64,000 nucleotides of DNA, taken from positions 372,001 to 436,000 of the forward strand of contig NZ_JAOTQN010000001.1 in the NCBI RefSeq assembly GCF_025641885.1, read 5' to 3'. The position numbers and the translations under genes are program-made. The notes beneath the pieces were generated by a model, which searched no databases, was not told the DNA's origin, and saw nothing but the letters and a program-made list of their open reading frames with translations. Positions 1-64,000 of the stretch are shown piece after piece. Position 1 is the stretch's first letter, and each line of letters begins with the position of its first letter. Source of the stretch: Pyrobaculum sp. 3827-6 (GTDB taxonomy: Archaea; Thermoproteota; Thermoprotei; Thermoproteales; Thermoproteaceae).

Positions 1-823
1 CCCCCGCCACGTAGACCCCCGGGGGGCCGGCCTCCATATACTTATTCACAGAGACCGCCCCCGTGGGGCCCAGCTTGGCGCCAGCCTTAACAGCGAGCTC
101 CACGTTCGGCCTCACCCCGGTGGCCATGACCACGGCGTCTGCCGGGTAGCGCCCCTTGTCGGTTACCACGTACTCCACCTTGCTCCCTCCCGCAATCTTT
201 TCTATCCTCTCCCCCATCCTGAGCTCCACCCCCCGGCTCTCCATGTAGCTCGCCACCAGCCGCCCTATGTCTGAGTCAAGCACCTTAGACATGGGGAAAG
301 GCCCGGCGTCTATTAAAACCACCTTTTTACCCATTGAGTTTAACACATCCGCCATCTCAACCCCTATATACCCCGCCCCCACCACCACCACACTAGCCGC
401 TCCCCTCAACACAGACCTAGCCTCCTCCACGCTGTCCACACCCCTCAGCACCACCACCCCGCTCTTATCCAGCCCCTCCACCTGCGGCACCCACGGCCTG
501 GCGCCAGTGGCGATTATCACAGCGTCGAAGTCGAGAGCCCCGGCGAGACGCCCCTCTAGCTTAGCTTTACCACCTGCGATGTCGACTACCTTCGTCTTGG
601 TGTACACCTCCACGCCCCTCTCCAACTCAAAACTCTCCTCCTGGTAAAGCCACAGAGCCTCTTGAGAAAGGCCGGCGATGGCGTAGGGAATGGCGCACGG
701 CGCGTGGGTGATGTAGCCGCCAGCCTCCACTAGGACCACTCTGCAACTCGGGCACATCCTCTTGGCGCGAGACGCGGCGGTGGCCCCCGCCGCCCCCCCT
801 CCCACTACTAATATCGTCTTCAC
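1..823 (-). CDS. FAD/NAD-dependent CoA-disulfide reductase / NADH oxidase-type flavoprotein (3' end outside window)
   Basis: About 274 residues are visible before the frame runs off the window edge. The N-terminus is an FAD-binding Rossmann motif (VVGGGAAG, residues 6-13). Cys43, in HAPCAIPY, is at the position of the redox cysteine of CoA-disulfide reductases and NADH oxidases of the pyridine nucleotide-disulfide oxidoreductase family. A second nucleotide-binding motif (VVVGAGYIG) follows near residue 160, then the ATG.RPN motif. The start is a GTG with A/T-rich promoter sequence just upstream, suggesting a leaderless message. It follows the fumarate reductase genes on the same strand after 39 bases, so it may belong to their unit. 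The exact acceptor (CoA disulfide, O2, sulfur) cannot be decided from sequence. Confidence 0.85.
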   Translation of the reverse strand, partial: MKTILVVGGGAAGATAASRAKRMCPSCRVVLVEAGGYITHAPCAIPYAIAGLSQEALWLYQEESFELERGVEVYTKTKVVDIAGGKAKLEGRLAGALDFDAVIIATGARPWVPQVEGLDKSGVVVLRGVDSVEEARSVLRGAASVVVVGAGYIGVEMADVLNSMGKKVVLIDAGPFPMSKVLDSDIGRLVASYMESRGVELRMGERIEKIAGGSKVEYVVTDKGRYPADAVVMATGVRPNVELAVKAGAKLGPTGAVSVNKYMEAGPPGVYVAG

Positions 824-862
824 TAGATAAACATAAATAAATCCTTTTTAATCTTTCTGGAA

Positions 863-1168
863 TTATGTATCAGTAACTAAATCTTTAATTATATTTTTAC
901 CTTTCAAGGGCTCTATAAATATCTCCTTTGTCCCCAGGTCGGAGAGCTTTATGGCGCACGCCAGCCGCGGCACGCCGTTTATAACCATGGCGCAGGCCCC
1001 GCAGACCCCCATCCTACACGCGTATCTAAAACTAAGCGATCCATCAATCCCCCTTATTTTAAACAAGAGATCTAACACAGTGACGTTGGGGTTCTCCACC
1101 TCCAACCTGTAGCTCTGGTAGTACTGCCGTCCCTGGGTGCCCCGCTTGACGTGGATAGTGACCTCCAT
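863..1168 (-). CDS. Short [2Fe-2S] subunit of fumarate reductase/succinate dehydrogenase
   Basis: A 101-residue protein with a plant-ferredoxin-type [2Fe-2S] motif: Cys51, Cys56, Cys59 and Cys71 (C-x4-C-x2-C-x11-C), matching the N-terminal half of FrdB/SdhB. The usual C-terminal half, carrying the [4Fe-4S] and [3Fe-4S] clusters (total about 230 residues or more), is absent, and no cysteine-rich frame follows before the next gene. The ATG overlaps the stop of the flavoprotein gene by one base, with a GGAGGT ribosome-binding site just upstream, so the two are translationally coupled. It probably passes electrons to the FrdA-like subunit from a soluble or membrane donor not seen here. The truncation may be genuine rather than a frameshift. 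Confidence 0.85.
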   Translation of the reverse strand: MEVTIHVKRGTQGRQYYQSYRLEVENPNVTVLDLLFKIRGIDGSLSFRYACRMGVCGACAMVINGVPRLACAIKLSDLGTKEIFIEPLKGKNIIKDLVTDT

Positions 1169-2898
1169 CAGTACCTCCTAACCTCAGGCATCCACCTCGT
1201 GATGTTCACCTCCCGCTTAGCCACGAGGAGAGAGCCCCCGTAGATGTAGTACAGGGTGTGCCTCAGCCACGACTTGTCCTCTCTCTGCGGGTAGTCAAGC
1301 CGGTAGTGAGATCCGCGGCTCTCTTGTCTGAGGAGGGCGCCGGTAAGTATGGTCTGCGCCGCTAGAACAGCCCCGTCGAGCTCTAAAACCTCGCGGAGCT
1401 CCATGTTATAGACAAGCCCCCCGTCTGAGATTCTAATATCGGCGAGCCTCTTCTGCAACGCCGACAGCCTCCCCAGCGCCTTAGACAGCTCAGAGCCGTG
1501 CCTCACCACGCCCGCCGCCTCATCCATGATGTTCTGCAACTCCCTCGCAATAGAGGAGGGGGTCTCCCCACCCCTCTCCCGCTTAAGGAGGCCGTGCACC
1601 CGCTCCTCCTCCCTCTTCACCTCCTCGGTCAACATTCCGGAGGGGGTGGAGGGCGTGGATTTCGCGTAGTCCGCAGCCGCCTCGCCAGTGAGCCTCCCCC
1701 ACACGGCGCACTCCGAGAGGGAGTTTGACCCCAGTCTATTCGCCCCGTGGAGGCCTACCGACGCCACCTCCCCCGCCGCCCAAAGCCCCCTTATCCAGCG
1801 TCCGTCAGCCGTGAGGACCCTTCCCTGGGCGTCTGTGTATACGCCCCCCATGAAGTAGTGGGCCGCTGGTCTAACGGGTATGAGATCCCTCGTGGGGTCG
1901 ACGCCGGCGTACGTCTTGGAGAGCTCGAGTAGCTGAGGCAACCTCTCCTTTAGCCTCTTCTCGTCGATATGCCTCACGTCGAGGCCCACGTAGCAGAGGC
2001 CAGACTCATGGGTGAAGCCCCTGCCCTGGGCGCACTCCATGTAGATCGCCCTGGACACCACGTCCCTGGGAGCCAGCTCCATCCTCTCGGGGGCGTACCT
2101 CTTCATAAACCTCTCCCCAAGCCTATTCACCAGGTAGCCCCCCTCGGCCCTAGCCGCCTCAGATATCAAAATACCGCTTGGAACCAGCGCGGTTGGGTGG
2201 AACTGTACAAACTCCATATCTCTAAGGGCGGCGCCAGCTCGCAACGCGTAGCCGTATACCTCGCCCGTGTTTAGATACCCCATGGTGGTGGTTCGGAACA
2301 TCCTCCCCCCGCCCCCCGCCGCCAGCACCCCCGCCTTCGCGGCGAAGCCCTTGAGCTCGCCCCTCCTCATGTCGTACGCCACGAAGCCGAGAAACACGCC
2401 GTTCCTCACCACTATCCTAGTGACGAAGTGCTCCTCATACAGATGAACGTTGGGAAGCCCCTTTACATATTTATAAAGGGCCGTCATTATGTAGAACCCA
2501 GTCTTGTCCTTCACGAAGAGCGTCCTGGGCTTAGACATGCCTCCGAAGAGCCTCAGCGAGTAGGAGCCGTCGGGGTCCCTGTTCCACGGCACGCCGATAG
2601 ACTCAAGAAACTTAACCTCCCGCGGCGCCTCGTAGGCAAATTGGACAGCCACCTCCTGATCCACCAGATAGTCACCCCCCTTCACCGTGTCGTAGGCGTG
2701 GAGCTCCGGGCTGTCGCCGGTCTTCGCCGGGTCAACCACGGCGGCCATGCCCCCCTCCGCCGATATGCTGTGGGAGCGGGGCCCACTTACCTTTGTCAAG
2801 ACAGCTACCTCCGCACCTGCGGCGGCAGCGGCGGCGGCCGCCCTGAGACCCGCCAGCCCCGAGCCTACTACAACTACGTCGTATTTTAAAACCTCCAC
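1168..2898 (-). CDS. Fumarate reductase/succinate dehydrogenase flavoprotein subunit
   Basis: The 576 residues match the FrdA/SdhA family. The dinucleotide-binding GSGLAG is at residues 12-17. The R-S-H-S-x2-A-E-G-G motif has His43 at the position of covalent FAD attachment. HPTAL, the R/E-rich SEAARAEGG segment, PVRPAAHYFMGG and GLHGANRLGSNSL are family motifs of the substrate and FAD site. In the dicarboxylate/4-hydroxybutyrate cycle fumarate is reduced to succinate, which fits the adjacent dehydratase and ligase genes; the sequence alone cannot separate fumarate reductase from succinate dehydrogenase. No membrane-anchor subunits (C/D) lie next to it. The GTG start is about 22 bases downstream of a TTTTTAAATT box. 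Confidence 0.9.
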   Translation of the reverse strand: MEVLKYDVVVVGSGLAGLRAAAAAAAAGAEVAVLTKVSGPRSHSISAEGGMAAVVDPAKTGDSPELHAYDTVKGGDYLVDQEVAVQFAYEAPREVKFLESIGVPWNRDPDGSYSLRLFGGMSKPRTLFVKDKTGFYIMTALYKYVKGLPNVHLYEEHFVTRIVVRNGVFLGFVAYDMRRGELKGFAAKAGVLAAGGGGRMFRTTTMGYLNTGEVYGYALRAGAALRDMEFVQFHPTALVPSGILISEAARAEGGYLVNRLGERFMKRYAPERMELAPRDVVSRAIYMECAQGRGFTHESGLCYVGLDVRHIDEKRLKERLPQLLELSKTYAGVDPTRDLIPVRPAAHYFMGGVYTDAQGRVLTADGRWIRGLWAAGEVASVGLHGANRLGSNSLSECAVWGRLTGEAAADYAKSTPSTPSGMLTEEVKREEERVHGLLKRERGGETPSSIARELQNIMDEAAGVVRHGSELSKALGRLSALQKRLADIRISDGGLVYNMELREVLELDGAVLAAQTILTGALLRQESRGSHYRLDYPQREDKSWLRHTLYYIYGGSLLVAKREVNITRWMPEVRRY

Positions 2899-2971
2899 AG
2901 AGTGCGTAATTTAAAAAGTTATAAAGTTATTTTGTCATTATTTATAATTCCTTGAAAATTTTAATTATAGT

Positions 2972-4477
2972 TCAAGTCTTTTGAGCCTCGGAAGGCCGCC
3001 GCGGCTCCGGCTCCTTAGGCCACTTGACAGTGACCTTGACCCTCGCCAGCGACTTGGCGATCTCCTCAGCCTTCTGGAAGTCGTAGAGCCTTGTGAACAT
3101 AATCTTCTGAGCCGCGGGGGACCCCGCGCCGTGTACAGACTCCACCAGGTACCCCACGCTCACCGACACGTTTTCCAACAGCCTCACAAGCCTAAGCCTC
3201 TCCTCGGTGGGTATTTCGGGGACGCCCTGCAGATACTTCTCAATTAGGTGTCTAATCTCCCCGTTTTTGAAGTCGAATTCGCTGGGGGCGGTGCCCACTA
3301 TCCCGCCGGCGATGTCGTGGGCTATCTTAGCCACCTCGTAGGGGAACCGCGCCACCATGTGCTTAGTCACGTTGGCGTACATGGGGTTTACCCACCAGCC
3401 CCCATCGTCCAGTAGCTTAACCCCCTCCCAGCTGGCGGCCAGCCCGGCGCTGTACATAGACTCGTTTAGAAACACCATCTCAGCCAGCTTCTCCGCGACG
3501 GCCGGCTTATCAGCGATGCCTATGGCCCTGGCGAGGCCTTGAGTAGCCCCGATTATGACGTCGCCCAGCCCCGACTTGCAACCACCATACCCCTGTCTGT
3601 GGTACGACGCGAATATCTCCACCAGCGGCCCGGTCCACCGCCAGTCTTTGTAGAGAAACACACGGTCCCAGGGGACGAACACGTCTTCGAATATGACCAG
3701 CCCCTCGTGGTGGGCCATGTAGGGCACGCCGTCGAGGTCGCCCCCCTCCAGCCTCCTGGCGTCGTTTATCTGTCGGCCGACCACCACTGTGACTCCTGGC
3801 GTGTCTAGAGGCACGGCGAAGGCCACAGCGTAGGAGGCGTCGCTCTCGGTCATGGCCCTCGTCGGGAGGACGATAACTTCGTCGACGACGGCGATCCCCG
3901 TTATGTTGGCCTTGGCCCCCCTTACCACTATGCCGTCGTCTCTCTGCTCCACCACCCGCACATAGGCGTCTGGGTTCGGCTGCTCGCTGGGCCTCAGAGT
4001 CCTCACCCCCTTGACATCCGTCATCGCCCCCGCCAGAGCCAAGTCGTTCCTCTGGACGTACTCCAGATACTTCATAAAGCGCTCTTTATACTCGGCCCGC
4101 CCCTCCCTAGCCGCGATTTTGTGAGTAATTATATAGAGGGTGTTCAAGGCGTCCCAGCCCACGCACCTCTGGAAACAAGTCCCCGTCTTGTGGCTCAGCT
4201 TCCTCAGAAGCTTCACCTTAGCCACGAGATCTGCCGGGCTTTGGTGGATGTGGACAAACCTATTCACCTCCTCCCCGATGTAGGGGCTGTAGGCCCTCGC
4301 CAGATCTCTAGTGTCCTCTTGAAAAGCGGCGTCGAAGGTGGCTTTGAAAGACTCCACCGAGGGCTTTAGGAAGAGGTTTGTAGTGACGTCGGTAACTCTC
4401 TTGCCCATTATATAAATCCTCGCGTGTTTCCTATTCTTAATGCCCTCAACATACTGCTGGCCGGTTCTCAGCCCCAT
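2972..4477 (-). CDS. abfD: 4-hydroxybutyryl-CoA dehydratase
   Basis: The 501 residues match the [4Fe-4S]/FAD radical dehydratase that converts 4-hydroxybutyryl-CoA to crotonyl-CoA. The cluster ligands are present with family spacing: Cys101 and Cys105 (C-x3-C) and His293 and Cys300 (HRQGYGGC), corresponding to C99, C103, H292 and C299 of the clostridial enzyme. This is the signature enzyme of the dicarboxylate/4-hydroxybutyrate and 3-hydroxypropionate/4-hydroxybutyrate cycles. It is divergent from the aldehyde dehydrogenase-family gene across a strongly A/T-rich promoter region; a CATTTATAAAC box is centred about 22 bases before the ATG. Length and motifs look intact. Confidence 0.97.
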
Positions 4478-4489
4478 ACATCCACATCC

Positions 4490-4580
4490 ATTGGAGTTTA
4501 TAAATGATTCGAAAAATTTAAATTATAGATAATTGTAAAAATATAAATTTATTAAATACATAAAAAAAGTTTAAAAATTT
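4490..4580. promoter_or_regulatory. Divergent promoter region between dehydratase and succinyl-CoA reductase genes
   Basis: An intergenic stretch rich in A/T. On the minus strand a TTTATAAA box (about 4497-4504) serves the dehydratase. On the plus strand TTTAAAAATTTAAAA (about 4570-4584) is the TATA candidate for the gene starting at 4597. This would co-express neighbouring steps of one pathway in opposite directions. Confidence 0.55.
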
Positions 4581-4596
4581 AAAATAGATGAGGGGC

Positions 4597-6009
4597 ATGT
4601 CTAAACTCCTCGTCATAAACCCAGCCACGGAGGAGGTCATTGCAGAACTACCGCAGGCCACGGCGGAGGATATCAGGGCAACCATAGACGCGGCGTACGA
4701 AGCCTTCCTCAAGTGGTCTGAGACCCCCCTGAGAGAGAGGGCCAAGTTGCTGTACAAGGCGGCTGAGCTCCTAGAGAAAAGCCAAGAGGAGCTCCTAAAG
4801 ACGCTGGTGGCCGAGTCGGGGAAGCCCATAAGAGACGCCAGGGCCGAGATGGTGAGGGCCATATCTATAATTAGGGCCAGCGCCGAGGAGGCGAGGTACG
4901 TGCTAGAGGGCGCGGTGCCCCGGGTAGACGCCTACGAGTACCCGCCTGGCAATGAAAACCGCCTAGTCACAATCGTCAGGGAGCCCATCGGCGTCGTGGG
5001 GGGAGCCCAGAGCTACAACAACCCAGCCTCCACCTTCGCCCACAAGGTGGCCCCCGTCGTCGCGGCGGGTAACACAGTGGTGATCAAGCCCTCCTCCTAC
5101 ACCCCCATAACAGCGTTGAAAATGGCCGAGATCTTCGCCAAGGCTGGGTTCCCCAGCGGCGTGGTAAACGTGGTGGTGGGGAGCGGCGAGGAGGTATTCA
5201 ACGAATTTATAGACAGCCCCAGGGTGGCCGCCATAAACTTCACAGGGAGCACCGCGGTGGGGCTCCAGGTAGCGGCAAAGGCCGCGGGGAGAGGCAAGAA
5301 GTTCATGGTGGCCCCCGGCGGCTCAGACCCGGCGCTGGTCTTCGCAGACGCAGATCTCGAGCGGGCGGCGGCTATCATCGCGAGGGCGAGGTTTGAAAAC
5401 GCTGGGCAGAACTGCAACGCCACGAAGAGGGTCTTCGTCCACAGAAGCGTATACAACACCTTTGTAAAACTCCTCCTGGAGAGGGTGGCCGTCTTGAAGG
5501 TTGGCGACCCCATGGACGAGTCTGTGGACATGGGGCCGCTGGTTTCGGACAAGATGGTGAAGTCTATGGAGAAGTTTACCAACGACGCCGTGGCCAAAGG
5601 CGGCAGGGTGCTGATAGGCGGCAGGCGGATGAACAGGAGGGGCTATTTCTACGAGCCCACGGTAATCGCCTTTGAGAAGGATACAGACGCCCTCGTGCTG
5701 AGGGAAGAGGTCTTCGGACCTGTCCTGCCGGTGGTGCCCTTCGACACGGAGGAGGAGGCTGTGGCCTACGCCAATGCCACGCAGTACGGCCTGCAGGCCG
5801 CGGTGTACACCAGCGACTACAGAAGGGCGTTTAGAATAGCACGTGCCATAAAGGCGGGGGCCGTCATGATAAACGACTCCACGAGGGTGCGCTTCGACGC
5901 GCTGCCCTACGGCGGGGTTAAGATGTCGGGCTTCGGCTGGAGAGAAGGCGTTAGATCCACCATGTACTACTTCACAGAGCCCAAGTACTACGTCTTAAAC
6001 ACCGCGTAG
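4597..6009 (+). CDS. Probable succinyl-CoA reductase (CoA-acylating aldehyde dehydrogenase family)
   Basis: An aldehyde dehydrogenase fold of 470 residues. Numbering from an upstream ATG at 4588, the catalytic Cys is 276 (ENAGQNCNATKR), the NAD(P)-binding FTGSTAVG motif is at 218-225 and the oxyanion Asn is within YNNP near 144. The general-base glutamate of hydrolytic family members (ELGG) is replaced by alanine (APGG, Ala242). Loss of that Glu is expected in CoA-dependent acylating enzymes, where CoA rather than water attacks the thioester. Together with 4-hydroxybutyryl-CoA dehydratase and an acyl-CoA ligase on either side, this supports reduction of succinyl-CoA to succinic semialdehyde, as known for Pyrobaculum/Thermoproteus autotrophs. 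I prefer the ATG at 4597 over 4588 because of its spacing from the TATA-like box. Non-acylating succinic semialdehyde dehydrogenase is the alternative. Confidence 0.8.
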   Translation: MSKLLVINPATEEVIAELPQATAEDIRATIDAAYEAFLKWSETPLRERAKLLYKAAELLEKSQEELLKTLVAESGKPIRDARAEMVRAISIIRASAEEARYVLEGAVPRVDAYEYPPGNENRLVTIVREPIGVVGGAQSYNNPASTFAHKVAPVVAAGNTVVIKPSSYTPITALKMAEIFAKAGFPSGVVNVVVGSGEEVFNEFIDSPRVAAINFTGSTAVGLQVAAKAAGRGKKFMVAPGGSDPALVFADADLERAAAIIARARFENAGQNCNATKRVFVHRSVYNTFVKLLLERVAVLKVGDPMDESVDMGPLVSDKMVKSMEKFTNDAVAKGGRVLIGGRRMNRRGYFYEPTVIAFEKDTDALVLREEVFGPVLPVVPFDTEEEAVAYANATQYGLQAAVYTSDYRRAFRIARAIKAGAVMINDSTRVRFDALPYGGVKMSGFGWREGVRSTMYYFTEPKYYVLNTA

Positions 6010-6177
6010 TTTTTAACACACCGCCGCACATTTATAGACGGCGTGAAACTGGCGTGTGGGCGCGGTCTGTATCTCACCAATGCGGCGCTGGGCAATCAAC
6101 ATTATATAAAATTGAAAAAATAGTTTATTTTAAAATATTGAAAGAAAACTTTATATGGGTTTTAGAATAGGCGTAGC

Positions 6178-8085
6178 ATGTCTAAAGAATTTCTTGAGGT
6201 GTATAGAAAATCTCTTGAAGACCCCGTCCGCTTCTGGGAGGAGCAGGCGAGGAAGCTTTACTGGAGGGAGTCCTGGGCTAAGGCCTACGACGACTCCAAC
6301 CCGCCTTTCTACAAGTGGTTTGTGGGGGGCAAGACGAACATCGCCTATAACGCCCTGGATGTGCACATCAAGGCTGGCAGAGCTAACAAGGCGGCGCTGA
6401 TCTGGGTCTCGCCCTACGAGGGGGCTAGGGTGCTGAGGTATTGGGATCTCTACAGAGAGGTCAACCGCCTCTCTGTCCTGCTCCGGTCGCTGGGGGTGGA
6501 GAAGGGCGACAGGGTGGCTATCTACATGCCCATGATCCCCGAGGCCATGGTGGCCATGCTGGCAGTCAATAGGATAGGCGCCGTCCACACCGTGGTGTTC
6601 TCCGGCTTCGGCGCCCAGGCCCTCGCCGACAGAATTATAGACGCTGACGCCAAGCTCGTCATCACCGCCGACGGCATGAGGAGGAGGGGCAAGGTAACCC
6701 CGCTGAAGCCCACCGTAGACGAGGCGTTGAAGATAGTTGGCAACGACGTAGGGGTCTTAGTCTACAAACACGTGGGGGCGAACGTGGCGATGAGACACGG
6801 GAAGGATCTCTGGTGGCACGAGGAGATATCTAAAATACCGCCAAACGCCTACGCCGAGCCTGAGTGGGTCAGCGGCGACTCGCCGCTCTTCATTCTCTAC
6901 ACCTCGGGCACCACGGGGAAGCCCAAGGGGATACTCCACCTACACGGCCAGTACATGGTGTGGATCTGGTACGCCTTCAACCACCTGGTGGGGGCCGAGA
7001 GGGAGTTCCGCGACGACATAGTCTTCTTCTCCACCGCCGACATCGGCTGGATATCGGGCCACCACTACGGCGTCCACGGCCCCCTCCTAAACGGCCTCAC
7101 CGTGCTCTGGTACGAAGACGCGCCCGACTACCCGCACCCGGGCGTGTGGTGGGAAATCGTAGACACCTACAAAGTCACACACCTCCTCTTCTCCCCCACC
7201 GCCATTAGGCTTCTTATGAAGTACGGCGAGGAGTGGCCAATGAGGTATAAGCTAGACACCCTCATGGCCCTCTACCCCACCGGCGAGGTGCTAAACGAAG
7301 AAGCCTACAACTGGATGAGGAGGTACCTATGCCGCGAGAGGGCGGAGTGCCAGGTGGCCGACATATGGGGCCAGACGGAGACCGCCTGCTTCGTGACGGC
7401 GCCCGGCTCCATGAACCTCGGCGGGTTTAGGTACAAATACGGCTCCGTGGGCCTCCCCTACCCCACCCTGAGGCTCGTGGCCCTCGACGACGACGGCCGG
7501 GAGCTACCCCCCGGGCAGAAGGGCCACATCGCCGTGAAGCCCCCCCTGCCCCCCGCCTTCCTCCACACCCTCTGGAAAGACCCGGAGAGATACGTCAAGA
7601 GCTACTGGTCCCGCTTCCCCGGCTACTACACCACGGGCGACCTGGGCTACATAGACGAGGAGGGGCACCTCCACATACTCGGCAGGTCAGACGACGTGAT
7701 TAAGGTGGCTGGCCACCGCCTGTCCACCAGAGAGGTGGAGGACATACTCACCTCGCACCCAGCCGTGGCGGAGGCCGCCGTGGTGGGCATACCAGACCCA
7801 GTCAGAGGCGAGGTGCTGGGCGTATTCGTAGTCCCCAAGCTCGGGGCGAAGATAACAGAGGAGGAGGTGGCCCAGCACCTACGCAAAACCCTGGGGCCCG
7901 TGGCGGTCGTGGGGAAGATAGCCATAGTAGGTAAGCTACCCAAGACGAGGACTGGGAAGGTGATGAGGCGCGTCCTTAGGGCGTTGGCTGCGGACCAGCC
8001 GCTGGGCGACTTAAGCACCCTTGAGGAGCAGGAGGCCCTGGCGGAGCTTCAAAAAGAGCTCTCTAAATCACCAACTGCACCCTAA
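6178..8085 (+). CDS. Probable 4-hydroxybutyrate-CoA ligase (AMP-forming)
   Basis: The 635 residues are an acetyl-CoA-synthetase-like adenylating enzyme. The ATP-binding motif [11 protein letters not shown] is at 241-251, the YTTGDLG hinge region near 484-490, and the catalytic lysine Lys594 in PKTRTGK. The acyl-pocket motif reads DIWGQTET with Gly398; acetyl-CoA synthetases have Trp there (WWQTET), which restricts the pocket to acetate. Gly at this place is associated with larger substrates, including 4-hydroxybutyrate in thermoacidophilic archaea. The neighbouring dehydratase and reductase support 4-hydroxybutyrate as substrate. A CTTTATATG box is about 25 bases upstream of the ATG. The 3' end overlaps the convergent proteasome gene by 23 bases. 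Other short-chain acids remain possible. Confidence 0.82.
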
Positions 8086-8674
8086 CCTCCTCCTCCCTGG
8101 CCCCTTTTTCATCCACAACAACGAGGTCGATCCCCCCGCCGGAGACGGGGTCCCTCTCGATGGCGGCCTTAAGCGCCTGCACAGCCAGCCTCTTGGTCTC
8201 CTCTATCGACATGTCGTTCCTGTAGTTGCCGTCCAGCACGGCAGCGGCCAGCTTGGCGCCTGTGCCCAACGCGGCGTAGTTATCCTCAATTAGACTCCCC
8301 AGGGGGTCCATTACAATTAGGTGGGGCCCCTCCTCGTCGACGCCCCCCACGAGCACCTCGGCGAAGAAGGGCATAAACCTCCTGCTGAACATAACCACAG
8401 AGAGGAGCTTAGCCATGGCGTGGACAGAGGGCTTCTTCTTCATCTCCAGCTCGTAAGACTTGGCGTTTAGCTTGAGAATTTTGGCCAGGGTCTGCATGTC
8501 GGCGATTATGCCGGCGGAGGCGATGGCCAGCTTGTCGTCGACGACGAAAACCTTCTTGCCAGAGGAGCTCAGGGTGTAGAAGCCGTACGACACCCTCTTC
8601 TCAGCCGCCAGAACCACGCCCCCAGCAGTCTTGATGCCCACGGCCGTCGCGCCGATCTGAACCTCCTCACCCAT
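8063..8674 (-). CDS. psmB: Proteasome beta subunit lacking the catalytic threonine
   Basis: A 20S proteasome beta-type subunit of 203 residues. The start MGEEVQIG is preferred over an upstream ATG at 8710, because a TTATATA box is centred about 24 bases before it. An 8-residue propeptide-like stretch precedes ATAVGIK. Aligned with archaeal beta subunits (G/TTTVGI), the mature residue 1 is alanine instead of the nucleophilic threonine, while Glu17 and Lys33 (mature numbering) and the SGGGID segment are kept. It is therefore probably a structural subunit that pairs with another, active beta subunit encoded elsewhere, as in other crenarchaea with two beta genes. It shares a divergent promoter region with rtcA. 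Confidence 0.93.
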
Positions 8675-8693
8675 GAGAGCGGCCGTATGTGGT

Positions 8694-8735
8694 GTATATA
8701 AGCATTCCACCGCCGTGGGGAGAGGCTTAAAAACC
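8694..8735. promoter_or_regulatory. Divergent promoters for psmB and rtcA
   Basis: TATATAAGC at about 8695-8704 reads as GCTTATATA toward psmB, centred about 24 bases from its ATG. GCTTAAAAA at about 8725-8733 lies about 25 bases before the GTG of rtcA at 8754. The spacing rules out the longer upstream starts of both frames, which would overlap each other's promoters. Confidence 0.55.
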
Positions 8736-8753
8736 CCGGCGCTGGAGGTAGAC

Positions 8754-9806
8754 GTGGCGGTGAGAATAGACGGCTCCTACGGAGAAGGCGGCGGCCAGAT
8801 ACTGAGGACCTCCATAGCCCTGTCGGCGCTTCTGGGCAGGCCGGTGGAGATTGTGAATATACGCGCAAAGAGGGCAAACCCCGGCCTCCAGCCGCAGCAC
8901 CTAACCGGCGTGAAGGCCGCGGCGCTCCTCACAGACGCCGAGGTCGTGGGAGCTGAGAAGGGCTCAACCCGCCTATACTTCAACCCCCGGACCCTTAAAT
9001 GCGGCAGATACAACATAGACATAGGCACCGCCGGAAGCATCTCGCTGGTTATACAGACGCTAACCCCCATACTCCTCTACGCCCCTTGCCCCACCGAGGT
9101 GGCTATAACCGGGGGCACCGACGTGGCCTGGGCCCCGCCCATAGACTACATGCGCCACGTATTCACCAAGGTGCTGGCGAGGTTCGGCGCGCAAGTCGCC
9201 ATTGAGCTAATCAAGCGGGGCCACTACCCCAAGGGCGGAGGGAAGGCGGTCCTCAAGGTCCAGCCCGTGGAGACGCTGTCGGCGGTCGACTCGCCGGAGT
9301 TCGGCAGACTCGTAGAGATAAGGGGGATTTCACACGCCGTTAACCTACCCCCGCACGTGGCTGAGAGACAGGCAAAAGCCGCCAGAGAGGCGCTGGAGAG
9401 GCGGGGCTACAAAGCCCAGCTGGACCTAGAGACGAGGAGCGACGGGCTGGGCCCCGGCAGCGGCGTGGTCCTCTGGGCGGTTTCAGACACAGGCAACGTA
9501 GTAGGCGGCGACGCCCTGGGGGAAAGGGGCAAGCCGGCGGAGGCCGTGGGGAAGGAGGCCGCCGAGAAGCTAGCCGCCACCCTAGCCTCCGGCTCCTCGC
9601 TAGACCCCCACATGGCCGACATGGCCGTGGTCTACATGGCACTGGCCCAAGGCACGAGCAGAATGTCAACCCCCGAACTCACCACCCACCTACAGACCAA
9701 CATATACATAGTTGAACAATTCCTCCCAGTAAAGTTTAAGGTAGAAAACATAGGCCGCCGCTATGTAATCCAAGTCGAGGGAGCGCCACAACACCGCAAA
9801 TATTGA
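8754..9806 (+). CDS. rtcA: RNA 3'-terminal phosphate cyclase
   Basis: The protein (350 residues from the GTG at 8754; GTG 8760 is also possible) starts with [18 protein letters not shown], the family N-terminus. It continues with GTAGSISLV, the HYPKGGG motif and the late LDPHMADM segment containing the catalytic histidine that is adenylated. RtcA converts RNA 3'-phosphates to 2',3'-cyclic phosphates using ATP. It is one of several RNA-processing genes in this window (tRNA 2'-phosphotransferase at 26814, Trm10 at 53729), fitting a genome with many tRNA introns. An ATG at 8673 in the same frame is rejected because it lies inside the psmB start. Confidence 0.93.
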
Positions 9807-9870
9807 CATCTGCAAAATTTTTATCTATTGATTTAGTTATAAAAATGTACAAATTTGATAAATCTTTTTT

Positions 9871-10229
9871 ATGTCTAGCTTAACTAGGTGGTGGTTCCGG
9901 CGCCGCGGTGGCGGCGGCGGATAGCTTCAAGCTGTCGTACAGATTTTCGACAGTGCCGGCTGGCAACGCTGTAGTCATAGCCTTTTCAAAAATGGGAAAT
10001 CTATTACGGAGTAACGTCTCTTGTAACCGCCGCGCTTACTGGCTCCTCCTAGCGCTCGGCGGAGATGCGCCAAAGCCGCTGGCCTACTTAACCGCCTCTC
10101 CAGAGTGCCAGGTTTGCCAAGTCCCCTCATTACTCCATTGGCCCCGGGCCCTTGTCGGCTCTCTCCTTAGCCGTCGTCTACGTGATGGCTACCGTCGCTG
10201 TGATCGCCTATCTTAAAGGCCGTGTATAA
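9871..10229 (+). pseudogene. Decayed protein-coding gene, product unknown
   Basis: A TATA-like TTATAAAAATG (about 9837-9847) precedes an ATG at 9871 at leaderless spacing. The frame MSSLTRWWFRRRG soon reaches a stop at the end of a GGC-repeat. Coding character then continues in a second frame (from about 9908) and, after about 10110, in a third frame ending at TAA 10227-10229 with a strongly hydrophobic tail (LSALSLAVVYVMATVAVIAYL), typical of a C-terminal membrane helix. I read this as a small membrane-protein gene broken by at least two frameshifts. The family is not recognisable. The alternative is spurious open frames in a GC-rich gap. Confidence 0.4.
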
Positions 10230-10260
10230 CGATCTGCCAGTCCACACGTCTCTCCTAGCC

Positions 10261-10650
10261 TCAGATTATCACGCTTTTCACCTCCGGCAACCTTTCCCAG
10301 TCCTTGTCTCGAGTCACCACCACGGCGTTTAGCTTTAAAGCCGCGGCGGAAATCAGAGCGTCGCCGGGGTTGACCCCCCTTTCTAACACCCAGCGGGTGG
10401 CCGCGGCGACGTCTTGAATAGACAGGTCATCCACCAGCCTCAGCCCCACCTCCTCCATCAAAAGTGGTAGCATTTTTATAAGCCTCAAATACCCCTCCCT
10501 CCTAGCCCCCGAGGAGGAGTCAGCAGACTTCTTAGCCCACACCAAGTACTCAAGCACCGCTACAGAAGTGACGTACCTCTCTCTGCACTGGAGCACAGAG
10601 TCAAGCCTCTTAGAGACTAAGACCGAGGTGTCGACGACACACCTCTCCAT
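10261..10650 (-). CDS. vapC: VapC-type PIN-domain toxin
   Basis: A PIN-domain ribonuclease of 129 residues. Asp7 (VVDTSVL), the Glu in AVLEYL near 34, Asp97 (NPGDALI) and Asp115 (TRDKD) form the acidic Mg2+ site. It overlaps the upstream antitoxin gene by 34 bases and is co-transcribed with it. VapC toxins usually cut specific tRNAs or rRNA; the target cannot be read from sequence. Length and active-site residues look intact. Confidence 0.88.
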   Translation of the reverse strand: MERCVVDTSVLVSKRLDSVLQCRERYVTSVAVLEYLVWAKKSADSSSGARREGYLRLIKMLPLLMEEVGLRLVDDLSIQDVAAATRWVLERGVNPGDALISAAALKLNAVVVTRDKDWERLPEVKSVII

Positions 10651-10883
10651 ATCTCCTCCTCAACCAGCCTCTCCACCTCCTCAGGCGCCGGCTCCCCCAC
10701 CACGTCTAGAAGCCTGTAGTAAGCGTCTAAAACAGCCCGAATCCCCTCAGACCTCACCCGCTCGGCCAGCTGTTTGTCCGGCGTTATGAAAAACCCGCCG
10801 CCGAGCTTCACAACGTACAGCCTCCTCCCGGCGTACTCCCTCCCAATAACAATCCGGCCCCTCCCGTCGACCTTTCTCAACAC
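10617..10883 (-). CDS. vapB: AbrB/MazE-type VapB antitoxin
   Basis: A small protein (88 residues from the GTG at 10883) with an N-terminal swapped-hairpin AbrB-like DNA-binding domain (KVDGRGRIVIGREYAGRR) and an acidic C-terminal half (PEEVERLVEEE) likely to bind the PIN toxin encoded just downstream. An upstream GTG at 10895 is in frame, but TATATAAAA at 10904-10912 lies too close to it; the start at 10883 gives the usual leaderless spacing. It probably autoregulates the operon through this promoter. Confidence 0.8.
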   Translation of the reverse strand: MLRKVDGRGRIVIGREYAGRRLYVVKLGGGFFITPDKQLAERVRSEGIRAVLDAYYRLLDVVGEPAPEEVERLVEEEIWRGVSSTPRS

Positions 10884-11184
10884 GTCCCACAACACCGACC
10901 CACTATATAAAACTTACGCCCCCTCCCGCCGCCTCGCCTTACCCTTTAAAGAGAGCCTCCTGTAGACCAGCCACCACAGCCTGCAACGCCAGGGCCCACG
11001 CGACATCGGCGCCCGGGATCCCGTCCCCCCGGCACCCCCGGAGAATAGAAAGTGGGTGTTTTGAAATACACCTAGAGAGTGGGCGGCATCAAGTCTTCCC
11101 TATGTACTTCATGTTCTTAGATACGGTCTCCCACTAACGTTACCTGGCTAAGCTGAGGAACCAGAGGAGCCTTGGAAAAAGCCT
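10884..11184. other. Gap without recognised gene
   Basis: This stretch holds the vapB promoter (about 10900-10915) and the region downstream of the heme O synthase gene. I see no convincing frame, RNA or repeat in the rest; short frames crossing it have no start signals or recognisable residues. Confidence 0.4.
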
Positions 11185-12021
11185 TCAGTGGATGAGGAGC
11201 GCCAGGAGGAAAAAGGTGAGGACTGGGCTCGACATTTTGTACATCTTCCACATAGATGCGTCGTCTCTCTTCTTAAGAACTAGAAGGCTTGAGTAAAGCG
11301 ACATGGCGGCCCCAAGGGCTACTAGCAGTAGCCCGGCGCCCAGCCCCACGAAGGCTAGGTAAAGCACAACGGCGTACAAAGCGCTTAGGATATTCATAGA
11401 GGTTATCACGAGCTGAGAGGTTCCTAGACTCACCACGGTGGGTAGCATGGGGACGCCCGCCTTGATGTAATCTGCTCTGTATCTGTATACCAGTGCCCAT
11501 ATGTGGGCTGGGATCCAGAGATATATGGCGAAGGAGAGGAGGACAGCCGGTAGATCTACGTAGCCCCTCCCCAGGGCGTATCCGCCGAGGAACGTGGCGT
11601 TGCCTGCGAAGCCGCCCGCCAGTACGTTTAGCCAGCTCCTCCTCTTGAGCCAGATGGTGTACACCACGGCGTAGAAAAACCACCCCAGCGCCGTGAAGAA
11701 GGCGACGAGGGGAGTTAGGAAGACAAACGCCACTGCGACGCCCGCCGCCGATAGAGCGAGGGAGTAGATAAGGGCGGCCCTCGGGTCGACGAGGCCGCGG
11801 GGCAGGGGTCTATTTGCTGTGCGGGCCATCCTCGCGTCTATGTCCCTCTCCCAGTAGTGGTTAAAAGCTGCGGATCCTCCCGTGGATAGCGCCGCGGCTA
11901 CAAGAAGCCACAGCAACTTCTGCAAGTCCACCGCAGGAGTTGCATAGACGTAGCCCGCCGCGCTTGCAAGCACGAGTAGCCATATTACGCGCGGCTTCAG
12001 TAAAATAAGATAGGGCGACAT
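11185..12021 (-). CDS. ctaB: Heme O synthase (protoheme IX farnesyltransferase)
   Basis: A UbiA-type polyprenyltransferase of 278 residues with about nine hydrophobic segments. The prenyl-diphosphate-binding motif [19 protein letters not shown] near residues 54-72 contains the N-x3-D-x3-D signature of CtaB/CyoE, and a second Asp-containing loop ([16 protein letters not shown]) is near 180-195. It adds a farnesyl or larger prenyl chain to heme b, giving heme O for heme-copper oxidases. Its presence indicates an aerobic or microaerobic branch, consistent with the cytochrome bd genes at 31603-34354. No oxidase subunit is adjacent. Confidence 0.93.
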
Positions 12022-12172
12022 ATCTATGTTGATAAGTGGCGTTATAAAAATTTAGCGTAAATAACATTGGGGGGAGCTAGGAGGAAGTCTGTCTCTGTGA
12101 CAACCTCGGCGAATTATCTTCCGAGGATGTACGATCTCCGAGAGGCGCGGTCCCGCCATGTGCCGTCCCTCA

Positions 12173-12433
12173 CTACGACACCGCTGAGCGAACCCCCGCG
12201 AGAGATATCAATGTAGATGGCCAGCGCGGCGCCTCCCCTTCCAGCAAGTTATAAACGTACATGGCGGCGTAGGCCGAGGGCAGTGGCCGCCAAGAGGCTG
12301 GAGTTGACGTGAAGACTAACCGGGGGCGGGGCCCGGGAGAGGCGCTCAAAGGACAGACAAGGGTGGACGTGTACCGCCAGGAGATGGTGAGGAGTAATCC
12401 CCCGGCGCGGAAGGCGAGGGCCCCCCACTGCAC
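12173..12433 (-). CDS. Possible small protein downstream of the regulator gene
   Basis: An 86-residue frame starting with GTG immediately after the regulator's stop codon. The N-terminus is mildly hydrophobic (ALAFRAGGLLLTISW). I recognise no family. It may be the last gene of the decaying unit at 12173-13364 or simply a chance frame in GC-rich DNA. The remaining 12022-12172 stretch carries only the ctaB promoter and shows no other gene. Confidence 0.25.
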   Translation of the reverse strand: MQWGALAFRAGGLLLTISWRYTSTLVCPLSASPGPRPRLVFTSTPASWRPLPSAYAAMYVYNLLEGEAPRWPSTLISLAGVRSAVS

Positions 12434-12865
12434 CTAGGCGGTGTCAGACCCTTGACTCGGTCTTTGTTGCCGGAGTAGCTCCATAAATACGTCAACCAGA
12501 TCTTTCTGGACGCATGGATAACCCACCGCCTTGCACAGAGCCTCTTTAGTGACATACGTGCCCAGTTGCCTAACAACCGAGGGCCTGAGCCTCGCCTCCC
12601 TCACCACGTATATCGCCGCAGCAATTCCCTCGTCTAAGCCCTTTGGGAAGTACCGGGGGCGTTGCGCCAGGTCCACCACGTAGATTTCCCCCGTCCGTAA
12701 CAGTTTAGTAATCCAGTACTGGGCAGTCCCCACCGGGATGGAGAGCTCCCTCACGAGTTCTCTGAAGTGGGGGCCGGGACAGCTCCGCAGGTACTGGAGT
12801 ATGGAGGCGCTAATCACGGCTTCTGGATGCGGGTACTGGCTCCGGGGGCGTCTTGACCTCCTCAA
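12434..12865 (-). CDS. Double winged-helix transcriptional regulator
   Basis: The 143 residues contain a winged helix-turn-helix at about 15-70 (ILQYLRSCPGPHFRELVRELSIPVGTAQYWITKLLRTGEIYVV, recognition helix VGTAQYWITKL), followed by a second helical region at about 95-135 that resembles another HTH unit (RQLGTYVTKEALCKAV). Such two-wing proteins occur as archaeal regulators, often coupled to a membrane or extracellular sensor. It starts with TTG and overlaps the upstream frame by 56 bases, which suggests either translational coupling or a lost fusion. Target genes are unknown. Confidence 0.65.
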   Translation of the reverse strand: MRRSRRPRSQYPHPEAVISASILQYLRSCPGPHFRELVRELSIPVGTAQYWITKLLRTGEIYVVDLAQRPRYFPKGLDEGIAAAIYVVREARLRPSVVRQLGTYVTKEALCKAVGYPCVQKDLVDVFMELLRQQRPSQGSDTA

Positions 12866-13364
12866 CGCGGCCGCGGCTCTGCGTCAGCTGAATCACCGCG
12901 CCTTTCCTCACCGTGTCTACATCGCCGGTGGGCGTTACGTGATGGGTAAGGCAGCCGAACCTCACGGCGGAGAAGAGCCTCGCGCGTATCTTCTGCACAG
13001 TCTTAACCGTGAGGACGCCGTCGAGCATTGTGACATACATCTCGGCATGAGTGTCCTGGGGCGCCGAGATCGACGATACGCATACCCGGCGGAGAGCTGG
13101 GTTTATGAAGGTGAAGCCCGCCACCGCGGCGCCACTAGGCACCACCTCAACGTAGATGTTCGACACAGCCACGGGGGCTACACGACGAGAATAGCGGCTA
13201 GTAGGGACAGCTACACGACCCACCATATGTATTTCGTCTTGCAGAGCCGCCGTGAATATGGGAAACGAAATGAGTCTAAGGAAGTGGTCCATGTTGGCGT
13301 CGCCGATGCTCATCACAAAGCTCGTAAACATATAGAGGTAGAGGAAGAACTGGCTTAAAAACAA
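12810..13364 (-). CDS. Membrane/secreted protein upstream of the regulator, possibly truncated
   Basis: A frame of 184 residues with a hydrophobic N-terminus (LSQFFLYLYMFTSFVMSI) and a later beta-rich part with no recognised domain. The same frame continues upstream with hydrophobic residues (LPFAVVLATVVSPI) up to a strong TATATAAG-rich promoter near 13470-13490, but is cut by TGA at 13410-13412. So the original protein may have begun near 13450 and lost its first membrane segment. Alternatively translation begins at TTG 13364 or ATG 13331. It overlaps the downstream winged-helix gene, so it may be the sensor partner of that regulator. Confidence 0.45.
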   Translation of the reverse strand: MFLSQFFLYLYMFTSFVMSIGDANMDHFLRLISFPIFTAALQDEIHMVGRVAVPTSRYSRRVAPVAVSNIYVEVVPSGAAVAGFTFINPALRRVCVSSISAPQDTHAEMYVTMLDGVLTVKTVQKIRARLFSAVRFGCLTHHVTPTGDVDTVRKGAVIQLTQSRGRVEEVKTPPEPVPASRSRD

Positions 13365-13630
13365 CGCGGCGATGGGGGGTAACCACGTGGAGGACGAAGC
13401 GGCCCAGCGTCAACGTATCGGTGACACAACGGTGGCTAGAACCACGGCAAATGGCAGAGATAGACAATATATATCTTATATATCTTAGTCAAAGAACCAT
13501 GCCCCCTCTTATTTAAAACTAACATAGCCACGCCCCTCGCCAGCCTCGCAGAGGCGGTGGTGGTGCTGGTATGGATAATCCACGCCGCCGTGATGATACT
13601 GCGAGAGGGGGCGATCCCGCCGAAGCCGCC

Positions 13631-14119
13631 CTAGGAGGCCCGCGGCCTGGCCTTCTCCGCCACGTAGCTGGCGAGCGTCCTCACGTCCTCCTCTACTGAT
13701 GCGAGCCTTGTATATCTGCTCAACACGCCGCTCTTGTCTAGTCCGTTGTATTGAAATTCATGGAGGTTAAGCGCGGTGTTTGCGTAGTGGATAAGCTCCT
13801 CCCCCTCGGCCGCGGCGAGGTCCCTAGCCACTTCAAGCATCTGGCCAGTTGGCATAACTGCGATAAGCCAGTCAACGTAGAGCACTCTTCTTCCTCCTTT
13901 CGTTGTCTTTACTCCGGGGTGCCGTGCCGCCAGCGTATCTCTATGTCTAGCCGCAAGCGCCGCTAGCAACGCCTTGAAGGCTTGGAAGGCTTTTCCAGCC
14001 GCGTTTCTATACATCCCAGCCTCTAGAAACTTCAAAGCCAGCTCGGCCTCGTACAGCGCTTCTTTGATCCTGCCCTCTATATACTTCTCCAGATCTCGCA
14101 ATGGCTTCTCCAGCTCCAC
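13631..14119 (-). CDS. PaREP1-family protein
   Basis: A helical protein of 162 residues with the family core EALYEAELALKFLEAGMYRNAAGKAFQAFKALLAALA (about 19-55) and a late HYANTALNLHEFQYNG motif. PaREP1 proteins form a repeated gene family first noted in Pyrobaculum; they resemble HEPN-type helical bundles, but their function is unknown. A second member lies at 61965-62540 and shares AGKAFQA(W/F)KA and ANTALNLHE(F/Y)QY. A GTTTAATAC box stands about 25 bases before the GTG start. Its stop codon overlaps a short opposite-strand frame that I do not accept as a gene. Confidence 0.88.
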   Translation of the reverse strand: MELEKPLRDLEKYIEGRIKEALYEAELALKFLEAGMYRNAAGKAFQAFKALLAALAARHRDTLAARHPGVKTTKGGRRVLYVDWLIAVMPTGQMLEVARDLAAAEGEELIHYANTALNLHEFQYNGLDKSGVLSRYTRLASVEEDVRTLASYVAEKARPRAS

Positions 14120-14154
14120 GCCACCACTGGCGGCTGGGTATTAAACTCTTTGCT

Positions 14155-15195
14155 CTACGCCCCCCTGGCCCTCGCCCTGAGCTTCTCCAGCGCCTGGGGG
14201 ACGTAGTACTTGTGGAGTACGTGGTCGACCACCTCCTTGGTGCCTTGGCAGTTGAGGGTGGAGATTTCGGCCGCCGGGTTAAAAAGGGCCCTGGCCCTCT
14301 CCAGCTCCTGGGGGGTGGCTATGTCGATTTTGTTCAACACCGCCACGGCGGGGGCTGTGAACTCCGTCTTTATCTCCCTCCAGAGGCTTGCCTGCGTCTC
14401 TAGGCTGTAGCCGCTGTGGGGTGTGGGGTCTGCGATGAAGATAATCGCCCCGGCTAGGTGTCTGAGGGCTAGGACTGCCTGCCTCTCTATCTTGTTTCTC
14501 TGGGACAGCGGCCTGTCGAGGAGTCCAGGCGTGTCTATCACCTGGATCTTGTCGCCTTTTAGATGTATGTGGCCTAGGTGTATCTGCTTGGTGGTGAAGG
14601 GGTACTCGGCCACCTCTGGCCTCGCAGTGGATACACATCTCACGAAGCTACTCTTCCCCACGTTGGGCGCGCCGGCGACGACGATTGTGAAGAGGTTTGG
14701 GTCTATGGAGGGGAGCCTCCTTAGGAAGGTGGCTACATCCCTCAGCTTCTCCAGCTCTGGCCCGAGGTCGTTTAGGAGGTCGATTATCCGCGCCTTGTAC
14801 ATCTGCCTAGCCCTTAGGAGCGTCCTCTTGTCGGGGGCGGTGCGCACCGCCGTGATGGCCTCCTTGGCTATGGCCCTCACGGCTAGGTGGGCGTTGCCAA
14901 CCTTAGCCACGGCGTGTTTGTAAAGCTGGGCGCCGAAAACCACGTCCACGAGGTCCCGGTAGAAGGGGTGCAGGCGGTCTAGGAAGGGCATCCCAAGGGC
15001 CATCTTTCTGAGGGTGGACGCCAGGGCCTTCCCGGAGGCGACTATCCTCTTGATTTCCAGCCTCTTCTGCTTGAGGAAGGCGGGCTCCGCCGTGGAGCCC
15101 CGGGCCTCTTCTCTCCCATACGCCGCGAGGAACATGGAGATGAGCTCGTCCACCGTGTATACGTAGGGGAGCTTCGCCTTGTCCACAACCTCCAC
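14155..15195 (-). CDS. NOG1-like GTP-binding protein
   Basis: A TRAFAC-class GTPase of the Obg/NOG1 group, 346 residues from the GTG at 15195. It has an N-terminal helical domain of about 165 residues, then G1 GAPNVGKSS (about 175-183), G2 in the YPFTT region, G3 DTPGLLD (about 221-227) and G4 NKID. NOG1 proteins act in large ribosomal subunit assembly. The upstream frame extends to 15267 but would cover the divergent gene and its promoter; the TATA-like box at about 15210-15222 fits starts at 15195 or 15186. Length is close to archaeal members. Confidence 0.88.
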   Translation of the reverse strand: MEVVDKAKLPYVYTVDELISMFLAAYGREEARGSTAEPAFLKQKRLEIKRIVASGKALASTLRKMALGMPFLDRLHPFYRDLVDVVFGAQLYKHAVAKVGNAHLAVRAIAKEAITAVRTAPDKRTLLRARQMYKARIIDLLNDLGPELEKLRDVATFLRRLPSIDPNLFTIVVAGAPNVGKSSFVRCVSTARPEVAEYPFTTKQIHLGHIHLKGDKIQVIDTPGLLDRPLSQRNKIERQAVLALRHLAGAIIFIADPTPHSGYSLETQASLWREIKTEFTAPAVAVLNKIDIATPQELERARALFNPAAEISTLNCQGTKEVVDHVLHKYYVPQALEKLRARARGA

Positions 15196-15207
15196 GCACG
15201 GCGGCGG

Positions 15208-15224
15208 CCACTTATATAAATACT
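15208..15224. promoter_or_regulatory. Single near-symmetric TATA box serving divergent genes
   Basis: CTTATATAAATA at 15211-15222 lies about 20-26 bases from the GTG at 15195 (minus) and from the GTG at 15236 (plus). Both flanking genes appear to depend on this one A/T island in GC-rich surroundings, implying bidirectional or competing transcription. Confidence 0.5.
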
Positions 15225-15235
15225 TTGTATTACAC

Positions 15236-16015
15236 GTGGCCATCGCCCTCCTCACCGACTTCGGCACCAGGGACTACTTCGTCGCGGCGATGAAGGGAGT
15301 GATCCTCTCCATAAACCCCAGAGCTGTGGTTGTGGACATCACCCACGAGGTGCCTCCGCAAGACGTGTGGACCGGGGCTTTCATCCTCGCCTCGGCCTAC
15401 AAGTGGTTTCCAAAGGGGACCATCTTCGTCGCCGTCGTCGACCCGGGCGTGGGCACCGAGAGGGCGCCGCTTCTGCTGAGAACCAGGCGGTACTTCTTCG
15501 TGGGGCCTGACAACGGTGTGCTTTCCCTCGCCGCTGAGGAGGACGGCGTGGAGGAGGTGTATAGAATAGAGGCGAGGCTCCCACGGCTCTCCGCCACCTT
15601 CCACGGCCGCGACGTCTTCGCCCCAGCCGCGGCGTATCTCTCGCTGGGGGTGGAGCCCCGGATGCTCGGCACGCCGGCGGCCGCATGGGTAAGGCTGGGG
15701 AGGCCCTCCGCCGAGGTGGCCGGGGGCGAGATAAGAGCCCGGACGATTTACGTAGACAGGTTTGGCAACGTCTACACCTCGGCGCGGGGGGAGGTGTTCC
15801 AAATCGCCTCGTGGGGGGATGTGCTGTGTATCGAGGTGGGGGGTCGGGTGATAGAGGCCAAGTTTGTAGAGACCTACGGCAGAGCCCGGCCGGGGGAGAC
15901 CGTGGCTCTTATAAACAGCGAGGGGTATCTAGAGGTTGCTGTGGCCATGGGAAGCGCCGCGGCGGCGCACGGCCTCAAGGCGGGCCTCGATTTAAAAATC
16001 CGGAGGTGCAGTTAG
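15236..16015 (+). CDS. SAM hydrolase / SAM hydroxide adenosyltransferase family (DUF62)
   Basis: The 259 residues match the family that splits S-adenosylmethionine to adenosine and methionine. The N-terminal LLTDFGTRDYFVAAMKG, the VVDPGVGTER loop, GPDNGVLS, the FHGRDVFAPAA segment and the C-terminal DRFGNVYTS are conserved blocks of the fold related to fluorinases; Asp in TDFG and the DxFGN region form the active site. GTG 15236 is preferred over the upstream frame because of the TATA spacing. The physiological role of these enzymes in archaea is not established, although SAM removal is a plausible function. Confidence 0.9.
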   Translation: MAIALLTDFGTRDYFVAAMKGVILSINPRAVVVDITHEVPPQDVWTGAFILASAYKWFPKGTIFVAVVDPGVGTERAPLLLRTRRYFFVGPDNGVLSLAAEEDGVEEVYRIEARLPRLSATFHGRDVFAPAAAYLSLGVEPRMLGTPAAAWVRLGRPSAEVAGGEIRARTIYVDRFGNVYTSARGEVFQIASWGDVLCIEVGGRVIEAKFVETYGRARPGETVALINSEGYLEVAVAMGSAAAAHGLKAGLDLKIRRCS

Positions 16016-16018
16016 ACG

Positions 16019-16070
16019 GTGATGAGCTAGCGCCGCCGCACTGCATAAGTGAAGAAGGCCGTTAAACTGA
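16019..16070 (+). ncRNA. Candidate C/D-box guide sRNA
   Basis: Starting four bases after the upstream stop codon: a perfect C box GTGATGA (16019-16025), a weak D' CTGC (16041-16044), C' GTGAAGA (16049-16055) with one mismatch, and D box CTGA (16067-16070). Spacers are 15, 4 and 11 bases, and the total of about 52 bases is the size expected for archaeal 2'-O-methylation guides. The D-guide is AGGCCGTTAAA. Weak points are the D' box and the lack of a clear terminal stem. Confidence 0.45.
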
Positions 16071-16181
16071 TGACGTGTGGCCTCTGGCGTACGCGGAGCT
16101 ATCACAGCGGCCCCCGAGGGCCCCTCCGCCCCAAGCATACATAGCTGAGCCGTTAAAAAATTTACCCCGCAAAAAATCGGG

Positions 16182-16451
16182 TTATTTCTCCTGAGGTGGC
16201 TTCGCGGTCTTCTTAACGTAGAATATAAGCGATCTCCTATTCAGCACGACGTGGGCGGCGGCGAAGGCTAGTATGGAGAAGGCGGCGTATGTGTGGATGT
16301 TCTTCCACATATTTTTGGTAGCTCCGAGAATTATCTGGTGGCCGCTACCCGGCCCGGAGGGGGCGAAGTACAGCACCAAGCCCGACAACGCCAACATGAT
16401 CCCGGCGGTGGCTAGTAGGTAGATAACTACGGCTCTGATAAACCAACTCAT
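16182..16451 (-). CDS. Small two-helix membrane protein (DUF4405-like)
   Basis: From ATG 16451 the protein has 89 residues and two membrane segments (about 3-28 and 53-72). A His sits in the loop (NIHTYAAF) and another at the end of helix 2 (AAHVVLN), a pattern seen in small cytochrome-b-like DUF4405 proteins that may bind heme. An earlier in-frame GTG (16469) is less likely because the start at 16451 overlaps the stop of the small upstream gene as ATGA, a usual sign of coupling. The role is unknown; it may be a small respiratory-chain or electron-transfer subunit. Confidence 0.7.
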   Translation of the reverse strand: MSWFIRAVVIYLLATAGIMLALSGLVLYFAPSGPGSGHQIILGATKNMWKNIHTYAAFSILAFAAAHVVLNRRSLIFYVKKTAKPPQEK

Positions 16452-16624
16452 GACCTCCCCCCGCGCCACTGCCTACCGACAGCGGCAGTAGTGGTGTTTG
16501 TGACGTCGCCATGCCTAGCCGTTTCATTATCTTCATGGCTACTTGTATAGGCCGCTAGTAGCAGTATTACAGTTATGTACAGCGCTATTATTGTTATTGT
16601 GATTATTAGGTGTTTCGAGACCAT
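16448..16624 (-). CDS. 58-residue single-helix membrane protein
   Basis: A short gene, ATG at 16622-16624 and TGA at 16448-16450. It encodes a very hydrophobic helix (LIITITIIALYITVILLLAA, about 6-25), then a polar tail rich in Thr, Asn and His. A CTAAAAATTC box is centred about 28 bases upstream, and the ATGA overlap with the following two-helix protein shows an operon. I recognise no family. Hydrophobic pattern, promoter and coupling together support a real gene that length cut-offs would miss. Confidence 0.65.
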   Translation of the reverse strand: MVSKHLIITITIIALYITVILLLAAYTSSHEDNETARHGDVTNTTTAAVGRQWRGGRS

Positions 16625-16815
16625 AGCCGCTTCGATGCAGGCAGAATTTTTAGACTACGCTAGAAACTACGTGCGGAACTTTGGCGAATCTCTGCGGAAT
16701 TCACAGCCCTGCGCCGATTGACGGTGGATAGGGGGCTTGGGCGTGTATGTAAAAATATGTACCGGCAGGCCGATGGGGCGCGGTAAGTTTTTTATCTGGG
16801 TGCGGCGGTGGATAT

Positions 16816-17628
16816 GTGGATGTGGCTGAGTTGAAGAGATTGCTGGCGGCGATTGCCCGGGATGAGCCTCAGTTTCTGCGGGACCTATTCATGGCGGCTC
16901 TCCGATCAGACGGCAGGTCGGCGGCGGAGCTGGTGGATCTACTCATCAGCCACGAGGAGGTGAGGCTGAAGCTGGCAAAGGCCTTGATAGGCGAGGTAGC
17001 TATACCGCTCAACGTAGTGACAAAAGACGACATACAGAGACTTGAAAAAGAGATTGAGAAGATAAGAGAGGAGATGGCCACCAAAAAAGACCTAGAGAAA
17101 TTAGCCACCAAAGACGATCTTGCAAAATTCGCCACCAAGGACGACTTTACGAAATTCGCCACTAGGGAGGACCTCGCTCTGTTTGCTACTAAAGAGGATT
17201 TGGAGAGGGCGGTTAGGAGAATTGAGGAGAGGATGGCGACGAAGGAGCAGTTTGAGGATTTGGCTGTTTCGCTTGAGGAGACTGCCCGTAGCTGGGTTTC
17301 CCACCTCTTGAAGAGCCAGGGTGTCGAGTGTAAAGCGGAGCGCCTCGTCTTGCCGGGCGCCTACGAATTCGACGTCTACTGCAAATCAGAGCGCTATACG
17401 GTAGTGGGCGAGGCTAAGGTAAGGGCTGGGGCTACAGTCGTCGAGAGGGCCGCCCAGAGAGCCGCCTCGCTGGCCGTCGGGTGGCCCGACTTGATCTCCG
17501 GCCGAGTGGTGCCGGTGGTCTACACCCTGTCCGCGAACCCCGACGCGGTGGAGAAGGCGAGGCAACTAAAGGTGTGGCTAGTGGAGTGGAGTCGGGAGCT
17601 GGTGGCCTTCGAAGAGGCCGCCGCATAG
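16816..17628 (+). CDS. Coiled-coil protein with nonapeptide repeats and a C-terminal PD-(D/E)XK-like nuclease domain
   Basis: The 270 residues have an N-terminal helical part, a helix from about 72, then five consecutive nine-residue repeats of the type ATKxDLxxF (88-132) and a sixth at 141-149. The C-terminal domain has EFDVYC (Asp186) and VVGEAK (Glu199, Lys201), the D...ExK arrangement of restriction-like nucleases. Nine-residue repeats of this ATK/D kind are known from alpha/beta coiled coils (beta-layers) in candidate prokaryotic endonucleases. The GTG start is about 25 bases after a GTTTTTTATC box. Substrate is unknown; defence or DNA maintenance are possible. Confidence 0.78.
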   Translation: MDVAELKRLLAAIARDEPQFLRDLFMAALRSDGRSAAELVDLLISHEEVRLKLAKALIGEVAIPLNVVTKDDIQRLEKEIEKIREEMATKKDLEKLATKDDLAKFATKDDFTKFATREDLALFATKEDLERAVRRIEERMATKEQFEDLAVSLEETARSWVSHLLKSQGVECKAERLVLPGAYEFDVYCKSERYTVVGEAKVRAGATVVERAAQRAASLAVGWPDLISGRVVPVVYTLSANPDAVEKARQLKVWLVEWSRELVAFEEAAA

Positions 17629-17631
17629 GGG

Positions 17632-17646
17632 AAAAGTATATAAACT
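17632..17646 (+). promoter_or_regulatory. TATA/BRE promoter of the 5S rRNA gene
   Basis: GGAAAAGTATATAAAC holds a purine-rich BRE followed by TATATAAA, directly after the stop of the upstream gene and about 25 bases before the 5S 5' end. Confidence 0.75.
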
Positions 17647-17661
17647 CGTGTGAATTTGGAG

Positions 17662-17792
17662 ACGCCCCTAACCCGGCCACAGGCGCCGGTGATACGCCCG
17701 GACTCTTCAGAACCCGGAAGCTAAGGCCGGCGCCGCAGTCGGGAGTACTGGGCTCCGAGAGGGCCCGGGAAACCGCTGTGCTGGGAGGGGGC
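17662..17792 (+). rRNA. rrf: 5S ribosomal RNA
   Basis: The sequence shows the archaeal 5S landmarks in order: ACCCGGCCACAG after the first helix, the loop B/C region CCCGGACTCTTCAGAACCCG, GGAAGCTAAG, and the 3' strand GCTGTGCTGGGAG closing with GGGGGC against GCCCCT at the 5' end. It has its own promoter and is not linked to 16S/23S here, as is usual in crenarchaea. A pyrimidine-rich run (CTTCTCTTTCTCC, 17792-17804) follows and probably ends transcription. The ends are estimated to within a few bases. The following bases to about 18074 hold a small hairpin (CGGCT/AGCCG near 17838) but no gene I can support. Confidence 0.93.
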
Positions 17793-18074
17793 TTCTCTTT
17801 CTCCAAACGGAGAATTCTCTAGACATGAGAAATCTCGGCTGTGTAGCCGGATTGGGGGTTGTGGGTGGCCGGGGCAGTTGTGGGTTCCAGCGTAGTGCTG
17901 CGGGGTTGTGGGCTCTCTACGCTGTGTAGAGGCTGTGTAGCTCCCCGGCGGCGTGGGAACGGCAGACTACAGCGGCTTGCTGTTATAGATGTAGCGGGGA
18001 AGAGGGCTCCTCCGGCCGTCTTTGGGTTAAAATGGCGGTATGGGCGGGGGGTGGACGCGGCGCCGCGTGGGTGT

Positions 18075-18698
18075 TCAGGGGGCGTTTGACACCTTTATCT
18101 GGTCTATGAAGTCTACGGTTATTTGGTAGTTCCACGCAGTTGAGGGTGCTCCCCGCTGTACTGAAAACTTGGCGGTGGCTGACAGAACGCCGTTGCAGTA
18201 GACCTCCACCTTGTAGTCGGTGGCGGGTATCTGGTAGGTGGAGACAGAGCCGTCTGAGGCGGTTGAGGCGAATATGGCGACCCAACGCCCCCCGGTGAGT
18301 GTGTCGATGACTTTGGCGTAGCACCCGGCTACGGGCTTGCCATGTCTGTCTCTCAACGTGATGGTGAGGGGGTAGGTCCAGGTGCGGATTTTGCCGCCGG
18401 TGGGCCACCCCAGCTCTGCCACGTCTCTAGCCACGGAGCTGTCGTATATCCAGATGAGGCGGCCCGCGGCGACTTCGCTGAGCGTGGCTATGCCCCAGGC
18501 GATTCTTAGGCCGTAGCCCGGCCTCCACGGCAGGCCGTAGAGGGCCTTGCCGTCTAGTACGTAGGACAGCGCGACGATTCCGCCGCCCTCGTCGTACACA
18601 ACCGCCGTCCCGTATCCGAGGGGCCTGTCGTTCCAGTCCCTCACCTCGAGCGCCAGTAGAGAAGCCGCCAGCAACAAAACCAGGGCCGCGGCCCTCAC
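18075..18698 (-). CDS. Secreted beta-rich protein of unknown function
   Basis: From the GTG at 18698 the protein has 207 residues and begins with a signal peptide (RAAALVLLLAASLLALEV). The mature part includes a C-terminal segment (YPLTITLRDRHGKPVAGCYAKV ... DGSVSTYQIPATDYKVEVY) that looks like a carboxypeptidase-regulatory/transthyretin-like beta-sandwich as found in archaeal surface proteins. Two cysteines (in the GCYAK and VYCNG parts) could pair. The upstream frame to 18743 is rejected because the promoter at about 18714-18724 lies within it. Partner unknown. Confidence 0.65.
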   Translation of the reverse strand: MRAAALVLLLAASLLALEVRDWNDRPLGYGTAVVYDEGGGIVALSYVLDGKALYGLPWRPGYGLRIAWGIATLSEVAAGRLIWIYDSSVARDVAELGWPTGGKIRTWTYPLTITLRDRHGKPVAGCYAKVIDTLTGGRWVAIFASTASDGSVSTYQIPATDYKVEVYCNGVLSATAKFSVQRGAPSTAWNYQITVDFIDQIKVSNAP

Positions 18699-18713
18699 AG
18701 CTGTTCTGGGGGG

Positions 18714-18735
18714 TTTGAATATAAGTTTTATATCC
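18714..18735. promoter_or_regulatory. Overlapping divergent TATA boxes
   Basis: TTGAATATAAG reads as CTTATATTCAA toward the secreted protein gene (start 18698). The adjacent GTTTTATATCC (about 18725-18735) serves the epimerase-like gene (start 18752). Both spacings are about 22 bases. Confidence 0.5.
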
Positions 18736-18751
18736 ACGTCCAACGCCGTCT

Positions 18752-19663
18752 ATGAGATATCTGCTGTACGGCGGGCTGGGCTTCATCGGGGCTAACGTTG
18801 TGGAGGCCTTGGCGGGGGAGGAGGTGTACGTCGCCCACAGGCCGGGCTCTCCGAGGAGAAAGCCGGCGCTGGCGGGCCTCGTCTCGCGGCACGCAGAGCT
18901 GATAGAGTACACAGACCCCGCGAAGCCGCTTGAGTCAGCCAAGCCAGACGTGGTGATAAACCTCGTAGGGGAGTACTACGGAAGTTCAGCGGCGGTGTGG
19001 GAGGCAAACGCCGAGTTCCCCAAGAAGCTGTGCGACGCGGCGCGGAGGGCCGGGTGGAGGGGGAAGATGGTGCACATATCCGCCGCCACAGTGAGAGGCC
19101 CCGTGGGCAACCCCATTAGAGAGGAGGAGCGCCACCTTGAGGGGATAAAGCCCATTTCCCATTTCGACGCGTCGAAGGCTGAGGGGGAGAGGGTGGTGGC
19201 GAACTGCTTTGAGGACTGGGTTATTGTAAGGCCGGTCCTCGTCTACGGCCGCTTCAACGACCACCCAGAATGGGTGACGCTCACTGGCATGGTGAGGCGC
19301 GGCGTGGCGCCCATGGTGAATCTAGCCGTCTCGGCCATATCGGCCCGGGAGCTGGCGAAGGTGGTAAAGCTCTCCACCGCCCTCTCCAGGGAGTACTTCT
19401 TCGCCACTGAGTGCGCCCCCAGGCGCCTGTCGGACTTCGTGCTGGCGATAGAAAAGGCGTTGGGGAGGAGGGCCCTCCACATACCTGTGCCCAGCGTCGT
19501 CATGAGGATAGCCGCGCCCCGGGATTTGAAAAAGCACCTCCCCTTCCTGGGAAGGAGCTTCAGTTGTGAAAAAATGGCCCACCTCCTTAAATACAGGCCA
19601 AGCCCCGATTTCGAGAGAGAAGTAGCTGAAATGGTATCCTACATCACAGCAACTGTTAAATAG
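18752..19663 (+). CDS. NAD(P)-dependent epimerase/dehydratase-like protein (extended/atypical SDR)
   Basis: A Rossmann-fold protein of 303 residues with N-terminal GGLGFIG (about 7-13), VVINLVGEY, ISAATVRG and the segment SHFDASKAEGE. In classical members the active site is Y-x3-K; here the tyrosine is replaced by phenylalanine (F-D-A-S-K), as in some atypical SDRs such as those related to the NDUFA9 complex I subunit. It may therefore act as a redox-cofactor-binding or chaperone protein rather than a sugar epimerase. Promoter overlaps that of the divergent secreted protein. No sugar-pathway genes lie nearby. Confidence 0.75.
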   Translation: MRYLLYGGLGFIGANVVEALAGEEVYVAHRPGSPRRKPALAGLVSRHAELIEYTDPAKPLESAKPDVVINLVGEYYGSSAAVWEANAEFPKKLCDAARRAGWRGKMVHISAATVRGPVGNPIREEERHLEGIKPISHFDASKAEGERVVANCFEDWVIVRPVLVYGRFNDHPEWVTLTGMVRRGVAPMVNLAVSAISARELAKVVKLSTALSREYFFATECAPRRLSDFVLAIEKALGRRALHIPVPSVVMRIAAPRDLKKHLPFLGRSFSCEKMAHLLKYRPSPDFEREVAEMVSYITATVK

Positions 19664-19684
19664 GTTTTGACATAATTTTTTATC

Positions 19685-19972
19685 GTGGGTGCGCCTCTAG
19701 TCTTCATCTTCAGGGGGTGCCCCCCTCGGCGGTTTCACGAGTTGAAAAAATGGGGCATAGTTCTCGTCTCTCTCTCCTCCTGTCCAGGTGTTGAAAGAGT
19801 AGAGGAGTGGAGACTCCGGGAGTATATTAAAGACAAGTTTGTAGTTGTGGTTGGAGACCGCCTGCTTGCCAAGAGGCTGGAGGTGGCCCACGCCACGTAT
19901 GGAGAGGTGGAGAGGTTTATGGAATATCTAAAAAGAGATGTGGGCCCGCTGTACAAACCTTATCTCCAGTAA
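19685..19972 (+). CDS. Small alpha/beta protein, member of a three-gene local family
   Basis: A 95-residue protein of unknown function. Its pattern is a beta-strand start (PLVFIFRGCPP), a middle region with SSCPG, then KFVVVVGDRLLAKRLEVAHATYGEVERFMEYLK. The 42978-43214 gene shares the segment KFVVVVGDR-LA-RL-VA--T--E---F---LK, and a more distant copy is at 47333-47551. The pattern suggests a compact Rossmann-like half-fold. GTTAAATAGG near the end of the preceding gene lies about 27 bases before the GTG start. Confidence 0.65.
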   Translation: MGAPLVFIFRGCPPRRFHELKKWGIVLVSLSSCPGVERVEEWRLREYIKDKFVVVVGDRLLAKRLEVAHATYGEVERFMEYLKRDVGPLYKPYLQ

Positions 19973-20001
19973 ATAATATAAATAGGGGGTTACGGGGCTT
20001 T

Positions 20002-20589
20002 ATGAGTTTTGAAAAAAACCTCCTTGAGAGGATCGCCTCCTACATATCAGGCTACGCCGGGTACAAGCAGAAGGAGATTAGGAGGGAGACCGACGCCCTC
20101 GTGAGGCGCCACGTCGCCTCCCTCCTCTCCTCAGCCGCGTCGCAACTGGTGCTGAGCCCGTCGGAGGCCCGCGCCGTTGCGGCCAGCCCAGACGCCCGGT
20201 ACCTCTGGGACACGGCGAGGGCTCTGCTGGATAAGGTGACGCAGAAGATAGACAAGGCCCCCCACGGCTACGCGGGCTTTTTCGACTTGGCCAAGGTAGA
20301 TGAGAGCGTCCTAGAGCAGGTGTACCAGCACGACCTCGCCCTCGTGGAGGAGGCGAAGAAGGTGTCAGACCAAGTGGCCGTCTTGAAGAGCCAGCCCCCC
20401 GGCTCCCAGCAATGGGCCGACGCCCTCAGGCAGTTGCTGGCGCAGTTGCAGTCACTAGATGCTAAGATAGACGAGCGTAGCAAAATACTAAAGGCAATTA
20501 GCGAGCCGCCGCCCGCCACGTGGGAGCCACCGCGTGAGGAGAAAAAAGGCGGGCTTTTCGACAAGCTGTTCAAAAGGGGCAGGAGCTAG
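20002..20589 (+). CDS. Helical cytoplasmic protein of the SPFH cluster
   Basis: The 195 residues are almost entirely helical, with no membrane segment. A central region contains probable coiled coil (LVEEAKKVSDQVAVLKS; LRQLLAQLQSLDAKIDERSKILKAI), and the tail is proline-rich and basic (EEKKGGLFDKLFKRGRS). I recognise no named family. It precedes the SPFH/zinc-ribbon gene by 88 bases on the same strand. A basic C-terminal tail could bind membrane lipids or the SPFH protein. AATATAAATAGG is centred about 25 bases before the ATG, so it has its own promoter. Confidence 0.65.
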   Translation: MSFEKNLLERIASYISGYAGYKQKEIRRETDALVRRHVASLLSSAASQLVLSPSEARAVAASPDARYLWDTARALLDKVTQKIDKAPHGYAGFFDLAKVDESVLEQVYQHDLALVEEAKKVSDQVAVLKSQPPGSQQWADALRQLLAQLQSLDAKIDERSKILKAISEPPPATWEPPREEKKGGLFDKLFKRGRS

Positions 20590-20677
20590 GACTGCGGGTG
20601 GAGTAGTGTCAATGTACAGCTCTAATGACGTGGTTTGAACCTCCGTAAAGGTTTTAAAATAATGGACATGCTCATCC

Positions 20678-21736
20678 ATGCCACAAGTTATCCAGTGGGT
20701 TAACCCCCGAGAGGGGGAGATAATCTGGCGCTACCCCGTGGATAGGATTGAGTGGGGGTCCCAGCTCATCGTTGAGGAGTGGCAGGCGGCGGTTTTTATG
20801 CGAGACGGGAAGGTGTACGACGTGTTTAGGGCGGGGAGGCACACCCTCACCACCGCCAACCTCCCCCTGCTCACCCAGGCCCTTACCAGAGTCGTGGGGT
20901 TTGAGAAGTCGCCATTCACCGCGGTGGTCATATTCGTCTCGCTTAAACAGCACCAGCTCCCCTTCGGCGGGCGGAGCCAAACCGCCGAGCTGGCGCCGAT
21001 ACAGTTCTTCGGCACCGCCTGGTTCAGAGTGGCGGACCCGGCCCTCTTCGTCACGCAGGTCGTGGGCGGCCAGAACATATACACCACGGAGGACCTCCAG
21101 AAGTTCCTAAGGGGCTACTTCAACGAGAACCTAATGGCGGAGCTCTCCAGAAACTCCATCTTCACCATATACGGCAACCTGGAGCAGGCCAGCTTCGTAG
21201 CTAAAAACGCAATAGCCCCCCACTTCTCCAGACTCGGCCTCGAGCTCATAGACGTCAAATTCGAAGGCCTAGACGTCACTGACCCCATCTGGCGCGACAG
21301 GCTGTTCTACATCAGAGCCACCGGCGTCACCCCCTCGGAGTACCTACGCATGGAGACGTTGCAGAAAGCCGCTGCGGAGCTCGGCAAGAGCCCTGGGGCC
21401 GCGGTCGGCGCGGGGCTAATGATCATCCCGCCTCTCTTCCAGCAACAACAGACGCCGCAACCCCCGCCCGCACCCCAGCCCCCCACGCAGCCTGCCCCCC
21501 AGCCCCCGGCCACTCCTCCGCCGCAGCCCACCCCTCCACCTCAGACAGCCGTGTCGACGCAGCTAGCCCAGAGCCAGCAGGGCGTTGTGTGTCCCCAGTG
21601 CGGCTATGTAAACCCACCGGGGGCCAAGTTCTGTATAAACTGCGGCTACATGCTGGGGAAGAAGTGCTCCCAGTGCGGCTTCGTCAATCCGCCGGATGCT
21701 AAGTTCTGCATGAACTGCGGCGCCAAGTTGCCGTGA
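20678..21736 (+). CDS. SPFH-domain protein with Pro/Gln linker and two C-terminal zinc ribbons (YdjL/virion-core-like)
   Basis: The 352 residues begin with an SPFH (stomatin/prohibitin/flotillin) region of about 230 residues of the YdjL-like type (VIQWVNPREGEIIWRYP...). A 70-residue Pro/Gln-rich linker (about 250-300) follows, then two zinc ribbons: CPQCG...CINCG and CSQCG...CMNCG, each with four cysteines. Such proteins assemble at membranes; bacterial homologues sit in membrane-stress or phage-response neighbourhoods. The next gene starts inside its last codons (GTGA overlap), forming an operon with a three-helix membrane protein. The zinc-ribbon theme recurs in the two minus-strand genes at 23913-25753. 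Confidence 0.85.
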   Translation: MPQVIQWVNPREGEIIWRYPVDRIEWGSQLIVEEWQAAVFMRDGKVYDVFRAGRHTLTTANLPLLTQALTRVVGFEKSPFTAVVIFVSLKQHQLPFGGRSQTAELAPIQFFGTAWFRVADPALFVTQVVGGQNIYTTEDLQKFLRGYFNENLMAELSRNSIFTIYGNLEQASFVAKNAIAPHFSRLGLELIDVKFEGLDVTDPIWRDRLFYIRATGVTPSEYLRMETLQKAAAELGKSPGAAVGAGLMIIPPLFQQQQTPQPPPAPQPPTQPAPQPPATPPPQPTPPPQTAVSTQLAQSQQGVVCPQCGYVNPPGAKFCINCGYMLGKKCSQCGFVNPPDAKFCMNCGAKLP

Positions 21737-22035
21737 AGCCTGGGGAGACCGCGGCCGCCGTCGCCGCCCTCGCCGTCGGCGTATACCTCGTCTTGGCGTC
21801 CACGGGAGCCGTCCAGCTGGCGGCTAACCAGCTTGTAGGCATCGCCGTGGGGGTATTCGGCGCCTCATACATGGCGGCGGGGAGGAGCAGGGAGTCCGCC
21901 TTCTGGGGCGGGGTCCTCACAATACTAGGCGCGGCTTCCTTCATAGGGGGTGGGGCGTCTCCCCTGCTGGTGCTCGGCATCATGCTCATATTCATATCTC
22001 TCTTCGTGCTAGTCGCCGGGAGGCGCAGTCTATAA
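21733..22035 (+). CDS. Small polytopic membrane protein
   Basis: A 100-residue protein with three to four hydrophobic segments (about 6-25, 30-48, 56-72 and 78-95) separated by short Gly-rich turns. The GTG start overlaps the SPFH gene's stop by four bases (GTGA), so they are translationally coupled and the product may be the membrane partner of the SPFH assembly. No family recognised. Codon use matches its neighbours. Confidence 0.75.
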   Translation: MKPGETAAAVAALAVGVYLVLASTGAVQLAANQLVGIAVGVFGASYMAAGRSRESAFWGGVLTILGAASFIGGGASPLLVLGIMLIFISLFVLVAGRRSL

Positions 22036-22057
22036 AAACCCCTAGGGGGCCTCCGAC

Positions 22058-22978
22058 GTGGCCCTCTACCTAGCCATCGGCGGCGGGGGCGACGTGGTCA
22101 CTACGGCGGCGCTGGCCGGGGACGACGCGGTGGGGCAGATACCGTGGGAGAGATACGTCGTTGACCCGACGCCGGGGCCGGTGCCGGCCTCGGCGCTGAG
22201 AGAGGTGGTGGATCTGGGAGGGGGGCTCTACCTAGCCACCCCCCGTAGCTACGTGGAGAGGGGCGGACGCGTCTTCAAGACCCAGGGCATGTGCGTAGCG
22301 GCGGCGCTCAACAAGTCGATATACATCGTCGACCCCTACAGACGCCCCAGCGAGGTGGCGCGCGCCCTTGCGAGATTCAGCCGCGTGGTTGGGGTAGACG
22401 TTGGGGGCGACGTGCTTGGGGTCGGCTGCGAGGAGTCGATTAGGAGTCCCCTCGCCGACTCCTACGGCCTCGCCGTGCTCGCCAGAGCGGTGGAGCTGGG
22501 CGTGGAGGCGGAGGTGTGGGTCATGTCGCCGGGGGCCGACGGGGAGCTGGAGAGGCAGTACGTGTTGAAGAGAGTGGCCGAGGCGGCGGCGGCCGGCGGG
22601 CTCATAGGCGCGGTGGGGCTGGCTCGGGAGCAGATGGAGAGGCTGGAGAGGCTCGTATCTATCTGCGTGACGGAAGCCTCCGCGGTGGCTGTAAGGGCCT
22701 ACAGAGGTGGGCACGGCGAGTTGGAGATAAGGAGCGGCACCCGCCGGGTTTGGGTAGACGCCTGCGCCATGGTTGGCTTCCGTCTAGACCCCAAGGTCCT
22801 TCTGGGGCTGAACAAGGCGGCGTCGCTTGTATACAGCCACGACGCCCCCATCGATAGGGCGGCTGAGCTGTTGCTGGCCAATGGAATACCCACAGAGCTC
22901 CACCTAGAGGAGCTCCTAGCTAGGGGCTACTCCCTGCCTCAGGCGGTGGGGGAGTTGGGGAAGTTAAAACGTTGCTAA
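22058..22978 (+). CDS. DUF1152-family protein
   Basis: The 306 residues start with LYLAIGGGGDVVTTAAL, the nucleotide-binding-like N-terminal motif of the archaeal DUF1152 family. Further blocks are VVGVDVGGDVLGVG near 112-126 and SPLADSYGLAV. The function is unknown, although the Gly-rich loop and GVDVGGD motif suggest binding of a phosphorylated or nucleotide ligand. GTCTATAAAAACC, within the last codons of the previous gene, lies about 24 bases before the GTG start, so it can be transcribed separately. Its last four bases overlap the convergent secreted protein gene. Confidence 0.8.
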   Translation: MALYLAIGGGGDVVTTAALAGDDAVGQIPWERYVVDPTPGPVPASALREVVDLGGGLYLATPRSYVERGGRVFKTQGMCVAAALNKSIYIVDPYRRPSEVARALARFSRVVGVDVGGDVLGVGCEESIRSPLADSYGLAVLARAVELGVEAEVWVMSPGADGELERQYVLKRVAEAAAAGGLIGAVGLAREQMERLERLVSICVTEASAVAVRAYRGGHGELEIRSGTRRVWVDACAMVGFRLDPKVLLGLNKAASLVYSHDAPIDRAAELLLANGIPTELHLEELLARGYSLPQAVGELGKLKRC

Positions 22979-23883
22979 GCCCTGGCCTTCTGCGCCGCCG
23001 CCTTGGCCTCGGCCAGGATTCGCTGGTACAGCGTCGAGTTGTACGGCGCGACGGCCACAGCCGAGGACTCGATCTTCAGCTTCATAGTCAAGGCCTGGCC
23101 GTAGAGAGTCATGTTTAGATACACGTCGCCTGCTACGGCTAGGGGCACGCCGCCCACCTCGCACATCTCCGCCACGTAAACCCCGCTACCGTTGGCGGGC
23201 AGGCCGCCAAGGATGTAGGCAAAGGCCTCGGGGCTTATCCAGCCTTTCTCCTCCACCGCGGATCCTGTGTAGCCTAGATGTGTGCAGGTCCCCTTCACAG
23301 CGCGTGTGGTATTGACGCCGTGGAGGAAGTGGAACAGGGTGTAGTTCGCGGCGGCGGTCTCGGCTTGGCACTCACCCCCGGCGCAGGTTACCACATACAT
23401 AAGCCGGCCCTCCGTAGCCGCCTTGTGGCTCACCTCCACAGGTCCCCTCGGCGGTATGTTAAAGACAAATTTGCCGAAGCTGTAGTTCCCAAGCGGCCCC
23501 ACGCCCTCCACAGACCAGCCAACCAGCCTCAGCGACATGTCGCCGATGTAAACAGTTATTGTGTATGTGTAGTTGACGTGGTAGCTGTCCCTCCTAAAGC
23601 CGGGAGCTGTGATGGCCGTGGTGGTCTTTGTGCCTGCGGCGGCGGGGGGAGAGGTGGTGCTCGGCGTATTCGCTGTGGGCGTCGCGGTAGAGGTAGCTGA
23701 CGCTGGGGAGGTGGAGGAGGTTGCTGTGGGAGGCGCCCCGACCTGGGCGGTGGGCGTGGGGGAGGTGGGGGTCGCGGATCTGGCTTCACCCTCTGGCTTT
23801 GTGTAGCTCGTCGCGGCTTGGTAGAAGTAGATAAGGGCGCCGGCCACCAGCGCCGCGAGGATCACAAAGGCGACCTTCCTCAT
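22975..23883 (-). CDS. Membrane-anchored extracellular protein with Thr/Pro stalk
   Basis: The 302 residues have an N-terminal membrane helix (VAFVILAALVAGALIYFY), a Thr/Ser/Pro/Ala-rich stalk of about 60 residues (33-95), then a beta-rich extracellular domain with several potential N-glycosylation sites (NYS, NYT, NTT, NGS, NMT, NST) and cysteine pairs (CAGGEC; CTHLG; MCEVGG). The domain is unknown. It lies downstream of the two zinc-ribbon membrane genes on the same strand and may form the outer part of that cluster. Its 3' end overlaps the DUF1152 gene by four bases. Confidence 0.75.
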   Translation of the reverse strand: MRKVAFVILAALVAGALIYFYQAATSYTKPEGEARSATPTSPTPTAQVGAPPTATSSTSPASATSTATPTANTPSTTSPPAAAGTKTTTAITAPGFRRDSYHVNYTYTITVYIGDMSLRLVGWSVEGVGPLGNYSFGKFVFNIPPRGPVEVSHKAATEGRLMYVVTCAGGECQAETAAANYTLFHFLHGVNTTRAVKGTCTHLGYTGSAVEEKGWISPEAFAYILGGLPANGSGVYVAEMCEVGGVPLAVAGDVYLNMTLYGQALTMKLKIESSAVAVAPYNSTLYQRILAEAKAAAQKARA

Positions 23884-23912
23884 GTCTGTCGCCTCCCGGG
23901 GGTTTAAAAAAG

Positions 23913-24755
23913 TTAGAGCTTCGCCTCGGCCTCGTACCTACCCACCCGCGACGCCGAGAAGGCAACCAGCCTCGCCACGGCGCCTAGAGAGGCCAGGGCT
24001 CCGCCTAGGGCCCCCAGCACTGGTTTGATGCCGAGGAGGTAGGTTGTCAAAGCGCCCACGGCCGCGGTGGCCAGGATTGAGCTGGCCGCAAGTCCGAGGC
24101 CTTCGGCGCGGCCCCGCCTCGACAGTGGGTACTCCATACTCAGTACAGATCCCTCGCTGGCGTCGACAAGCGCCCTGAACTGCCTCCCGCCGTATGTATA
24201 GGTGAGAGACCAGAAGGGGTAGTAGACTATGCCCTCGAAGCTCCACTCTATCGTTACAGCGGTCTTGAAGACCGACACGTAGGTGCGGGCCTCCTCGACG
24301 ACGTCGCCTAGGCTACTGAAGGCGTCCTCCGGCGACAGGTCCGGCGAGTGGAATACCCCGAGTCTCTCAAGAGTTGGCTTGAACGGCGTCCTCCACCTCG
24401 CGGGGAATATGTAACTCTTTGGTAGTTTGAAGGGCGGCGTCGAGAGGGCCAGCGCCGTGGCGTAGGTCTCAAGCTCCTCAAGAGGCTTGAAGGTTATGTG
24501 GTAGAGGTATAGGGGGAGGAAGTGCATCTCGGCGCCGGCGGGCGTCGCCGAGGGGAGATCGTCGGGAGAGCCCATGGGCCTTAGATTCAGCACTTTTCTA
24601 AAAGCCGTGGTCTTGTCCACAGTGGGCTTGAAGATGTAGACGCTCTCGTAGGTCTTCCCCTCCGACACCACTGTCCCGCAGTAGGGGCAGACGTAGAACC
24701 TCCTCCCTGGCGGAGCGTCGTACTTAGCCCCGCAGAAGGGGCACTGGATAATCAT
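23913..24755 (-). CDS. Zinc-ribbon membrane protein B
   Basis: The 280 residues begin with a zinc ribbon (CPFCG at about 5-9 and CPYCG at about 23-27), followed by a soluble alpha/beta part of about 170 residues (LPLYLYHITF; YPFWSLTYTYGGRQFRALVDASEGSV) and two C-terminal membrane segments (about 220-262). It is co-organised with the upstream gene at 24752-25753, with a four-base ATGA overlap, and has the same three-part plan, so the two look like diverged paralogs forming a complex. I do not recognise the central domain. Confidence 0.78.
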   Translation of the reverse strand: MIIQCPFCGAKYDAPPGRRFYVCPYCGTVVSEGKTYESVYIFKPTVDKTTAFRKVLNLRPMGSPDDLPSATPAGAEMHFLPLYLYHITFKPLEELETYATALALSTPPFKLPKSYIFPARWRTPFKPTLERLGVFHSPDLSPEDAFSSLGDVVEEARTYVSVFKTAVTIEWSFEGIVYYPFWSLTYTYGGRQFRALVDASEGSVLSMEYPLSRRGRAEGLGLAASSILATAAVGALTTYLLGIKPVLGALGGALASLGAVARLVAFSASRVGRYEAEAKL

Positions 24756-25753
24756 GTCTCCACCCGCCGAGACTTCAGAAGACCGCCTGCCAGGATGTAC
24801 GTCGCAACTGTGCCTAACAGCGCCGCCATTGCGCCCTCGACGAAACTGCCTAGTAGAGCTAGGGACGAGAGGCCGCCCAGCACGCCCCCCGCCGCCGCCA
24901 CCCCCAGGAGCGAGATGGCCTTGTTTTCCACGAAGGACGGCTCCTCAGCCACCACCACCGCCCCGTCCCACCCAGCCACGTAGTAGTTGTAGTAGGACCC
25001 CTTGTAGAGATAGGGCACTACCCACATGGGGAGGTACGTCAAGGGGGACACCTCCAGCCTCTCAGCTGTGTAGTCCACAGTCCTGTCCTCCACAGTCGCC
25101 GAAGCCATCAACAACCCCGTCTCCTCCCTTGCCACCCTAGCCGCGTCTTCATCAACTCTGGCCAGTAGCCTGGGCACCACGGCCCTCACCGCCTTCGCCT
25201 TGGCCCTCTCAGGCGTCAGCTCGGCTGCGAGAAACGCCCCCGACACAGAGGTGGATGTGGCCACCTCGGCGAGTTGCTTCGGCTCGGGGGCTGTCTTGAA
25301 GAAGTGTGACGTCAGCTTATCCACAGAGAGGCCCCATGCCGCCCTCCTAGCCAACACCGCCACCAAGTCGGAATATGTGACGACTCCCGACACCCTCACG
25401 CGTTTAGTCTCAACGCGGGTTGTTGCCTGGCCTCTGACGTACACGGTGCGGGTGTAGGTGAGGACCACCGTGGCCTCGTAAGAGGCTCTGAGCCGGACGT
25501 CGACGAAGTAGAACGGCAGGTATACGAGGTCGGGGCTGGCGAAGTTTATCTCAGACATCCTCCTCCCCAGGTTGAAATCTCTCTTCGTTCTCTCCACAGC
25601 CCGGCGCAGGACTTCGGAACTGGAAAGCGTAGGCACAGCCAAGATCTTCGACGGGTTCCCCGCTACGAAGTTAGGCGTGCCACAGTACCTACACACCACA
25701 ACCACAGACTCCGGCGTCAAGTCGAGAGGCGCCCCGCAGTATGAGCAATTCAC
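24752..25753 (-). CDS. Zinc-ribbon membrane protein A
   Basis: The 333 residues start with a zinc ribbon (CSYCG, residues 3-7; CRYCGTPN, about 21-28), then a long soluble region with LVYLPFYFVDVRLRASYEATVV and a second YLPMWVVPYLYKGSYYNYYVAGWDG motif, and end with two membrane helices (about 278-322). The LPFYF/LPMWV and YNYYVAGWDGAVV pieces parallel the LPLYL and FWSLTYTYGGRQ pieces of protein B. Its start region overlaps the antisense upstream frame of the aminotransferase gene, which actually starts at 25879, so the promoters are divergent. Likely part of a membrane assembly with the SPFH gene cluster. Confidence 0.78.
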   Translation of the reverse strand: MNCSYCGAPLDLTPESVVVVCRYCGTPNFVAGNPSKILAVPTLSSSEVLRRAVERTKRDFNLGRRMSEINFASPDLVYLPFYFVDVRLRASYEATVVLTYTRTVYVRGQATTRVETKRVRVSGVVTYSDLVAVLARRAAWGLSVDKLTSHFFKTAPEPKQLAEVATSTSVSGAFLAAELTPERAKAKAVRAVVPRLLARVDEDAARVAREETGLLMASATVEDRTVDYTAERLEVSPLTYLPMWVVPYLYKGSYYNYYVAGWDGAVVVAEEPSFVENKAISLLGVAAAGGVLGGLSSLALLGSFVEGAMAALLGTVATYILAGGLLKSRRVET

Positions 25754-25878
25754 AGACGAGAGATGTAGCCACGTTAAAACTATATCTGCGGAGCGGCCGG
25801 GGGGCGGGCGGTCGCCGACGCGTCGCGGCGTCTGTGGCCGGGGTATTGATTTATATTGGGGTTTGGTTGGTTGCGCAA

Positions 25879-26817
25879 GTGGAGACGTTTATATGGATAC
25901 GCAAGTCCGCGGGTCGGTACGACCTCGCCAACAGCGGGGTGGCGAGGATTGAGGTGCCCCCAGCCGCCTCGGCGCCTCCTCCGGAGGAGGTAATTGCAGA
26001 GATGTACGGGATTTCCGAGAGGGAGCTGGCCCTAACCGCGGGGGCTCAGGAGGGGAACCTGCTCGCCTTCCTCGCGGTGAGGCCCGAGTACGCCGTCACG
26101 GTGGCTCCGGAGTACGAGCCCATTACGAAGCTCGCGCCGGGTCTCGGCGTCAGGCACCTACAGGTCGGAGAAGTCTGGGAGGCCCCGCTGAAGCCCGGGG
26201 GCGTTCTTATATTCTCAAACCCAAACAACCCCACCGGCCGCTTCCTCACGAAGAAGGAGCTATACGAGCTGGCCGACGAGGCGAGGAGGCGGGGGGCCTA
26301 CCTAATAGTAGACGTGATATTCTCAGACTTCGTGACAGACGACTTGAGGGGGTGGCCTCTGGAGAACGTGGTCTTCAGCCACAGCACGGACAAGTTCTAC
26401 ACCACCGACACGAGGATGGGGTGGGCCTTCGGCGACGCGGCGGTGGTGGAGAGGATAAGGTTCTTGAAGGACCTCGCCAACCCCGGCCCCAGGGACCCCG
26501 AGAGGAGGGCCGCGGCTGTCCTCCTCTCGAGGAGGGCGGAGGTCAAGCAGAGAAACCTCTCCATCATTGCCTCCAACGCCGACGCGTTGAGGCGGGCGTT
26601 CCCCGACGCCGTCTACACCCCCCACATGCCCATAGCGCTGGTCCCCACAAACTGCGACGACTACAGCCTCGCGCAGAGGCTCCTCGCCCACGGCGTCAAG
26701 ACCGTCCCCGGAAGGTTCTTCCAAGCCCCCAACGCCATACGCATAGGCCTAGGCACCGAGGAGCCCACGCGCTTCAGAGAGGCCCTCCAGATACTTACAC
26801 AGCTCTGGTGCCGGTGA
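25879..26817 (+). CDS. PLP-dependent aminotransferase, class I/II
   Basis: From the GTG at 25879 the protein has 312 residues with the fold type I markers SNPNNPTGR, VDVIFSDF and SHSTDKFYTTDTRMGW, where the lysine forms the Schiff base with pyridoxal phosphate, plus RIGLG near the C-terminus for substrate carboxylate binding. It is shorter than typical aspartate aminotransferases (about 390), mostly at the N-terminus. The frame extends upstream to 25741, but a GATTTATATTGG box at about 25846-25857 supports the shorter start. The stop overlaps the kptA start (GTGA), so the two are coupled. The amino acid substrate is not predictable. Confidence 0.85.
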   Translation: METFIWIRKSAGRYDLANSGVARIEVPPAASAPPPEEVIAEMYGISERELALTAGAQEGNLLAFLAVRPEYAVTVAPEYEPITKLAPGLGVRHLQVGEVWEAPLKPGGVLIFSNPNNPTGRFLTKKELYELADEARRRGAYLIVDVIFSDFVTDDLRGWPLENVVFSHSTDKFYTTDTRMGWAFGDAAVVERIRFLKDLANPGPRDPERRAAAVLLSRRAEVKQRNLSIIASNADALRRAFPDAVYTPHMPIALVPTNCDDYSLAQRLLAHGVKTVPGRFFQAPNAIRIGLGTEEPTRFREALQILTQLWCR

Positions 26818-27440
26818 AGCCGGTATACAAGTGCTCCCACTGCGGCCTTTATACGGAGGCGTCTACCCACTGCGGAGCACCCGCCCAGCTATTAATAGAC
26901 GGCGCCACCCGGTTGCGGGCATCTAAGCTACTTGCGCTTGTCCTGCGCCACGACCCCGCGGCTCTGGGTATTACTCTAGACCGGGGCGGCTGGGCGGATA
27001 CAACAGCCGTGCTCCGGGGCCTTGAGAAGGCCGGCGTGAGGATAGGCGCGGAGGAACTGGCGGCGATCGCCGCCCTCGACGACAAGGGGAGGTTTGAGAT
27101 AGACGGCGGACGTATAAGAGCCCGCTACGGCCACAGCATCGAGGTAGACATAGAATACCCGGTGGACACCTCGGCAAAGATCCTCTACCACGGCACCTCC
27201 CTCGACTACCTACCGTCGATTGAAGCCAACGGCGTCCTCCCGATGAGGAGGAGATACGTCCACCTAGCCGCCGATCTGGAAACGGCGTGTCTCAACGCCA
27301 GGAGGAGACCGAAGCCTGTCGTTTTAGAAATTGACGCAGACTGCGTCAGAGAGGAGGCGCCGATCTACAGGGCGACGCAGAAAATACTCCTCACCGGGTA
27401 TATCCCGGTGAGGTGTGTAAAAAAAGTGGTTATATGTTAG
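26814..27440 (+). CDS. kptA: RNA 2'-phosphotransferase with N-terminal zinc ribbon
   Basis: KptA/Tpt1 removes the 2'-phosphate left after some RNA ligation reactions, transferring it to NAD+. The 208 residues have a short Cys/His cluster (YKCSHCGLYTEASTHCG, about 5-21), then the family domain: LLALVLRHDP, GWAD, ILYHGTSLDYLPSI and YVHLAADLETA, which contain the conserved Arg-His, His-Gly-Thr and His residues of the NAD/phosphate site. The GTG start overlaps the aminotransferase stop by four bases. Archaea with intron-rich tRNAs splice without leaving a 2'-phosphate, so the real substrate may be other RNA or ADP-ribose chemistry. Confidence 0.9.
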   Translation: MKPVYKCSHCGLYTEASTHCGAPAQLLIDGATRLRASKLLALVLRHDPAALGITLDRGGWADTTAVLRGLEKAGVRIGAEELAAIAALDDKGRFEIDGGRIRARYGHSIEVDIEYPVDTSAKILYHGTSLDYLPSIEANGVLPMRRRYVHLAADLETACLNARRRPKPVVLEIDADCVREEAPIYRATQKILLTGYIPVRCVKKVVIC

Positions 27441-28343
27441 TTATTTGTCTCTCTTCCAGTTGCCGGGGCCGCCTCCGTGCGCGGTCTTGGCTGACCGCGC
27501 CTCGCTGATCAGCTCTCCAATTGAGCGTCCAGACACCAGGTCTTTGATAATGCGTTGCCTTGCGGCGATGTCCAGACCCCTCAGCTCGTGCAACAGCGCG
27601 GCTGTGTTGTTGAGCAACGCGATGCGTTCCGCCGCCCACTGTCTTGGGAAGCCCGCGATCTTCACCCTCTCGAAATGTTCAAACAACTCCCTAAGCCGGT
27701 CTCTGACCTTCTCCACCTCCGCCAGAACCTTCTCGATGTCGACTTCTGACACGTTCCCCGCCGCTATGCGTCTATATATCTTTGCCTCTTCGTGGATCAG
27801 CCACCTAGTGAGGTTAAGCCACTTGATATTCTCATCCACAGCCTCCACAGCCCGCCGCGATGCGTTGACAAGACTGAGCAAGTTTCTAACTCTCATAAGC
27901 GCGGCCAGCCCCCTATCCGTGCTGTTTAACAAACTCTGGACATCTCTAGACTCGTTAAGCAACCTATTTGCGTAGTGGATGGTTTTGTTTATGTGCTTGC
28001 CGAGCTCCTTAATGGCGGCCAGCCTGGCTTGGCGAATTTCTTGAAAAACCGCTTTCGGATCAGATAAGTTCAGCTTCCTCAACTCCCCAATGCCTATCAT
28101 AGGCCGAGGCGCGTAGCCCCAACGCCCAATAATAAACGTCTTGTTAATTTCGGATAGCAACGTCTGGCACTGGGGCAGTGTGAAGTTCGCGCCTGTGGCG
28201 TTTAGATACAGCTCGATAGCTTTACACTTCAGCCAGAGGTGGAAATCCATATTTCCAGTGGCTGAGGTGTCGGCGCCGTAGGCCAAGGAGGCGAGGAGCA
28301 CCGCCGCCACCACCGCCGGCGCTATTACTTTTCTGGAGTCCAT
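27441..28343 (-). CDS. Secreted helical protein
   Basis: From ATG 28343 the protein has 300 residues with a clear signal peptide (KVIAPAVVAAVLLASLAYGA). The mature protein is mostly alpha-helical with long heptad-like stretches (VLAEVEKVRDRLRELFEHFERV) and many N-glycosylation sequons (NAT, NFT, NKT, NES, NST, NAS, NLT, NVS, NNT). No family recognised. TCTATAAATCC lies about 25 bases upstream, which excludes the earlier in-frame starts. A surface-layer-associated or extracellular-matrix role is possible but not shown. Confidence 0.7.
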   Translation of the reverse strand: MDSRKVIAPAVVAAVLLASLAYGADTSATGNMDFHLWLKCKAIELYLNATGANFTLPQCQTLLSEINKTFIIGRWGYAPRPMIGIGELRKLNLSDPKAVFQEIRQARLAAIKELGKHINKTIHYANRLLNESRDVQSLLNSTDRGLAALMRVRNLLSLVNASRRAVEAVDENIKWLNLTRWLIHEEAKIYRRIAAGNVSEVDIEKVLAEVEKVRDRLRELFEHFERVKIAGFPRQWAAERIALLNNTAALLHELRGLDIAARQRIIKDLVSGRSIGELISEARSAKTAHGGGPGNWKRDK

Positions 28344-28427
28344 GAGCCCATGTACAAGGGGGGATTTATAGAGCCGCCTAGAAACCACGCGCGGAACTCT
28401 TAAATTCACAGGCGGAACAACGGCGAC

Positions 28428-29081
28428 ATGCTGATCCTCCTAAACCTCACGGCGCCTCCAGTCCTCCTGCTGTTCCTCCCGGCCGCCGTGGTGGGCAACT
28501 ACACACTCCCAGCCCCACCCCTCTCGGACGTAGCCGCCTTCACCCCCGGCGGCGCCCCGTTGCCCACATGGGTTGTCAACGGCACTCTATATGTACTCCA
28601 AAACGGAGACCCCGCCGTGGCTGTGTACATCCCCCGTTACGAAAACACCACAGGTATATACAAAATTACGGTGAGAAGCGGCGCAGTCGTTGTCCAGGCC
28701 CCACCCGGCGTCATGATACAAGACGTAGACAGGCAACCCACCAACGTAGTAGTTAACAAAACCGGCCTATACCTATACCTAACAGCCCCCGTCACCATTA
28801 CCTACTACTTCTTCACCATAACAAAGCCACCCACCACAACCACGCCGACTACCACCACGTCCACCCCCAGCAAAACCCCCACAGCCACGACGCCCGCCAC
28901 CGCGACGACACCCACGGCGCCCTCCACCACCCAGGTGCCCACACAGACACCCACCCCAGCCACCACCCGCCCAGCTACTCAGCAAACCCAGCCGGAGTGG
29001 CTACCTACGGCCGGGGCCGTCGCGGTGGCCGCGGCGGCCGCCGCTGGTGTAGTTGCCTACGTTTTAAAAAAAAGAAAGTAG
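28428..29081 (+). CDS. Extracellular domain with Thr/Pro stalk and C-terminal membrane helix
   Basis: The 217 residues have a signal peptide (1-22), an extracellular beta domain (about 23-130), a Thr/Pro-rich stalk (about 132-192) and a membrane helix near 195-213, ending KKRK and a TAG stop. The stop lies just after a TTTT-A8 run (29062-29073). A winged-helix domain without its own start codon continues in the -1 frame, so the two together resemble an extracellular sensor tethered to a cytoplasmic DNA-binding domain. TCTTAAATTC is about 25 bases before the ATG. Confidence 0.8.
   Translation: MLILLNLTAPPVLLLFLPAAVVGNYTLPAPPLSDVAAFTPGGAPLPTWVVNGTLYVLQNGDPAVAVYIPRYENTTGIYKITVRSGAVVVQAPPGVMIQDVDRQPTNVVVNKTGLYLYLTAPVTITYYFFTITKPPTTTTPTTTTSTPSKTPTATTPATATTPTAPSTTQVPTQTPTPATTRPATQQTQPEWLPTAGAVAVAAAAAAGVVAYVLKKRK
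29063..29074 (+). promoter_or_regulatory. Slippery A8 run, candidate -1 frameshift site
   Basis: In the frame of the membrane protein the bases read T TTA AAA AAA AGA, a heptamer of the X-XXY-YYZ type used for -1 slippage, inside eight consecutive A residues (29066-29073). Shifting back one base joins the membrane protein to the winged-helix frame. Transcriptional slippage in the A run or a genomic one-base change would have the same effect. Confidence 0.5.
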
Positions 29082-29299
29082 GTAGAGGCGACTGTGCCGA
29101 TTTAAACGAGGTAGACAAGGCGATACTGGAAGAACTAACGCGGCGTGGAGGCGGAGCTGACCGCGTGGAGCTACATGAGGCGCTGGGCATACCAAAAACA
29201 ACGCTCCACCGCCACCTTCACAAACTAGCCAGGTACGGCTACGTGCGGCTTGTACAACAAGGCGGGAGGCAGAGAGTAGAACTACTCAGAAAATGTTGA
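29069..29299 (+). CDS. Winged-helix DNA-binding domain without its own start (probable frameshift fusion part)
   Basis: About 76 residues: a basic KKKV segment, then LNEVDKAILEELTRRGGGADRVELHEALGIPKTTLHRHLHKLARYGYVRLVQQGGRQRVELL, a typical winged helix of the IclR/ArsR kind (recognition helix PKTTLHRHLHKL). There is no ATG, GTG or TTG between the A8 run and the domain. The nearest upstream start (GTG 28997) would translate the membrane helix out of frame as an Arg/Gly-rich string. It therefore probably becomes translated only through the -1 shift, yielding a fusion of about 290 residues. Confidence 0.7.
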   Translation, partial: KKKVGRGDCADLNEVDKAILEELTRRGGGADRVELHEALGIPKTTLHRHLHKLARYGYVRLVQQGGRQRVELLRKC

Positions 29300-29337
29300 A
29301 ACCAGCAAAATATTTATAGATACGACTTAATGAGAAT

Positions 29338-29628
29338 ATGGCTAAGTTTGTGGTGCTGTCGAGGCTGACGGACGAGGGAGCCAAGACCGTCTTTGAGAGG
29401 CCTGAGCGGATAAAGGAGGTGAACAAGGAGCTTGAGTCCTACGGCGTCAAGGTCTTGGAGCAGTACGTCGTGTTTGGTGACTACGACTTTCTAAACATAG
29501 TCGAGGTAGAGGATGTAAATAAATTCCTCAAAGCCATGCTGGACCTAAATAGACGCGGCACTATTAGAACCACCAGCTACCTCATAATCCCCGTAGACGA
29601 GGCCTTCGAGACGCTAAAGAAAAAATAA
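29338..29628 (+). CDS. GYD-domain protein
   Basis: A 96-residue ferredoxin-like alpha/beta protein with the GYD signature in the form FGDYDFLNIVEVED near residues 45-58 and the N-terminal VVLSRLTDEGAKTV. GYD proteins are trimeric small proteins of unknown role. A strong ATTTATAGATA box is centred about 25 bases upstream. The stop is followed by TAATAATATTTTTCC (29627-29640), a T-rich run suitable as an archaeal terminator. The following stretch up to 29863 shows no gene besides the vapB promoter. Confidence 0.88.
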   Translation: MAKFVVLSRLTDEGAKTVFERPERIKEVNKELESYGVKVLEQYVVFGDYDFLNIVEVEDVNKFLKAMLDLNRRGTIRTTSYLIIPVDEAFETLKKK

Positions 29629-29863
29629 TAATATTTTTCCCTCGTTCTACACATCCTTCACACACGCCGTTAGGTATAATACCCAAGTGGAGCTATTCCG
29701 CAGGACGTCGGGCTTGGCGCCTACCGGTAAGTAGCTGACTGCACGGCGGCTGGGGCCGTTGCGTGGGTTGGCTACTCCGGGTGTTGACTCTTTCCACTAT
29801 TCCTCTGTATACAGATGGGTATACGTAAGAGTAAACTTTTTAAGACTTTACGAGGGGGGTGGT

Positions 29864-30100
29864 GTGAGTGATGTCATATCTGTGAGAGTTAGAAAGGAGC
29901 TGAAGAAGGCGCTGGAGGATCTGGGTATTGACTACGCAGAGGAGGTCCGGCGTTATCTAGAGGAGCTGGTGGCTAGGGAGAGGAGGAGAAGAGCTTTGGA
30001 GAGGGCCCGCCAGCTACGGAAAACTCTGGAGAGGGAGGCCGGCGTCTTGCCCACCGCGGCTGAGCTGATTAGGGAGGATCGGGATGCGGATAGTCGCTGA
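29864..30100 (+). CDS. vapB: VapB-type antitoxin (ribbon-helix-helix-like)
   Basis: A 78-residue protein from the GTG at 29864: a short N-terminal strand (VISVRVRKELKKALEDLGIDYAEEVRRYLEELV) as in ribbon-helix-helix antitoxins, then a charged helix and an acidic tail. The frame extends upstream to 29759, but CTTTTTAAGAC at about 29837-29847 sets a leaderless start at 29864. It overlaps the toxin gene by 17 bases. It likely binds its own promoter and neutralises the PIN toxin. Confidence 0.8.
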   Translation: MSDVISVRVRKELKKALEDLGIDYAEEVRRYLEELVARERRRRALERARQLRKTLEREAGVLPTAAELIREDRDADSR

Positions 30101-30482
30101 CGCCTCTGCTATTGTAGCTCTGTACTTGCCGGAGAAGCTGAGCGAAGAGGTGGAGAAGGCCCTAGCCGGGGCCCACTCAGTCTCCTCGCTTGACTTAGCG
30201 GCGTACGAGATCCTCAACGTTGTGTGGAAACACGCCAGGCGGGGCCTCATAAGCCGAGAGGCGGCCCTCGAAATCGCGGGGGAGGTGCTTCAGCTATTTA
30301 AAACCTTGGAGGTGCACAGCTATAGGGAGGTCCTCCCCGACGCCCTAGAAATTGCCCTGGAAAAGGGAGTCACGGTGTACGACTCGTCGTACGTAGCCCT
30401 AGCTAAAAAACTAGGCGCAACCCTCCTTACGCTCGACAGACAGATTGCACAAGCCTTCCCCCAGATTGTTTACAAGCTGTAG
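30084..30482 (+). CDS. vapC: VapC-type PIN-domain toxin
   Basis: A PIN domain of 132 residues: Asp6 (VADASAI), Glu43 (AYEILN), Asp99 (VYDSSYV) and Asp117 (TLDRQ) make up the acidic metal site. The gene overlaps its antitoxin. It is intact in contrast to the decayed vapC at 36895-37272. After its stop, 30483-30630 contains an open frame in another phase without a convincing start. Confidence 0.9.
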   Translation: MRIVADASAIVALYLPEKLSEEVEKALAGAHSVSSLDLAAYEILNVVWKHARRGLISREAALEIAGEVLQLFKTLEVHSYREVLPDALEIALEKGVTVYDSSYVALAKKLGATLLTLDRQIAQAFPQIVYKL

Positions 30483-30652
30483 AACTGGACACGCCGCCAG
30501 CGCCAAGCACAGTTAAGGCAGAGGTTGCTGTGTCAATCCTCAGCTACTCATCGGGTACGAACAGGTACACACACGCCTCGGCTCCCGTCGCCGGGCTGGC
30601 GACGGCAAGGATGCTAAAGACGCTGAAGTAGCTAATAAACCCCCGCAGGTGT

Positions 30653-31222
30653 GTGGAGACGATATGCCTCCCACGCGCCTCCTCCACCGCTACCCAGCCT
30701 GCAACTCCGCTACCGGCGCCGCAAGTCGTCTCGGGGCCGCCTCCCGTAGATGACGGATCTTCGCATCTGCTGAGACCCTACGGCGTAGCCATAAGAGCAC
30801 TCCTTCGGAAAACCCCGCGTACGGCGAAGGAGGCTGAAGACGTATTTAGAGAGGTGTTGCCGAGCCACGATCCTGGACAGGTTATGGACATAATCGCCCA
30901 AGTCGGCATCGTAGCCGCCGCGCCAAGCGGGGTACTCGCCTACACAGAACTAGCCGCGGAGGTTGCCAGGTGCCTGGAGTACGTCGGCGACGAGTTGCTA
31001 GCCGCCATCCCCATAGCGCACTGCGCCGCCAAGAAACAAGATCCACCCCAACAAGCCACGCTGTGCCGCGCCCTATCACAAGGCGAAGTTCCACCACGCT
31101 ACACAGAGCTCGTGGAGAAGGCTCTTGAAACCTACCTAAAAAACGCCCCGCCCCGGTGCATACCATACGCCGCCGACATACCCAAAATAACCTCTCTGCT
31201 GAGAGGCAAGCCTCAATCTTAG
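30653..31222 (+). CDS. Hypothetical protein, helical
   Basis: The 189-residue frame begins at a GTG with CTAATAAAC about 16 bases upstream. The first 35 residues are low-complexity (Pro/Ala/Thr/Ser); the rest is helical (LRPYGVAIRALLRKTPRTAKEAEDVFREVLPS; ELVEKALETYLKNA) with several cysteines. I recognise no domain. Codon usage looks normal, but the region either side (30483-30652 and 31223-31602) contains what look like gene remnants, so this may itself be a shortened gene. Confidence 0.45.
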   Translation: METICLPRASSTATQPATPLPAPQVVSGPPPVDDGSSHLLRPYGVAIRALLRKTPRTAKEAEDVFREVLPSHDPGQVMDIIAQVGIVAAAPSGVLAYTELAAEVARCLEYVGDELLAAIPIAHCAAKKQDPPQQATLCRALSQGEVPPRYTELVEKALETYLKNAPPRCIPYAADIPKITSLLRGKPQS

Positions 31223-31602
31223 GTCATTAACTCCTTGACCACCAGCAACCCAGGCCAGCAAGCCGCAGACAAGCGGCGGCCGATGCGGCGACAAGACCTT
31301 ATTTTTATCCCATGGCTTTGAATCAACCTCTTTGCTACTCCTACTTGAACAGTGTACTCTACGCCCAGTGTATGCAGAGCCGCGGCTCCTACAGATAAAT
31401 CCCGGAAGACTTCAGTCCACCCGCCCCACATAGAGGCCCTAGGCGCCTTCGAAATCTCAAATATGCCTACTGCCTAATGCCAACTCTGTAATACCGACGT
31501 TGATAGCCATATCTAACACTACGGGCGGCGCCCATATCACATAGAAACAGAAAAGTCTTTAGTAAACGTCCAGAATCCCCGGCGCTATACGCCGCGGGGT
31601 TG
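31223..31602. other. Gap with a possible gene remnant
   Basis: On the minus strand an open stretch (31219-31431, extendable to about 31467) reads FEISKAPRASMWGGWTEVF and similar protein-like sequence, but it has no promoter, is bounded by stops and matches no family I know. I treat it as a possible relic. Nothing else was seen apart from the 3' flank of the cytochrome bd operon. Confidence 0.3.
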
Positions 31603-32712
31603 CTATTCGGTTAGCAACCTCTTCACCACCGCGTAGTAGAAGGCGACGGTGAAGAGTGCGGTGAAGAACAGCGTGGAGGCGAGCGCCGTGTAGAGAACGG
31701 CGGGGGGCATTTGGATAAGCGGAGTTATCAGCTGGTCGACGGGGATGCCCGAGTCCCCGGTGACGAACATGTAGGGGTACCGCGCCCCGTCGTTGACGTA
31801 CTCCATAAGCACCAAGACGGCCTCTGCTAACAAGCCGGCCCCCACCGCCGCCCACCGGACAACTCTACCCCGCCTAGCCTGGAGGAAGCCATACGTAGCC
31901 ACAGCGCCGAGAGCTCCAGAAAGCGCAACCGCCGTGTAGAACACTGGGTAGAACATGGCTGTGGGCGGGCTGTAGCCTAGGAGAGGCCCACCCACATTCG
32001 CTGCTACGTAGGGGACGTACTTGCCCAGCGCCGATAGGTAGTACACCCCAGCCGCCGCCTGCGGCGCCAGGAGGCCAAGCCCCACCCCCAGCGTCAGCCT
32101 CACCCCGTATAGATCGGGGTTTCGCCGAGACGCGAGAACAGCGGCAAGCACAAAAGCCCCCACGTCCACCGCCCCCACCACCGTGTGGAGCACAAGCGGG
32201 AGGTACACCGGGTTGTTGAAGAGCTCCGGCTGGCCGCCACCGCCCTCTAGAAACTGGGGGTAGTTCAGCTCTGCGAATAGGTATCTAAAGCCTATGGGAA
32301 CCAGCAGTACAGACGCGACGAGGGGGATACCCAAGGCGCTGTGGGCCCTCGGGTTTATCTTGCCCCAGAGATGCCAATAAGCCGCGATTAGGGGGATGCT
32401 TAAGACGATCCCCACCAGCGCAACGGCGACTGGGTAGAAGTCCACCTTCATAAATATCGCCGTCATGGAGGGAAACGCCGACGCCATGTACACCGTCAAA
32501 ATCGTTGCCCAGACGCCGCCGAAGAGATCCGTCGCCACCATCACTCTAAACATATCCCGGGCCAGCTCCCCAAGCGCCTCGTCTCCCCGTCTATAGGCCA
32601 GGTACCGCACGTACGCAGAGAGCACAGCCGCGCCTATAATCACGTTGACAAATACCAAATGCATCTCCAGGAAGAAGCCGAGCAAAAGGAAGGCGAGGAG
32701 CCCGCTATCCAT
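31603..32712 (-). CDS. Cytochrome bd-type oxidase subunit CydA' (archaeal second subunit)
   Basis: A 369-residue membrane protein with about nine hydrophobic segments. It is related to CydA rather than to CydB: the N-terminal helix has a histidine at the heme-ligand-like place (FFLEMHLVFVNVIIG) and a second His lies in LPLVLHTVVGAVDVG, but the quinol-loop GRQPW motif is missing. Archaea often pair such a CydA' with CydA in place of CydB. It overlaps cydA by eight bases in the same operon. Whether the complex reduces O2 or has another role cannot be decided here. Confidence 0.82.
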   Translation of the reverse strand: MDSGLLAFLLLGFFLEMHLVFVNVIIGAAVLSAYVRYLAYRRGDEALGELARDMFRVMVATDLFGGVWATILTVYMASAFPSMTAIFMKVDFYPVAVALVGIVLSIPLIAAYWHLWGKINPRAHSALGIPLVASVLLVPIGFRYLFAELNYPQFLEGGGGQPELFNNPVYLPLVLHTVVGAVDVGAFVLAAVLASRRNPDLYGVRLTLGVGLGLLAPQAAAGVYYLSALGKYVPYVAANVGGPLLGYSPPTAMFYPVFYTAVALSGALGAVATYGFLQARRGRVVRWAAVGAGLLAEAVLVLMEYVNDGARYPYMFVTGDSGIPVDQLITPLIQMPPAVLYTALASTLFFTALFTVAFYYAVVKRLLTE

Positions 32713-34354
32713 GGCCGCCCCTCAGCCGGTCAATCAAGCCGTGGCGAGTCGCCGTGTAGTACATCGCCGCGGCCCCCAGCGCCGCGACGGCTAGGAGAAC
32801 CGCGGACACAAACGCCGCGAAGCCCGGAGACACCTCAACACTCGTGACCACCTCGTTTGTCGTAAACAGCCCGTAGACAGTCCACGGCTGGCGCCCCACC
32901 TCCCTCGCCGCCCACCCCGCAGACGCCGCCACGGCAGACAGCACCGCCATGGCCACCGCCAAGAAAGGCAGTACGTTATCCCCACCCACCACGCGCCCCA
33001 GAACTCTGTAGTTCACGTAGTCGGCCGCGGCGGAGAGCACGGGCACCCGCGTCAAGAAGCCGAAAACCACCAGGAGGGCCGCCGTAGCCAGCAGAACCCC
33101 CGCCCCCACCATGGCGTAGTACATGGCGCTCACCGCCGGGGCAAGAGGCACAAGCGCCTCCACCGCCGCCCGGCAGTTATCCGCAAGCGTCACGTTGGCT
33201 AATGGCCCCAGATAAGGCAGGGCCCCGGGGTCGAGCCTCCTGTAGATATCTCCAAAAGTGGCGTTCCCCAGCGCCCCGCACCGCTCCATGTAGTACCTAA
33301 ACCCGGGTATCGGCCGTCCCGGGTCTCCGTACGCCACCAACGCCTCCACTGGGTTGTGCACCTCGTAGCCGTAGATCTCCGGCCCCGAGGTCAGAGCCAC
33401 ATATGCGGTGAACTTCAGCGGCTGGAAATGCACCACGTCCTCCCCCATGAAGTGGCCAGTCACTGGCTGGGCCAGCACAACCACCGCCAGAACCCAAAGC
33501 ACCGGCCGGAGGAGCTTGAGATACGCGGCGTCCCTAGTCCTCACGTAGCGCACCGCCAGCGCCGCCGCCACCGCGCCTAGCCCCACGGCGTACGCCGCGA
33601 GTAGGGTGTGGACTGTTGTGCTCACGGCGTCGGGGTTCGTAAGCGCAAGCCAGGGGTCTGAAAACAGCGGCCCGACCTGCCTCGTGAAGCCCGGCGAGGC
33701 CAGCGCCGCGGACCCCGCCCCGGCCAGGGTCTTGTTCAGCACCAGCGCCGCCACGGTCAGCACAGTGGTGACGTTAGCCGCTTCCGGTCCGTAGGACGGG
33801 AGGAAGGGGTACAGCGCCGAGGGCAGGCTCCCCACGCCCCACGGCACGTTCATCCAGGCGTTAGTCGCCAGAATAAAGTACCCAGACAGCGAGCCGAGCA
33901 ACCATGCCCCCAGCAGGATTGAAAGGGTGTACCTAGCCCTCCACCTCCCCACACCCAGCACGAACAGCCCCACGAGCACCGCCTCGCCTATGAAGGCAAT
34001 TGTCGCCTCGAAGAACAGCGGCACAAACGCCGGTCCTGAAAATAGCAAGATGCTCGTCGGCCAGATGTCCAGCAGGCCGAACTCCACCACGGTGCCGGTG
34101 ACCACGCCCAGCGCGAAGTTTACCACCCACACCCCCGTCAACGTCTTCGCGTACCGAAGGTACAGACCATCCCCCGACCTATACCACCTCACAAGCCACG
34201 CCAAGATAGCCAACGGGAGGCCGAGGGTAAGCGACACAAACACGGCGTGTAGATAAATCCCCAGAGACGAGATAAACAAGGCGTTGCCCACACTCGCCGA
34301 GTGGCTGTACACAGCGGCAAGCAGTGATCCCGAATCAGGTGTGGAATTGACCAC
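32705..34354 (-). CDS. cydA: Cytochrome bd-type oxidase subunit I
   Basis: From the GTG at 34354 the protein has 549 residues with roughly nine membrane helices. CydA landmarks are present: the N-terminal His in LGIYLHAVFVSL (heme b595 ligand), FEATIAFIGEA with two glutamates eight residues apart, HTLLAAYAVG (His ligand of heme b558), the AMVGAGVLL methionine region and GRQPWTVYG of the quinol site. It forms the O2-reducing subunit that oxidises quinol. TAATATTTAC lies about 24 bases before GTG 34354; a TTG at 34360 is too near. Together with heme O synthase this indicates oxygen respiration or detoxification. Confidence 0.92.
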   Translation of the reverse strand: MVNSTPDSGSLLAAVYSHSASVGNALFISSLGIYLHAVFVSLTLGLPLAILAWLVRWYRSGDGLYLRYAKTLTGVWVVNFALGVVTGTVVEFGLLDIWPTSILLFSGPAFVPLFFEATIAFIGEAVLVGLFVLGVGRWRARYTLSILLGAWLLGSLSGYFILATNAWMNVPWGVGSLPSALYPFLPSYGPEAANVTTVLTVAALVLNKTLAGAGSAALASPGFTRQVGPLFSDPWLALTNPDAVSTTVHTLLAAYAVGLGAVAAALAVRYVRTRDAAYLKLLRPVLWVLAVVVLAQPVTGHFMGEDVVHFQPLKFTAYVALTSGPEIYGYEVHNPVEALVAYGDPGRPIPGFRYYMERCGALGNATFGDIYRRLDPGALPYLGPLANVTLADNCRAAVEALVPLAPAVSAMYYAMVGAGVLLATAALLVVFGFLTRVPVLSAAADYVNYRVLGRVVGGDNVLPFLAVAMAVLSAVAASAGWAAREVGRQPWTVYGLFTTNEVVTSVEVSPGFAAFVSAVLLAVAALGAAAMYYTATRHGLIDRLRGGHG

Positions 34355-34564
34355 GAACAAATCTCGATATCCCCGTAAATATTAACTCATTATATAGGCA
34401 ATATATGAAACTATATATCTACTCAGAGCCCCTATTAACATTTAACCCTGGCACCCAGGCAGGCGGCAGAGGCGCCGCCGCACGGCAAAAGCAGATGTGG
34501 CGAGATTCGGTAGCGCCGCTGTGGGGTTTGGGTTTATGATTTTTATAGTCGATTTGGGTGGCGG

Positions 34565-35416
34565 GTGTGGTTTGAGTTGTTGTGGCGTGGGGCTTTGGTG
34601 TTTGTGTCGGTGGTGGTTGGGCTCTACGCGGCGGGGAGGTTGCTGTGGCGTGTGGAGAGGCTGGCGGGGCCTATTTCGAGGAGGACTGGGGTGCCCGCGT
34701 CGCTCGTGGCTCTGGCGGTGGTTGAGGCCAAGGCGCCGCATGCGGTGTTGGCGGAGGCCTACAGGAGGGGGGTTCTGGAGTTTCGGCATCTGCTTCAGTT
34801 CACCTTCGCGACGTGGCCGCTGAGGGTCGTGCTTCTCCACCTGCGGATAGGCGTGATCCCGGTGGCCCTCGGGGCGCTTGGGTGGCTCGGCGCGGCGTAT
34901 CTGGGGCTAGTCTACCTCTCGTCGGCTGTTGGGTTTCTAATCGCCTGGAGGACGAAGGTGCGGTGGCCCGACATGTCAGCCGAGTTGAGGAGGCTGTCGG
35001 GGGTGAGGGTGTGGAGGCAGGCGGCTTCTGTCACACTGCGCTACCTGGCCTTCGAGGCGGTGTTTATGGCGCTCGACCTGCTGGGGATTCGGATATCTTT
35101 TGGGTGGCTCCCGCTTTCGCCAGAGGCCCTCGCTGTGGCCTCCATTGCGGCGTTTAGGCCGACCTACGGGATCATGGCGGGGGCCCCCGCCTTCCACTCG
35201 GGGAGGATCGGGGCCGTGGAGCTACTCCTCGCGCTTATGCTGGGGCGCGTGGTATATATGTCGGTGTACGAGTTTCCGAGGTCGGCGGTGCAGTTCTACG
35301 CCTCTATCTATCCGCCGGGCGTCGCCGGGAGGCTCACCGCGTACACGGCGGCGGTTATGTACAGCACCGCGGTTCCAGTGCTGGCCGCGCTTTTCCTACT
35401 GATAAGGGGGACATAA
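34565..35416 (+). CDS. Integral membrane protein, unknown transport-like function
   Basis: The 283 residues contain about seven hydrophobic segments with charged loops (RVERLAGPISRRTGVPASL; WRTKVRWPDMSAELRRLSGVRVWRQ). The arrangement of paired half-similar regions recalls membrane proteins annotated with nucleoside-recognition (Gate) domains, but I cannot confirm this. It heads an operon with a second membrane protein and a metallo-hydrolase. TTTTTATAGTC is centred about 21 bases before the GTG start. Confidence 0.65.
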   Translation: MWFELLWRGALVFVSVVVGLYAAGRLLWRVERLAGPISRRTGVPASLVALAVVEAKAPHAVLAEAYRRGVLEFRHLLQFTFATWPLRVVLLHLRIGVIPVALGALGWLGAAYLGLVYLSSAVGFLIAWRTKVRWPDMSAELRRLSGVRVWRQAASVTLRYLAFEAVFMALDLLGIRISFGWLPLSPEALAVASIAAFRPTYGIMAGAPAFHSGRIGAVELLLALMLGRVVYMSVYEFPRSAVQFYASIYPPGVAGRLTAYTAAVMYSTAVPVLAALFLLIRGT

Positions 35417-35432
35417 GGATTTATTTCCCCTC

Positions 35433-35927
35433 GTGTATAGCACCGTGGGCGGGCTCGGCGGCGGTCTGTGGGGGAGCGTGGCGGTTGCGGTGGTTATACT
35501 GGCCGTCCTGGGCATGGTGGGGCTCTACGGGGTTTTCTACAGGCCGGCGCTTGTCTTGATGACGGCGCTTGTGGCCATAGCAGTTTTTGTCTACCTCAGC
35601 TTCAGCTCGGCGCTGGGGGATAGGCGCTTCTCTCTGCTGGGGCCCCCCGTCATCGGGCTCTCGGCGGCTGGGGTGGCGCTCCTATGGCTCGGCCGTCCCG
35701 AGGGGGCGGGGGTCGTGGCCGCGGCGTACTTCGGAGAGCCGGTGCTGGGGTACTTCGTCTACAGGCGGCTGGCGTCTATCCACAGGCTCTGGGCGTTGGT
35801 GTTCCTCGAGTCGGCGGCGGCCTACGCCTACAGCCTCCCCGCCGTCCTCCTGGGGCTGTGGGCTGTTCCCGCGGCGGCGGACTTGGTGAAGCTCGCGGCG
35901 CTTCTCTACTTCGTTAGGCGGGTTTGA
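35433..35927 (+). CDS. Five-helix membrane protein
   Basis: The 164 residues are mostly hydrophobic, with five membrane segments separated by short polar loops (SALGDRRFS; YRRLASIHRL). It starts 17 bases after the preceding membrane gene and ends two bases before the following UPF0282 gene, so the three are one operon. No recognised family. Codon use and GC match the neighbours. Confidence 0.65.
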   Translation: MYSTVGGLGGGLWGSVAVAVVILAVLGMVGLYGVFYRPALVLMTALVAIAVFVYLSFSSALGDRRFSLLGPPVIGLSAAGVALLWLGRPEGAGVVAAAYFGEPVLGYFVYRRLASIHRLWALVFLESAAAYAYSLPAVLLGLWAVPAAADLVKLAALLYFVRRV

Positions 35928-35928
35928 T

Positions 35929-36843
35929 ATGGAGATCCGTCCGGTGGGCGAGGAGTCGCTGGGGGTTCGCTCCATGTGTCTCTACGTGGAGACGAGAGAC
36001 GTCCGGATTCTACTCGACGCCGGGGTCTCCCTAGCGCCTAGGCGCTTCGGCCTCCCGCCGCACCCCCGGGAGCTGGAGCGGGCCAGGGCCGTGAGGGCCG
36101 AGATTATGAGACTGGCGGAGGGGGCCGACGTGGTGACCATAAGCCACTACCACAGAGACCACTTCACGCAGTGGTACCCCAGCACCTACATGGCCACAGA
36201 CGGGGAGACTTACAGAAGGGTGTACGGGGGGAGGAAGGTCCTCGCCAAGAGCCCCCACGACCTTAACTGGTCGCAGAGGAGGCGCCACTACGGCCTCGCC
36301 AAGGCTCTGCAGGAGGCGGGGGCGGAGGTGGCATACGCCGACGGGGGCGAGTGGCGCTTCGAGGGGACGGTGGTGAAGGCGTCGCAGTCTCTGTGGCACG
36401 GCCCCGCCGGCTCGAAGACGGGAAGGGTCGTGGCGTTCGCCGTCTTAGACGGGGAGGAGAGGCTCGCCTTCGTGCCGGATGTGGAGGGGCCCGTAGAGCC
36501 AGAGCCCGTGGATTTCCTCAGAGAGGTGAGGCCCACGATCGTGGTGCTCGGCGGGCCGCCGACTTATCTCAACTGGGAGCTGGACAAGCCTCTGGCCTAT
36601 CTACGGGAGGTGGTGGACCTCGGGCCCCGGGTGCTCGTGCTGGCGCACCACCTGCTGAGAGACGCCGAGTGGAGGGGGAAGGTGGCGCCGGTGTTGGAAT
36701 ACGCAGAGCGGAGGGGGGTCGCGGTTACGACCTACGCGGGGTTGCTGGGCAGGGGCGAGGAGTTGCTGGAGGCGCGGAGGAGGGAGCTCTATCAAGCAGA
36801 GCCGGCAGAGGCCGCGGCACGCGACGAGGACGAGGAGGATTAG
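35929..36843 (+). CDS. UPF0282-family metallo-beta-lactamase-fold hydrolase
   Basis: The 304 residues start with EIRPVGEESLGVRSMCLYVET and contain ISHYHRDHF near 73-80 (H-x-H-x2-D-H metal site). Further markers are LWHGP, VPDVEGP and a C-terminal LAHHLLRD with a likely ligand histidine. UPF0282 proteins are archaeal MBL-fold enzymes of unknown substrate. The last 25 residues are strongly acidic (EPAEAAARDEDEED). Its ATG follows the membrane gene's stop by one base. A perfect GC palindrome follows the stop codon. Confidence 0.85.
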   Translation: MEIRPVGEESLGVRSMCLYVETRDVRILLDAGVSLAPRRFGLPPHPRELERARAVRAEIMRLAEGADVVTISHYHRDHFTQWYPSTYMATDGETYRRVYGGRKVLAKSPHDLNWSQRRRHYGLAKALQEAGAEVAYADGGEWRFEGTVVKASQSLWHGPAGSKTGRVVAFAVLDGEERLAFVPDVEGPVEPEPVDFLREVRPTIVVLGGPPTYLNWELDKPLAYLREVVDLGPRVLVLAHHLLRDAEWRGKVAPVLEYAERRGVAVTTYAGLLGRGEELLEARRRELYQAEPAEAAARDEDEED

Positions 36844-36881
36844 GCCGGGGCGCCCCGGCGCGGGCGGGGGTGGGTTTTTCC
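36844..36881 (+). terminator. Palindrome plus T-run after the UPF0282 operon
   Basis: GCCGGGGCGCCCCGGC (36844-36859) is a perfect 16-base palindrome starting directly after the TAG. It is followed about 14 bases later by GGGTTTTTCCC with five T residues (near 36873-36881). This arrangement resembles an intrinsic terminator and also protects the operon from the convergent vapBC remnant. Confidence 0.45.
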
Positions 36882-36894
36882 CTTCTGCAGGTGG

Positions 36895-37272
36895 CTAGTG
36901 GAGCCAGCGGATATTTACGACTCTTTTCCAAGTCTTGAGAAGTGTGACGTTGTCGAAGTCCGAGTCGAAGGTTAGGATGTGCTGGGCGGCGAGTTTGTCC
37001 ATTGTTGCGAGGGTTATACAGTCTGTGAAGCTCAGATATCTGTTGTACTTCTTTAGATCGAGTTCTCCTTCATCTATCTTTTTTTTAGAATGGCCTCGGC
37101 TACGGAGGCGGCGTGTCTTCTATCTACCCTGTATGAGAAATATGTCACTAGTTAGTCTAGGATATGGTCAGTTATGTATGGGTGGTATTTTTCCAGCACC
37201 TTCGACAGCTTGACGGCTTCTGCGTGGTGTCTATCTCTTTTGTTTAGGTAGGCTACGAAGTAGGAGGTCTAC
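36895..37272 (-). pseudogene. vapC: Broken VapC-type PIN toxin gene
   Basis: Reading the minus strand gives PIN-family sequence in three pieces: TSYFVAYLNKRDRHHAEAV...TDHILD, then LVTYFSYRVDRRHAASVAEAI, then DEGELDLKKYNRYLSFTDCITLATMD...LTFDSDFDNV. The pieces are separated by (1) a two-base loss after GTAGAC at the expected VDTS start, (2) an in-frame TAA (37152-37154) where DEL is expected, and (3) a one-base loss in an A8 run (T8 at 37079-37086). Conserved acidic residues are otherwise still readable (FTDC, TFDSDFD), so decay is recent. Confidence 0.85.
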
Positions 37273-37510
37273 TTTTTCTGTATAAGACGTCATCAATCTT
37301 CTCGGAGGCGTCTTCCTCCAGCTCCACTGCCAGGAGGTCGAGGTCCGCCAGATTTAGGGGCTTTCTACTCCTCGTTTTGTAGTTTTCTATGAGGTGCTCT
37401 ATAACTTCGTTTAGGCTGACTTCCTCCCCCCTGGCCGCCTCGAGCTCGACAGCGATTTGCATTAACCTCTTCTTTGTCTCTGACCTGATTTTAATAGTAG
37501 TGTAGCCCAC
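37253..37510 (-). CDS. vapB: VapB-type antitoxin whose toxin partner is dead
   Basis: From the GTG at 37510 an 85-residue protein: GYTTIKIRSETKKRLMQIAVEL as a ribbon-helix-helix DNA-binding N-terminus, NEVIEHLIENY, then an acidic tail (LLAVELEEDASEKIDDVLY) typical of toxin-binding parts. The frame opens upstream to 37567, but TATTTTATACC at about 37527-37537 supports the start at 37510. It is intact, while the overlapping downstream vapC carries three lesions, making this an orphan antitoxin that could still counteract a related toxin elsewhere. Confidence 0.8.
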   Translation of the reverse strand: MGYTTIKIRSETKKRLMQIAVELEAARGEEVSLNEVIEHLIENYKTRSRKPLNLADLDLLAVELEEDASEKIDDVLYRKSRPPTS

Positions 37511-37683
37511 GGCGTCTTGGTACACCTGGTATAAAATACTTACCTTACAAACCTGATCCACTTCCACAGTGCGCCGGTGGGCCGGGGGCCTCTGCGGCAG
37601 ACGCCGTTTGGCGTCGTGGGTGGGCCGGGCGGCGGTTGTGGCGTGGGTGGGTAACTAATTTATTTCCTTTCGCTTCTCTAGCT

Positions 37684-39912
37684 GTGAGGCTTTTTATCGT
37701 GTCTAACAGATTGCCTGTGACGGTGGTTAGGAGGGATGGGGGGGTTGAGATTAGGGAGTCGGTGGGCGGCCTCGCGACGGCGATGAAGTCTTTCCTCGAG
37801 GCAACGGATGGTGGGAGGGGGCTAGGCTTTGGGGAGGTGCTGTGGGTTGGGTGGTCTGGGTTGAGGGCTGAGGTGGAGGGGGAGGAGGTTAGGGCTAGGC
37901 TTCGGGAGAGGGGGCTTCTAGCCGTGCCTCTCTCGGAGGAGGACGTTTCGCTTTTCTACGAGGGCTTTTGCAACTCGACGCTGTGGCCGCTGTTCCACAG
38001 CTTTACGGTGTACACCGTTTTCGATAGGCGTTTCTGGGAGGCGTACGTGAGGGTTCAGCAGAGGTTTGCAGAGACGGTGGCGTCTCTGGCGGAGCCCGGC
38101 GACTTGGTGTGGGTGCACGACTACCACCTGATGCTCCTCCCGGCGATGCTTAGAGAGGCCGTCCCCGACCTGGCGGTGGGGTTCTTTCTACACATACCAT
38201 TCCCCCCTCCGGAGATTCTCCAGCTCATGCCACCGCAGTGGAGGACCTCGATCCTAGAGGGAGTCCTCGCCTCTGATCTGGTGGGCTTCCACATCCATGA
38301 GTATGTGAACAACTTTCTGCGGTCTGTCGCCAAGTTTCTGGGGTATAGGGTGGAGGTGGGTGTGGTCCACGTGGGCCGCAGGAGGGTGAGGGTGGGGGCC
38401 TTCCCCATCGGCATAAATTTCGAGATGTTTCACAACTCGGCTCTCAGCCCCGACGTGCAGACGGCTGCGGAGGAGCTGAGGCAGAGGCTGAGGGGGCTGA
38501 AGATAGTCTTCTCCATCGACAGGCTGGACTACACCAAGGGGGTCATCAACAGGGTGAGGGCGTGGGAGCGCTTTCTCCGCGAGCACCCGGAGTGGCGTAG
38601 GAGGGCAACCTTCGTGCTGGTGGTGGTGCCGTCGAGGACTGGGGTTCCGCAGTACGACGCGATGAAGAGGGAGATTGAGAGGGAGGTGGGGAGGATCAAC
38701 GGGGAGCTGGGGGAGGTGGACTGGGTGCCCATTATCTACATCTCCCGGTTCATCCCAACGCCCACCCTACACGCCCTCTACAACGTGGCTGACGTCGCCC
38801 TCATCACCCCGCTGAGGGACGGGATGAACCTCGTGTCGAAGGAGTACGTCGCCTCTAGGAGGGACTGCAGAGGGGTCCTCATCCTCAGTGAGACGGCCGG
38901 GGCGGCCCACGAGCTTGTGGAGGCCCTCATCGTCAATCCCAACGACGAGAGCGCCATGGTGGAGGCCATAGCGAGGGCCCTCTCCATGGAGCCGGAGGAG
39001 CAGTGCAGGAGGCTGAGGGCGATGCAGGAGAGGATTCGGCAAAACGACGTGGTGAAGTGGGCTGTGGACTTCATAAAAGCGACGGTGGAGGCATACGGCG
39101 AGGCTAGAGAGGCCGCCGCCTCGGCGACCGCGGCTCTCCTCGACGGCGAAGCCGCGGCGCAAGTTGCGGAGGCCTTCAGACGGGCCGGGAAGAGGCTCCT
39201 CATCCTGGACTACGACGGGACGCTGGTGCCGCACTACCCATACGCCTACCAAGCCGTCCCCGACGGAGCCCTCCTCTCCCTCCTCAAAGACCTCGCCTCT
39301 CTGCCGGGGACGGCTGTGGCGGTGGTGAGCGGGAGGCCGAGGGAGTTTCTCGAGGCGTGGCTGGGCGCGCTCCCCCTGTACTTCGTGGCGGAGCACGGAG
39401 CTTTTGTCAAAGAGCCCGGCGGGGGGTGGCGCCAGTTCTATCCCATAGACACTGGGTGGAAGACTGCGGTGAAGAGGGTAATGGAGGAATACACATTGAG
39501 GACGCCGGGCTCATATGTTGAGGAGAAGGAAACCGCCGTGGTTTGGCACTATAGAAATGTGGAACCGGAAGTGGGCGAGCAGGCGGCGCAGAGGCTTGTA
39601 GAGGCGCTGTCCGGCCTCCTGCAGGGCGCCCCCGCGATTGTGGTAAGGGGTAGTAAGGTGGTTGAGGTGAGGCCGGCCGGTGTGAACAAGGGCGCGGCGG
39701 CTAAGTGGCTAATTGAACAACTGCGCCCCGACTTTGTCCTCGTGGCGGGGGACGACGCCACGGACGAGGACATGTTCAGAGAGGTCCCCGGAGAGGCGTA
39801 TACTGTGAAGGTGGGGAGGGGAGACACTGCGGCGAGGTTCTACGTCCCGACGTACAAACGGCTTAGGGAGCTTCTCCACAGCTTGAGAAAGGCGGCGGCT
39901 ACTTCAGCCTAG
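37684..39912 (+). CDS. tpsp: Bifunctional trehalose-6-phosphate synthase/phosphatase (TPSP)
   Basis: The 742 residues (GTG 37684) combine a GT20 synthase domain (about 1-460) with a HAD-type phosphatase domain (about 500-735). Synthase motifs are SVGGLATAM, WVHDYHLMLLP, HIPFPPPEI, DRLDYTKGV and TPLRDGMNLVSKEY. Phosphatase motifs are LDYDGTLVP, VSGRPREFL, VAEHGAF and GDDATDEDMF. The product makes trehalose from UDP- or ADP-glucose and glucose 6-phosphate, for osmotic or heat protection. CTAATTTATTTCC lies about 25 bases upstream of GTG 37684; the longer frame from 37636 is less likely. The 3' end overlaps the convergent glycosyltransferase by 14 bases. Confidence 0.94.
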   Translation: MRLFIVSNRLPVTVVRRDGGVEIRESVGGLATAMKSFLEATDGGRGLGFGEVLWVGWSGLRAEVEGEEVRARLRERGLLAVPLSEEDVSLFYEGFCNSTLWPLFHSFTVYTVFDRRFWEAYVRVQQRFAETVASLAEPGDLVWVHDYHLMLLPAMLREAVPDLAVGFFLHIPFPPPEILQLMPPQWRTSILEGVLASDLVGFHIHEYVNNFLRSVAKFLGYRVEVGVVHVGRRRVRVGAFPIGINFEMFHNSALSPDVQTAAEELRQRLRGLKIVFSIDRLDYTKGVINRVRAWERFLREHPEWRRRATFVLVVVPSRTGVPQYDAMKREIEREVGRINGELGEVDWVPIIYISRFIPTPTLHALYNVADVALITPLRDGMNLVSKEYVASRRDCRGVLILSETAGAAHELVEALIVNPNDESAMVEAIARALSMEPEEQCRRLRAMQERIRQNDVVKWAVDFIKATVEAYGEAREAAASATAALLDGEAAAQVAEAFRRAGKRLLILDYDGTLVPHYPYAYQAVPDGALLSLLKDLASLPGTAVAVVSGRPREFLEAWLGALPLYFVAEHGAFVKEPGGGWRQFYPIDTGWKTAVKRVMEEYTLRTPGSYVEEKETAVVWHYRNVEPEVGEQAAQRLVEALSGLLQGAPAIVVRGSKVVEVRPAGVNKGAAAKWLIEQLRPDFVLVAGDDATDEDMFREVPGEAYTVKVGRGDTAARFYVPTYKRLRELLHSLRKAAATSA

Positions 39913-41092
39913 CTACGAGCGTCTCGGCGAGTCTGATGGCGAGCAAGTTTTCTGTCTTCCTCCTCCCGTGCCTCCCCATCTCCTCCCTCAGCTCTGGCTT
40001 CTTAGCCAGCGTGGAGACGAGTCGGGCGACGCCCTCTAGGTCCTCGGGGTTTCTCAGCCTTGCGCCGTCGACGCCGTCTGTGATATGGCAGGCGGCTCTT
40101 GAGGTGGGAGACGCGGCGTACGGCGTCCCGGCGTAGAGGTACTCCAGCGCTCTAATCCCCATGGGCTCGTGGATCGAGAGATCCACCCCAAGTAGGGAGC
40201 TCTTGGCCACCGGGACAACCGCCGAGGGGTCCTCCATCAAGACGAGGTTTCTCCTCCTCGCGGCCTCCCTTCGGAGCCACGCCGCGGCTTCTCCTCGGCC
40301 CACAACGGCCACGGCCACCTGGGGCATCCTCTCGGCCAGCTTAACCAGCGCCCTGACGTTTTTCTCATCTGTAAGCGGCCCGGCGTAGGACACCACCAGC
40401 TCAAAGCCCTCTAAATGGGGCAACCTCCCGGCGGCGGCGAGGGCCTCAGGGTAGTCCGGGTCAATCCACCACTTCCCTTCTATAATTCTGTCGGCCGGGG
40501 CGCGGAGCTGTCTAATGGCCTCCACCTCTTCTCTACAGCTCACGACGACAGCCGCCGCCTGTCTAAGGATGTGGGGGAGGTTTAGGGTGGACCATATACT
40601 CCTAGAGACCGCCTCCACGGGGCTGATGCCGTGGACCCCCGTGGGGTATATGGGTATGTAGACGAGGGCTGGCGGCCTCCCCACCTCCCCCGACTGGGCC
40701 AGCATCTTTTTTATAGTTACCCACTTAGCCGCCTCCTCCGGGCCGTTCCAGAAGCTTGAGAAAACCACCACGGCATCTACCCCGCGTCTTCTATCTATTG
40801 CGGCGAGGATTTTAGAGAAGCTTCTCAACGTCACCGCGCCCGGCGAGAGCATAGACTTAGCGCTGAGGACCCGGATGGTGGGGACTCCCGAGACGTCTTT
40901 CTCCACCTCGACGAAGCCCTCCTCGCTCTTCTCCACCACCTCGGGGTCCACGGCGGGCTCGCCATCGTGGTAGACGCTTGTCACCAACCAAGCCTCGTGG
41001 CCTATCCGGCGCAACGCCTTGACAAGTATCGCCGCCGCTCTGTGGGAATCCTCCCAGTGGGAGCTTTGGGGGGCAACAACAACAAAGTTCAT
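39899..41092 (-). CDS. Glycosyltransferase of the trehalose locus (GT4-like)
   Basis: The 397 residues show a GT-B fold: N-terminal FVVVAPQSSHWEDSHRAAAIL, a middle VVSYAGPLTDEKNVRALVKLAERM (start of the nucleotide-sugar domain) and the late E-x7-E region HEPMGIRALEYLYAGTPYAAS. In Thermoproteus tenax a glycosyltransferase encoded beside TPSP is needed for efficient trehalose synthesis, so the same complex is likely. Here the gene faces tpsp convergently instead of following it. It overlaps the channel gene by four bases (ATGA). Confidence 0.88.
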   Translation of the reverse strand: MNFVVVAPQSSHWEDSHRAAAILVKALRRIGHEAWLVTSVYHDGEPAVDPEVVEKSEEGFVEVEKDVSGVPTIRVLSAKSMLSPGAVTLRSFSKILAAIDRRRGVDAVVVFSSFWNGPEEAAKWVTIKKMLAQSGEVGRPPALVYIPIYPTGVHGISPVEAVSRSIWSTLNLPHILRQAAAVVVSCREEVEAIRQLRAPADRIIEGKWWIDPDYPEALAAAGRLPHLEGFELVVSYAGPLTDEKNVRALVKLAERMPQVAVAVVGRGEAAAWLRREAARRRNLVLMEDPSAVVPVAKSSLLGVDLSIHEPMGIRALEYLYAGTPYAASPTSRAACHITDGVDGARLRNPEDLEGVARLVSTLAKKPELREEMGRHGRRKTENLLAIRLAETLVARLK

Positions 41093-41685
41093 TTCTTTTT
41101 CAAAGCCTCCAGCACCGCGGTGGCGATGAGAGCCGCCACAAGCCCCCAGGTTATGGGGGTGAGCATCGCCGTGAGGGTGGCGACGCTTATCCCGCCCTGC
41201 TCCAGGGCGAAGGTGATGACGACAAGGTAGAGGATTATGCGGATGTACTCAGCGACGGGTCCAATCGCCAGGCGGGTCTCGGAAAAGGCGCCTTTGTAGA
41301 TATACTCCACGAAGCCGTCGACAAGGATGAAGCCGATGATTGAGATTATGAAGAACTTCACAAATCCGAATAGGTAGACCACCAAGACGTACATAACCCA
41401 GTTGTATACGTCCATGTTACCCGCGCTGTAGGCAAGGTAGGCCACGGCGATTAGTATAGAGGCGATGTATATGAGCCAAGCCGCGACAGATCCGAAGAAC
41501 TCCCCCGCGGTGTAGCCCGACCGCAACAGAGCCCTCCCAATATTTAGATTACGGAACCAGTCGTTGAAGCCCAGCCTCCCCAGCCCCCTCGCCAGTAGAA
41601 ATTTCAAAACCCTACCAACCGCGAAGCCCGCCGCGGTGATCAACACGGCGACTGCTGTGTGAAACAAGGCGGCCCACAAATCCAT
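41089..41685 (-). CDS. MscS-like small mechanosensitive channel of the trehalose locus
   Basis: The 198 residues form about four to five membrane segments; the C-terminal helix (EQGGISVATLTAMLTPITWGLVAALIATAVLEALKKK) resembles the pore-lining helix of MscS-like channels, but the large cytoplasmic domain is absent. Thermoproteus tenax carries such a short channel in the trehalose cluster, possibly for solute release after osmotic downshift. It starts the operon: TACTAATATAAGG is about 24 bases before the ATG, and the glycosyltransferase follows with an ATGA overlap. Confidence 0.82.
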   Translation of the reverse strand: MDLWAALFHTAVAVLITAAGFAVGRVLKFLLARGLGRLGFNDWFRNLNIGRALLRSGYTAGEFFGSVAAWLIYIASILIAVAYLAYSAGNMDVYNWVMYVLVVYLFGFVKFFIISIIGFILVDGFVEYIYKGAFSETRLAIGPVAEYIRIILYLVVITFALEQGGISVATLTAMLTPITWGLVAALIATAVLEALKKK

Positions 41686-41727
41686 GTAGAGATAAGAGCC
41701 TCCTTATATTAGTATCCCCCCGACGCC

Positions 41728-42813
41728 CTATATGAAGGATCTGTACAGCCTGCCGTAGCGCCCCGGCCTCCCCACTATGGGCAACTCCCGGCCGCACCTC
41801 GGACACTTGCCGCCACTCAGCTCTATCTTGACAGCCCGATCACCCGCCCGTTTTATCACCGGGTAGCCGCAGTTGGGGCAGTAGGTGTGCTGACCGGGGT
41901 GGCCCGGTATGTTGCCGACGTATACAAAATCCAGCTCCCTCCTGGCGCGGCGCCAGAGGGCGTCCACAAGGTCGGGGGGCGTCGGGGGGTTTGTGAACAT
42001 GTGGGCTGGGTGGTAGGCGGTGATGTGGAGAGGCGTCTCCCTCCCAAAGGAGGCGGCGGCCTCCAGCACCTCCTCCGCCTCCCCGTCGTTAACTCCCGGG
42101 ATCACGAGGTATGTGAACTCCACGTGGACACCCAGCGACTTGGCGCGGCGGGCGGTGTTGAGAAGCTTGTCTAAATCTGCGGCCAGCCACCTCCTATACG
42201 TCCCGCGGCCCCCCTTCAGATCTACGTTCATCGCGGCCATCCCAGCCGCCGCGAGCCTCTCCACGGCCTCCTCGGTTAGGTAGCCGTTGGTGTTTATAGA
42301 GGCGTGTAGCCCCCTGGCGGTGGCGAGCTTGAAGAGATCCTCGGCGTACTCGGCGAGGAGGGTGGGCTCGTTGAAGCTTATGTTGACCCCCGAGTCGCCG
42401 TTTTCCAAAGCCCACTCCACCACCTTCTCCGGCGGCACGTAGACGCCGCGGGGGATCGCCCTTTTCGATATGTGCCAGTTCTGGCACCACGCGCATGGGA
42501 AGTTGCACCCCCAGCTGCTGATCGTTAGGGCGGAGGTTCCTGGGTAGAAGTGGTAGAGAGGCTTGATTTCCATCGGCCTAGACTCGGCGGCGGTCAAGAG
42601 GCCGTAGGCCGCAGTGTAGAGCCTCCCCCCTAGGTTGAAACGCATGCCGCAGGCCCCCACGGCGCCGTGGCTAAGTCTGCACTTCCTGTGGCATAGGGTG
42701 CACACAACCGTGCCGCCCTCGCGCCGGGCATAGGTCGACTCCTTGACGTTGGGCTCCCCTAGCAACCCCTCATCCGGCCTGTAGAGCGGGCGGGGCCAGG
42801 AGTACACTGGCAC
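41728..42813 (-). CDS. amrS: AmmeMemoRadiSam-system radical SAM protein
   Basis: The 361 residues have an N-terminal Cys cluster (CTLCHRKC...GACG, residues 38-55), the radical-SAM motif Cys103-x3-Cys107-x2-Cys110 (CNFPCAWC), and a C-terminal zinc-ribbon-like part (CPNCGYPV...CPRCG). This plan is that of AmrS, the PflA-like member of the AmmeMemoRadiSam system conserved in archaea and many bacteria. No AmrA or AmrB gene lies nearby. GTG start with CATTTAACC about 24 bases upstream. Substrate unproven. Confidence 0.88.
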   Translation of the reverse strand: MPVYSWPRPLYRPDEGLLGEPNVKESTYARREGGTVVCTLCHRKCRLSHGAVGACGMRFNLGGRLYTAAYGLLTAAESRPMEIKPLYHFYPGTSALTISSWGCNFPCAWCQNWHISKRAIPRGVYVPPEKVVEWALENGDSGVNISFNEPTLLAEYAEDLFKLATARGLHASINTNGYLTEEAVERLAAAGMAAMNVDLKGGRGTYRRWLAADLDKLLNTARRAKSLGVHVEFTYLVIPGVNDGEAEEVLEAAASFGRETPLHITAYHPAHMFTNPPTPPDLVDALWRRARRELDFVYVGNIPGHPGQHTYCPNCGYPVIKRAGDRAVKIELSGGKCPRCGRELPIVGRPGRYGRLYRSFI

Positions 42814-42977
42814 GTCTAAAGGAGTGCGGCTGGTTAAATGCTTAAAACACCACCTCGTGGGTAGCGTGAGGATTTGTGACTGCCGAGGGCGAGTCTGAGC
42901 GGGTGAAGACTCGCGGCCTTACATTGTAGCTCAGGGATGACCAAGTAAAATTTAAATATTGATGTGTTTCGTGCGCC

Positions 42978-43214
42978 ATGTCTCTCCTTGTCGTATTTAG
43001 AGGAGATGTGCCGCGGGAGTGGAGGGAGCTCGGAATCGAGGGCGTCGAGGTGGCTTCTGCTAAAAACGGCGTAGGGGATATCTCGGGCAAGTTTGTCGTG
43101 GTTGTCGGGGATAGGGAGCTGGCTGAGAGGCTGGGGGTTGCCTACTTCACAGAAGAGGAGGCCGCGGAGTTCCTCAGCTTTTTAAAGTCCTACGTCTCCT
43201 CATATAGAAAATAG
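42978..43214 (+). CDS. Small alpha/beta protein, family member 2
   Basis: A 78-residue protein, the clearest member of the local family: LLVVFRGDVPREWRELGIEGVEV, then GKFVVVVGDRELAERLGVAYFTEEEAAEFLSFLKSY. The order is strand, helix, strand (VVVVGDR), helix, and it lacks cysteines. It runs into the surface-protein gene: its last 41 bases overlap that gene's 3' end on the opposite strand. AATTTAAATATTG is about 23 bases before the ATG. Function unknown. Confidence 0.75.
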   Translation: MSLLVVFRGDVPREWRELGIEGVEVASAKNGVGDISGKFVVVVGDRELAERLGVAYFTEEEAAEFLSFLKSYVSSYRK

Positions 43215-45291
43215 CCCCGGCCACCGCCGCCGCGAGTACTGGCGCCAGTGCGTATGCCCACGGCGTGTTGGCGCCGCTCTGCTGTTGCGCCGCGCCGGGG
43301 CCCCCCGTCCGTGGGAAGGGGGCGGAGAACCGCGAGCCGTTGGCCACCGTTATGGTGAGGGTGGTGGGGATTGTGTAGTAGTTGCCATATTGATCTGTGT
43401 AGGAGACGGCGAGGTTTATCTGGTACTGGCCGGGCGCCGTGGCGTTGAAGCTGAGGGGTATTGTGATGGTCTGCTGGGGGTCCAGCTGGCCGGCGAAGTA
43501 TATGGGCGACGTCACGGGCCTGATACCCCTAGGCACCCTCGCCTCTACCTGAAGGTTGGTGACGGGGGTGAAGCCCTTGTTTACCACTGTTATCGAGATG
43601 TAAAAGGTCCTCCTGGGCTCTGGCGTAGTGGGGACTACGGAGATGTTTGTGATGTTTACCGCCGGCGTCTGCAGAGCCTGTAGGTATATGGTGCCCTGGG
43701 CGGTGCTTGTGGTGCCAAGCTCGGTGGTGTAGATTATGTTGTAGGTCAGGGCTACAGAGCCGCTGTAGGTAGCTGGGATTATGAAGGATACGGGGAGCTG
43801 TACGCTGTCGAGGGGGGCAAGGCGGCCTATCTGGAAGGTGTACGTGGAGGCGAGTATGTTGCCAGAGGCGGGGGAGACCGTGACCACGGCTTTCTGCACC
43901 GCGACGTCGCCGCTGTTGATCACAGTTAGGACGACGGTGCGGTTGCCGCCGGACTTGACAATGGAGGGCGTGGGCAAGACGGTGAATATGCTAGAGGAGG
44001 TTACGGGGAGGTTTACTGTGTACTGGTCAACACCGGCACTGTGGTACACTGTGACTGATATAACGACCGGCTGGTTTGACAGTGGGGTCACCAGGAGGCT
44101 CGCCGCCGCCTTACCCACGCCGCCGAAGTAGTAGGGCTGGGGCTTGTCAACCGCGGCGTTTGAGACAGTTACCGACGCGTTGAAGGGCCCCGGCGCGGCG
44201 ACGGCTAGAGTCACGTTGTTGGTTACGCCGGAGATAAGCTTAGAGGGCTTGACCTCTACACGCGCCGCGCCGCCCGCGGACTGTTGCGTGGCGGCTGTGG
44301 CGGTTATCTGCTCTGTCTTCGACACGCCGAGGACCTGGTAGGTGACCTGGGCTGTGAAGGTGACCACGCTGGACACGGGGTAGACGTCTATCTGGGCGCT
44401 CCCCCTCCCGCCCCTGATCTGGACTGTGAAGCTGGACTGCGGCGCCGCCGCGCCCGCCGCGGACACCACCGCAACCCCGTCGGCGTTTACCGGAAGCTGG
44501 ATCGTGACGTTGACCTTGTTGAACCTATTTAGGTACAGGGTGGTGGGGTTGATGTAGAGAACAGACGGCGGGGCGGGGGCCGCGGCGAGGGGGACTGTGT
44601 AGCTCAGCGCCACGGGGTTGCCCAGCCAGTCCCTCGCCTGCATGGCTACCACGAGGCTTGCGGCGGGGCTGTCGGCTATGGCCACGACGGGCACCTCGGC
44701 GTAGGTGCCATTTATCCGGTACAGACCCGTGGGGTAGAGGATCCTCGCCCCCTGGCCCTGGACGGCGACGGAGGCTGTGAGGGCGTAGGGGTTTTTAATT
44801 ACCAGCGTCACCTGGCTGGGGATGCCTATATATGCCACTCCCCTCGCGGAGATCTCCGCGGTGGGGTACGGCGGTATGTAAACCGAGTCGTACTCCACCT
44901 TCTCCATGCCGTCGGTTAGGGCCGACCCCGCGGATCTGTACCTGGCTCTAAGCACGGCGTTTACAGGGCACGTGACATTCAGCGCGTTTGCCACCACTCT
45001 GATGTTTACAGTCACAATCCCCGGTCCCGCGGAGGGCAACCGCGCGGCTTCGAGAGGGGTTAGGTACGGGCACTTGGCGTCTATGTATATGGACACGTCG
45101 ACGTATTGATTTGATAGGTAGTAGGAGAGGGAGATCACTCCGACGTCGCCGGGGTATCTGGGGATTTGGCTCCACTTGGCGCCTAGCCATAGATAATCGA
45201 CGGCGGGGGCGAGGCCAACTATTGCTTGGCTGTAAACCACAGTGGCGAGAGCTATTGTGGCGATGGCTAATATTGAGTGTTTGCTTTTCAT
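43174..45291 (-). CDS. Large surface protein with repeated CARDB-like beta domains
   Basis: The 705 residues have a signal peptide (ILAIATIALATVVYS), a long beta-rich ectodomain and a C-terminal membrane helix (WAYALAPVLAAAVAGAIFYM) followed by RRRR. Two late modules (about 440-540: VKSGGNRTVVLTVINSGDVAVQKAVVTV; and 545-640: PRRTFYISITVVNKGFTPVTNLQVEAR) show the pattern of CARDB-type Ig-like adhesion domains with C-terminal NPCBM/NEW3-like character. It is divergent from the FtsX permease at 45374. In bacteria and archaea such ectodomain proteins pair with FtsX/MacB permeases in peptide or envelope stress export, so a shared system is likely. Confidence 0.8.
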   Translation of the reverse strand: MKSKHSILAIATIALATVVYSQAIVGLAPAVDYLWLGAKWSQIPRYPGDVGVISLSYYLSNQYVDVSIYIDAKCPYLTPLEAARLPSAGPGIVTVNIRVVANALNVTCPVNAVLRARYRSAGSALTDGMEKVEYDSVYIPPYPTAEISARGVAYIGIPSQVTLVIKNPYALTASVAVQGQGARILYPTGLYRINGTYAEVPVVAIADSPAASLVVAMQARDWLGNPVALSYTVPLAAAPAPPSVLYINPTTLYLNRFNKVNVTIQLPVNADGVAVVSAAGAAAPQSSFTVQIRGGRGSAQIDVYPVSSVVTFTAQVTYQVLGVSKTEQITATAATQQSAGGAARVEVKPSKLISGVTNNVTLAVAAPGPFNASVTVSNAAVDKPQPYYFGGVGKAAASLLVTPLSNQPVVISVTVYHSAGVDQYTVNLPVTSSSIFTVLPTPSIVKSGGNRTVVLTVINSGDVAVQKAVVTVSPASGNILASTYTFQIGRLAPLDSVQLPVSFIIPATYSGSVALTYNIIYTTELGTTSTAQGTIYLQALQTPAVNITNISVVPTTPEPRRTFYISITVVNKGFTPVTNLQVEARVPRGIRPVTSPIYFAGQLDPQQTITIPLSFNATAPGQYQINLAVSYTDQYGNYYTIPTTLTITVANGSRFSAPFPRTGGPGAAQQQSGANTPWAYALAPVLAAAVAGAIFYMRRRRTLKS

Positions 45292-45373
45292 GGCGGCTCA
45301 ATTTACAGTATATAAAAAGCTAAACTCACCAGTTGTGAATTTTGTTTTTATACTACGTGGAGATCTCCAGCGT

Positions 45374-46576
45374 ATGATGAGTGAAGTGGCTCGGCTAGCT
45401 TGGAAAGCGCTGTGGGAAAGGAGGGGCCGCACCATCGGCGCCATCGTGGGGGTAGTCATAGCCTTTACGGCGCTGAGCTACGCTCTATTGCTGGGGCAGA
45501 CCTTCAAGGACTACACCACGCGCTACTTCACCTCAAACTTCCAGACAAATGTCCTGTACGTCACCGGGGGGCAGTTCACAGACGCCGACGTAGATGCCCT
45601 CTCTAGGATTGATGGTGTAGAGCTGGCGGTGCCCATCGCGGCGGCCCGGGGGGTCGTGAGGATACCTGGCGCCTCTGGGCAGATCCCGGCGACTGTATAC
45701 GGCGTCGATCCGGCGCTGGTTAGACGGCTCCTCCCAGAGACGGCGCTTTACGACGGGGAGCTCGTCGTGGCGTCTAATCTAGTGCTGGTGGGGTACTTCG
45801 TAGCCTTTGACAGATCCACTGGCCAGCAGAGGGCCTCCGTGGGATCCCCCATCTCGCTGACGCTGGGGAGGAGGGCACTGTCGGCGGTGGTCTCCGGTAT
45901 ACTAGCGTCCGGGATGCTTGGCTTCATAGACACGTCACGGAGCGTGGTTATGGACCTCTCCGCGTTCCGACAGACCACCGGCATCACTAGCTACAGCACG
46001 GTGATGCTCTTCCTAAGAAACCCCTCTCTGGCAGACGCCGTGGCCAACGAGGTCAGGGCCAGCTTCCCCAACGTAGATGTAATTTCGCCGCAGGCGGTGT
46101 TGCAGACTATTAACAGCTTCCTAACCTCCTTCCAGCTCTTCCTCGGCCTCATCGCGGGGGTCAGCACGGTCATAACGGCGCTGTGGCTCTACGACACTAT
46201 GTCTATAAGCGTCGTGCAGAGAACCAAGGAAATTGGGATCCTCAGAGCCATCGGCTTCAAGAAGAGGCATGTAATGGGGATGTTTCTAATGGAGGCGTTG
46301 ATAATAGCCGCGATAGGCGTCGCAGTGGGCATGGCCCTCCTGATCCCACTCGCCCAGAGCGGCATCCCCTTCATGTCCACCACACAGCAACAGCAGGCGC
46401 CGAGGGGCGGCCTCTCCGCCCACCCACCCTTCTCCTCCATAACGTCGCTGGAGCTAGACCCCCTCCTCATCACGGCAACCGCGGCTTTGGTAATCGCCAT
46501 AAATCTGGCGGGCGCCTTCCTACCGGCGTACCGGGCGGGGAGGATAGACATCGTCTCCGCCTTGAGGTATGAGTAA
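45374..46576 (+). CDS. FtsX/MacB-family ABC transporter permease
   Basis: The 400 residues (ATG 45374 or 45377) have an N-terminal membrane helix (GAIVGVVIAFTALSYALLL), a periplasmic-type ectodomain of about 200 residues (MacB-PCD-like: TSNFQTNVLYVTGG...), then three C-terminal helices with the family motif VVQRTKEIGILRAIGFKKRHV. The coupled ATP-binding subunit is not in this window. It is divergent from the surface protein gene and is followed, with one base overlap, by a membrane protein and then a winged-helix regulator. TTTTTATACTAC is about 25 bases upstream. Confidence 0.88.
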   Translation: MMSEVARLAWKALWERRGRTIGAIVGVVIAFTALSYALLLGQTFKDYTTRYFTSNFQTNVLYVTGGQFTDADVDALSRIDGVELAVPIAAARGVVRIPGASGQIPATVYGVDPALVRRLLPETALYDGELVVASNLVLVGYFVAFDRSTGQQRASVGSPISLTLGRRALSAVVSGILASGMLGFIDTSRSVVMDLSAFRQTTGITSYSTVMLFLRNPSLADAVANEVRASFPNVDVISPQAVLQTINSFLTSFQLFLGLIAGVSTVITALWLYDTMSISVVQRTKEIGILRAIGFKKRHVMGMFLMEALIIAAIGVAVGMALLIPLAQSGIPFMSTTQQQQAPRGGLSAHPPFSSITSLELDPLLITATAALVIAINLAGAFLPAYRAGRIDIVSALRYE

Positions 46577-47118
46577 TGATCTACATACCTGACATAGTAA
46601 TAGGGGCCCTGGCCATATACATCGCCTACAAGATATTCAAGGCGTGGAGAAACCTCGCCGACTGGAGGCTAACCCTATACTCCCTCGGCATGGCCATCCT
46701 GGCGGCCTCTCTCCTCCTCGAGGCGGTGGTGGAGATGTACCTCGCCAACATCTGGGGCGAGGCCCCCATGCGGTACGTCAAGAGGATTGAGGCGTTGCTG
46801 AGGGCGGTTATTCAGCTCCTAAGCCTCGCCGCTCTTGTGCCAATAGCGGTGGCGGTGACTCCGACGCTTTTCTACGCCGCACTGCCGCCCGCCGTGTTGC
46901 TGGGGTCTATCAACACGGTGCTAGCCCTCTACATAGCCGCCGCCACCTTGGTAAAGGCCTTCGAAAGGGGGACACCACCCTTCATCTCCCTAGCTTTCAT
47001 CTCCTACGCAGTTTCGCTGGTGGCGCCCTCCTTCTCATTTTTAGACGTGGCCGCGAGACTGCTCACAGCTGTGTTTCTGGCGCTGGGCGTGGCCTATGGC
47101 TCGGAAAAGGAGAAGTAG
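46576..47118 (+). CDS. Membrane protein of the FtsX cassette
   Basis: The 180 residues hold five or six hydrophobic helices with short loops (IFKAWRNLADWRLTLYS; WGEAPMRYVKRIEAL). Its ATG overlaps the permease stop by one base (TAATG), and its end overlaps the regulator by 23 bases, so it is the middle gene of a three-gene operon. No recognised family. It may signal between the permease and the regulator. Confidence 0.75.
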   Translation: MIYIPDIVIGALAIYIAYKIFKAWRNLADWRLTLYSLGMAILAASLLLEAVVEMYLANIWGEAPMRYVKRIEALLRAVIQLLSLAALVPIAVAVTPTLFYAALPPAVLLGSINTVLALYIAAATLVKAFERGTPPFISLAFISYAVSLVAPSFSFLDVAARLLTAVFLALGVAYGSEKEK

Positions 47119-47353
47119 GCTTGAGATCGTTGTTGACATCCTCAACGTGTTGTCCAGAGGCTGTAAAAAGCCGACGCACATAGCCACCGAGGCGAACCTC
47201 GCCTACGACCGAATGGCGAAGATAATTGAGGAGCTCGTGGATCGGGGACTAGTATCTGTACGCAATAGCGAATTCTGCATAACCCCTCAGGGGTTAAAAA
47301 TGCTGGAGACTTACCGCCAGTGGCGCCGATTCCTAGACGCTATGGGCCTCTGA
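47096..47353 (+). CDS. Small winged-helix regulator
   Basis: The 85 residues are a single archaeal winged-helix domain: RLEIVVDILNVLSRGCKKPTHIATEANLAYDRMAKIIEELVDRGLVSVRNSEFCITPQGLKMLETY. The helix LAYDRMAKIIEEL is the likely recognition helix and SEFCITPQG the wing. It resembles the small predicted regulators of COG3432. As the last gene of the permease operon it probably controls the cassette. Its 3' end overlaps the converging small-protein gene by 21 bases. Confidence 0.85.
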   Translation: MARKRRSRLEIVVDILNVLSRGCKKPTHIATEANLAYDRMAKIIEELVDRGLVSVRNSEFCITPQGLKMLETYRQWRRFLDAMGL

Positions 47354-47551
47354 AAGATAAGCGCTTAGGAGCTCCTCCAGCTCGTCTTTCGTGAGGCAAC
47401 CATAGCCGAGCCTCTCCGCCTCTCTGCAGTTTTCATAAAAGAGAAGCACAGCCTTCCTCTCCCGGGGGATTTTCTCGGAAATTTCGAAACCGAGCTTGAG
47501 CAACACGTTTCGATACTCCCCCGGGATCTCCCCAATGAGAATGACGCTCAC
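47333..47551 (-). CDS. Small alpha/beta protein, divergent family member 3
   Basis: A 72-residue protein from the GTG at 47551: VSVILIGEIPGEYRNVLLKLGFEISEK, then KAVLLFYENCREAERLGYGCLTKDELEELLSAYL. The layout strand, proline turn, helix, strand, EAERLG, LT.DE, helix follows members 1 and 2 (19685 and 42978), although VVVVGDR is changed to VLLFYEN. AATATATAAAC is about 25 bases before the GTG. It converges on the operon of the winged-helix gene. Function unknown. Confidence 0.6.
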   Translation of the reverse strand: MSVILIGEIPGEYRNVLLKLGFEISEKIPRERKAVLLFYENCREAERLGYGCLTKDELEELLSAYLSEAHSV

Positions 47552-47600
47552 ATACAAAAATACATAGAGTGTTTATATATTTGGTGTTTCTTTTTTGGAG

Positions 47601-49037
47601 CTATCTGATTCTCTTAATAAATAAAATAACAACTGCCAATACTGCAAGTACAGACACTATGATTATCAATGCAGTGTTCTGTTGAGTATTGACCTGTTGC
47701 GCAACTTGCTGAGGCTGTGTTTGCTTTGTGTTAACCGCTGATATGTAGCTATCGAGGAGCTGGGCCGCTCTCTGGTACCTCTCTCTTGCCCCCTCACGCC
47801 ACGCCTGGTAAACCTTGTCTCTGTACGCGGGGTCCCTCCCCACCTTGTCGTTTATCTCCACAGCCACCTGGTAGGTAAATGTCCTCCTCGCCCCCGTGTC
47901 GGGATCTGTGAAGTTGACGGGGGCGCCCAGCAACCGCCATATGTCGCGGAGCTGGGTCTCTGTGATCTTCCCCGCTAGGTAGGCCTGGACCGCCCTCGTC
48001 CAGACGTCTGTGAGGAGGTCTTGGAGGTCCACCAAGGTGGCCTCGTAGTAGTAGATAAAGGAGTAGTAGTACGAGGCGCTCTTCTCCGGCGGGACGGCGA
48101 GGACCTTGGCCTCCATGAGCTTCTGCAGGTGCTTCTTTAAGACGGCGGCCTTCGTCTTGTTGACGTCTGGGGAGTCCAGCACGGCAGGGTTGCCGGGGAG
48201 GATATACCTATCCACGAGGCGCTTCTCCATGTCGGTGAGGAATATCCGCGTCAATAGAGCCGCAGTCGTCATGTTAGCGCCGCGGGGCACCGCCACGGGG
48301 TCGAAGAGTATGTCTGTGCCGTCTGTAGGTATGCAGTAGTCGAGCCCAGCTATGAAGACGTAGTAGTCCACCATGGGGCCGAAAAGCGCCTCTCCCCTCT
48401 TCACCACGTCCCTAACGGCGCCGCTGGAGTCCACGAAGCGGGCTACCGCGGCCATAGACGCCAGGTAGCGCCACCCCTCCTCCCACCCGTAGATCTCGGT
48501 GACCAACTGCATCATCGCGGCTGAGGAGGTGGACTTGGTAGGCCTCGCAATGGCCAACGACTTCACCCCAGTCTCTAGATAATACTTAGTGAGGTTGGGA
48601 GACGCGAGGCCCCGCCAGCTACAGACCGGCCTCGCCCCGGCCTTAGCCAGAGCCTGGGGGTTGTAGCCAATTACGTAGCCGAGGAGGCCGTACACCACGT
48701 AGTACACCCTGCCGTCGGGCCCCACCCTCTTCAGCGGGATGTCCCCCAGCCGCTCGGGGAGTTGCCTCAGCTCCGGGACGTCGGGCATGGGGGCGAGGTA
48801 CCCCTCTCTATACAGCGCCTCGTAAAGCACCGGCGCCCCGGCCCAGAGGAAGTCCACACCGCCGCGGTCAATCAACGCCCTCCACTGGGTGGGGTCGGCC
48901 GGCACGAGCTTGACGTCGGGCAGGTACCTCTGTAAGAGGGGCAGGGCGGCGTCTATAGAGGCCTGATCCGCCCTAGTCAAAATAGTGGCCGAGAGAGCCA
49001 AGGCGGCTAATACGAGTAGTACAAATAGGCTCCGCAT
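47601..49037 (-). CDS. Membrane-anchored solute-binding protein (ABC type), C-terminally anchored
   Basis: The 478 residues have a signal peptide (LFVLLVLAALALSAT), a periplasmic-binding-protein-like body with DFLWAGAPVLYEALYREGYLAPM and YYLETGVKSLAIARPTKSTSSAA (resembling iron/thiamine-type binders), a Gln/Thr linker (about 435-453) and a C-terminal membrane helix (ALIIIVSVLAVLAVVILFI). It shares the late segment VNFTDPDTG...INDKVGRDPAYRDKVYQAWREGAR with the protein at 54811-56364, showing common descent. No permease or ATPase gene is adjacent. The ligand is unknown. Confidence 0.82.
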   Translation of the reverse strand: MRSLFVLLVLAALALSATILTRADQASIDAALPLLQRYLPDVKLVPADPTQWRALIDRGGVDFLWAGAPVLYEALYREGYLAPMPDVPELRQLPERLGDIPLKRVGPDGRVYYVVYGLLGYVIGYNPQALAKAGARPVCSWRGLASPNLTKYYLETGVKSLAIARPTKSTSSAAMMQLVTEIYGWEEGWRYLASMAAVARFVDSSGAVRDVVKRGEALFGPMVDYYVFIAGLDYCIPTDGTDILFDPVAVPRGANMTTAALLTRIFLTDMEKRLVDRYILPGNPAVLDSPDVNKTKAAVLKKHLQKLMEAKVLAVPPEKSASYYYSFIYYYEATLVDLQDLLTDVWTRAVQAYLAGKITETQLRDIWRLLGAPVNFTDPDTGARRTFTYQVAVEINDKVGRDPAYRDKVYQAWREGARERYQRAAQLLDSYISAVNTKQTQPQQVAQQVNTQQNTALIIIVSVLAVLAVVILFIKRIR

Positions 49038-49073
49038 GGGCGATAAAAAACTTGTCTATTTAAAATATGTCCC

Positions 49074-50282
49074 TTATACCCTCTCCAGTACAATCGCGGC
49101 GCCTTGCCCTCCGCCTACGCAGAGGGTGGCCACGCCGTAGTCCACCCCGTCTATCTGCATCTGCCTAGCCAAGGTCCCTATTATCCTGGCCCCGGTGGCC
49201 CCCAGGGGGTGGCCGATGGCTATGGCGCCTCCCCTCGTGTTTACGGTCTCCGGGTCGAGGCCGAGCTCCTTTATTGCGTAGAGCGTGACTACGGCGAACG
49301 CCTCGTTTATCTCCCACCTGCCGATCTGCTTTACGGAGAGCCCCGCCTTCTCCAGCGCCTTCCTCGACGCGGGGACCGGCCCCATGCCCATAACCTCCGG
49401 CGGCACGCCTGCGAAGGCCACCGCCCTCACCTTGGCCAGCGGCTGGAGGCCGTACCTCCTCACAGCCTCCCCGGAGGCCAGCATGACATACGCCGCGCCG
49501 GAGTTAAGCGGCGAGGAGTTGCCCGCAGTTATCACCCCATCCGGCTTGAAGGCAGGCGGGAGCTTGGCCAGGGCCTCCAGCGTCGTGTCGGGCCTCACAG
49601 CCTGGTCTCTGTCCACGACCTTCTTCTGCCCGTCCTTCTCCACGGCTATGGGGATGATCTCGTCTCTGAAGTACCCCTTTTCGTAGGCCTCAGCCGCCCT
49701 TCTGTGGCTCCTCAGCGACCAGGCGTCCATCTCCTCCCGCCTTATGCCGGATACCTCGGCCAGCCGCTCCGCGGTTAGCCCCATGACGTAGCCTATGGGG
49801 AGGTTGTAGAGCCTCACGTACTCCTCGTCTGTTAGGAATTTGGGGTTTATCTCTATGTGGGGGTTTTCGTACATCGGGGTTTTGGACATCTTCTCCACGC
49901 CCCCTGCGATTACGATATCGGCCATGCCTGTGGCCACCTCCATCGCGCCGTACCCCACTGTGGTCATAGAAGAGGCGCACTGCCTGTCGATGTGGGCGGC
50001 GGGTATTGTGTATGGTAGCTTGGCGGCGAAGACCACGTGCCTCCCGCCGTAGAGCCACTGCTCCCCAACCGGAAGCGCAGAGCCTGTGAGAAGCTCCTCC
50101 ACGTCGCCGGGCTTCACCCCCGTCCTCTCCAGGAGGGCCTTGACCGGCGCCGCGGCTATCTCCTCAGGCCGCAGATCCCAGAAGTCGTCTCTCTGCGGCT
50201 CCTTCCTTGAAAACCTCGTAAAGGCGGTTCTGGCGAAGGCGACGATGTAGACGTTGTCCAGCCTCCTCCCAACAGTAGACAT
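49074..50282 (-). CDS. Thiolase (acetyl-CoA C-acetyltransferase type)
   Basis: From ATG 50282 the protein has 402 residues with all thiolase catalytic elements: the nucleophilic Cys102 (DRQCASSM), [17 protein letters not shown] with the catalytic His, and CVGGGQG with the second Cys. Splitting acetoacetyl-CoA into two acetyl-CoA closes the dicarboxylate/4-hydroxybutyrate cycle, making this a good candidate for the last step; a role in synthesis (for example the mevalonate route) is the alternative. GATTTAAATCC is about 26 bases before 50282, so the longer frame is rejected. Confidence 0.9.
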
Positions 50283-50355
50283 GGCTGTGGCTGTGGAGGG
50301 ATTTAAATCAGTGTCTATAGCCAAAATTTTTTAATAACATGTTATCCCCGCCTTA

Positions 50356-51510
50356 ATGTCTATCCCCAGAACGTTCATAACGTCTGTGGTTGGGTCGTGG
50401 CCGAGGCCCACATGGCTAATAGAGGCGTTTGAGAAGTTCGAAAAAGGCCAGCTGGACCAGCAGACCTTCACGCAGTACCTAGACGACGCGGTTAAGCTAG
50501 CCATCAAGGACCAGGAGGAGGCCGGCCTCGACGTGATTACAGACGGGGAGCAGAGGAGGACATCATTCGTGGCCTTCGTCGGGCAGAAGATCAGAGGGTT
50601 CAAGATCGTGAGGGTGGAGGAGCTCCACCCAGACGCAAAGGAGATTATGAAGAAGTACAAGGCCCCCCTCACCCTGTGGCGCCCCGTCATCGCGGGCTAC
50701 ATAGAGGAGAGCGTCCTGGCGGTGGACGAGGTTCAGTACGCGAGGAGAATTACGCAGAGGCCCCTTAAGGTGACCCTGCCGTCTCCCTACCTCATCATGT
50801 GGGAGGCGTGGCACGCCAAGATCTCCTCCCCCTACTACCCCAAGCCCGAGTACGCCGCCGAGGCCTACGCCAAGGTGCTCAGAGGCGAGATCTCCAGACT
50901 TATAGACGCCGGGGTTGCCTTCATCCAGCTGGACGAGCCCATGCTGGGCGACCTCATCGAGGCCGAGCCCGACAAGCCCGACCGCTACAAACAAGTGGCC
51001 TCGGAGCTCTACGGCCAGAAGTACCGAGGGCTGAGGGACGAGATCCAGCTGGCGGTGGACCTGGCAAACGAGGTGGTGAAGGGCTACGGCTCCTCGGTTA
51101 GGCTAGGCATGCACCTCGACCGCTGGCCCACAGAGGAGTCCCCCGTGGTGGGCTACGAGAGGCTGGCCCCCCAGATATTCGACATAAAGGTGAGGCAGTA
51201 CGTCGTGGAGTACAAACACCCCAGGATGGGCAACCCCGAGGAGTTCGCCAAAATCCTCCCAAGCGACAAGGAGATAGGCCTCGGCTCCATAGACGTCCGG
51301 GACCCCAAGCGCGTGGAGACTGTGGAGGAGGTGGTGTCCCACGTGGAGAGAATTGTGAAGTACGTCGACCCCACGCGGATATGGCTAAACCCAGACTGCG
51401 GATTCGCCCCCGGCATGTACCGCGCCTTCCCACGCCACGTCGCCATAGAGAAGCTAAAAGTAATGGTAAAAGCAGCCAAGACCCTAAGAGAGAAGTACTG
51501 GTGGGCCTAA
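50356..51510 (+). CDS. MetE-like cobalamin-independent methionine synthase core protein with an altered zinc site
   Basis: The 384 residues form one UROD/MetE-like barrel: N-terminal TSVVGSWPRP, DGLDVITDGEQRR-like segment (near 58-68), IQLDEPML near 190-196 and LNPDCGF near 344-350. Family zinc ligands are His, Cys, Glu, Cys. Here His253 and Cys348 are present, but the residue two after the His is Asp255 (HLDRW) instead of Cys (H-x-C). This could still bind metal, or mark a different methyl transfer. Archaeal core MetE proteins take methyl groups from corrinoid proteins rather than folate. Confidence 0.82.
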   Translation: MSIPRTFITSVVGSWPRPTWLIEAFEKFEKGQLDQQTFTQYLDDAVKLAIKDQEEAGLDVITDGEQRRTSFVAFVGQKIRGFKIVRVEELHPDAKEIMKKYKAPLTLWRPVIAGYIEESVLAVDEVQYARRITQRPLKVTLPSPYLIMWEAWHAKISSPYYPKPEYAAEAYAKVLRGEISRLIDAGVAFIQLDEPMLGDLIEAEPDKPDRYKQVASELYGQKYRGLRDEIQLAVDLANEVVKGYGSSVRLGMHLDRWPTEESPVVGYERLAPQIFDIKVRQYVVEYKHPRMGNPEEFAKILPSDKEIGLGSIDVRDPKRVETVEEVVSHVERIVKYVDPTRIWLNPDCGFAPGMYRAFPRHVAIEKLKVMVKAAKTLREKYWWA

Positions 51511-51511
51511 G

Positions 51512-51991
51512 TCAACGCATCTCCCGAAGCTCTTTTTTAGCCCTCTCCAAGACATCCTCTGTAACATAGATAAAGGCCGAGAGTTCATGAAGTAGCCTTT
51601 CGGCTTCGCTAGGCGACACCACGCCCCGTTTAGCTAATAGGATCACAAGGCCAAGCGTGCCCATAACCTTGAGACCAAGCCTTTCCGCTTTCCTTCTAGC
51701 TCTCGCGTCATCAGTTACCAGCTCAGCATCCTCACCTCTCTCTACATATTCTTTGCACAGCTGGATAGCTTCAGCCTCACCTGCCCCCAAGGTCTCAATT
51801 CTATAACCCTCACTTGGCTGAACCGACGTGAAGGGTGGATCTTCAAATACATGGCCTGCTGAGTAGAGTTCATCAAGCACGGCGCGGGGAACAATGATCT
51901 CTACACCACGTTGTTGCAAATCGGCAAGAAGGTTTAATTTATTAGCATTTTTAAATGCGATAATAGTAGATGCATCAAGTATAAGCTTCAC
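51512..51991 (-). CDS. DUF3368-type PIN-like toxin
   Basis: The 159 residues match the DUF3368 branch of PIN nucleases: LILDASTIIAF (Asp6), PRAVLDEL, LGAGEAEAIQL, VTDDARARRKAERLGLKVMGTLGLV. Acidic residues sit in the PIN metal positions. DUF3368 toxins pair with UPF0175 antitoxins, and the gene upstream, overlapping by four bases (ATGA), indeed ends with a UPF0175-like domain. The stop lies two bases from the MetE-like gene's end, convergent. Confidence 0.85.
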   Translation of the reverse strand: MKLILDASTIIAFKNANKLNLLADLQQRGVEIIVPRAVLDELYSAGHVFEDPPFTSVQPSEGYRIETLGAGEAEAIQLCKEYVERGEDAELVTDDARARRKAERLGLKVMGTLGLVILLAKRGVVSPSEAERLLHELSAFIYVTEDVLERAKKELREMR

Positions 51992-52605
51992 AACCTTTTA
52001 GCAAAGTCTATATCTTCCGCATGTGCCTTGAAGGGCTTCACACCTCTGCGCTTCAGCTCCTCGGCAAACTCTACAAGGGACATCCCGGCGAGGCGGGCGG
52101 CCAGGCTCAACGACACGGCGCCCTTCTGCAGTAGGGAAATGGCGAGATCTACCCGCCGCGAGTATATATGGTTTTTCACATCTGACCACTCGTCGCCTCC
52201 ATACAAGGCGTAGACATAGAGCAGAACTTCGTCGTCGGTTGCCAGCCTGAGCAACTCCGCCACGTCGCCCACCACTTCCCTGTGATCAGGCGGCAGTTTT
52301 TCAAGCGACATCTTAGCCAGGTGGTTGTTTTTCAAAACTACGTATTTCTCGCCCAGCTCCACGACGCCTTGGGCCTCCAGCCGAGCGAGCTCGTCGTTGA
52401 TTTGAGGATCCCACGGCCCCAGTCTATAGGCTTTGAATTCAAGAACCTCCGACAGGTCAGACACGGCCCGGGACAGTATGAAAAGCCCCTTCTGCACCTT
52501 GAGGCGTGAAAGCCTCCCACCAGCCTCAGATAGCAAAGCCAGCAAGTAGTCGGCCAAACTTGCCTTGTTTTTAAACTCCTCTTGAAGTTTCTTGACGATA
52601 TCCAC
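51988..52605 (-). CDS. Two-domain antitoxin: Panacea/SocA-like N-terminus fused to UPF0175-like C-terminus
   Basis: The 205 residues split in two. The N-terminal part (about 15-100), RLSRLKVQKGLFILSRAVSDL...FKAYRLGPWDPQINDELARLEAQGVVEL, has the K-QK-L, Y-GP--P-I and short-wing pattern of Panacea (DUF4065/SocA-like) domains. The C-terminal part (about 148-200), VDLAISLLQKGAVSLSLAARLAGMSLVEFAEELKRRGV, is a UPF0175-type helix-turn-helix. The PIN toxin follows with an ATGA overlap. GTG start with CTTTAAAAATAGG about 27 bases upstream, in a region divergent from the A/T-rich gene at 52665. Confidence 0.7.
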   Translation of the reverse strand: MDIVKKLQEEFKNKASLADYLLALLSEAGGRLSRLKVQKGLFILSRAVSDLSEVLEFKAYRLGPWDPQINDELARLEAQGVVELGEKYVVLKNNHLAKMSLEKLPPDHREVVGDVAELLRLATDDEVLLYVYALYGGDEWSDVKNHIYSRRVDLAISLLQKGAVSLSLAARLAGMSLVEFAEELKRRGVKPFKAHAEDIDFAKRL

Positions 52606-52664
52606 TAATTAGGGTATAACTATCCTATTTTTAAAGTATTTAAGATCTGCAGTAGTTTACCTTT

Positions 52665-53687
52665 GTGATTAATGTAAAGGAGATTACTCGGGATGACAGT
52701 ACCCTGACACGCTCATTGGAAATTAAAATAGGTACAGAGTCTTTATACACTCCAGCGGTAGCCTCTGATATACCTTCTTCCCTAGATTCAATTGGCGAAA
52801 TATATATTGAAGTTAAATCTACCCACGACGAAGAAGACATATCATTAACAAGGAGGTTTTTAATGAAACACAGCAAGCTCGAGAAGGCACGGGCTTTTAT
52901 AGTTGTTATAAATTTTAGTGAACCTGTTAAACACCAAACTGTACCAGTCACTGCCATATTTGATGCTCTTACCGAAATAAGTCGTTTGGCTCCCATATTG
53001 ATCTGTGGTCCATCTATGAAAAAAGGCAAATGGGAAGATTTCGCTAACCTAACCAGTGTTTTTACCAGCGAAGCTCAGTCAAGAGGGTTCAAAATTTTTC
53101 CAATGTTCGTTCCAAGAATTATTGATCCTATAAAGCAACTAGAATATCTCTACAAATATAACAAACATGGAATAAATTACGAACTAGTATGTATAGACTA
53201 CTCCGGATCTAATCCATTTTCAAAGAACCAAGATCATTTAAAATATGTCGCGATACTCCGCGAACTAGAAAAAGAATACGGCCCGACAGTGACATATGGC
53301 GTAAATATACACCCTATTTTCTATGCTTCCAAGTACCCCGTAGCACCTGCTAAAGATTTAGCTTCGTTTTATGCACACATTGATATTATAGGGGCTAGGT
53401 CTCATGTAAGGAGAGTACCACCACTCACGGGCTATAATGTAAAAGCTTCATATAAATACTTATTAAACGTAGAAGGGTATATATATGAGAGAAGTGAAGT
53501 TGTTAGCGATGTTGAAATTCATAATATATCTAAAAAAATAGAAGAATCCCACAAATTATTCGATCTTATAAAAAGAGGTGAGAGTCTACTTGACTATCTG
53601 AAAAATAAGGAAATATCTAGAGTAGATGAAAAAATATTGAAACTTATTAGAAGATTTGTATCAACTTATAAAGCTTCACTTTTATAA
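52665..53687 (+). CDS. A/T-rich hypothetical gene, probably acquired
   Basis: The 340 residues are coded with many A/T-ending codons and visibly lower G+C than every neighbour; lysine, isoleucine and tyrosine are frequent. Elements such as LAPILICGPSMKKGKWEDF, YGVNIHPIFYASKYP and HIDIIGARSHVRR suggest an alpha/beta, perhaps barrel-like, enzyme, but I do not recognise the family. It has its own TATA-like box (AGTATTTAAG, about 25 bases upstream of the GTG) and sits between a toxin-antitoxin pair and trm10. The composition points to transfer from a low-GC source or a mobile element. Confidence 0.7.
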   Translation: MINVKEITRDDSTLTRSLEIKIGTESLYTPAVASDIPSSLDSIGEIYIEVKSTHDEEDISLTRRFLMKHSKLEKARAFIVVINFSEPVKHQTVPVTAIFDALTEISRLAPILICGPSMKKGKWEDFANLTSVFTSEAQSRGFKIFPMFVPRIIDPIKQLEYLYKYNKHGINYELVCIDYSGSNPFSKNQDHLKYVAILRELEKEYGPTVTYGVNIHPIFYASKYPVAPAKDLASFYAHIDIIGARSHVRRVPPLTGYNVKASYKYLLNVEGYIYERSEVVSDVEIHNISKKIEESHKLFDLIKRGESLLDYLKNKEISRVDEKILKLIRRFVSTYKASLL

Positions 53688-53728
53688 AAATAGTGTGGCA
53701 AATATATCAATAAGTATTACTAAGTGAG

Positions 53729-54691
53729 ATGAAGCCCGTATGGATTGATTTTTTCAGGGCGTTGAGGGAGTCCGGCGTGGAGTCGCTGTGCTTGCCTAGG
53801 CATTTCAAGTGCTGGGGGGATCTGCCTCAGTGCGTGGCTGTGTGGGTGCTGGTTGGGCGCTACGCTGTGTGCAGGGGAACCTCGGCGGGGAGGCGGCTGG
53901 GGGAGTGGGGCGGAGTGGCTCTCCTGGGGGGCCGGGGCGGGGAGCCGTGTAGCCACGTGCTGGCTAGGGGGTGCGGCGACGTGGTGGAGGTGCCCTACGC
54001 CCCGCCGGACAGGCCGAGGGTGGTGGTGGACCTATCTCTGTGGGCTGAGCACACGGAGGGGGAGAAAAACGAGCTGGTGGAGCAGATCCTAGCCACGCTA
54101 AGGGCAGTCAGGTCAGTGCTGTGGGACGGCAACCTGTGGCTCACCAACACGCCGGGGGAGTTCCTCCAGTTGCTAAGCCGCCACGCCCCCTGCCTAGTGC
54201 ACAAAATGAGGATCTTCCCAGACACGCCTCATTTCGAAAATCCGGTTGTCCTAGATCCGGAGGGCGGCTGCCTATTTACCGAAGAGGTGGCGAGGTCCCA
54301 TGTGGAGTTCATCATAGGGGGGATAGTGGACAAGGAGAGGTCGGCAAAGGGGGCCACCGCCCGCCTTGCCGGGAAAATCGGCGTTGAGAAGAGGTGCAGA
54401 ATTGAGCTGAGGGGCTCAAGGGTGGGGGTCCCCGACAGGATAAACAAAATAGCGGAGATCGTGCTCCGCACCCTATCAGGATCGCCGCTGGAGGCGGCGA
54501 TACTGGCGGCCCAGGCAAAGCGGGACCGGGTGTACAGACTCATGTGGGAGCTACAGAGGCGCATAGTCAAGACGCCCGACGGCGTCCTGGCGATCCCCCG
54601 GCAGGCCCTGGAGGAGGCCAACTGGCTGGGGGCACCCTGGGAGGAGGTGGAGCTAGCCGTAAAAAAACTCAAGCTGAAAATATTAACTTAG
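53729..54691 (+). CDS. trm10: tRNA (purine-9, N1)-methyltransferase, Trm10 family
   Basis: The 320 residues match archaeal Trm10, a SPOUT-fold methyltransferase acting on position 9 of tRNA (G9 and/or A9). Recognisable blocks are VVVDLSLWAEHTEGEKNELVEQI near 90-112, NPVVLDPEGG, FIIGGIVDKERS with the SAM-binding knot near 190-205, and RIELRGSRVGVPDRINKIAEIVL. The Asp of the catalytic region (DKE) is present. An N-terminal domain of about 85 residues precedes the catalytic part. AAATATATCAA is about 25 bases before the ATG. It belongs with the other tRNA maturation genes of the window. Confidence 0.88.
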   Translation: MKPVWIDFFRALRESGVESLCLPRHFKCWGDLPQCVAVWVLVGRYAVCRGTSAGRRLGEWGGVALLGGRGGEPCSHVLARGCGDVVEVPYAPPDRPRVVVDLSLWAEHTEGEKNELVEQILATLRAVRSVLWDGNLWLTNTPGEFLQLLSRHAPCLVHKMRIFPDTPHFENPVVLDPEGGCLFTEEVARSHVEFIIGGIVDKERSAKGATARLAGKIGVEKRCRIELRGSRVGVPDRINKIAEIVLRTLSGSPLEAAILAAQAKRDRVYRLMWELQRRIVKTPDGVLAIPRQALEEANWLGAPWEEVELAVKKLKLKILT

Positions 54692-54731
54692 ATTTCACCC
54701 GTCCCGTTGCGCGGGGCCTCTGTCTATTGAC

Positions 54732-54752
54732 GCGGCGGATTTGCTTCGCCGC
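54732..54752. terminator. Hairpin between convergent genes
   Basis: GCGGCG (54732-54737) pairs with CGCCGC (54747-54752) around a nine-base loop, in the gap where trm10 and the solute-binding protein gene converge. It may stop transcription from either side. No long T-run follows, so this is tentative. Confidence 0.3.
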
Positions 54753-54810
54753 CACACGCCGCTACGCGCTACGCAGATGTGGACGGATAGAAAGGGGTTT
54801 GGGGAAAAAT

Positions 54811-56364
54811 TTAGGGGATTTGGGCGGCTACTTCTTGATACTGTCTGCGGGCGGCTTCTCTCCAGGCGGCGTATATCTTGTCTCTGTAGGTGGGGTCTGT
54901 GAGCTTGTCGTTTATCTTCATGGCGTATTCCAGCGTCAGCTTGGTGGGCTTCCCCGTTTCGGGGTCTGTGAAGGTGACCGGCTGGGCTAGCTTCTTGGCG
55001 AGCTCCTCCGCCTTGGCCTTGTCTATCTTGCCGTCGCTGTAGGCTTTGACCAGCTTGGCCCAGGTCTGCTGGAGGATGTCGGCGTTGTCCGTGACGGCGG
55101 CGTCGAAGTAGTACATCACTACGTTCTCTACGGCGAGGGCGAGGGTGTCGTTGAAGTCTATCGTCTTGAGGGTCAGCATGTAGTCGTATATCGACTTGAG
55201 GTCGGGTCTCTTCTGGCCCTCCGGCGTGTTGAAGGCGCTGGGGTTGACGGGCATCCTGTTTATCTTGGGGTCGAAGACTATGGCCTGGCCGTCTGTAATC
55301 ACCCACGCCACGAAGGCCTCGGCGGCGGCTCTGCACCTGGTGTTTTTAACCACGGCTATCGGGTCGCCGTTGACGGAGGTGTCAGGCGGGATGACGTACC
55401 TCGTGTCTGGGTTCTGGAGCTGGGCCGTGTAGCCGTAGAAGTCAATCGTCCAGCCGGCCCCGATGTCTCCCGCAATTACGGCGTCTCTAACCGCCTCGCT
55501 CCCGCCGAAGATCTTCCCATTAGCCGCAGTGAGGGTAATCACCCTCCACCCGTCGTCCCAGCCGTAGGCTTGCAGAATAATTTCGGCAATCCTCGTGTTG
55601 CTGGTGGACATCGTCAACCGCGCCACCCCCGTCACCGGCACGCCCCTCAGCACTGCCCTGCCGTAGTCAAGTGATGCGAGATCTGACCAGGTCTTGGGCT
55701 CGGGCACCCCGGCGGCCTTTAGGACCTTTGTGTTTATTGTGATGCCGAAGCTGGAGACGGCCCAGGCCACCCAGTACACCTTCCCGTCTGCGCCTGTCCG
55801 CATCATGGGCATCCCGGCGATGGTCTTTGGTATCTGGGCCAGCGCGGCCTTAACCTCGTCGCCCTCCAGGGGGAGCAACAACCCATCTTTATAGAGCGAG
55901 TCGAAGAGGGTGGGGCCTCCGCCCCACGCCACGTCGGCTTGCCCCTGCTCTATAAGAGGCCTCCACTGCGCCGCGGCGATGGGTCTAAAAACCACGTCCT
56001 TTATTCCGTATTTCTTCGCCACGTCGCTTTTGAGAAACAGCGTCCTCGCTGCGTCGAGGATGTCGGTGGGGTGCCTAGTCACCACCACAAGCCTGTCGCA
56101 GGTAGGCGCCGCAGTCGGGGTTGTCGTTGGGGTGGTGGAGGTGGGCGATGTAGTGGTGGCTGTGGGGGAGGTGGTGGTCGGCGGTTGGGAGGTCGTCGTG
56201 GGGCTGGGCGTCGCCGTCGGTGTAGTGGTTGGAGATGGCGGCGTCGTAGGGGTGCTTGTGGTGGTGGGTGGAGGGGTTGTGGGGGGCTGGGTGGCGAGGT
56301 AGAGGGCGACCAGGGCGATTACGACCGCCGCGGCTAGTGCGCCAGCTACCAACCCGGTTCGCAT
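54811..56364 (-). CDS. Membrane-anchored solute-binding protein (ABC type), N-terminally anchored on a Thr/Pro stalk
   Basis: The 517 residues start with a membrane helix (LVAGALAAAVVIALVALYLA), a Thr/Pro stalk (about 27-90), then a binding-protein body beginning LVVVTRHPTDILDAARTLFL and including DVAWGGGPTLFDSLYKDGLLLPL and a late VTFTDPETGKPTKLTLEYAMKINDK segment. It matches the 47601-49037 protein in the body and tail, but the anchor is at the opposite end. No ABC permease or ATPase adjoins; divergent from the secreted gene at 56448. Ligand possibly a metal or anion complex; unproven. Confidence 0.83.
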   Translation of the reverse strand: MRTGLVAGALAAAVVIALVALYLATQPPTTPPPTTTSTPTTPPSPTTTPTATPSPTTTSQPPTTTSPTATTTSPTSTTPTTTPTAAPTCDRLVVVTRHPTDILDAARTLFLKSDVAKKYGIKDVVFRPIAAAQWRPLIEQGQADVAWGGGPTLFDSLYKDGLLLPLEGDEVKAALAQIPKTIAGMPMMRTGADGKVYWVAWAVSSFGITINTKVLKAAGVPEPKTWSDLASLDYGRAVLRGVPVTGVARLTMSTSNTRIAEIILQAYGWDDGWRVITLTAANGKIFGGSEAVRDAVIAGDIGAGWTIDFYGYTAQLQNPDTRYVIPPDTSVNGDPIAVVKNTRCRAAAEAFVAWVITDGQAIVFDPKINRMPVNPSAFNTPEGQKRPDLKSIYDYMLTLKTIDFNDTLALAVENVVMYYFDAAVTDNADILQQTWAKLVKAYSDGKIDKAKAEELAKKLAQPVTFTDPETGKPTKLTLEYAMKINDKLTDPTYRDKIYAAWREAARRQYQEVAAQIP

Positions 56365-56447
56365 GGCGTAACTACTGCCTCTATTTAAATGTTAGTTGGC
56401 GGGGATTCATACGAATTAGACATTTAAAAATGGTTGAAAGTTGTACC

Positions 56448-57788
56448 ATGCGGTCGGAACTTCTGTTGGCGGTCCTCGTGGCCGCCCTCGCGGCGGCCCA
56501 GCAAATAAACACGCCTATTTTGGTAGACCTAGCCCACGGAGAGGCCTCCAAGGGGCTTGACTTCTGGGTGAACTCCACGGCGAACTCACTGGCGATTTCA
56601 GACTTCGCAGGCCTCTACATCTTGGTGCCGCCGGGGACCTCCGTTGATCCGTTAATCAGTAGGCTCAACGCCACAAAGATGGCTACAATTATCAGGGGTG
56701 ACCTCTCTACGGTAGATCTGTCCAAGTTCAAGGTTATCATACTGGGCCAGCCGCCTAAGACGCTGTCAGACGCAGAGCTGGCGGCTTTGAAGAAGTGGTT
56801 CGAGTCCGGAGGGAAGGTGCTCTGGTGCGCCGCCGATTCCGACTACCCGGCGCAGGGCTCTGAGGAGTCGCAGGCGGCGTGTAACGACGTGGCTGAGTAC
56901 CTCGGGGCCCACATCCGCCTTGACTACGTCTCCGTGGAGGATTCTAAACACAACGCGGGGGCTGGCTACAGAGTGGTCGGCGTTGTAGATCCGCCGCCTC
57001 AGCTGGCGTTCCTCGGCTTCATGGCGCAGAGGGTCCTTTTCCACGGCCCCGGAGTCATCGCAGTTGTGTTGCCAAACGGGACTTGGGTGCCGGCTACTAG
57101 CCCGGAGGTGTCTAAATATTATAAAAACATTTTTGTAATTGCAAGGACAACTGAGAACGGCGTTATAGTGGAGAGCAGAACCTCAGCTGATAAGAAGGGG
57201 AGGGACGGCAAGGCGCACAAAGCCGGCGACCGCGGCGTCTTTGCCCTAATGGCTGTCGAGTTTATGCCTAGCAACAGCGTGTTGATACTCTCCGGCGAGA
57301 CGCCCTACGGCGGCTACGAGCCCATGGTAGCCCCTGTGTACTACGGCATGAGGCTTGAGGGGCCGAGGTTCTTCAGAAACCTTATGCTGTGGGCTACTGG
57401 GAACTACAGAGAGCTGTCTACCATGGTGGCCCAGAGCCAGGCCCTGGCCCAGCTGGCTAGCAACGTGGCCTCTCTGTCCGACGATTTGCAGTCTGTGAAA
57501 AGCGAAGTAGCGGCGGTGAAAGGCGCCGTTGGCGGGGTGCAGAGCGACGTGGTGTCTCTTAAGAATTCTGTGTCTCAGCTAAGCAACCAGATAGGGGGCA
57601 TTGCTGGGCAGATCAACACCGTGAATAGTCAAGTCTCTGCGCTGAGCCAGAAGGTGGACCAGCTCAGCCAGCAGCTAAACGCGGCGGTAGCCGAGGCCTC
57701 CAACGCCCGCACTGTGGCTTTCGTCGGGACGGCGCTGGCGTTGATATTCGCTATCGCCGCGGCGGCTCTGGCAATTAGGAAGAGGTGA
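56448..57788 (+). CDS. Secreted, C-terminally anchored protein with glutamine-amidotransferase-like fold and coiled coil
   Basis: From ATG 56448, 446 residues: a signal peptide (LLLAVLVAALAAAQQ), a domain of about 300 residues resembling class I glutamine-amidotransferase/ThuA-like folds (VIILGQPPKTLSDAELAALKKWFESGGKVLWCAAD), then a coiled coil of about 80 residues with heptads (VASLSDDLQSVKSEVAAVKGAVGGVQSDVVSLKNSVSQLSNQ) and a C-terminal membrane helix plus RKR. ACATTTAAAAATGG is about 22 bases before this ATG. The following phosphoesterase gene overlaps by four bases, so they are one operon. Role unknown; perhaps a surface scaffold. Confidence 0.78.
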   Translation: MRSELLLAVLVAALAAAQQINTPILVDLAHGEASKGLDFWVNSTANSLAISDFAGLYILVPPGTSVDPLISRLNATKMATIIRGDLSTVDLSKFKVIILGQPPKTLSDAELAALKKWFESGGKVLWCAADSDYPAQGSEESQAACNDVAEYLGAHIRLDYVSVEDSKHNAGAGYRVVGVVDPPPQLAFLGFMAQRVLFHGPGVIAVVLPNGTWVPATSPEVSKYYKNIFVIARTTENGVIVESRTSADKKGRDGKAHKAGDRGVFALMAVEFMPSNSVLILSGETPYGGYEPMVAPVYYGMRLEGPRFFRNLMLWATGNYRELSTMVAQSQALAQLASNVASLSDDLQSVKSEVAAVKGAVGGVQSDVVSLKNSVSQLSNQIGGIAGQINTVNSQVSALSQKVDQLSQQLNAAVAEASNARTVAFVGTALALIFAIAAAALAIRKR

Positions 57789-59704
57789 TGAAACTCCTCT
57801 TTTTCCTCCTCGCCGCCTCCCTGGCCCTAGCGGCATCCATCGTCGACCCCCGGTGGACCGTCCCCGCGTACGTCACGCCGGGGAGCACGTTCAACATCAC
57901 CCTCGACTCGCCGGTCGCAGTGAACAGCGTGGCCCTGGCGGCGCCTGGGCTAGACAAGCCCATAGCCCTCACATTCAAGACCTCCGGCAACGTAATCACG
58001 GCGGCGGTGCCTGCGGACACGCCGCTCGGGCTGTACGACGTGGTGATAAACGGCGGAGAGCTCTACGAGCCGAAGGCTGTCTGGGTGGGCAACGTCACGG
58101 GGCCGCTTAGGATCCTCCAAATCACCGACGAGCACGTGGGAGTGGAGCTGGACATGGCCTCGGTTTACCGCCTCATCCACGCCATGGTAGTGGCCAACGG
58201 CGGGCCCTTCGACGTGGTCTTCGCCACGGGCGACCAGGCTGACGTGGGGGGCCAGCCGTGGCAATACATACTCTTCGCTAGGTACGCCTCCACCGCAACC
58301 AAGCCCATATTCGCCATCCCCGGCAACCACGACCACGCGGGCGACGACCCCCTGGTAAACTACAGGAAGTTCCAAGGCCCGCCGGTGTGGTACAGAGTCG
58401 TCGGGCCCTACTTAATAATCGGCCTCGACAGCGGCTTAGAGGGCTACCTCACCGACTCCGTCGTCAAGTTTTATGAAGACGTTTTGAAGAGGTACCCAGA
58501 CAAGGTGAAGATAGTCCTCGTGCACCACCCGCCGTTTTACAAAGCCAACTCCTACATAGTGGAGACATACAGAGGGCCGCAGGACGTCGACCGCCTAAAC
58601 AGAGACCCCACCGGCAGGGGCCAGTACTACATCGTCTACACCAGCTACCTCCAGAACAGACCCGCCTACGAGAAGTTCCTAGAGCTGACCATCAAGTACA
58701 GAGTGGCGCTGGTGATGTCCGGCCACGTCCACAGCGGCAACTCCACCATTGTGATAAACGGCACGTACTTCGTCACCACGAGGACCCTCGGCGGCTCTAT
58801 AGACACCTCCCACGGCTACAGATCCTACGTCGTCTACCCCGACGGCCGCGTGGAAATCGGCAGAGAGGTGTGGACCTACAAGAACTTCGCCGTCTTGACC
58901 TGGGGCTCCAAGGCGGCTCAGCTCTACATAGACAGCGACCTGGCGCCGGGCGAGATCACCATCGACCTCCCGAGCGACTACTCGGGGCTGAAGGTGCTCA
59001 ACGGCTCCGCCCAGCTGGTAAAAGTGCAGAGACACCCCCTGGGGAAGTACACGAGATACACCATTAAGCTCTCCGGCAGGCCGGTGTGGATCGCCATAGG
59101 CAACTACGCCCCGGCCCCTGCGGTCAAGGTGGAGAAGGTACTCCCCAGAAGCCCAACCCCCGGCGACCTGGTAACGGTCACAATCTCCGCAGACGACCCC
59201 AACGTCGGCGTGCCCTTCCTATTGATCAACGGCCAGAGAGTCCTCGGCTCCTACTTCGAGGAGAAGCCAGTCTACATCTACAAATTCACCTACCAGAAGC
59301 CCACGGCCCTCCAGATCCTAGCCCCCGGCGGCCAGCCCACCACCATACAGATAGGCCAAGCCACCACGCCAGCCACAACCACCCCCACCGCCACACCAAC
59401 CCCAACACCCACCCCAGCCGCCACATCCACAGCAACACAGACAGCCACCACCACCCAGCCCACCACCACGACACCGATCGCCACGCCGCAGCCAACCGCC
59501 GCGCCTCCGCCATCCGCGGCGTCCCCGACTGTAACCGCGCCGCCAGCCACACCTGCGCCCGCCGCGCCGCCGGCGCCTCAGCCCGGCTTCCCCATTGAGG
59601 TAGCCGTGCTGGTAATAATCGCGGCGGTTGGGGCGGCGGTGCTTGCTATGCTTGCTAGGAGGCCCAAGCAGGGCGGGTCTGACGAGACTCGGGTAAGGTC
59701 CTAG
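57785..59704 (+). CDS. Cell-surface calcineurin-like metallophosphoesterase on a Thr/Pro stalk
   Basis: The 639 residues have a signal peptide, an Ig-like N-terminal module (about 20-105), then a metallophosphoesterase core: TDEH (Asp115, His117), GDQAD (Asp150), GNHDH (Asn181, His182), VLVHHPP and SGHVHSG. A beta domain (about 385-510) precedes a Thr/Pro/Ala-rich stalk (about 520-600), then a C-terminal membrane helix and basic tail. The enzyme probably hydrolyses phosphate esters outside the cell. Start GTG 57785 or ATG 57788; both overlap the upstream stop. The 3' end overlaps the opposite small gene by four bases. Confidence 0.88.
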   Translation: MMKLLFFLLAASLALAASIVDPRWTVPAYVTPGSTFNITLDSPVAVNSVALAAPGLDKPIALTFKTSGNVITAAVPADTPLGLYDVVINGGELYEPKAVWVGNVTGPLRILQITDEHVGVELDMASVYRLIHAMVVANGGPFDVVFATGDQADVGGQPWQYILFARYASTATKPIFAIPGNHDHAGDDPLVNYRKFQGPPVWYRVVGPYLIIGLDSGLEGYLTDSVVKFYEDVLKRYPDKVKIVLVHHPPFYKANSYIVETYRGPQDVDRLNRDPTGRGQYYIVYTSYLQNRPAYEKFLELTIKYRVALVMSGHVHSGNSTIVINGTYFVTTRTLGGSIDTSHGYRSYVVYPDGRVEIGREVWTYKNFAVLTWGSKAAQLYIDSDLAPGEITIDLPSDYSGLKVLNGSAQLVKVQRHPLGKYTRYTIKLSGRPVWIAIGNYAPAPAVKVEKVLPRSPTPGDLVTVTISADDPNVGVPFLLINGQRVLGSYFEEKPVYIYKFTYQKPTALQILAPGGQPTTIQIGQATTPATTTPTATPTPTPTPAATSTATQTATTTQPTTTTPIATPQPTAAPPPSAASPTVTAPPATPAPAAPPAPQPGFPIEVAVLVIIAAVGAAVLAMLARRPKQGGSDETRVRS

Positions 59705-59904
59705 GGTTTTTTCCCTATCTTCTCCAATACCTCTTTAACCGCCTGGCATATTTCATCTGGGGTGAAGCCCTCCCTGGCCATCTGGGCGACGAAAAGGCCT
59801 AGGAGGGTGGGGAGGTCGGCGAGCGGACCAATTGCCACGGCCTCTCTCTCGCCGCGTTGATACACCAGCCTCGCCACGGGGCCTTGTAGCTCTACTCTCA
59901 GCAT
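59701..59904 (-). CDS. Small acidic protein of unknown function
   Basis: From ATG 59904 a 67-residue protein: short beta part (LRVELQGPVARLVYQRGEREAVAIGPLADL) and a helical end (LLGLFVAQMAREGFTPDEICQAVKEVLEKIGKKP). GTTATAAACC is about 26 bases upstream, which rules out the longer frame from 59994. No family recognised. It directly faces the phosphoesterase gene. Confidence 0.6.
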   Translation of the reverse strand: MLRVELQGPVARLVYQRGEREAVAIGPLADLPTLLGLFVAQMAREGFTPDEICQAVKEVLEKIGKKP

Positions 59905-59932
59905 GGCGGATCGAGGCGGCTGGTTTATAACA

Positions 59933-60277
59933 TTAATCTGTGGCTGTCCTCGGAGGCGGGGGCGGGGCGCACTGCACGGCCTTGGAGTAGCCACCCCACT
60001 CCACTACGTACAGGGTGCCGTTGCCCACGCGGCAGACCGCGTCCGAGCCCGCCTTGACTTGGTCAAATACGCAGTAAACGGCGCCGCCCGGCTCGTAGAT
60101 CTTCACCCCCCTCAGCTCGGCGTTAGCTGACACGACGACGTACTTATCCACACAGTGGGCGTAGAAAGGCGGCGTGGGGGCCGGCCTCGGCCTCTCCAAG
60201 TAGAGCATAAGGCCAATCACAGCCACAATCAGAGCCGCCATCCCCAGAAGGAACACGCCAATTCTCAACAAATCCAT
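59933..60277 (-). CDS. Single-helix anchored small protein
   Basis: From ATG 60277 the protein has 114 residues: a membrane helix (LLRIGVFLLGMAALIVAVIGLMLYL), a Pro-rich spacer, then a small beta domain with four cysteines (AHCVDK, VYCVFD, AVCRVG, VQCAPP) that may form disulfides outside the cell. CTATTTAAATAG is about 24 bases before this start. Unknown function. Confidence 0.62.
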   Translation of the reverse strand: MDLLRIGVFLLGMAALIVAVIGLMLYLERPRPAPTPPFYAHCVDKYVVVSANAELRGVKIYEPGGAVYCVFDQVKAGSDAVCRVGNGTLYVVEWGGYSKAVQCAPPPPPRTATD

Positions 60278-60469
60278 AACTCTACCCACGCACTATTTAA
60301 ATAGTTATACATCTCACTGCCCTACTAGCGGCCAGCTTGACGAGGCCGCACGCCACACACCGGCCCCTATACCGCGGGTCGCCTGGTAAGAGGGACACCG
60401 CCGTTGCTTTCACGGGGCAGTCGGTAATTTTCTTTGCCACCTGCGGGCGATTCGTGGACGCAACTGCGC

Positions 60470-60913
60470 CTAGCGGCAACCACACAGCCAGACCTCCTTC
60501 TGCCTCCCCTCCACCTCGCCTCTTATGCGCATCCACCTCCCGCCGCAGTGAGGTGTTGAGAAGTAGAGCCAGTCTCTACAGCTGAGGAATTGGGTGGTGG
60601 GCAGGGGCCACCCCCAGCATGAGGCGCCGCGGGGCGTCGTGGGGATTGTTCTACCGCCCGCTACCTCACCGAATATTTCTACTACCCTGACTTCTAGGCA
60701 TCTAACGGGTGTGCATAGCTTGTAGATTCCGCCGTCAGAAGCGCACCTAACTGGCATGTACCAGAGGACGAGGAGGGTGTCCACGGCGAAGAACAACGCC
60801 ACGGCATACCACAGCTCAGGTATATCTAGGCTCCACGCCGCCGCGGCCGCCAGCGCCAATGTGCCGTATATGAGCGAGAGCTCAAAGGCCCTCACGGCGG
60901 AGGCTCTAGACAC
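60470..60913 (-). CDS. Two-helix membrane protein with Cys-rich tail
   Basis: From GTG 60913 the protein has 147 residues: two membrane segments (about 10-29 and 35-54), then a domain with eight cysteines (VRCASDGG, LCTPVRC, SCWGW, SCRDW, HCGG, LCGCR). The Cys spacing does not match a zinc finger I recognise and could be disulfide-bonded on the outside. GGTTAAATTTGG is about 28 bases upstream of this start. Codons from 60297 to 60469 on the same strand show another Cys-containing frame, but no start signal. Confidence 0.5.
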   Translation of the reverse strand: MSRASAVRAFELSLIYGTLALAAAAAWSLDIPELWYAVALFFAVDTLLVLWYMPVRCASDGGIYKLCTPVRCLEVRVVEIFGEVAGGRTIPTTPRGASCWGWPLPTTQFLSCRDWLYFSTPHCGGRWMRIRGEVEGRQKEVWLCGCR

Positions 60914-60977
60914 GGGGTTTGGGCGCGACTCCAAATTTAACCATCTCGCCTATGTAGTCTGCGCAACGCGGCGGCTC

Positions 60978-61331
60978 TCATCCACAGTTGACGGGTTCCC
61001 CGGCGAGGAGTATCCCCTCGTCCAGGGCCTCCCTCACCAAGTTGTTGCCTCTTCTGTAGGCGGCACAAGCCTCCTCAAGCGACATGTAGACCGCGTTTAC
61101 GTCGCCGGCCTCCACGTGGGCGGTCCTCCCCCTCCAAGGAGGCGGGCCTCTAGTCACTACCAAGATGTCTATATCGCTTAGGCCCCGGACGAACCTCCCC
61201 CGGGCGGCGGAGCCGAATAGATACGCCGCGGCCGCCTCCACGCCCCTCAAGGCCTGCTCCACCGCCTGCGCCAGCTCCTCTGCTGTGAGGGACTTGTTCC
61301 GCCTAGCCGCCTCCAACAGCCCTTCTGACAT
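60978..61331 (-). CDS. MNT-type nucleotidyltransferase antitoxin
   Basis: The 117 residues match minimal nucleotidyltransferases: LFGSAARGRF (Gly40-Ser41) and SDIDILV (Asp53, Asp55) form the metal and nucleotide site. Such proteins neutralise HEPN toxins, in known pairs by adding AMP to the toxin. The gene overlaps the HEPN gene by 29 bases. Intact motif suggests an active enzyme. Confidence 0.9.
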   Translation of the reverse strand: MSEGLLEAARRNKSLTAEELAQAVEQALRGVEAAAAYLFGSAARGRFVRGLSDIDILVVTRGPPPWRGRTAHVEAGDVNAVYMSLEEACAAYRRGNNLVREALDEGILLAGEPVNCG

Positions 61332-61707
61332 ACTCTAAAACAGCCTCGGCGTTTTTTATACACCTCTCGGCGTCGGCCGCGCGGTAGTGGGCGTGGGGCG
61401 GGCCCCACGGCCACGCGTTTGGGTATCTGCTGGGGACGTAGTGGCGGTCGAGCTCCTCCGCGGCTTCGCGTAGCGCCGGGGGAGGGGCTAGGCCGAGCCT
61501 CTCCGCCTCCAGCACCAGCGCCAATACGCTGTGGGACCTCGCGTATCTCCCGCTTTTCGCAATAAGGAGGGCCTTCAGCGCCTTCTCAGCCGCCTGCTGG
61601 GCAAGGAAGCAGGCCTTGGCGTATCTCCCAAGCCTCACGAGGTCAAGCGCCGCGGCTAGGTCGTCCTCCGCGTCGCTCAGCCAGTCGGCCCACCTCTCCC
61701 AGCTCAC
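61303..61707 (-). CDS. HEPN-domain toxin
   Basis: The 134 residues are a four-helix HEPN domain (SDAEDDLAAALDLVRLGRYAKACFLAQQAAEKALKALLI) with the ribonuclease-type motif R-x4-H as Arg54...His59 (RYARSH). Paired with the overlapping MNT gene it makes a HEPN-MNT toxin-antitoxin module. TGTATATAAATCC lies about 27 bases before the GTG start. Confidence 0.9.
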   Translation of the reverse strand: MSWERWADWLSDAEDDLAAALDLVRLGRYAKACFLAQQAAEKALKALLIAKSGRYARSHSVLALVLEAERLGLAPPPALREAAEELDRHYVPSRYPNAWPWGPPHAHYRAADAERCIKNAEAVLEYVRRAVGGG

Positions 61708-61778
61708 AGCTAAAGCCGCCGCATGGATTTATATACACACGCCCCACCTCTTTAAACACTACACTCTTGTGGAGAACT

Positions 61779-61905
61779 GGCTCGCTCTAAGGCCTCTGAG
61801 AGGGGAGTAGGTGGGAAATACCCCCTATGTCCCCCGAGCGCCCCGGGCGACACTGCTACCTGGCTTTCTCCAAGGCGCACACGGGCGGAGCCGCGCCCTA
61901 GGGGT
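61779..61905 (+). ncRNA. Tentative structured RNA candidate
   Basis: Between the HEPN and PaREP1 promoters, a TCTTTAAACAC box (about 61748-61758, plus strand) would start a transcript near 61779. This interval has several hairpins: CCTC/GAGG near 61795, TGTC-CCCG/CGGG-GACA at 61828-61852 (one mismatch) and GGGCG/CGCCC around 61885-61900. It has no coding frame. I cannot match it to RNase P, SRP or H/ACA consensus. High GC makes chance hairpins common. Confidence 0.25.
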
Positions 61906-61964
61906 TAGCGATGTGAGAGGATCCCAGCTGTCCGTACAGAAGATTTTAAACTTGTCATACGTAC

Positions 61965-62540
61965 ATGGATGTGGAGATATTGGAGAGACCTCTTCCGAAG
62001 CCCTCCTCCGAGGATTACGTATCGGCGCGTCTTCTTGAGGCTTTGGTGGAGGCGGGCCTCGCTCTCGAGTACCTCCGCCGCGGCCTCGTTAGAAACGCCG
62101 CCGGCAAGGCCTTCCAGGCGTGGAAGGCGTTTATGGCCGCCTTATTGAGGCTAGAGCTGGATAAGCTGAAGACGCTGGTCAAAGGCGACGAGGAGAGGCG
62201 TTGGCTAGAGACGACGGGTGTTTCCCGGGTGCCGACTTCTAGGTTGATGGCTTTGTCTAAAATGCTGAGTGATGTGGGGTACAGCGGGATTTACTTTGTC
62301 GCCAACACCGCTCTTAATCTCCACGAGTATCAGTACCACGGCCCCGATCCCGACATGGCGTGGACCAAGTACCGCACACGGGAGGAAGCCGCAGTGGCTG
62401 TGGTGGAGCCGTTGAGAGAAGTTGCAGACAAAGCCGAGGTTTTGAAGGCCAGAGTGAAGTGGGGCGACGAGCTGGAGAACGCACTTAAAAGTCTTAAAGA
62501 GGCCTTGGCGAGTTATACCAAGAGGTCTGTCCAGCGGTGA
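61965..62540 (+). CDS. PaREP1-family protein
   Basis: The 191 residues carry the family core EAGLALEYLRRGLVRNAAGKAFQAWKAFMAALL (about 31-64) and the late ANTALNLHEYQYHG block. It is related to the gene at 13631-14119 but longer at both ends, with a Lys-rich central insertion (DKLKTLVKGDEERRW). GATTTTAAACTTG is about 20-25 bases before the ATG (61965; GTG 61971 also possible). Function unknown; helical HEPN-like fold suggested. Confidence 0.88.
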   Translation: MDVEILERPLPKPSSEDYVSARLLEALVEAGLALEYLRRGLVRNAAGKAFQAWKAFMAALLRLELDKLKTLVKGDEERRWLETTGVSRVPTSRLMALSKMLSDVGYSGIYFVANTALNLHEYQYHGPDPDMAWTKYRTREEAAVAVVEPLREVADKAEVLKARVKWGDELENALKSLKEALASYTKRSVQR

Positions 62541-62576
62541 GGGCTCCCTCTCGTAGGTGGATCTTTAAAAACTGCA

Positions 62577-62673
62577 TGGGGCCGCCGCCGGGATTTGAAC
62601 CTTAACCCGACCTCGCGGGTCGTCGGGTCAACGGGACCACAACCCGCCATCCTAACCGCTAGACTACGGCGGC
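62577..62673 (-). tRNA. tRNA-His (GTG) with a T-arm intron and encoded CCA
   Basis: On the minus strand the acceptor GCCGCCG (62667-62673) pairs with CGGCGGC (62581-62587), followed by discriminator C73 and CCA (62577-62579). The anticodon stem GCGGG/CCCGT encloses the loop TTGTGGT with anticodon GTG. The T-arm is normal (CCGGG TTCAAAT CCCGG) only after removing 22 bases at 62602-62623. The base before G1 is A, not the G-1 typical of tRNA-His, so that G would have to be added after transcription if it is present. The promoter position implies a transcript starting at or near G1. Confidence 0.95.
62602..62623 (-). other. 22-base intron in the T-stem of tRNA-His with bulge-helix-bulge
   Basis: Splicing here joins ...GACCCG to GGTTC..., between positions 51 and 52 by my count. 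Exon GACC pairs with intron GGTT (four base pairs). It is flanked by three-base bulges CG|A and AA|G, each cut after the second base, and the intron body folds as CGACC-CGCGA-GGTCG. This is the geometry recognised by the archaeal splicing endonuclease. Confidence 0.9.
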
Positions 62674-62693
62674 TCAGTTGGCCCCATCTATCA

Positions 62694-62707
62694 GTTTATA
62701 AATTTTA
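62694..62707 (-). promoter_or_regulatory. TATA box of tRNA-His
   Basis: TTTATAAATTTT (plus strand, about 62695-62706), read as AAAATTTATAAA on the minus strand, is centred about 27 bases from G1 of the tRNA. Transcription should start at the mature 5' end, leaving no leader for RNase P to remove. Confidence 0.6.
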
Positions 62708-62723
62708 ACCCACAAACCCGGAG

Positions 62724-63914
62724 CTACGTCTGCCTCCTAGCAACTAGACGGCGCCTGGCGGCCAGGACGCCTGCAGTGGCGACGGCCGCCGCGGCTACGT
62801 AGGTAAGCACCTGCGGGGTTGGCTGGGTCTCCGGCTTGGGGGTGGAGCTTCCAGTCTCCGCCACGCGGCGCGCGGCGGTGTGGTTAGGCGCTGCTACCGA
62901 GAGCACCAGCCAGTTGCCGCCTGCGACGTAGATATGCCCCTGGCTGTAGACGGCGCCTCTCACCACTGTAGCGTGGCCTTTCACGGCCCTGGCCAGGTCT
63001 GTGAATGGGACATAGCTCCTAACTCCCCACCCACCTGGGGGTATGGTGATGAGTTTGAAGTCCTCGGTTGCTAGGTAGAGGACTCCGCCAAGGTAGGCGG
63101 CTCCCCTCGCCGTGTCCGCTCCTATCCAAGTCCTCGCCAGCTCGCGGCCATCTTTGCTGTACTTCACCACGTATCCCGTGCCGTAGACGTAGGCGTTGCC
63201 CTCGTCGTCGAAGACCACGCCTGTGGGGGACGTGGATAGATTAGCTCCGAGCGCCTCTACCCTCCTCAGCTCCCCGTCTAGAATTTCGACGGTCCACGGA
63301 GCCCCGCTTCTGGCGCCCACCACCCATATCTCCCCCGTGGCCGGGTTCACGCCTATGCCCACGGCTCTGTCCACCTCGCCTAGGCTGGAGGCTGTGTACA
63401 CAGCGAGGAGAGTCAGGTCGTCTAGGCTCCTCTTCTCGACGCGCCAGCGCGAGTTTCTGCCCAAGTACTCGGCGCCGGCCACGTAGATGTACCTCCCGCC
63501 CACCGCCACCGCGTAGGGAATGCCCGCCACATCCTCCACCTCCAGCTTCATAAGCGTAAGGTTTGGACCGAACAGCAGGATGGACCACCTGCCGTGGCCA
63601 TCCCCCACCGCCACCAGCTTTCCCCCCGCCGCGGCGCAGGCCCACAGCTCGCCGAATCCCCCAGGCCAGCTCCACGTCTTAACCAAAGCCCCGTCCGCCT
63701 TCCGGAGCATCTCCACGTGCCACATAGGCGTGCTCCCATTAGGCCTCTGCCCCACCGCGGCGTAGCCGACAACGTAGATGTGTTGCCCCGCCTCGCAGAG
63801 GGCTAGAGAGGAGCCGTTGGGTAGAGGAGGCTGGTACGTCCACACCACCTCTGCGCCGGCCAGCGCCAGGACGGCCACCGCAAGCAACGCCGCGCCCACT
63901 CTAAAAATCCCCAT
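62724..63914 (-). CDS. Membrane-anchored beta-propeller-like surface protein
   Basis: The 396 residues have a signal peptide (VGAALLAVAVLALAGA), then repeated short beta units of the form IYVVGYA..., LVAVGDG..., IYVAGAEYLG, IWVVGARSG, AYVYGTG, LYLATED, IYVAGGNW, spaced about 40-50 residues, as in six- or seven-bladed propellers. A short Pro/Thr linker (about 358-367) and a C-terminal membrane helix (VLTYVAAAAVATAGVLAA) with RRR follow. CTATATTTAAAC is about 25 bases upstream of the ATG. Ligand or enzymatic role unknown. Confidence 0.8.
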   Translation of the reverse strand: MGIFRVGAALLAVAVLALAGAEVVWTYQPPLPNGSSLALCEAGQHIYVVGYAAVGQRPNGSTPMWHVEMLRKADGALVKTWSWPGGFGELWACAAAGGKLVAVGDGHGRWSILLFGPNLTLMKLEVEDVAGIPYAVAVGGRYIYVAGAEYLGRNSRWRVEKRSLDDLTLLAVYTASSLGEVDRAVGIGVNPATGEIWVVGARSGAPWTVEILDGELRRVEALGANLSTSPTGVVFDDEGNAYVYGTGYVVKYSKDGRELARTWIGADTARGAAYLGGVLYLATEDFKLITIPPGGWGVRSYVPFTDLARAVKGHATVVRGAVYSQGHIYVAGGNWLVLSVAAPNHTAARRVAETGSSTPKPETQPTPQVLTYVAAAAVATAGVLAARRRLVARRQT

Positions 63915-63942
63915 GACCCCTCAACCGAGTTTAAATATAGAG

Positions 63943-64000
63943 CTATGTCTTGTCTAGGATGTAGAAGGTTTTGCCTCTTTTGACGATTCCGGCGGCGAGT
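63943..64000 (-). CDS. 3' end of a gene continuing beyond the window
   Basis: The last 18 codons of a minus-strand gene are visible: LAAGIVKRGKTFYILDKT and a TAG stop at 63943-63945. The sequence looks protein-like but is too short to name. The promoter of the propeller gene lies directly after it. Confidence 0.5.
   Translation of the reverse strand, partial: LAAGIVKRGKTFYILDKT

Follow-up and report, generated by a model that had tools for sequence, protein, structure and literature searches.

A 2021 review listed a single archaeal case of programmed −1 frameshifting (PMC8211752): fucA1, the α-L-fucosidase gene of Saccharolobus solfataricus P2, which shifts at A_AAA_AAT and is full length in relatives. 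The fucA1 frameshift amounts to about 10% in vitro, and a stem-loop and rare codons have been described for it (PMC8211752). A broken frame can also be restored by transcriptional slippage, as in tssM of Citrobacter rodentium, where slippage on an A11 run was experimentally proven (about 25%) and both lengths of the protein are needed (PMC4256274). For other runs of A, PMC1088944 reports that nine A residues in Thermus dnaX result in half of the product being the shorter form, and cites a human gene in which insertion of one more A into a run of eight leaves about one tenth of the product full length. Our full-text literature search for transcriptional slippage and archaeal RNA polymerase together returned no paper. 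The plan of transmembrane transcription regulators (TTRs), for example the membrane-bound archaellum regulators of Sulfolobus, is a familiar one among archaea (PMC10269533, PMC6396743).

Here we describe a TTR-like gene split between two frames in Pyrobaculum sp. 3827-6 (G000). Positions refer to the window, the whole stretch of 64,000 nucleotides that was analysed, unless a genome is named. The locus resembles fucA1 in being an archaeal gene with a −1 split at an A-rich heptamer and full length in relatives. It differs in that fucA1 encodes an enzyme, with a measured frameshift and a described stem-loop, whereas no significant structure was predicted downstream of the junction here (67 nt, z −0.17; 107 nt, z +0.10; pseudoknots and growth temperature lie outside the model), which makes a ribosomal shift stimulated by RNA structure less likely. 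As in tssM, a membrane protein gene is broken beside an A run, where slippage would restore the C-terminal domain and yield two lengths; tssM is bacterial, with a proven A11, while the present A8 is known from sequence. The likeness to TTRs lies in a single-pass membrane protein with a cytoplasmic helix-turn-helix (HTH). Unlike them, members of this regulator family carry a long ectodomain at the N-terminus and their winged helix at the C-terminus; the family was found only in Thermoproteaceae, and its gene is frame-split in this species and its closest one (G003).

The coordinates of the features are collected in the table. The AlphaFold2 model of ORF0 places strands within residues 35–128, and several N-x-S/T sequons lie in the ectodomain, for which a fold search found no significant relative. 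The ORF ends in ...VVAYVLKKRK-TAG. The TATA-like element stands at about the same spacing from the start in most of the Pyrobaculum orthologs shown, so that a leaderless transcript is likely. In the neighbourhood, the divergent upstream gene (27441–28409, minus strand) is more than 90% identical to its G003 counterpart at the ends and only 61–73% in the middle (27700–28200), a segment that appears to be hypervariable or recombined. A GYD gene was found next to the locus only in G000 and G003. Further downstream (29759–30482) there is what looks like a VapBC toxin–antitoxin pair: a small ORF and, after it, the gene of a PIN-domain protein.

Features of the split regulator locus (window coordinates)
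Feature	Position	Strand	Description	Basis
TATA-like element CTTAAATT	28399–28406	+	about 25 nt 5′ of the ORF0 ATG; predicted leaderless promoter	function inferred
ORF0	28428–29081	+	217 aa, stop at 29079; in order, N-terminal hydrophobic segment, beta-rich ectodomain, Thr/Pro stalk, membrane helix, KKRK-stop	sequence; ortholog conservation
Thr/Pro-rich stalk	28821–28996	+	least conserved part; together with the membrane segment (28821–29078), dN/dS 0.74	sequence
Membrane-spanning helix, then basic KKRK	29010–29075	+		sequence; AlphaFold2 helix 195–216
Slip site	29063–29073	+	T_TTA_AAA and A_AAA_AAA in A8 (29066–29073)	sequence; identical in G003
−1 frame	29072–29299	+	linker KKVGRGDC and winged-helix DNA-binding domain, ...QRVELLRKC-TGA	Pfam; ortholog identity

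At the junction the ORF0 codons read GTT TTA AAA AAA AGA AAG TAG, with two overlapping X_XXY_YYZ heptamers, T_TTA_AAA (29063–29069) and A_AAA_AAA (29066–29072), ahead of the stop. The −1 frame remains open until TGA 29297–29299 and contains a complete winged helix, matched by the Pfam families HTH_IclR (1.3e-8), HTH_20 (1.4e-7) and HTH_24 (8.6e-7), with MarR_2 also above cut-off. Compared with the winged helices of other Pyrobaculum, fused or split, this domain shows 61–91% identity. It is confidently predicted (pLDDT about 90), with a likeness to MarR/ArsR-type domains, none of them matched below E 0.001. The sequence-only reading had described a gene split at A8 with a winged helix in the −1 frame, and the bases, the Pfam matches and the stop-free frame bear this out.

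Orthologs were sought with each half in 19 genomes of the family, and with the winged helix in 45 genomes of the order; the regulator family turned up in three genera, all of the same family, and nowhere else. Ectodomain and winged helix form one ORF of 250–345 aa, stop to stop, in G001, G002, G004–G007, G010, G012, G013 and G015–G018; the G011 ortholog is also fused and runs off its contig. These fused ORFs span Pyrobaculum, Thermoproteus and a third genus, and run without interruption through ectodomain, stalk, membrane helix and winged helix, exactly the plan of sensor ectodomain, Thr/Pro stalk, membrane helix and cytoplasmic DNA-binding domain that had been read from the split gene. Their linkers are rich in R, K and G and lack an A run. 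By this comparison, it is established that the two frames represent one ancestral gene, a TTR. Like TTRs, the fused orthologs carry a membrane segment and a DNA-binding domain in one polypeptide; G000 would do so only if recoding occurs.

In the genomes searched, the split is not conserved across several lineages. Only G003 shares it, with the same CGTTTTAAAAAAAAGAAAGTAG and an identical A8 junction; ORF0 of the two species is 93% identical in amino acids, and aligned blocks are about 94.6% identical. Since all other orthologs are fused, the split is derived and specific to this clade. The proposed comparison of orthologs, for a single fused frame or a conserved A run with split frames, therefore returned the former generally and the latter in G003 only. 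Of the suggestion of a programmed frameshift, the single ancestral gene and an A8 split in two species stand; frameshifting as a conserved Pyrobaculum device does not, because the other orthologs are fused with linkers free of A runs, and a genus-wide programmed switch is likewise not supported by these sequences.

A second, anchor-only gene occurs in G002 and, within the Thermoproteus-containing genus, in G011–G016. It stops just past the membrane helix and basic tail, lacks the winged helix and matches the ORF0 product in shape, with the same ectodomain, stalk, membrane helix and basic tail; the difference is that these are separate genes, against one gene read two ways. No such short paralog was found in the other Pyrobaculum genomes that have the fused form; it is thus no general requirement. 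In G002 the ectodomains of the two copies (L039, L050) are nearly identical, and only one copy has the winged helix; the pair probably reflects recent duplication or gene conversion. Frame breaks also occur in other members of the family. The G001 ortholog (L038) has a one-base break in its first codons (CCCC), with a possible TTG start downstream; the second P. oguniense copy carries a TAG; and the G014 ortholog of the fused regulator (L018, near 1501–1560) is broken at a C7 run in the HTH recognition region. These cases suggest that the family is tolerant of loss.

A dicodon scan for genes split at homopolymers (1.2 Mb each of G000 and G003) returned mainly gene boundaries and breaks at G/C runs, and missed the junction locus, which shows the scan to be insensitive. 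G/C runs of 9–14 are present in both genomes, and runs of 10 stand at apparent frame transitions (G000:C1:1043846 and 352254; G003:C1:763408); the genes that carry such runs are possibly phase-variable. In G003 an ATPase-like gene loses its frame at a C7 run (G003:C1:1170101), apparently a pseudogene or an assembly error; the G000 ortholog (near 833300), with C6, seems to be intact in frame.

With its eight A residues, the run at the junction is of the length associated with transcriptional slippage (about eight or more A/T) and is a candidate for slippage by RNA polymerase. Such runs are scarce: the whole G003 genome (2.47 Mb) has four of at least eight, one being the junction, and 1.2 Mb of each genome hold eight in G000 and one, the junction, in G003. 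TTA makes up 4.8% of Leu codons, and Lys is encoded by AAA in 28% and AAG in 72%; by a post hoc estimate from this usage, Leu-Lys-Lys-Arg would be written with A8 with a probability of about 0.01. Indels that split genes favour homopolymers, however, so that the A8 is no independent proof of programming and cannot tell it from accident.

One rival explanation is truncation in progress: a one-base indel in the ancestor would have cut off the winged helix, with ORF0 persisting as a surface protein held by its anchor, and the remnant would no longer be made and be too young to have decayed. The broken copies elsewhere in the family fit this explanation, as do several properties of the winged-helix part. 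It differs between G000 and G003 by 12 substitutions in 216 positions, close to the intergenic rate of 5.4%; neutral evolution would leave it without a stop in 77% of cases; and its constraint is not significant on its own with so few changes (neutral simulation, P 0.12–0.19). On the other side, the 12 changes comprise six synonymous and six replacement ones, giving a dN/dS of 0.32, about equal to that of ORF0 (0.37); read in either of the other frames, the same region gives more than 1.7. The frame has no stops and no indels in either species, whereas indels accumulate between genes at 0.15 per substitution (the neutral probability of finding none here is 0.16). Both species keep every HTH position that does not vary among the fused orthologs, with replacements at variable positions that spare the core (the sole exception listed, V5, is an artefact of linker alignment), and the winged-helix branches of the split species show no acceleration relative to the fused orthologs. 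The junction, too, is kept unchanged in both species. The surrounding 60 nt show no difference either; since an equal lack of change is seen in 22% of all 60-nt windows, the identity of this 60-nt stretch carries no weight. These data are suggestive of selection on the winged-helix frame, and we judge truncation to be somewhat unlikely.

Replicative phase variation, in which the run would switch within a population between an off state (A8, anchor only) and an on state (A9, fused), both reference genomes happening to be off, seems improbable. Long G/C runs do stand at frame breaks in both genomes, but A8 is short for switching and has the same length in both species; among the alignable G000 runs of at least eight A/T, it alone keeps its length in G003 while all others differ, making it comparatively stable. 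The shared length also bears on sequencing error, by which a plain fused gene with a real A9 would have been undercalled in both assemblies. A8 for A9 is a classic homopolymer error, and G003 has the C7 break in the ATPase-like gene that G000 lacks, yet an A8 split common to two different species argues against a one-off error and G/C runs up to 13–14 were called in both assemblies; we regard this explanation as highly improbable. As for a separate winged-helix gene, transcribed from an internal promoter (TATA-like TTTTAAAA) and translated from a non-standard start, GTTTTAAAAA does look like an archaeal TATA element, but the linker of fused relatives has none. The winged helix had been noted to lack a start of its own, and this holds: no ATG, GTG or TTG in the −1 frame is usable, there being none between the A run and helix 1. 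Of the nearest two, GTG 28997 would have the membrane helix read in the wrong frame, while a start at GTG 29165 would delete helix 1. A separate gene is barely credible. No site resembling an intrinsic terminator was found in the region.

Slippage at A8, by RNA polymerase or ribosome, yielding a minority of full-length regulator, is the explanation that we prefer, and we hold the case for it to be evenly poised. A one-base change in the lysine-rich linker would have split the frame in the common ancestor of G000 and G003, leaving the anchored ectodomain ending in KKRK as the main product. RNA polymerase might add one A, giving nine and restoring the frame, or the ribosome might slip by −1 at T_TTA_AAA/A_AAA_AAA. 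The two routes are about level; polymerase slippage on A8 needs no stimulator, unlike a structure-stimulated ribosomal shift. The minority product would read AYVL-KKKKVGRGDC-winged helix and could act on transcription from the membrane; the short form, sharing the extracellular signal, could titrate or modulate it. Slippage, its level and any use of the product ratio we infer. A further step, that A8 slippage makes one gene serve as both anchor-only sensor and membrane-tethered regulator, in a set or condition-dependent ratio, where relatives use two paralogs (short and fused), is put forward tentatively and with some doubt.

If true, a recoded membrane regulator would be the second such archaeal gene after fucA1, and one with a regulatory use. 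The family offers a clean system for this question: two species carry the split, many relatives a fused gene, and some relatives both forms as separate genes.
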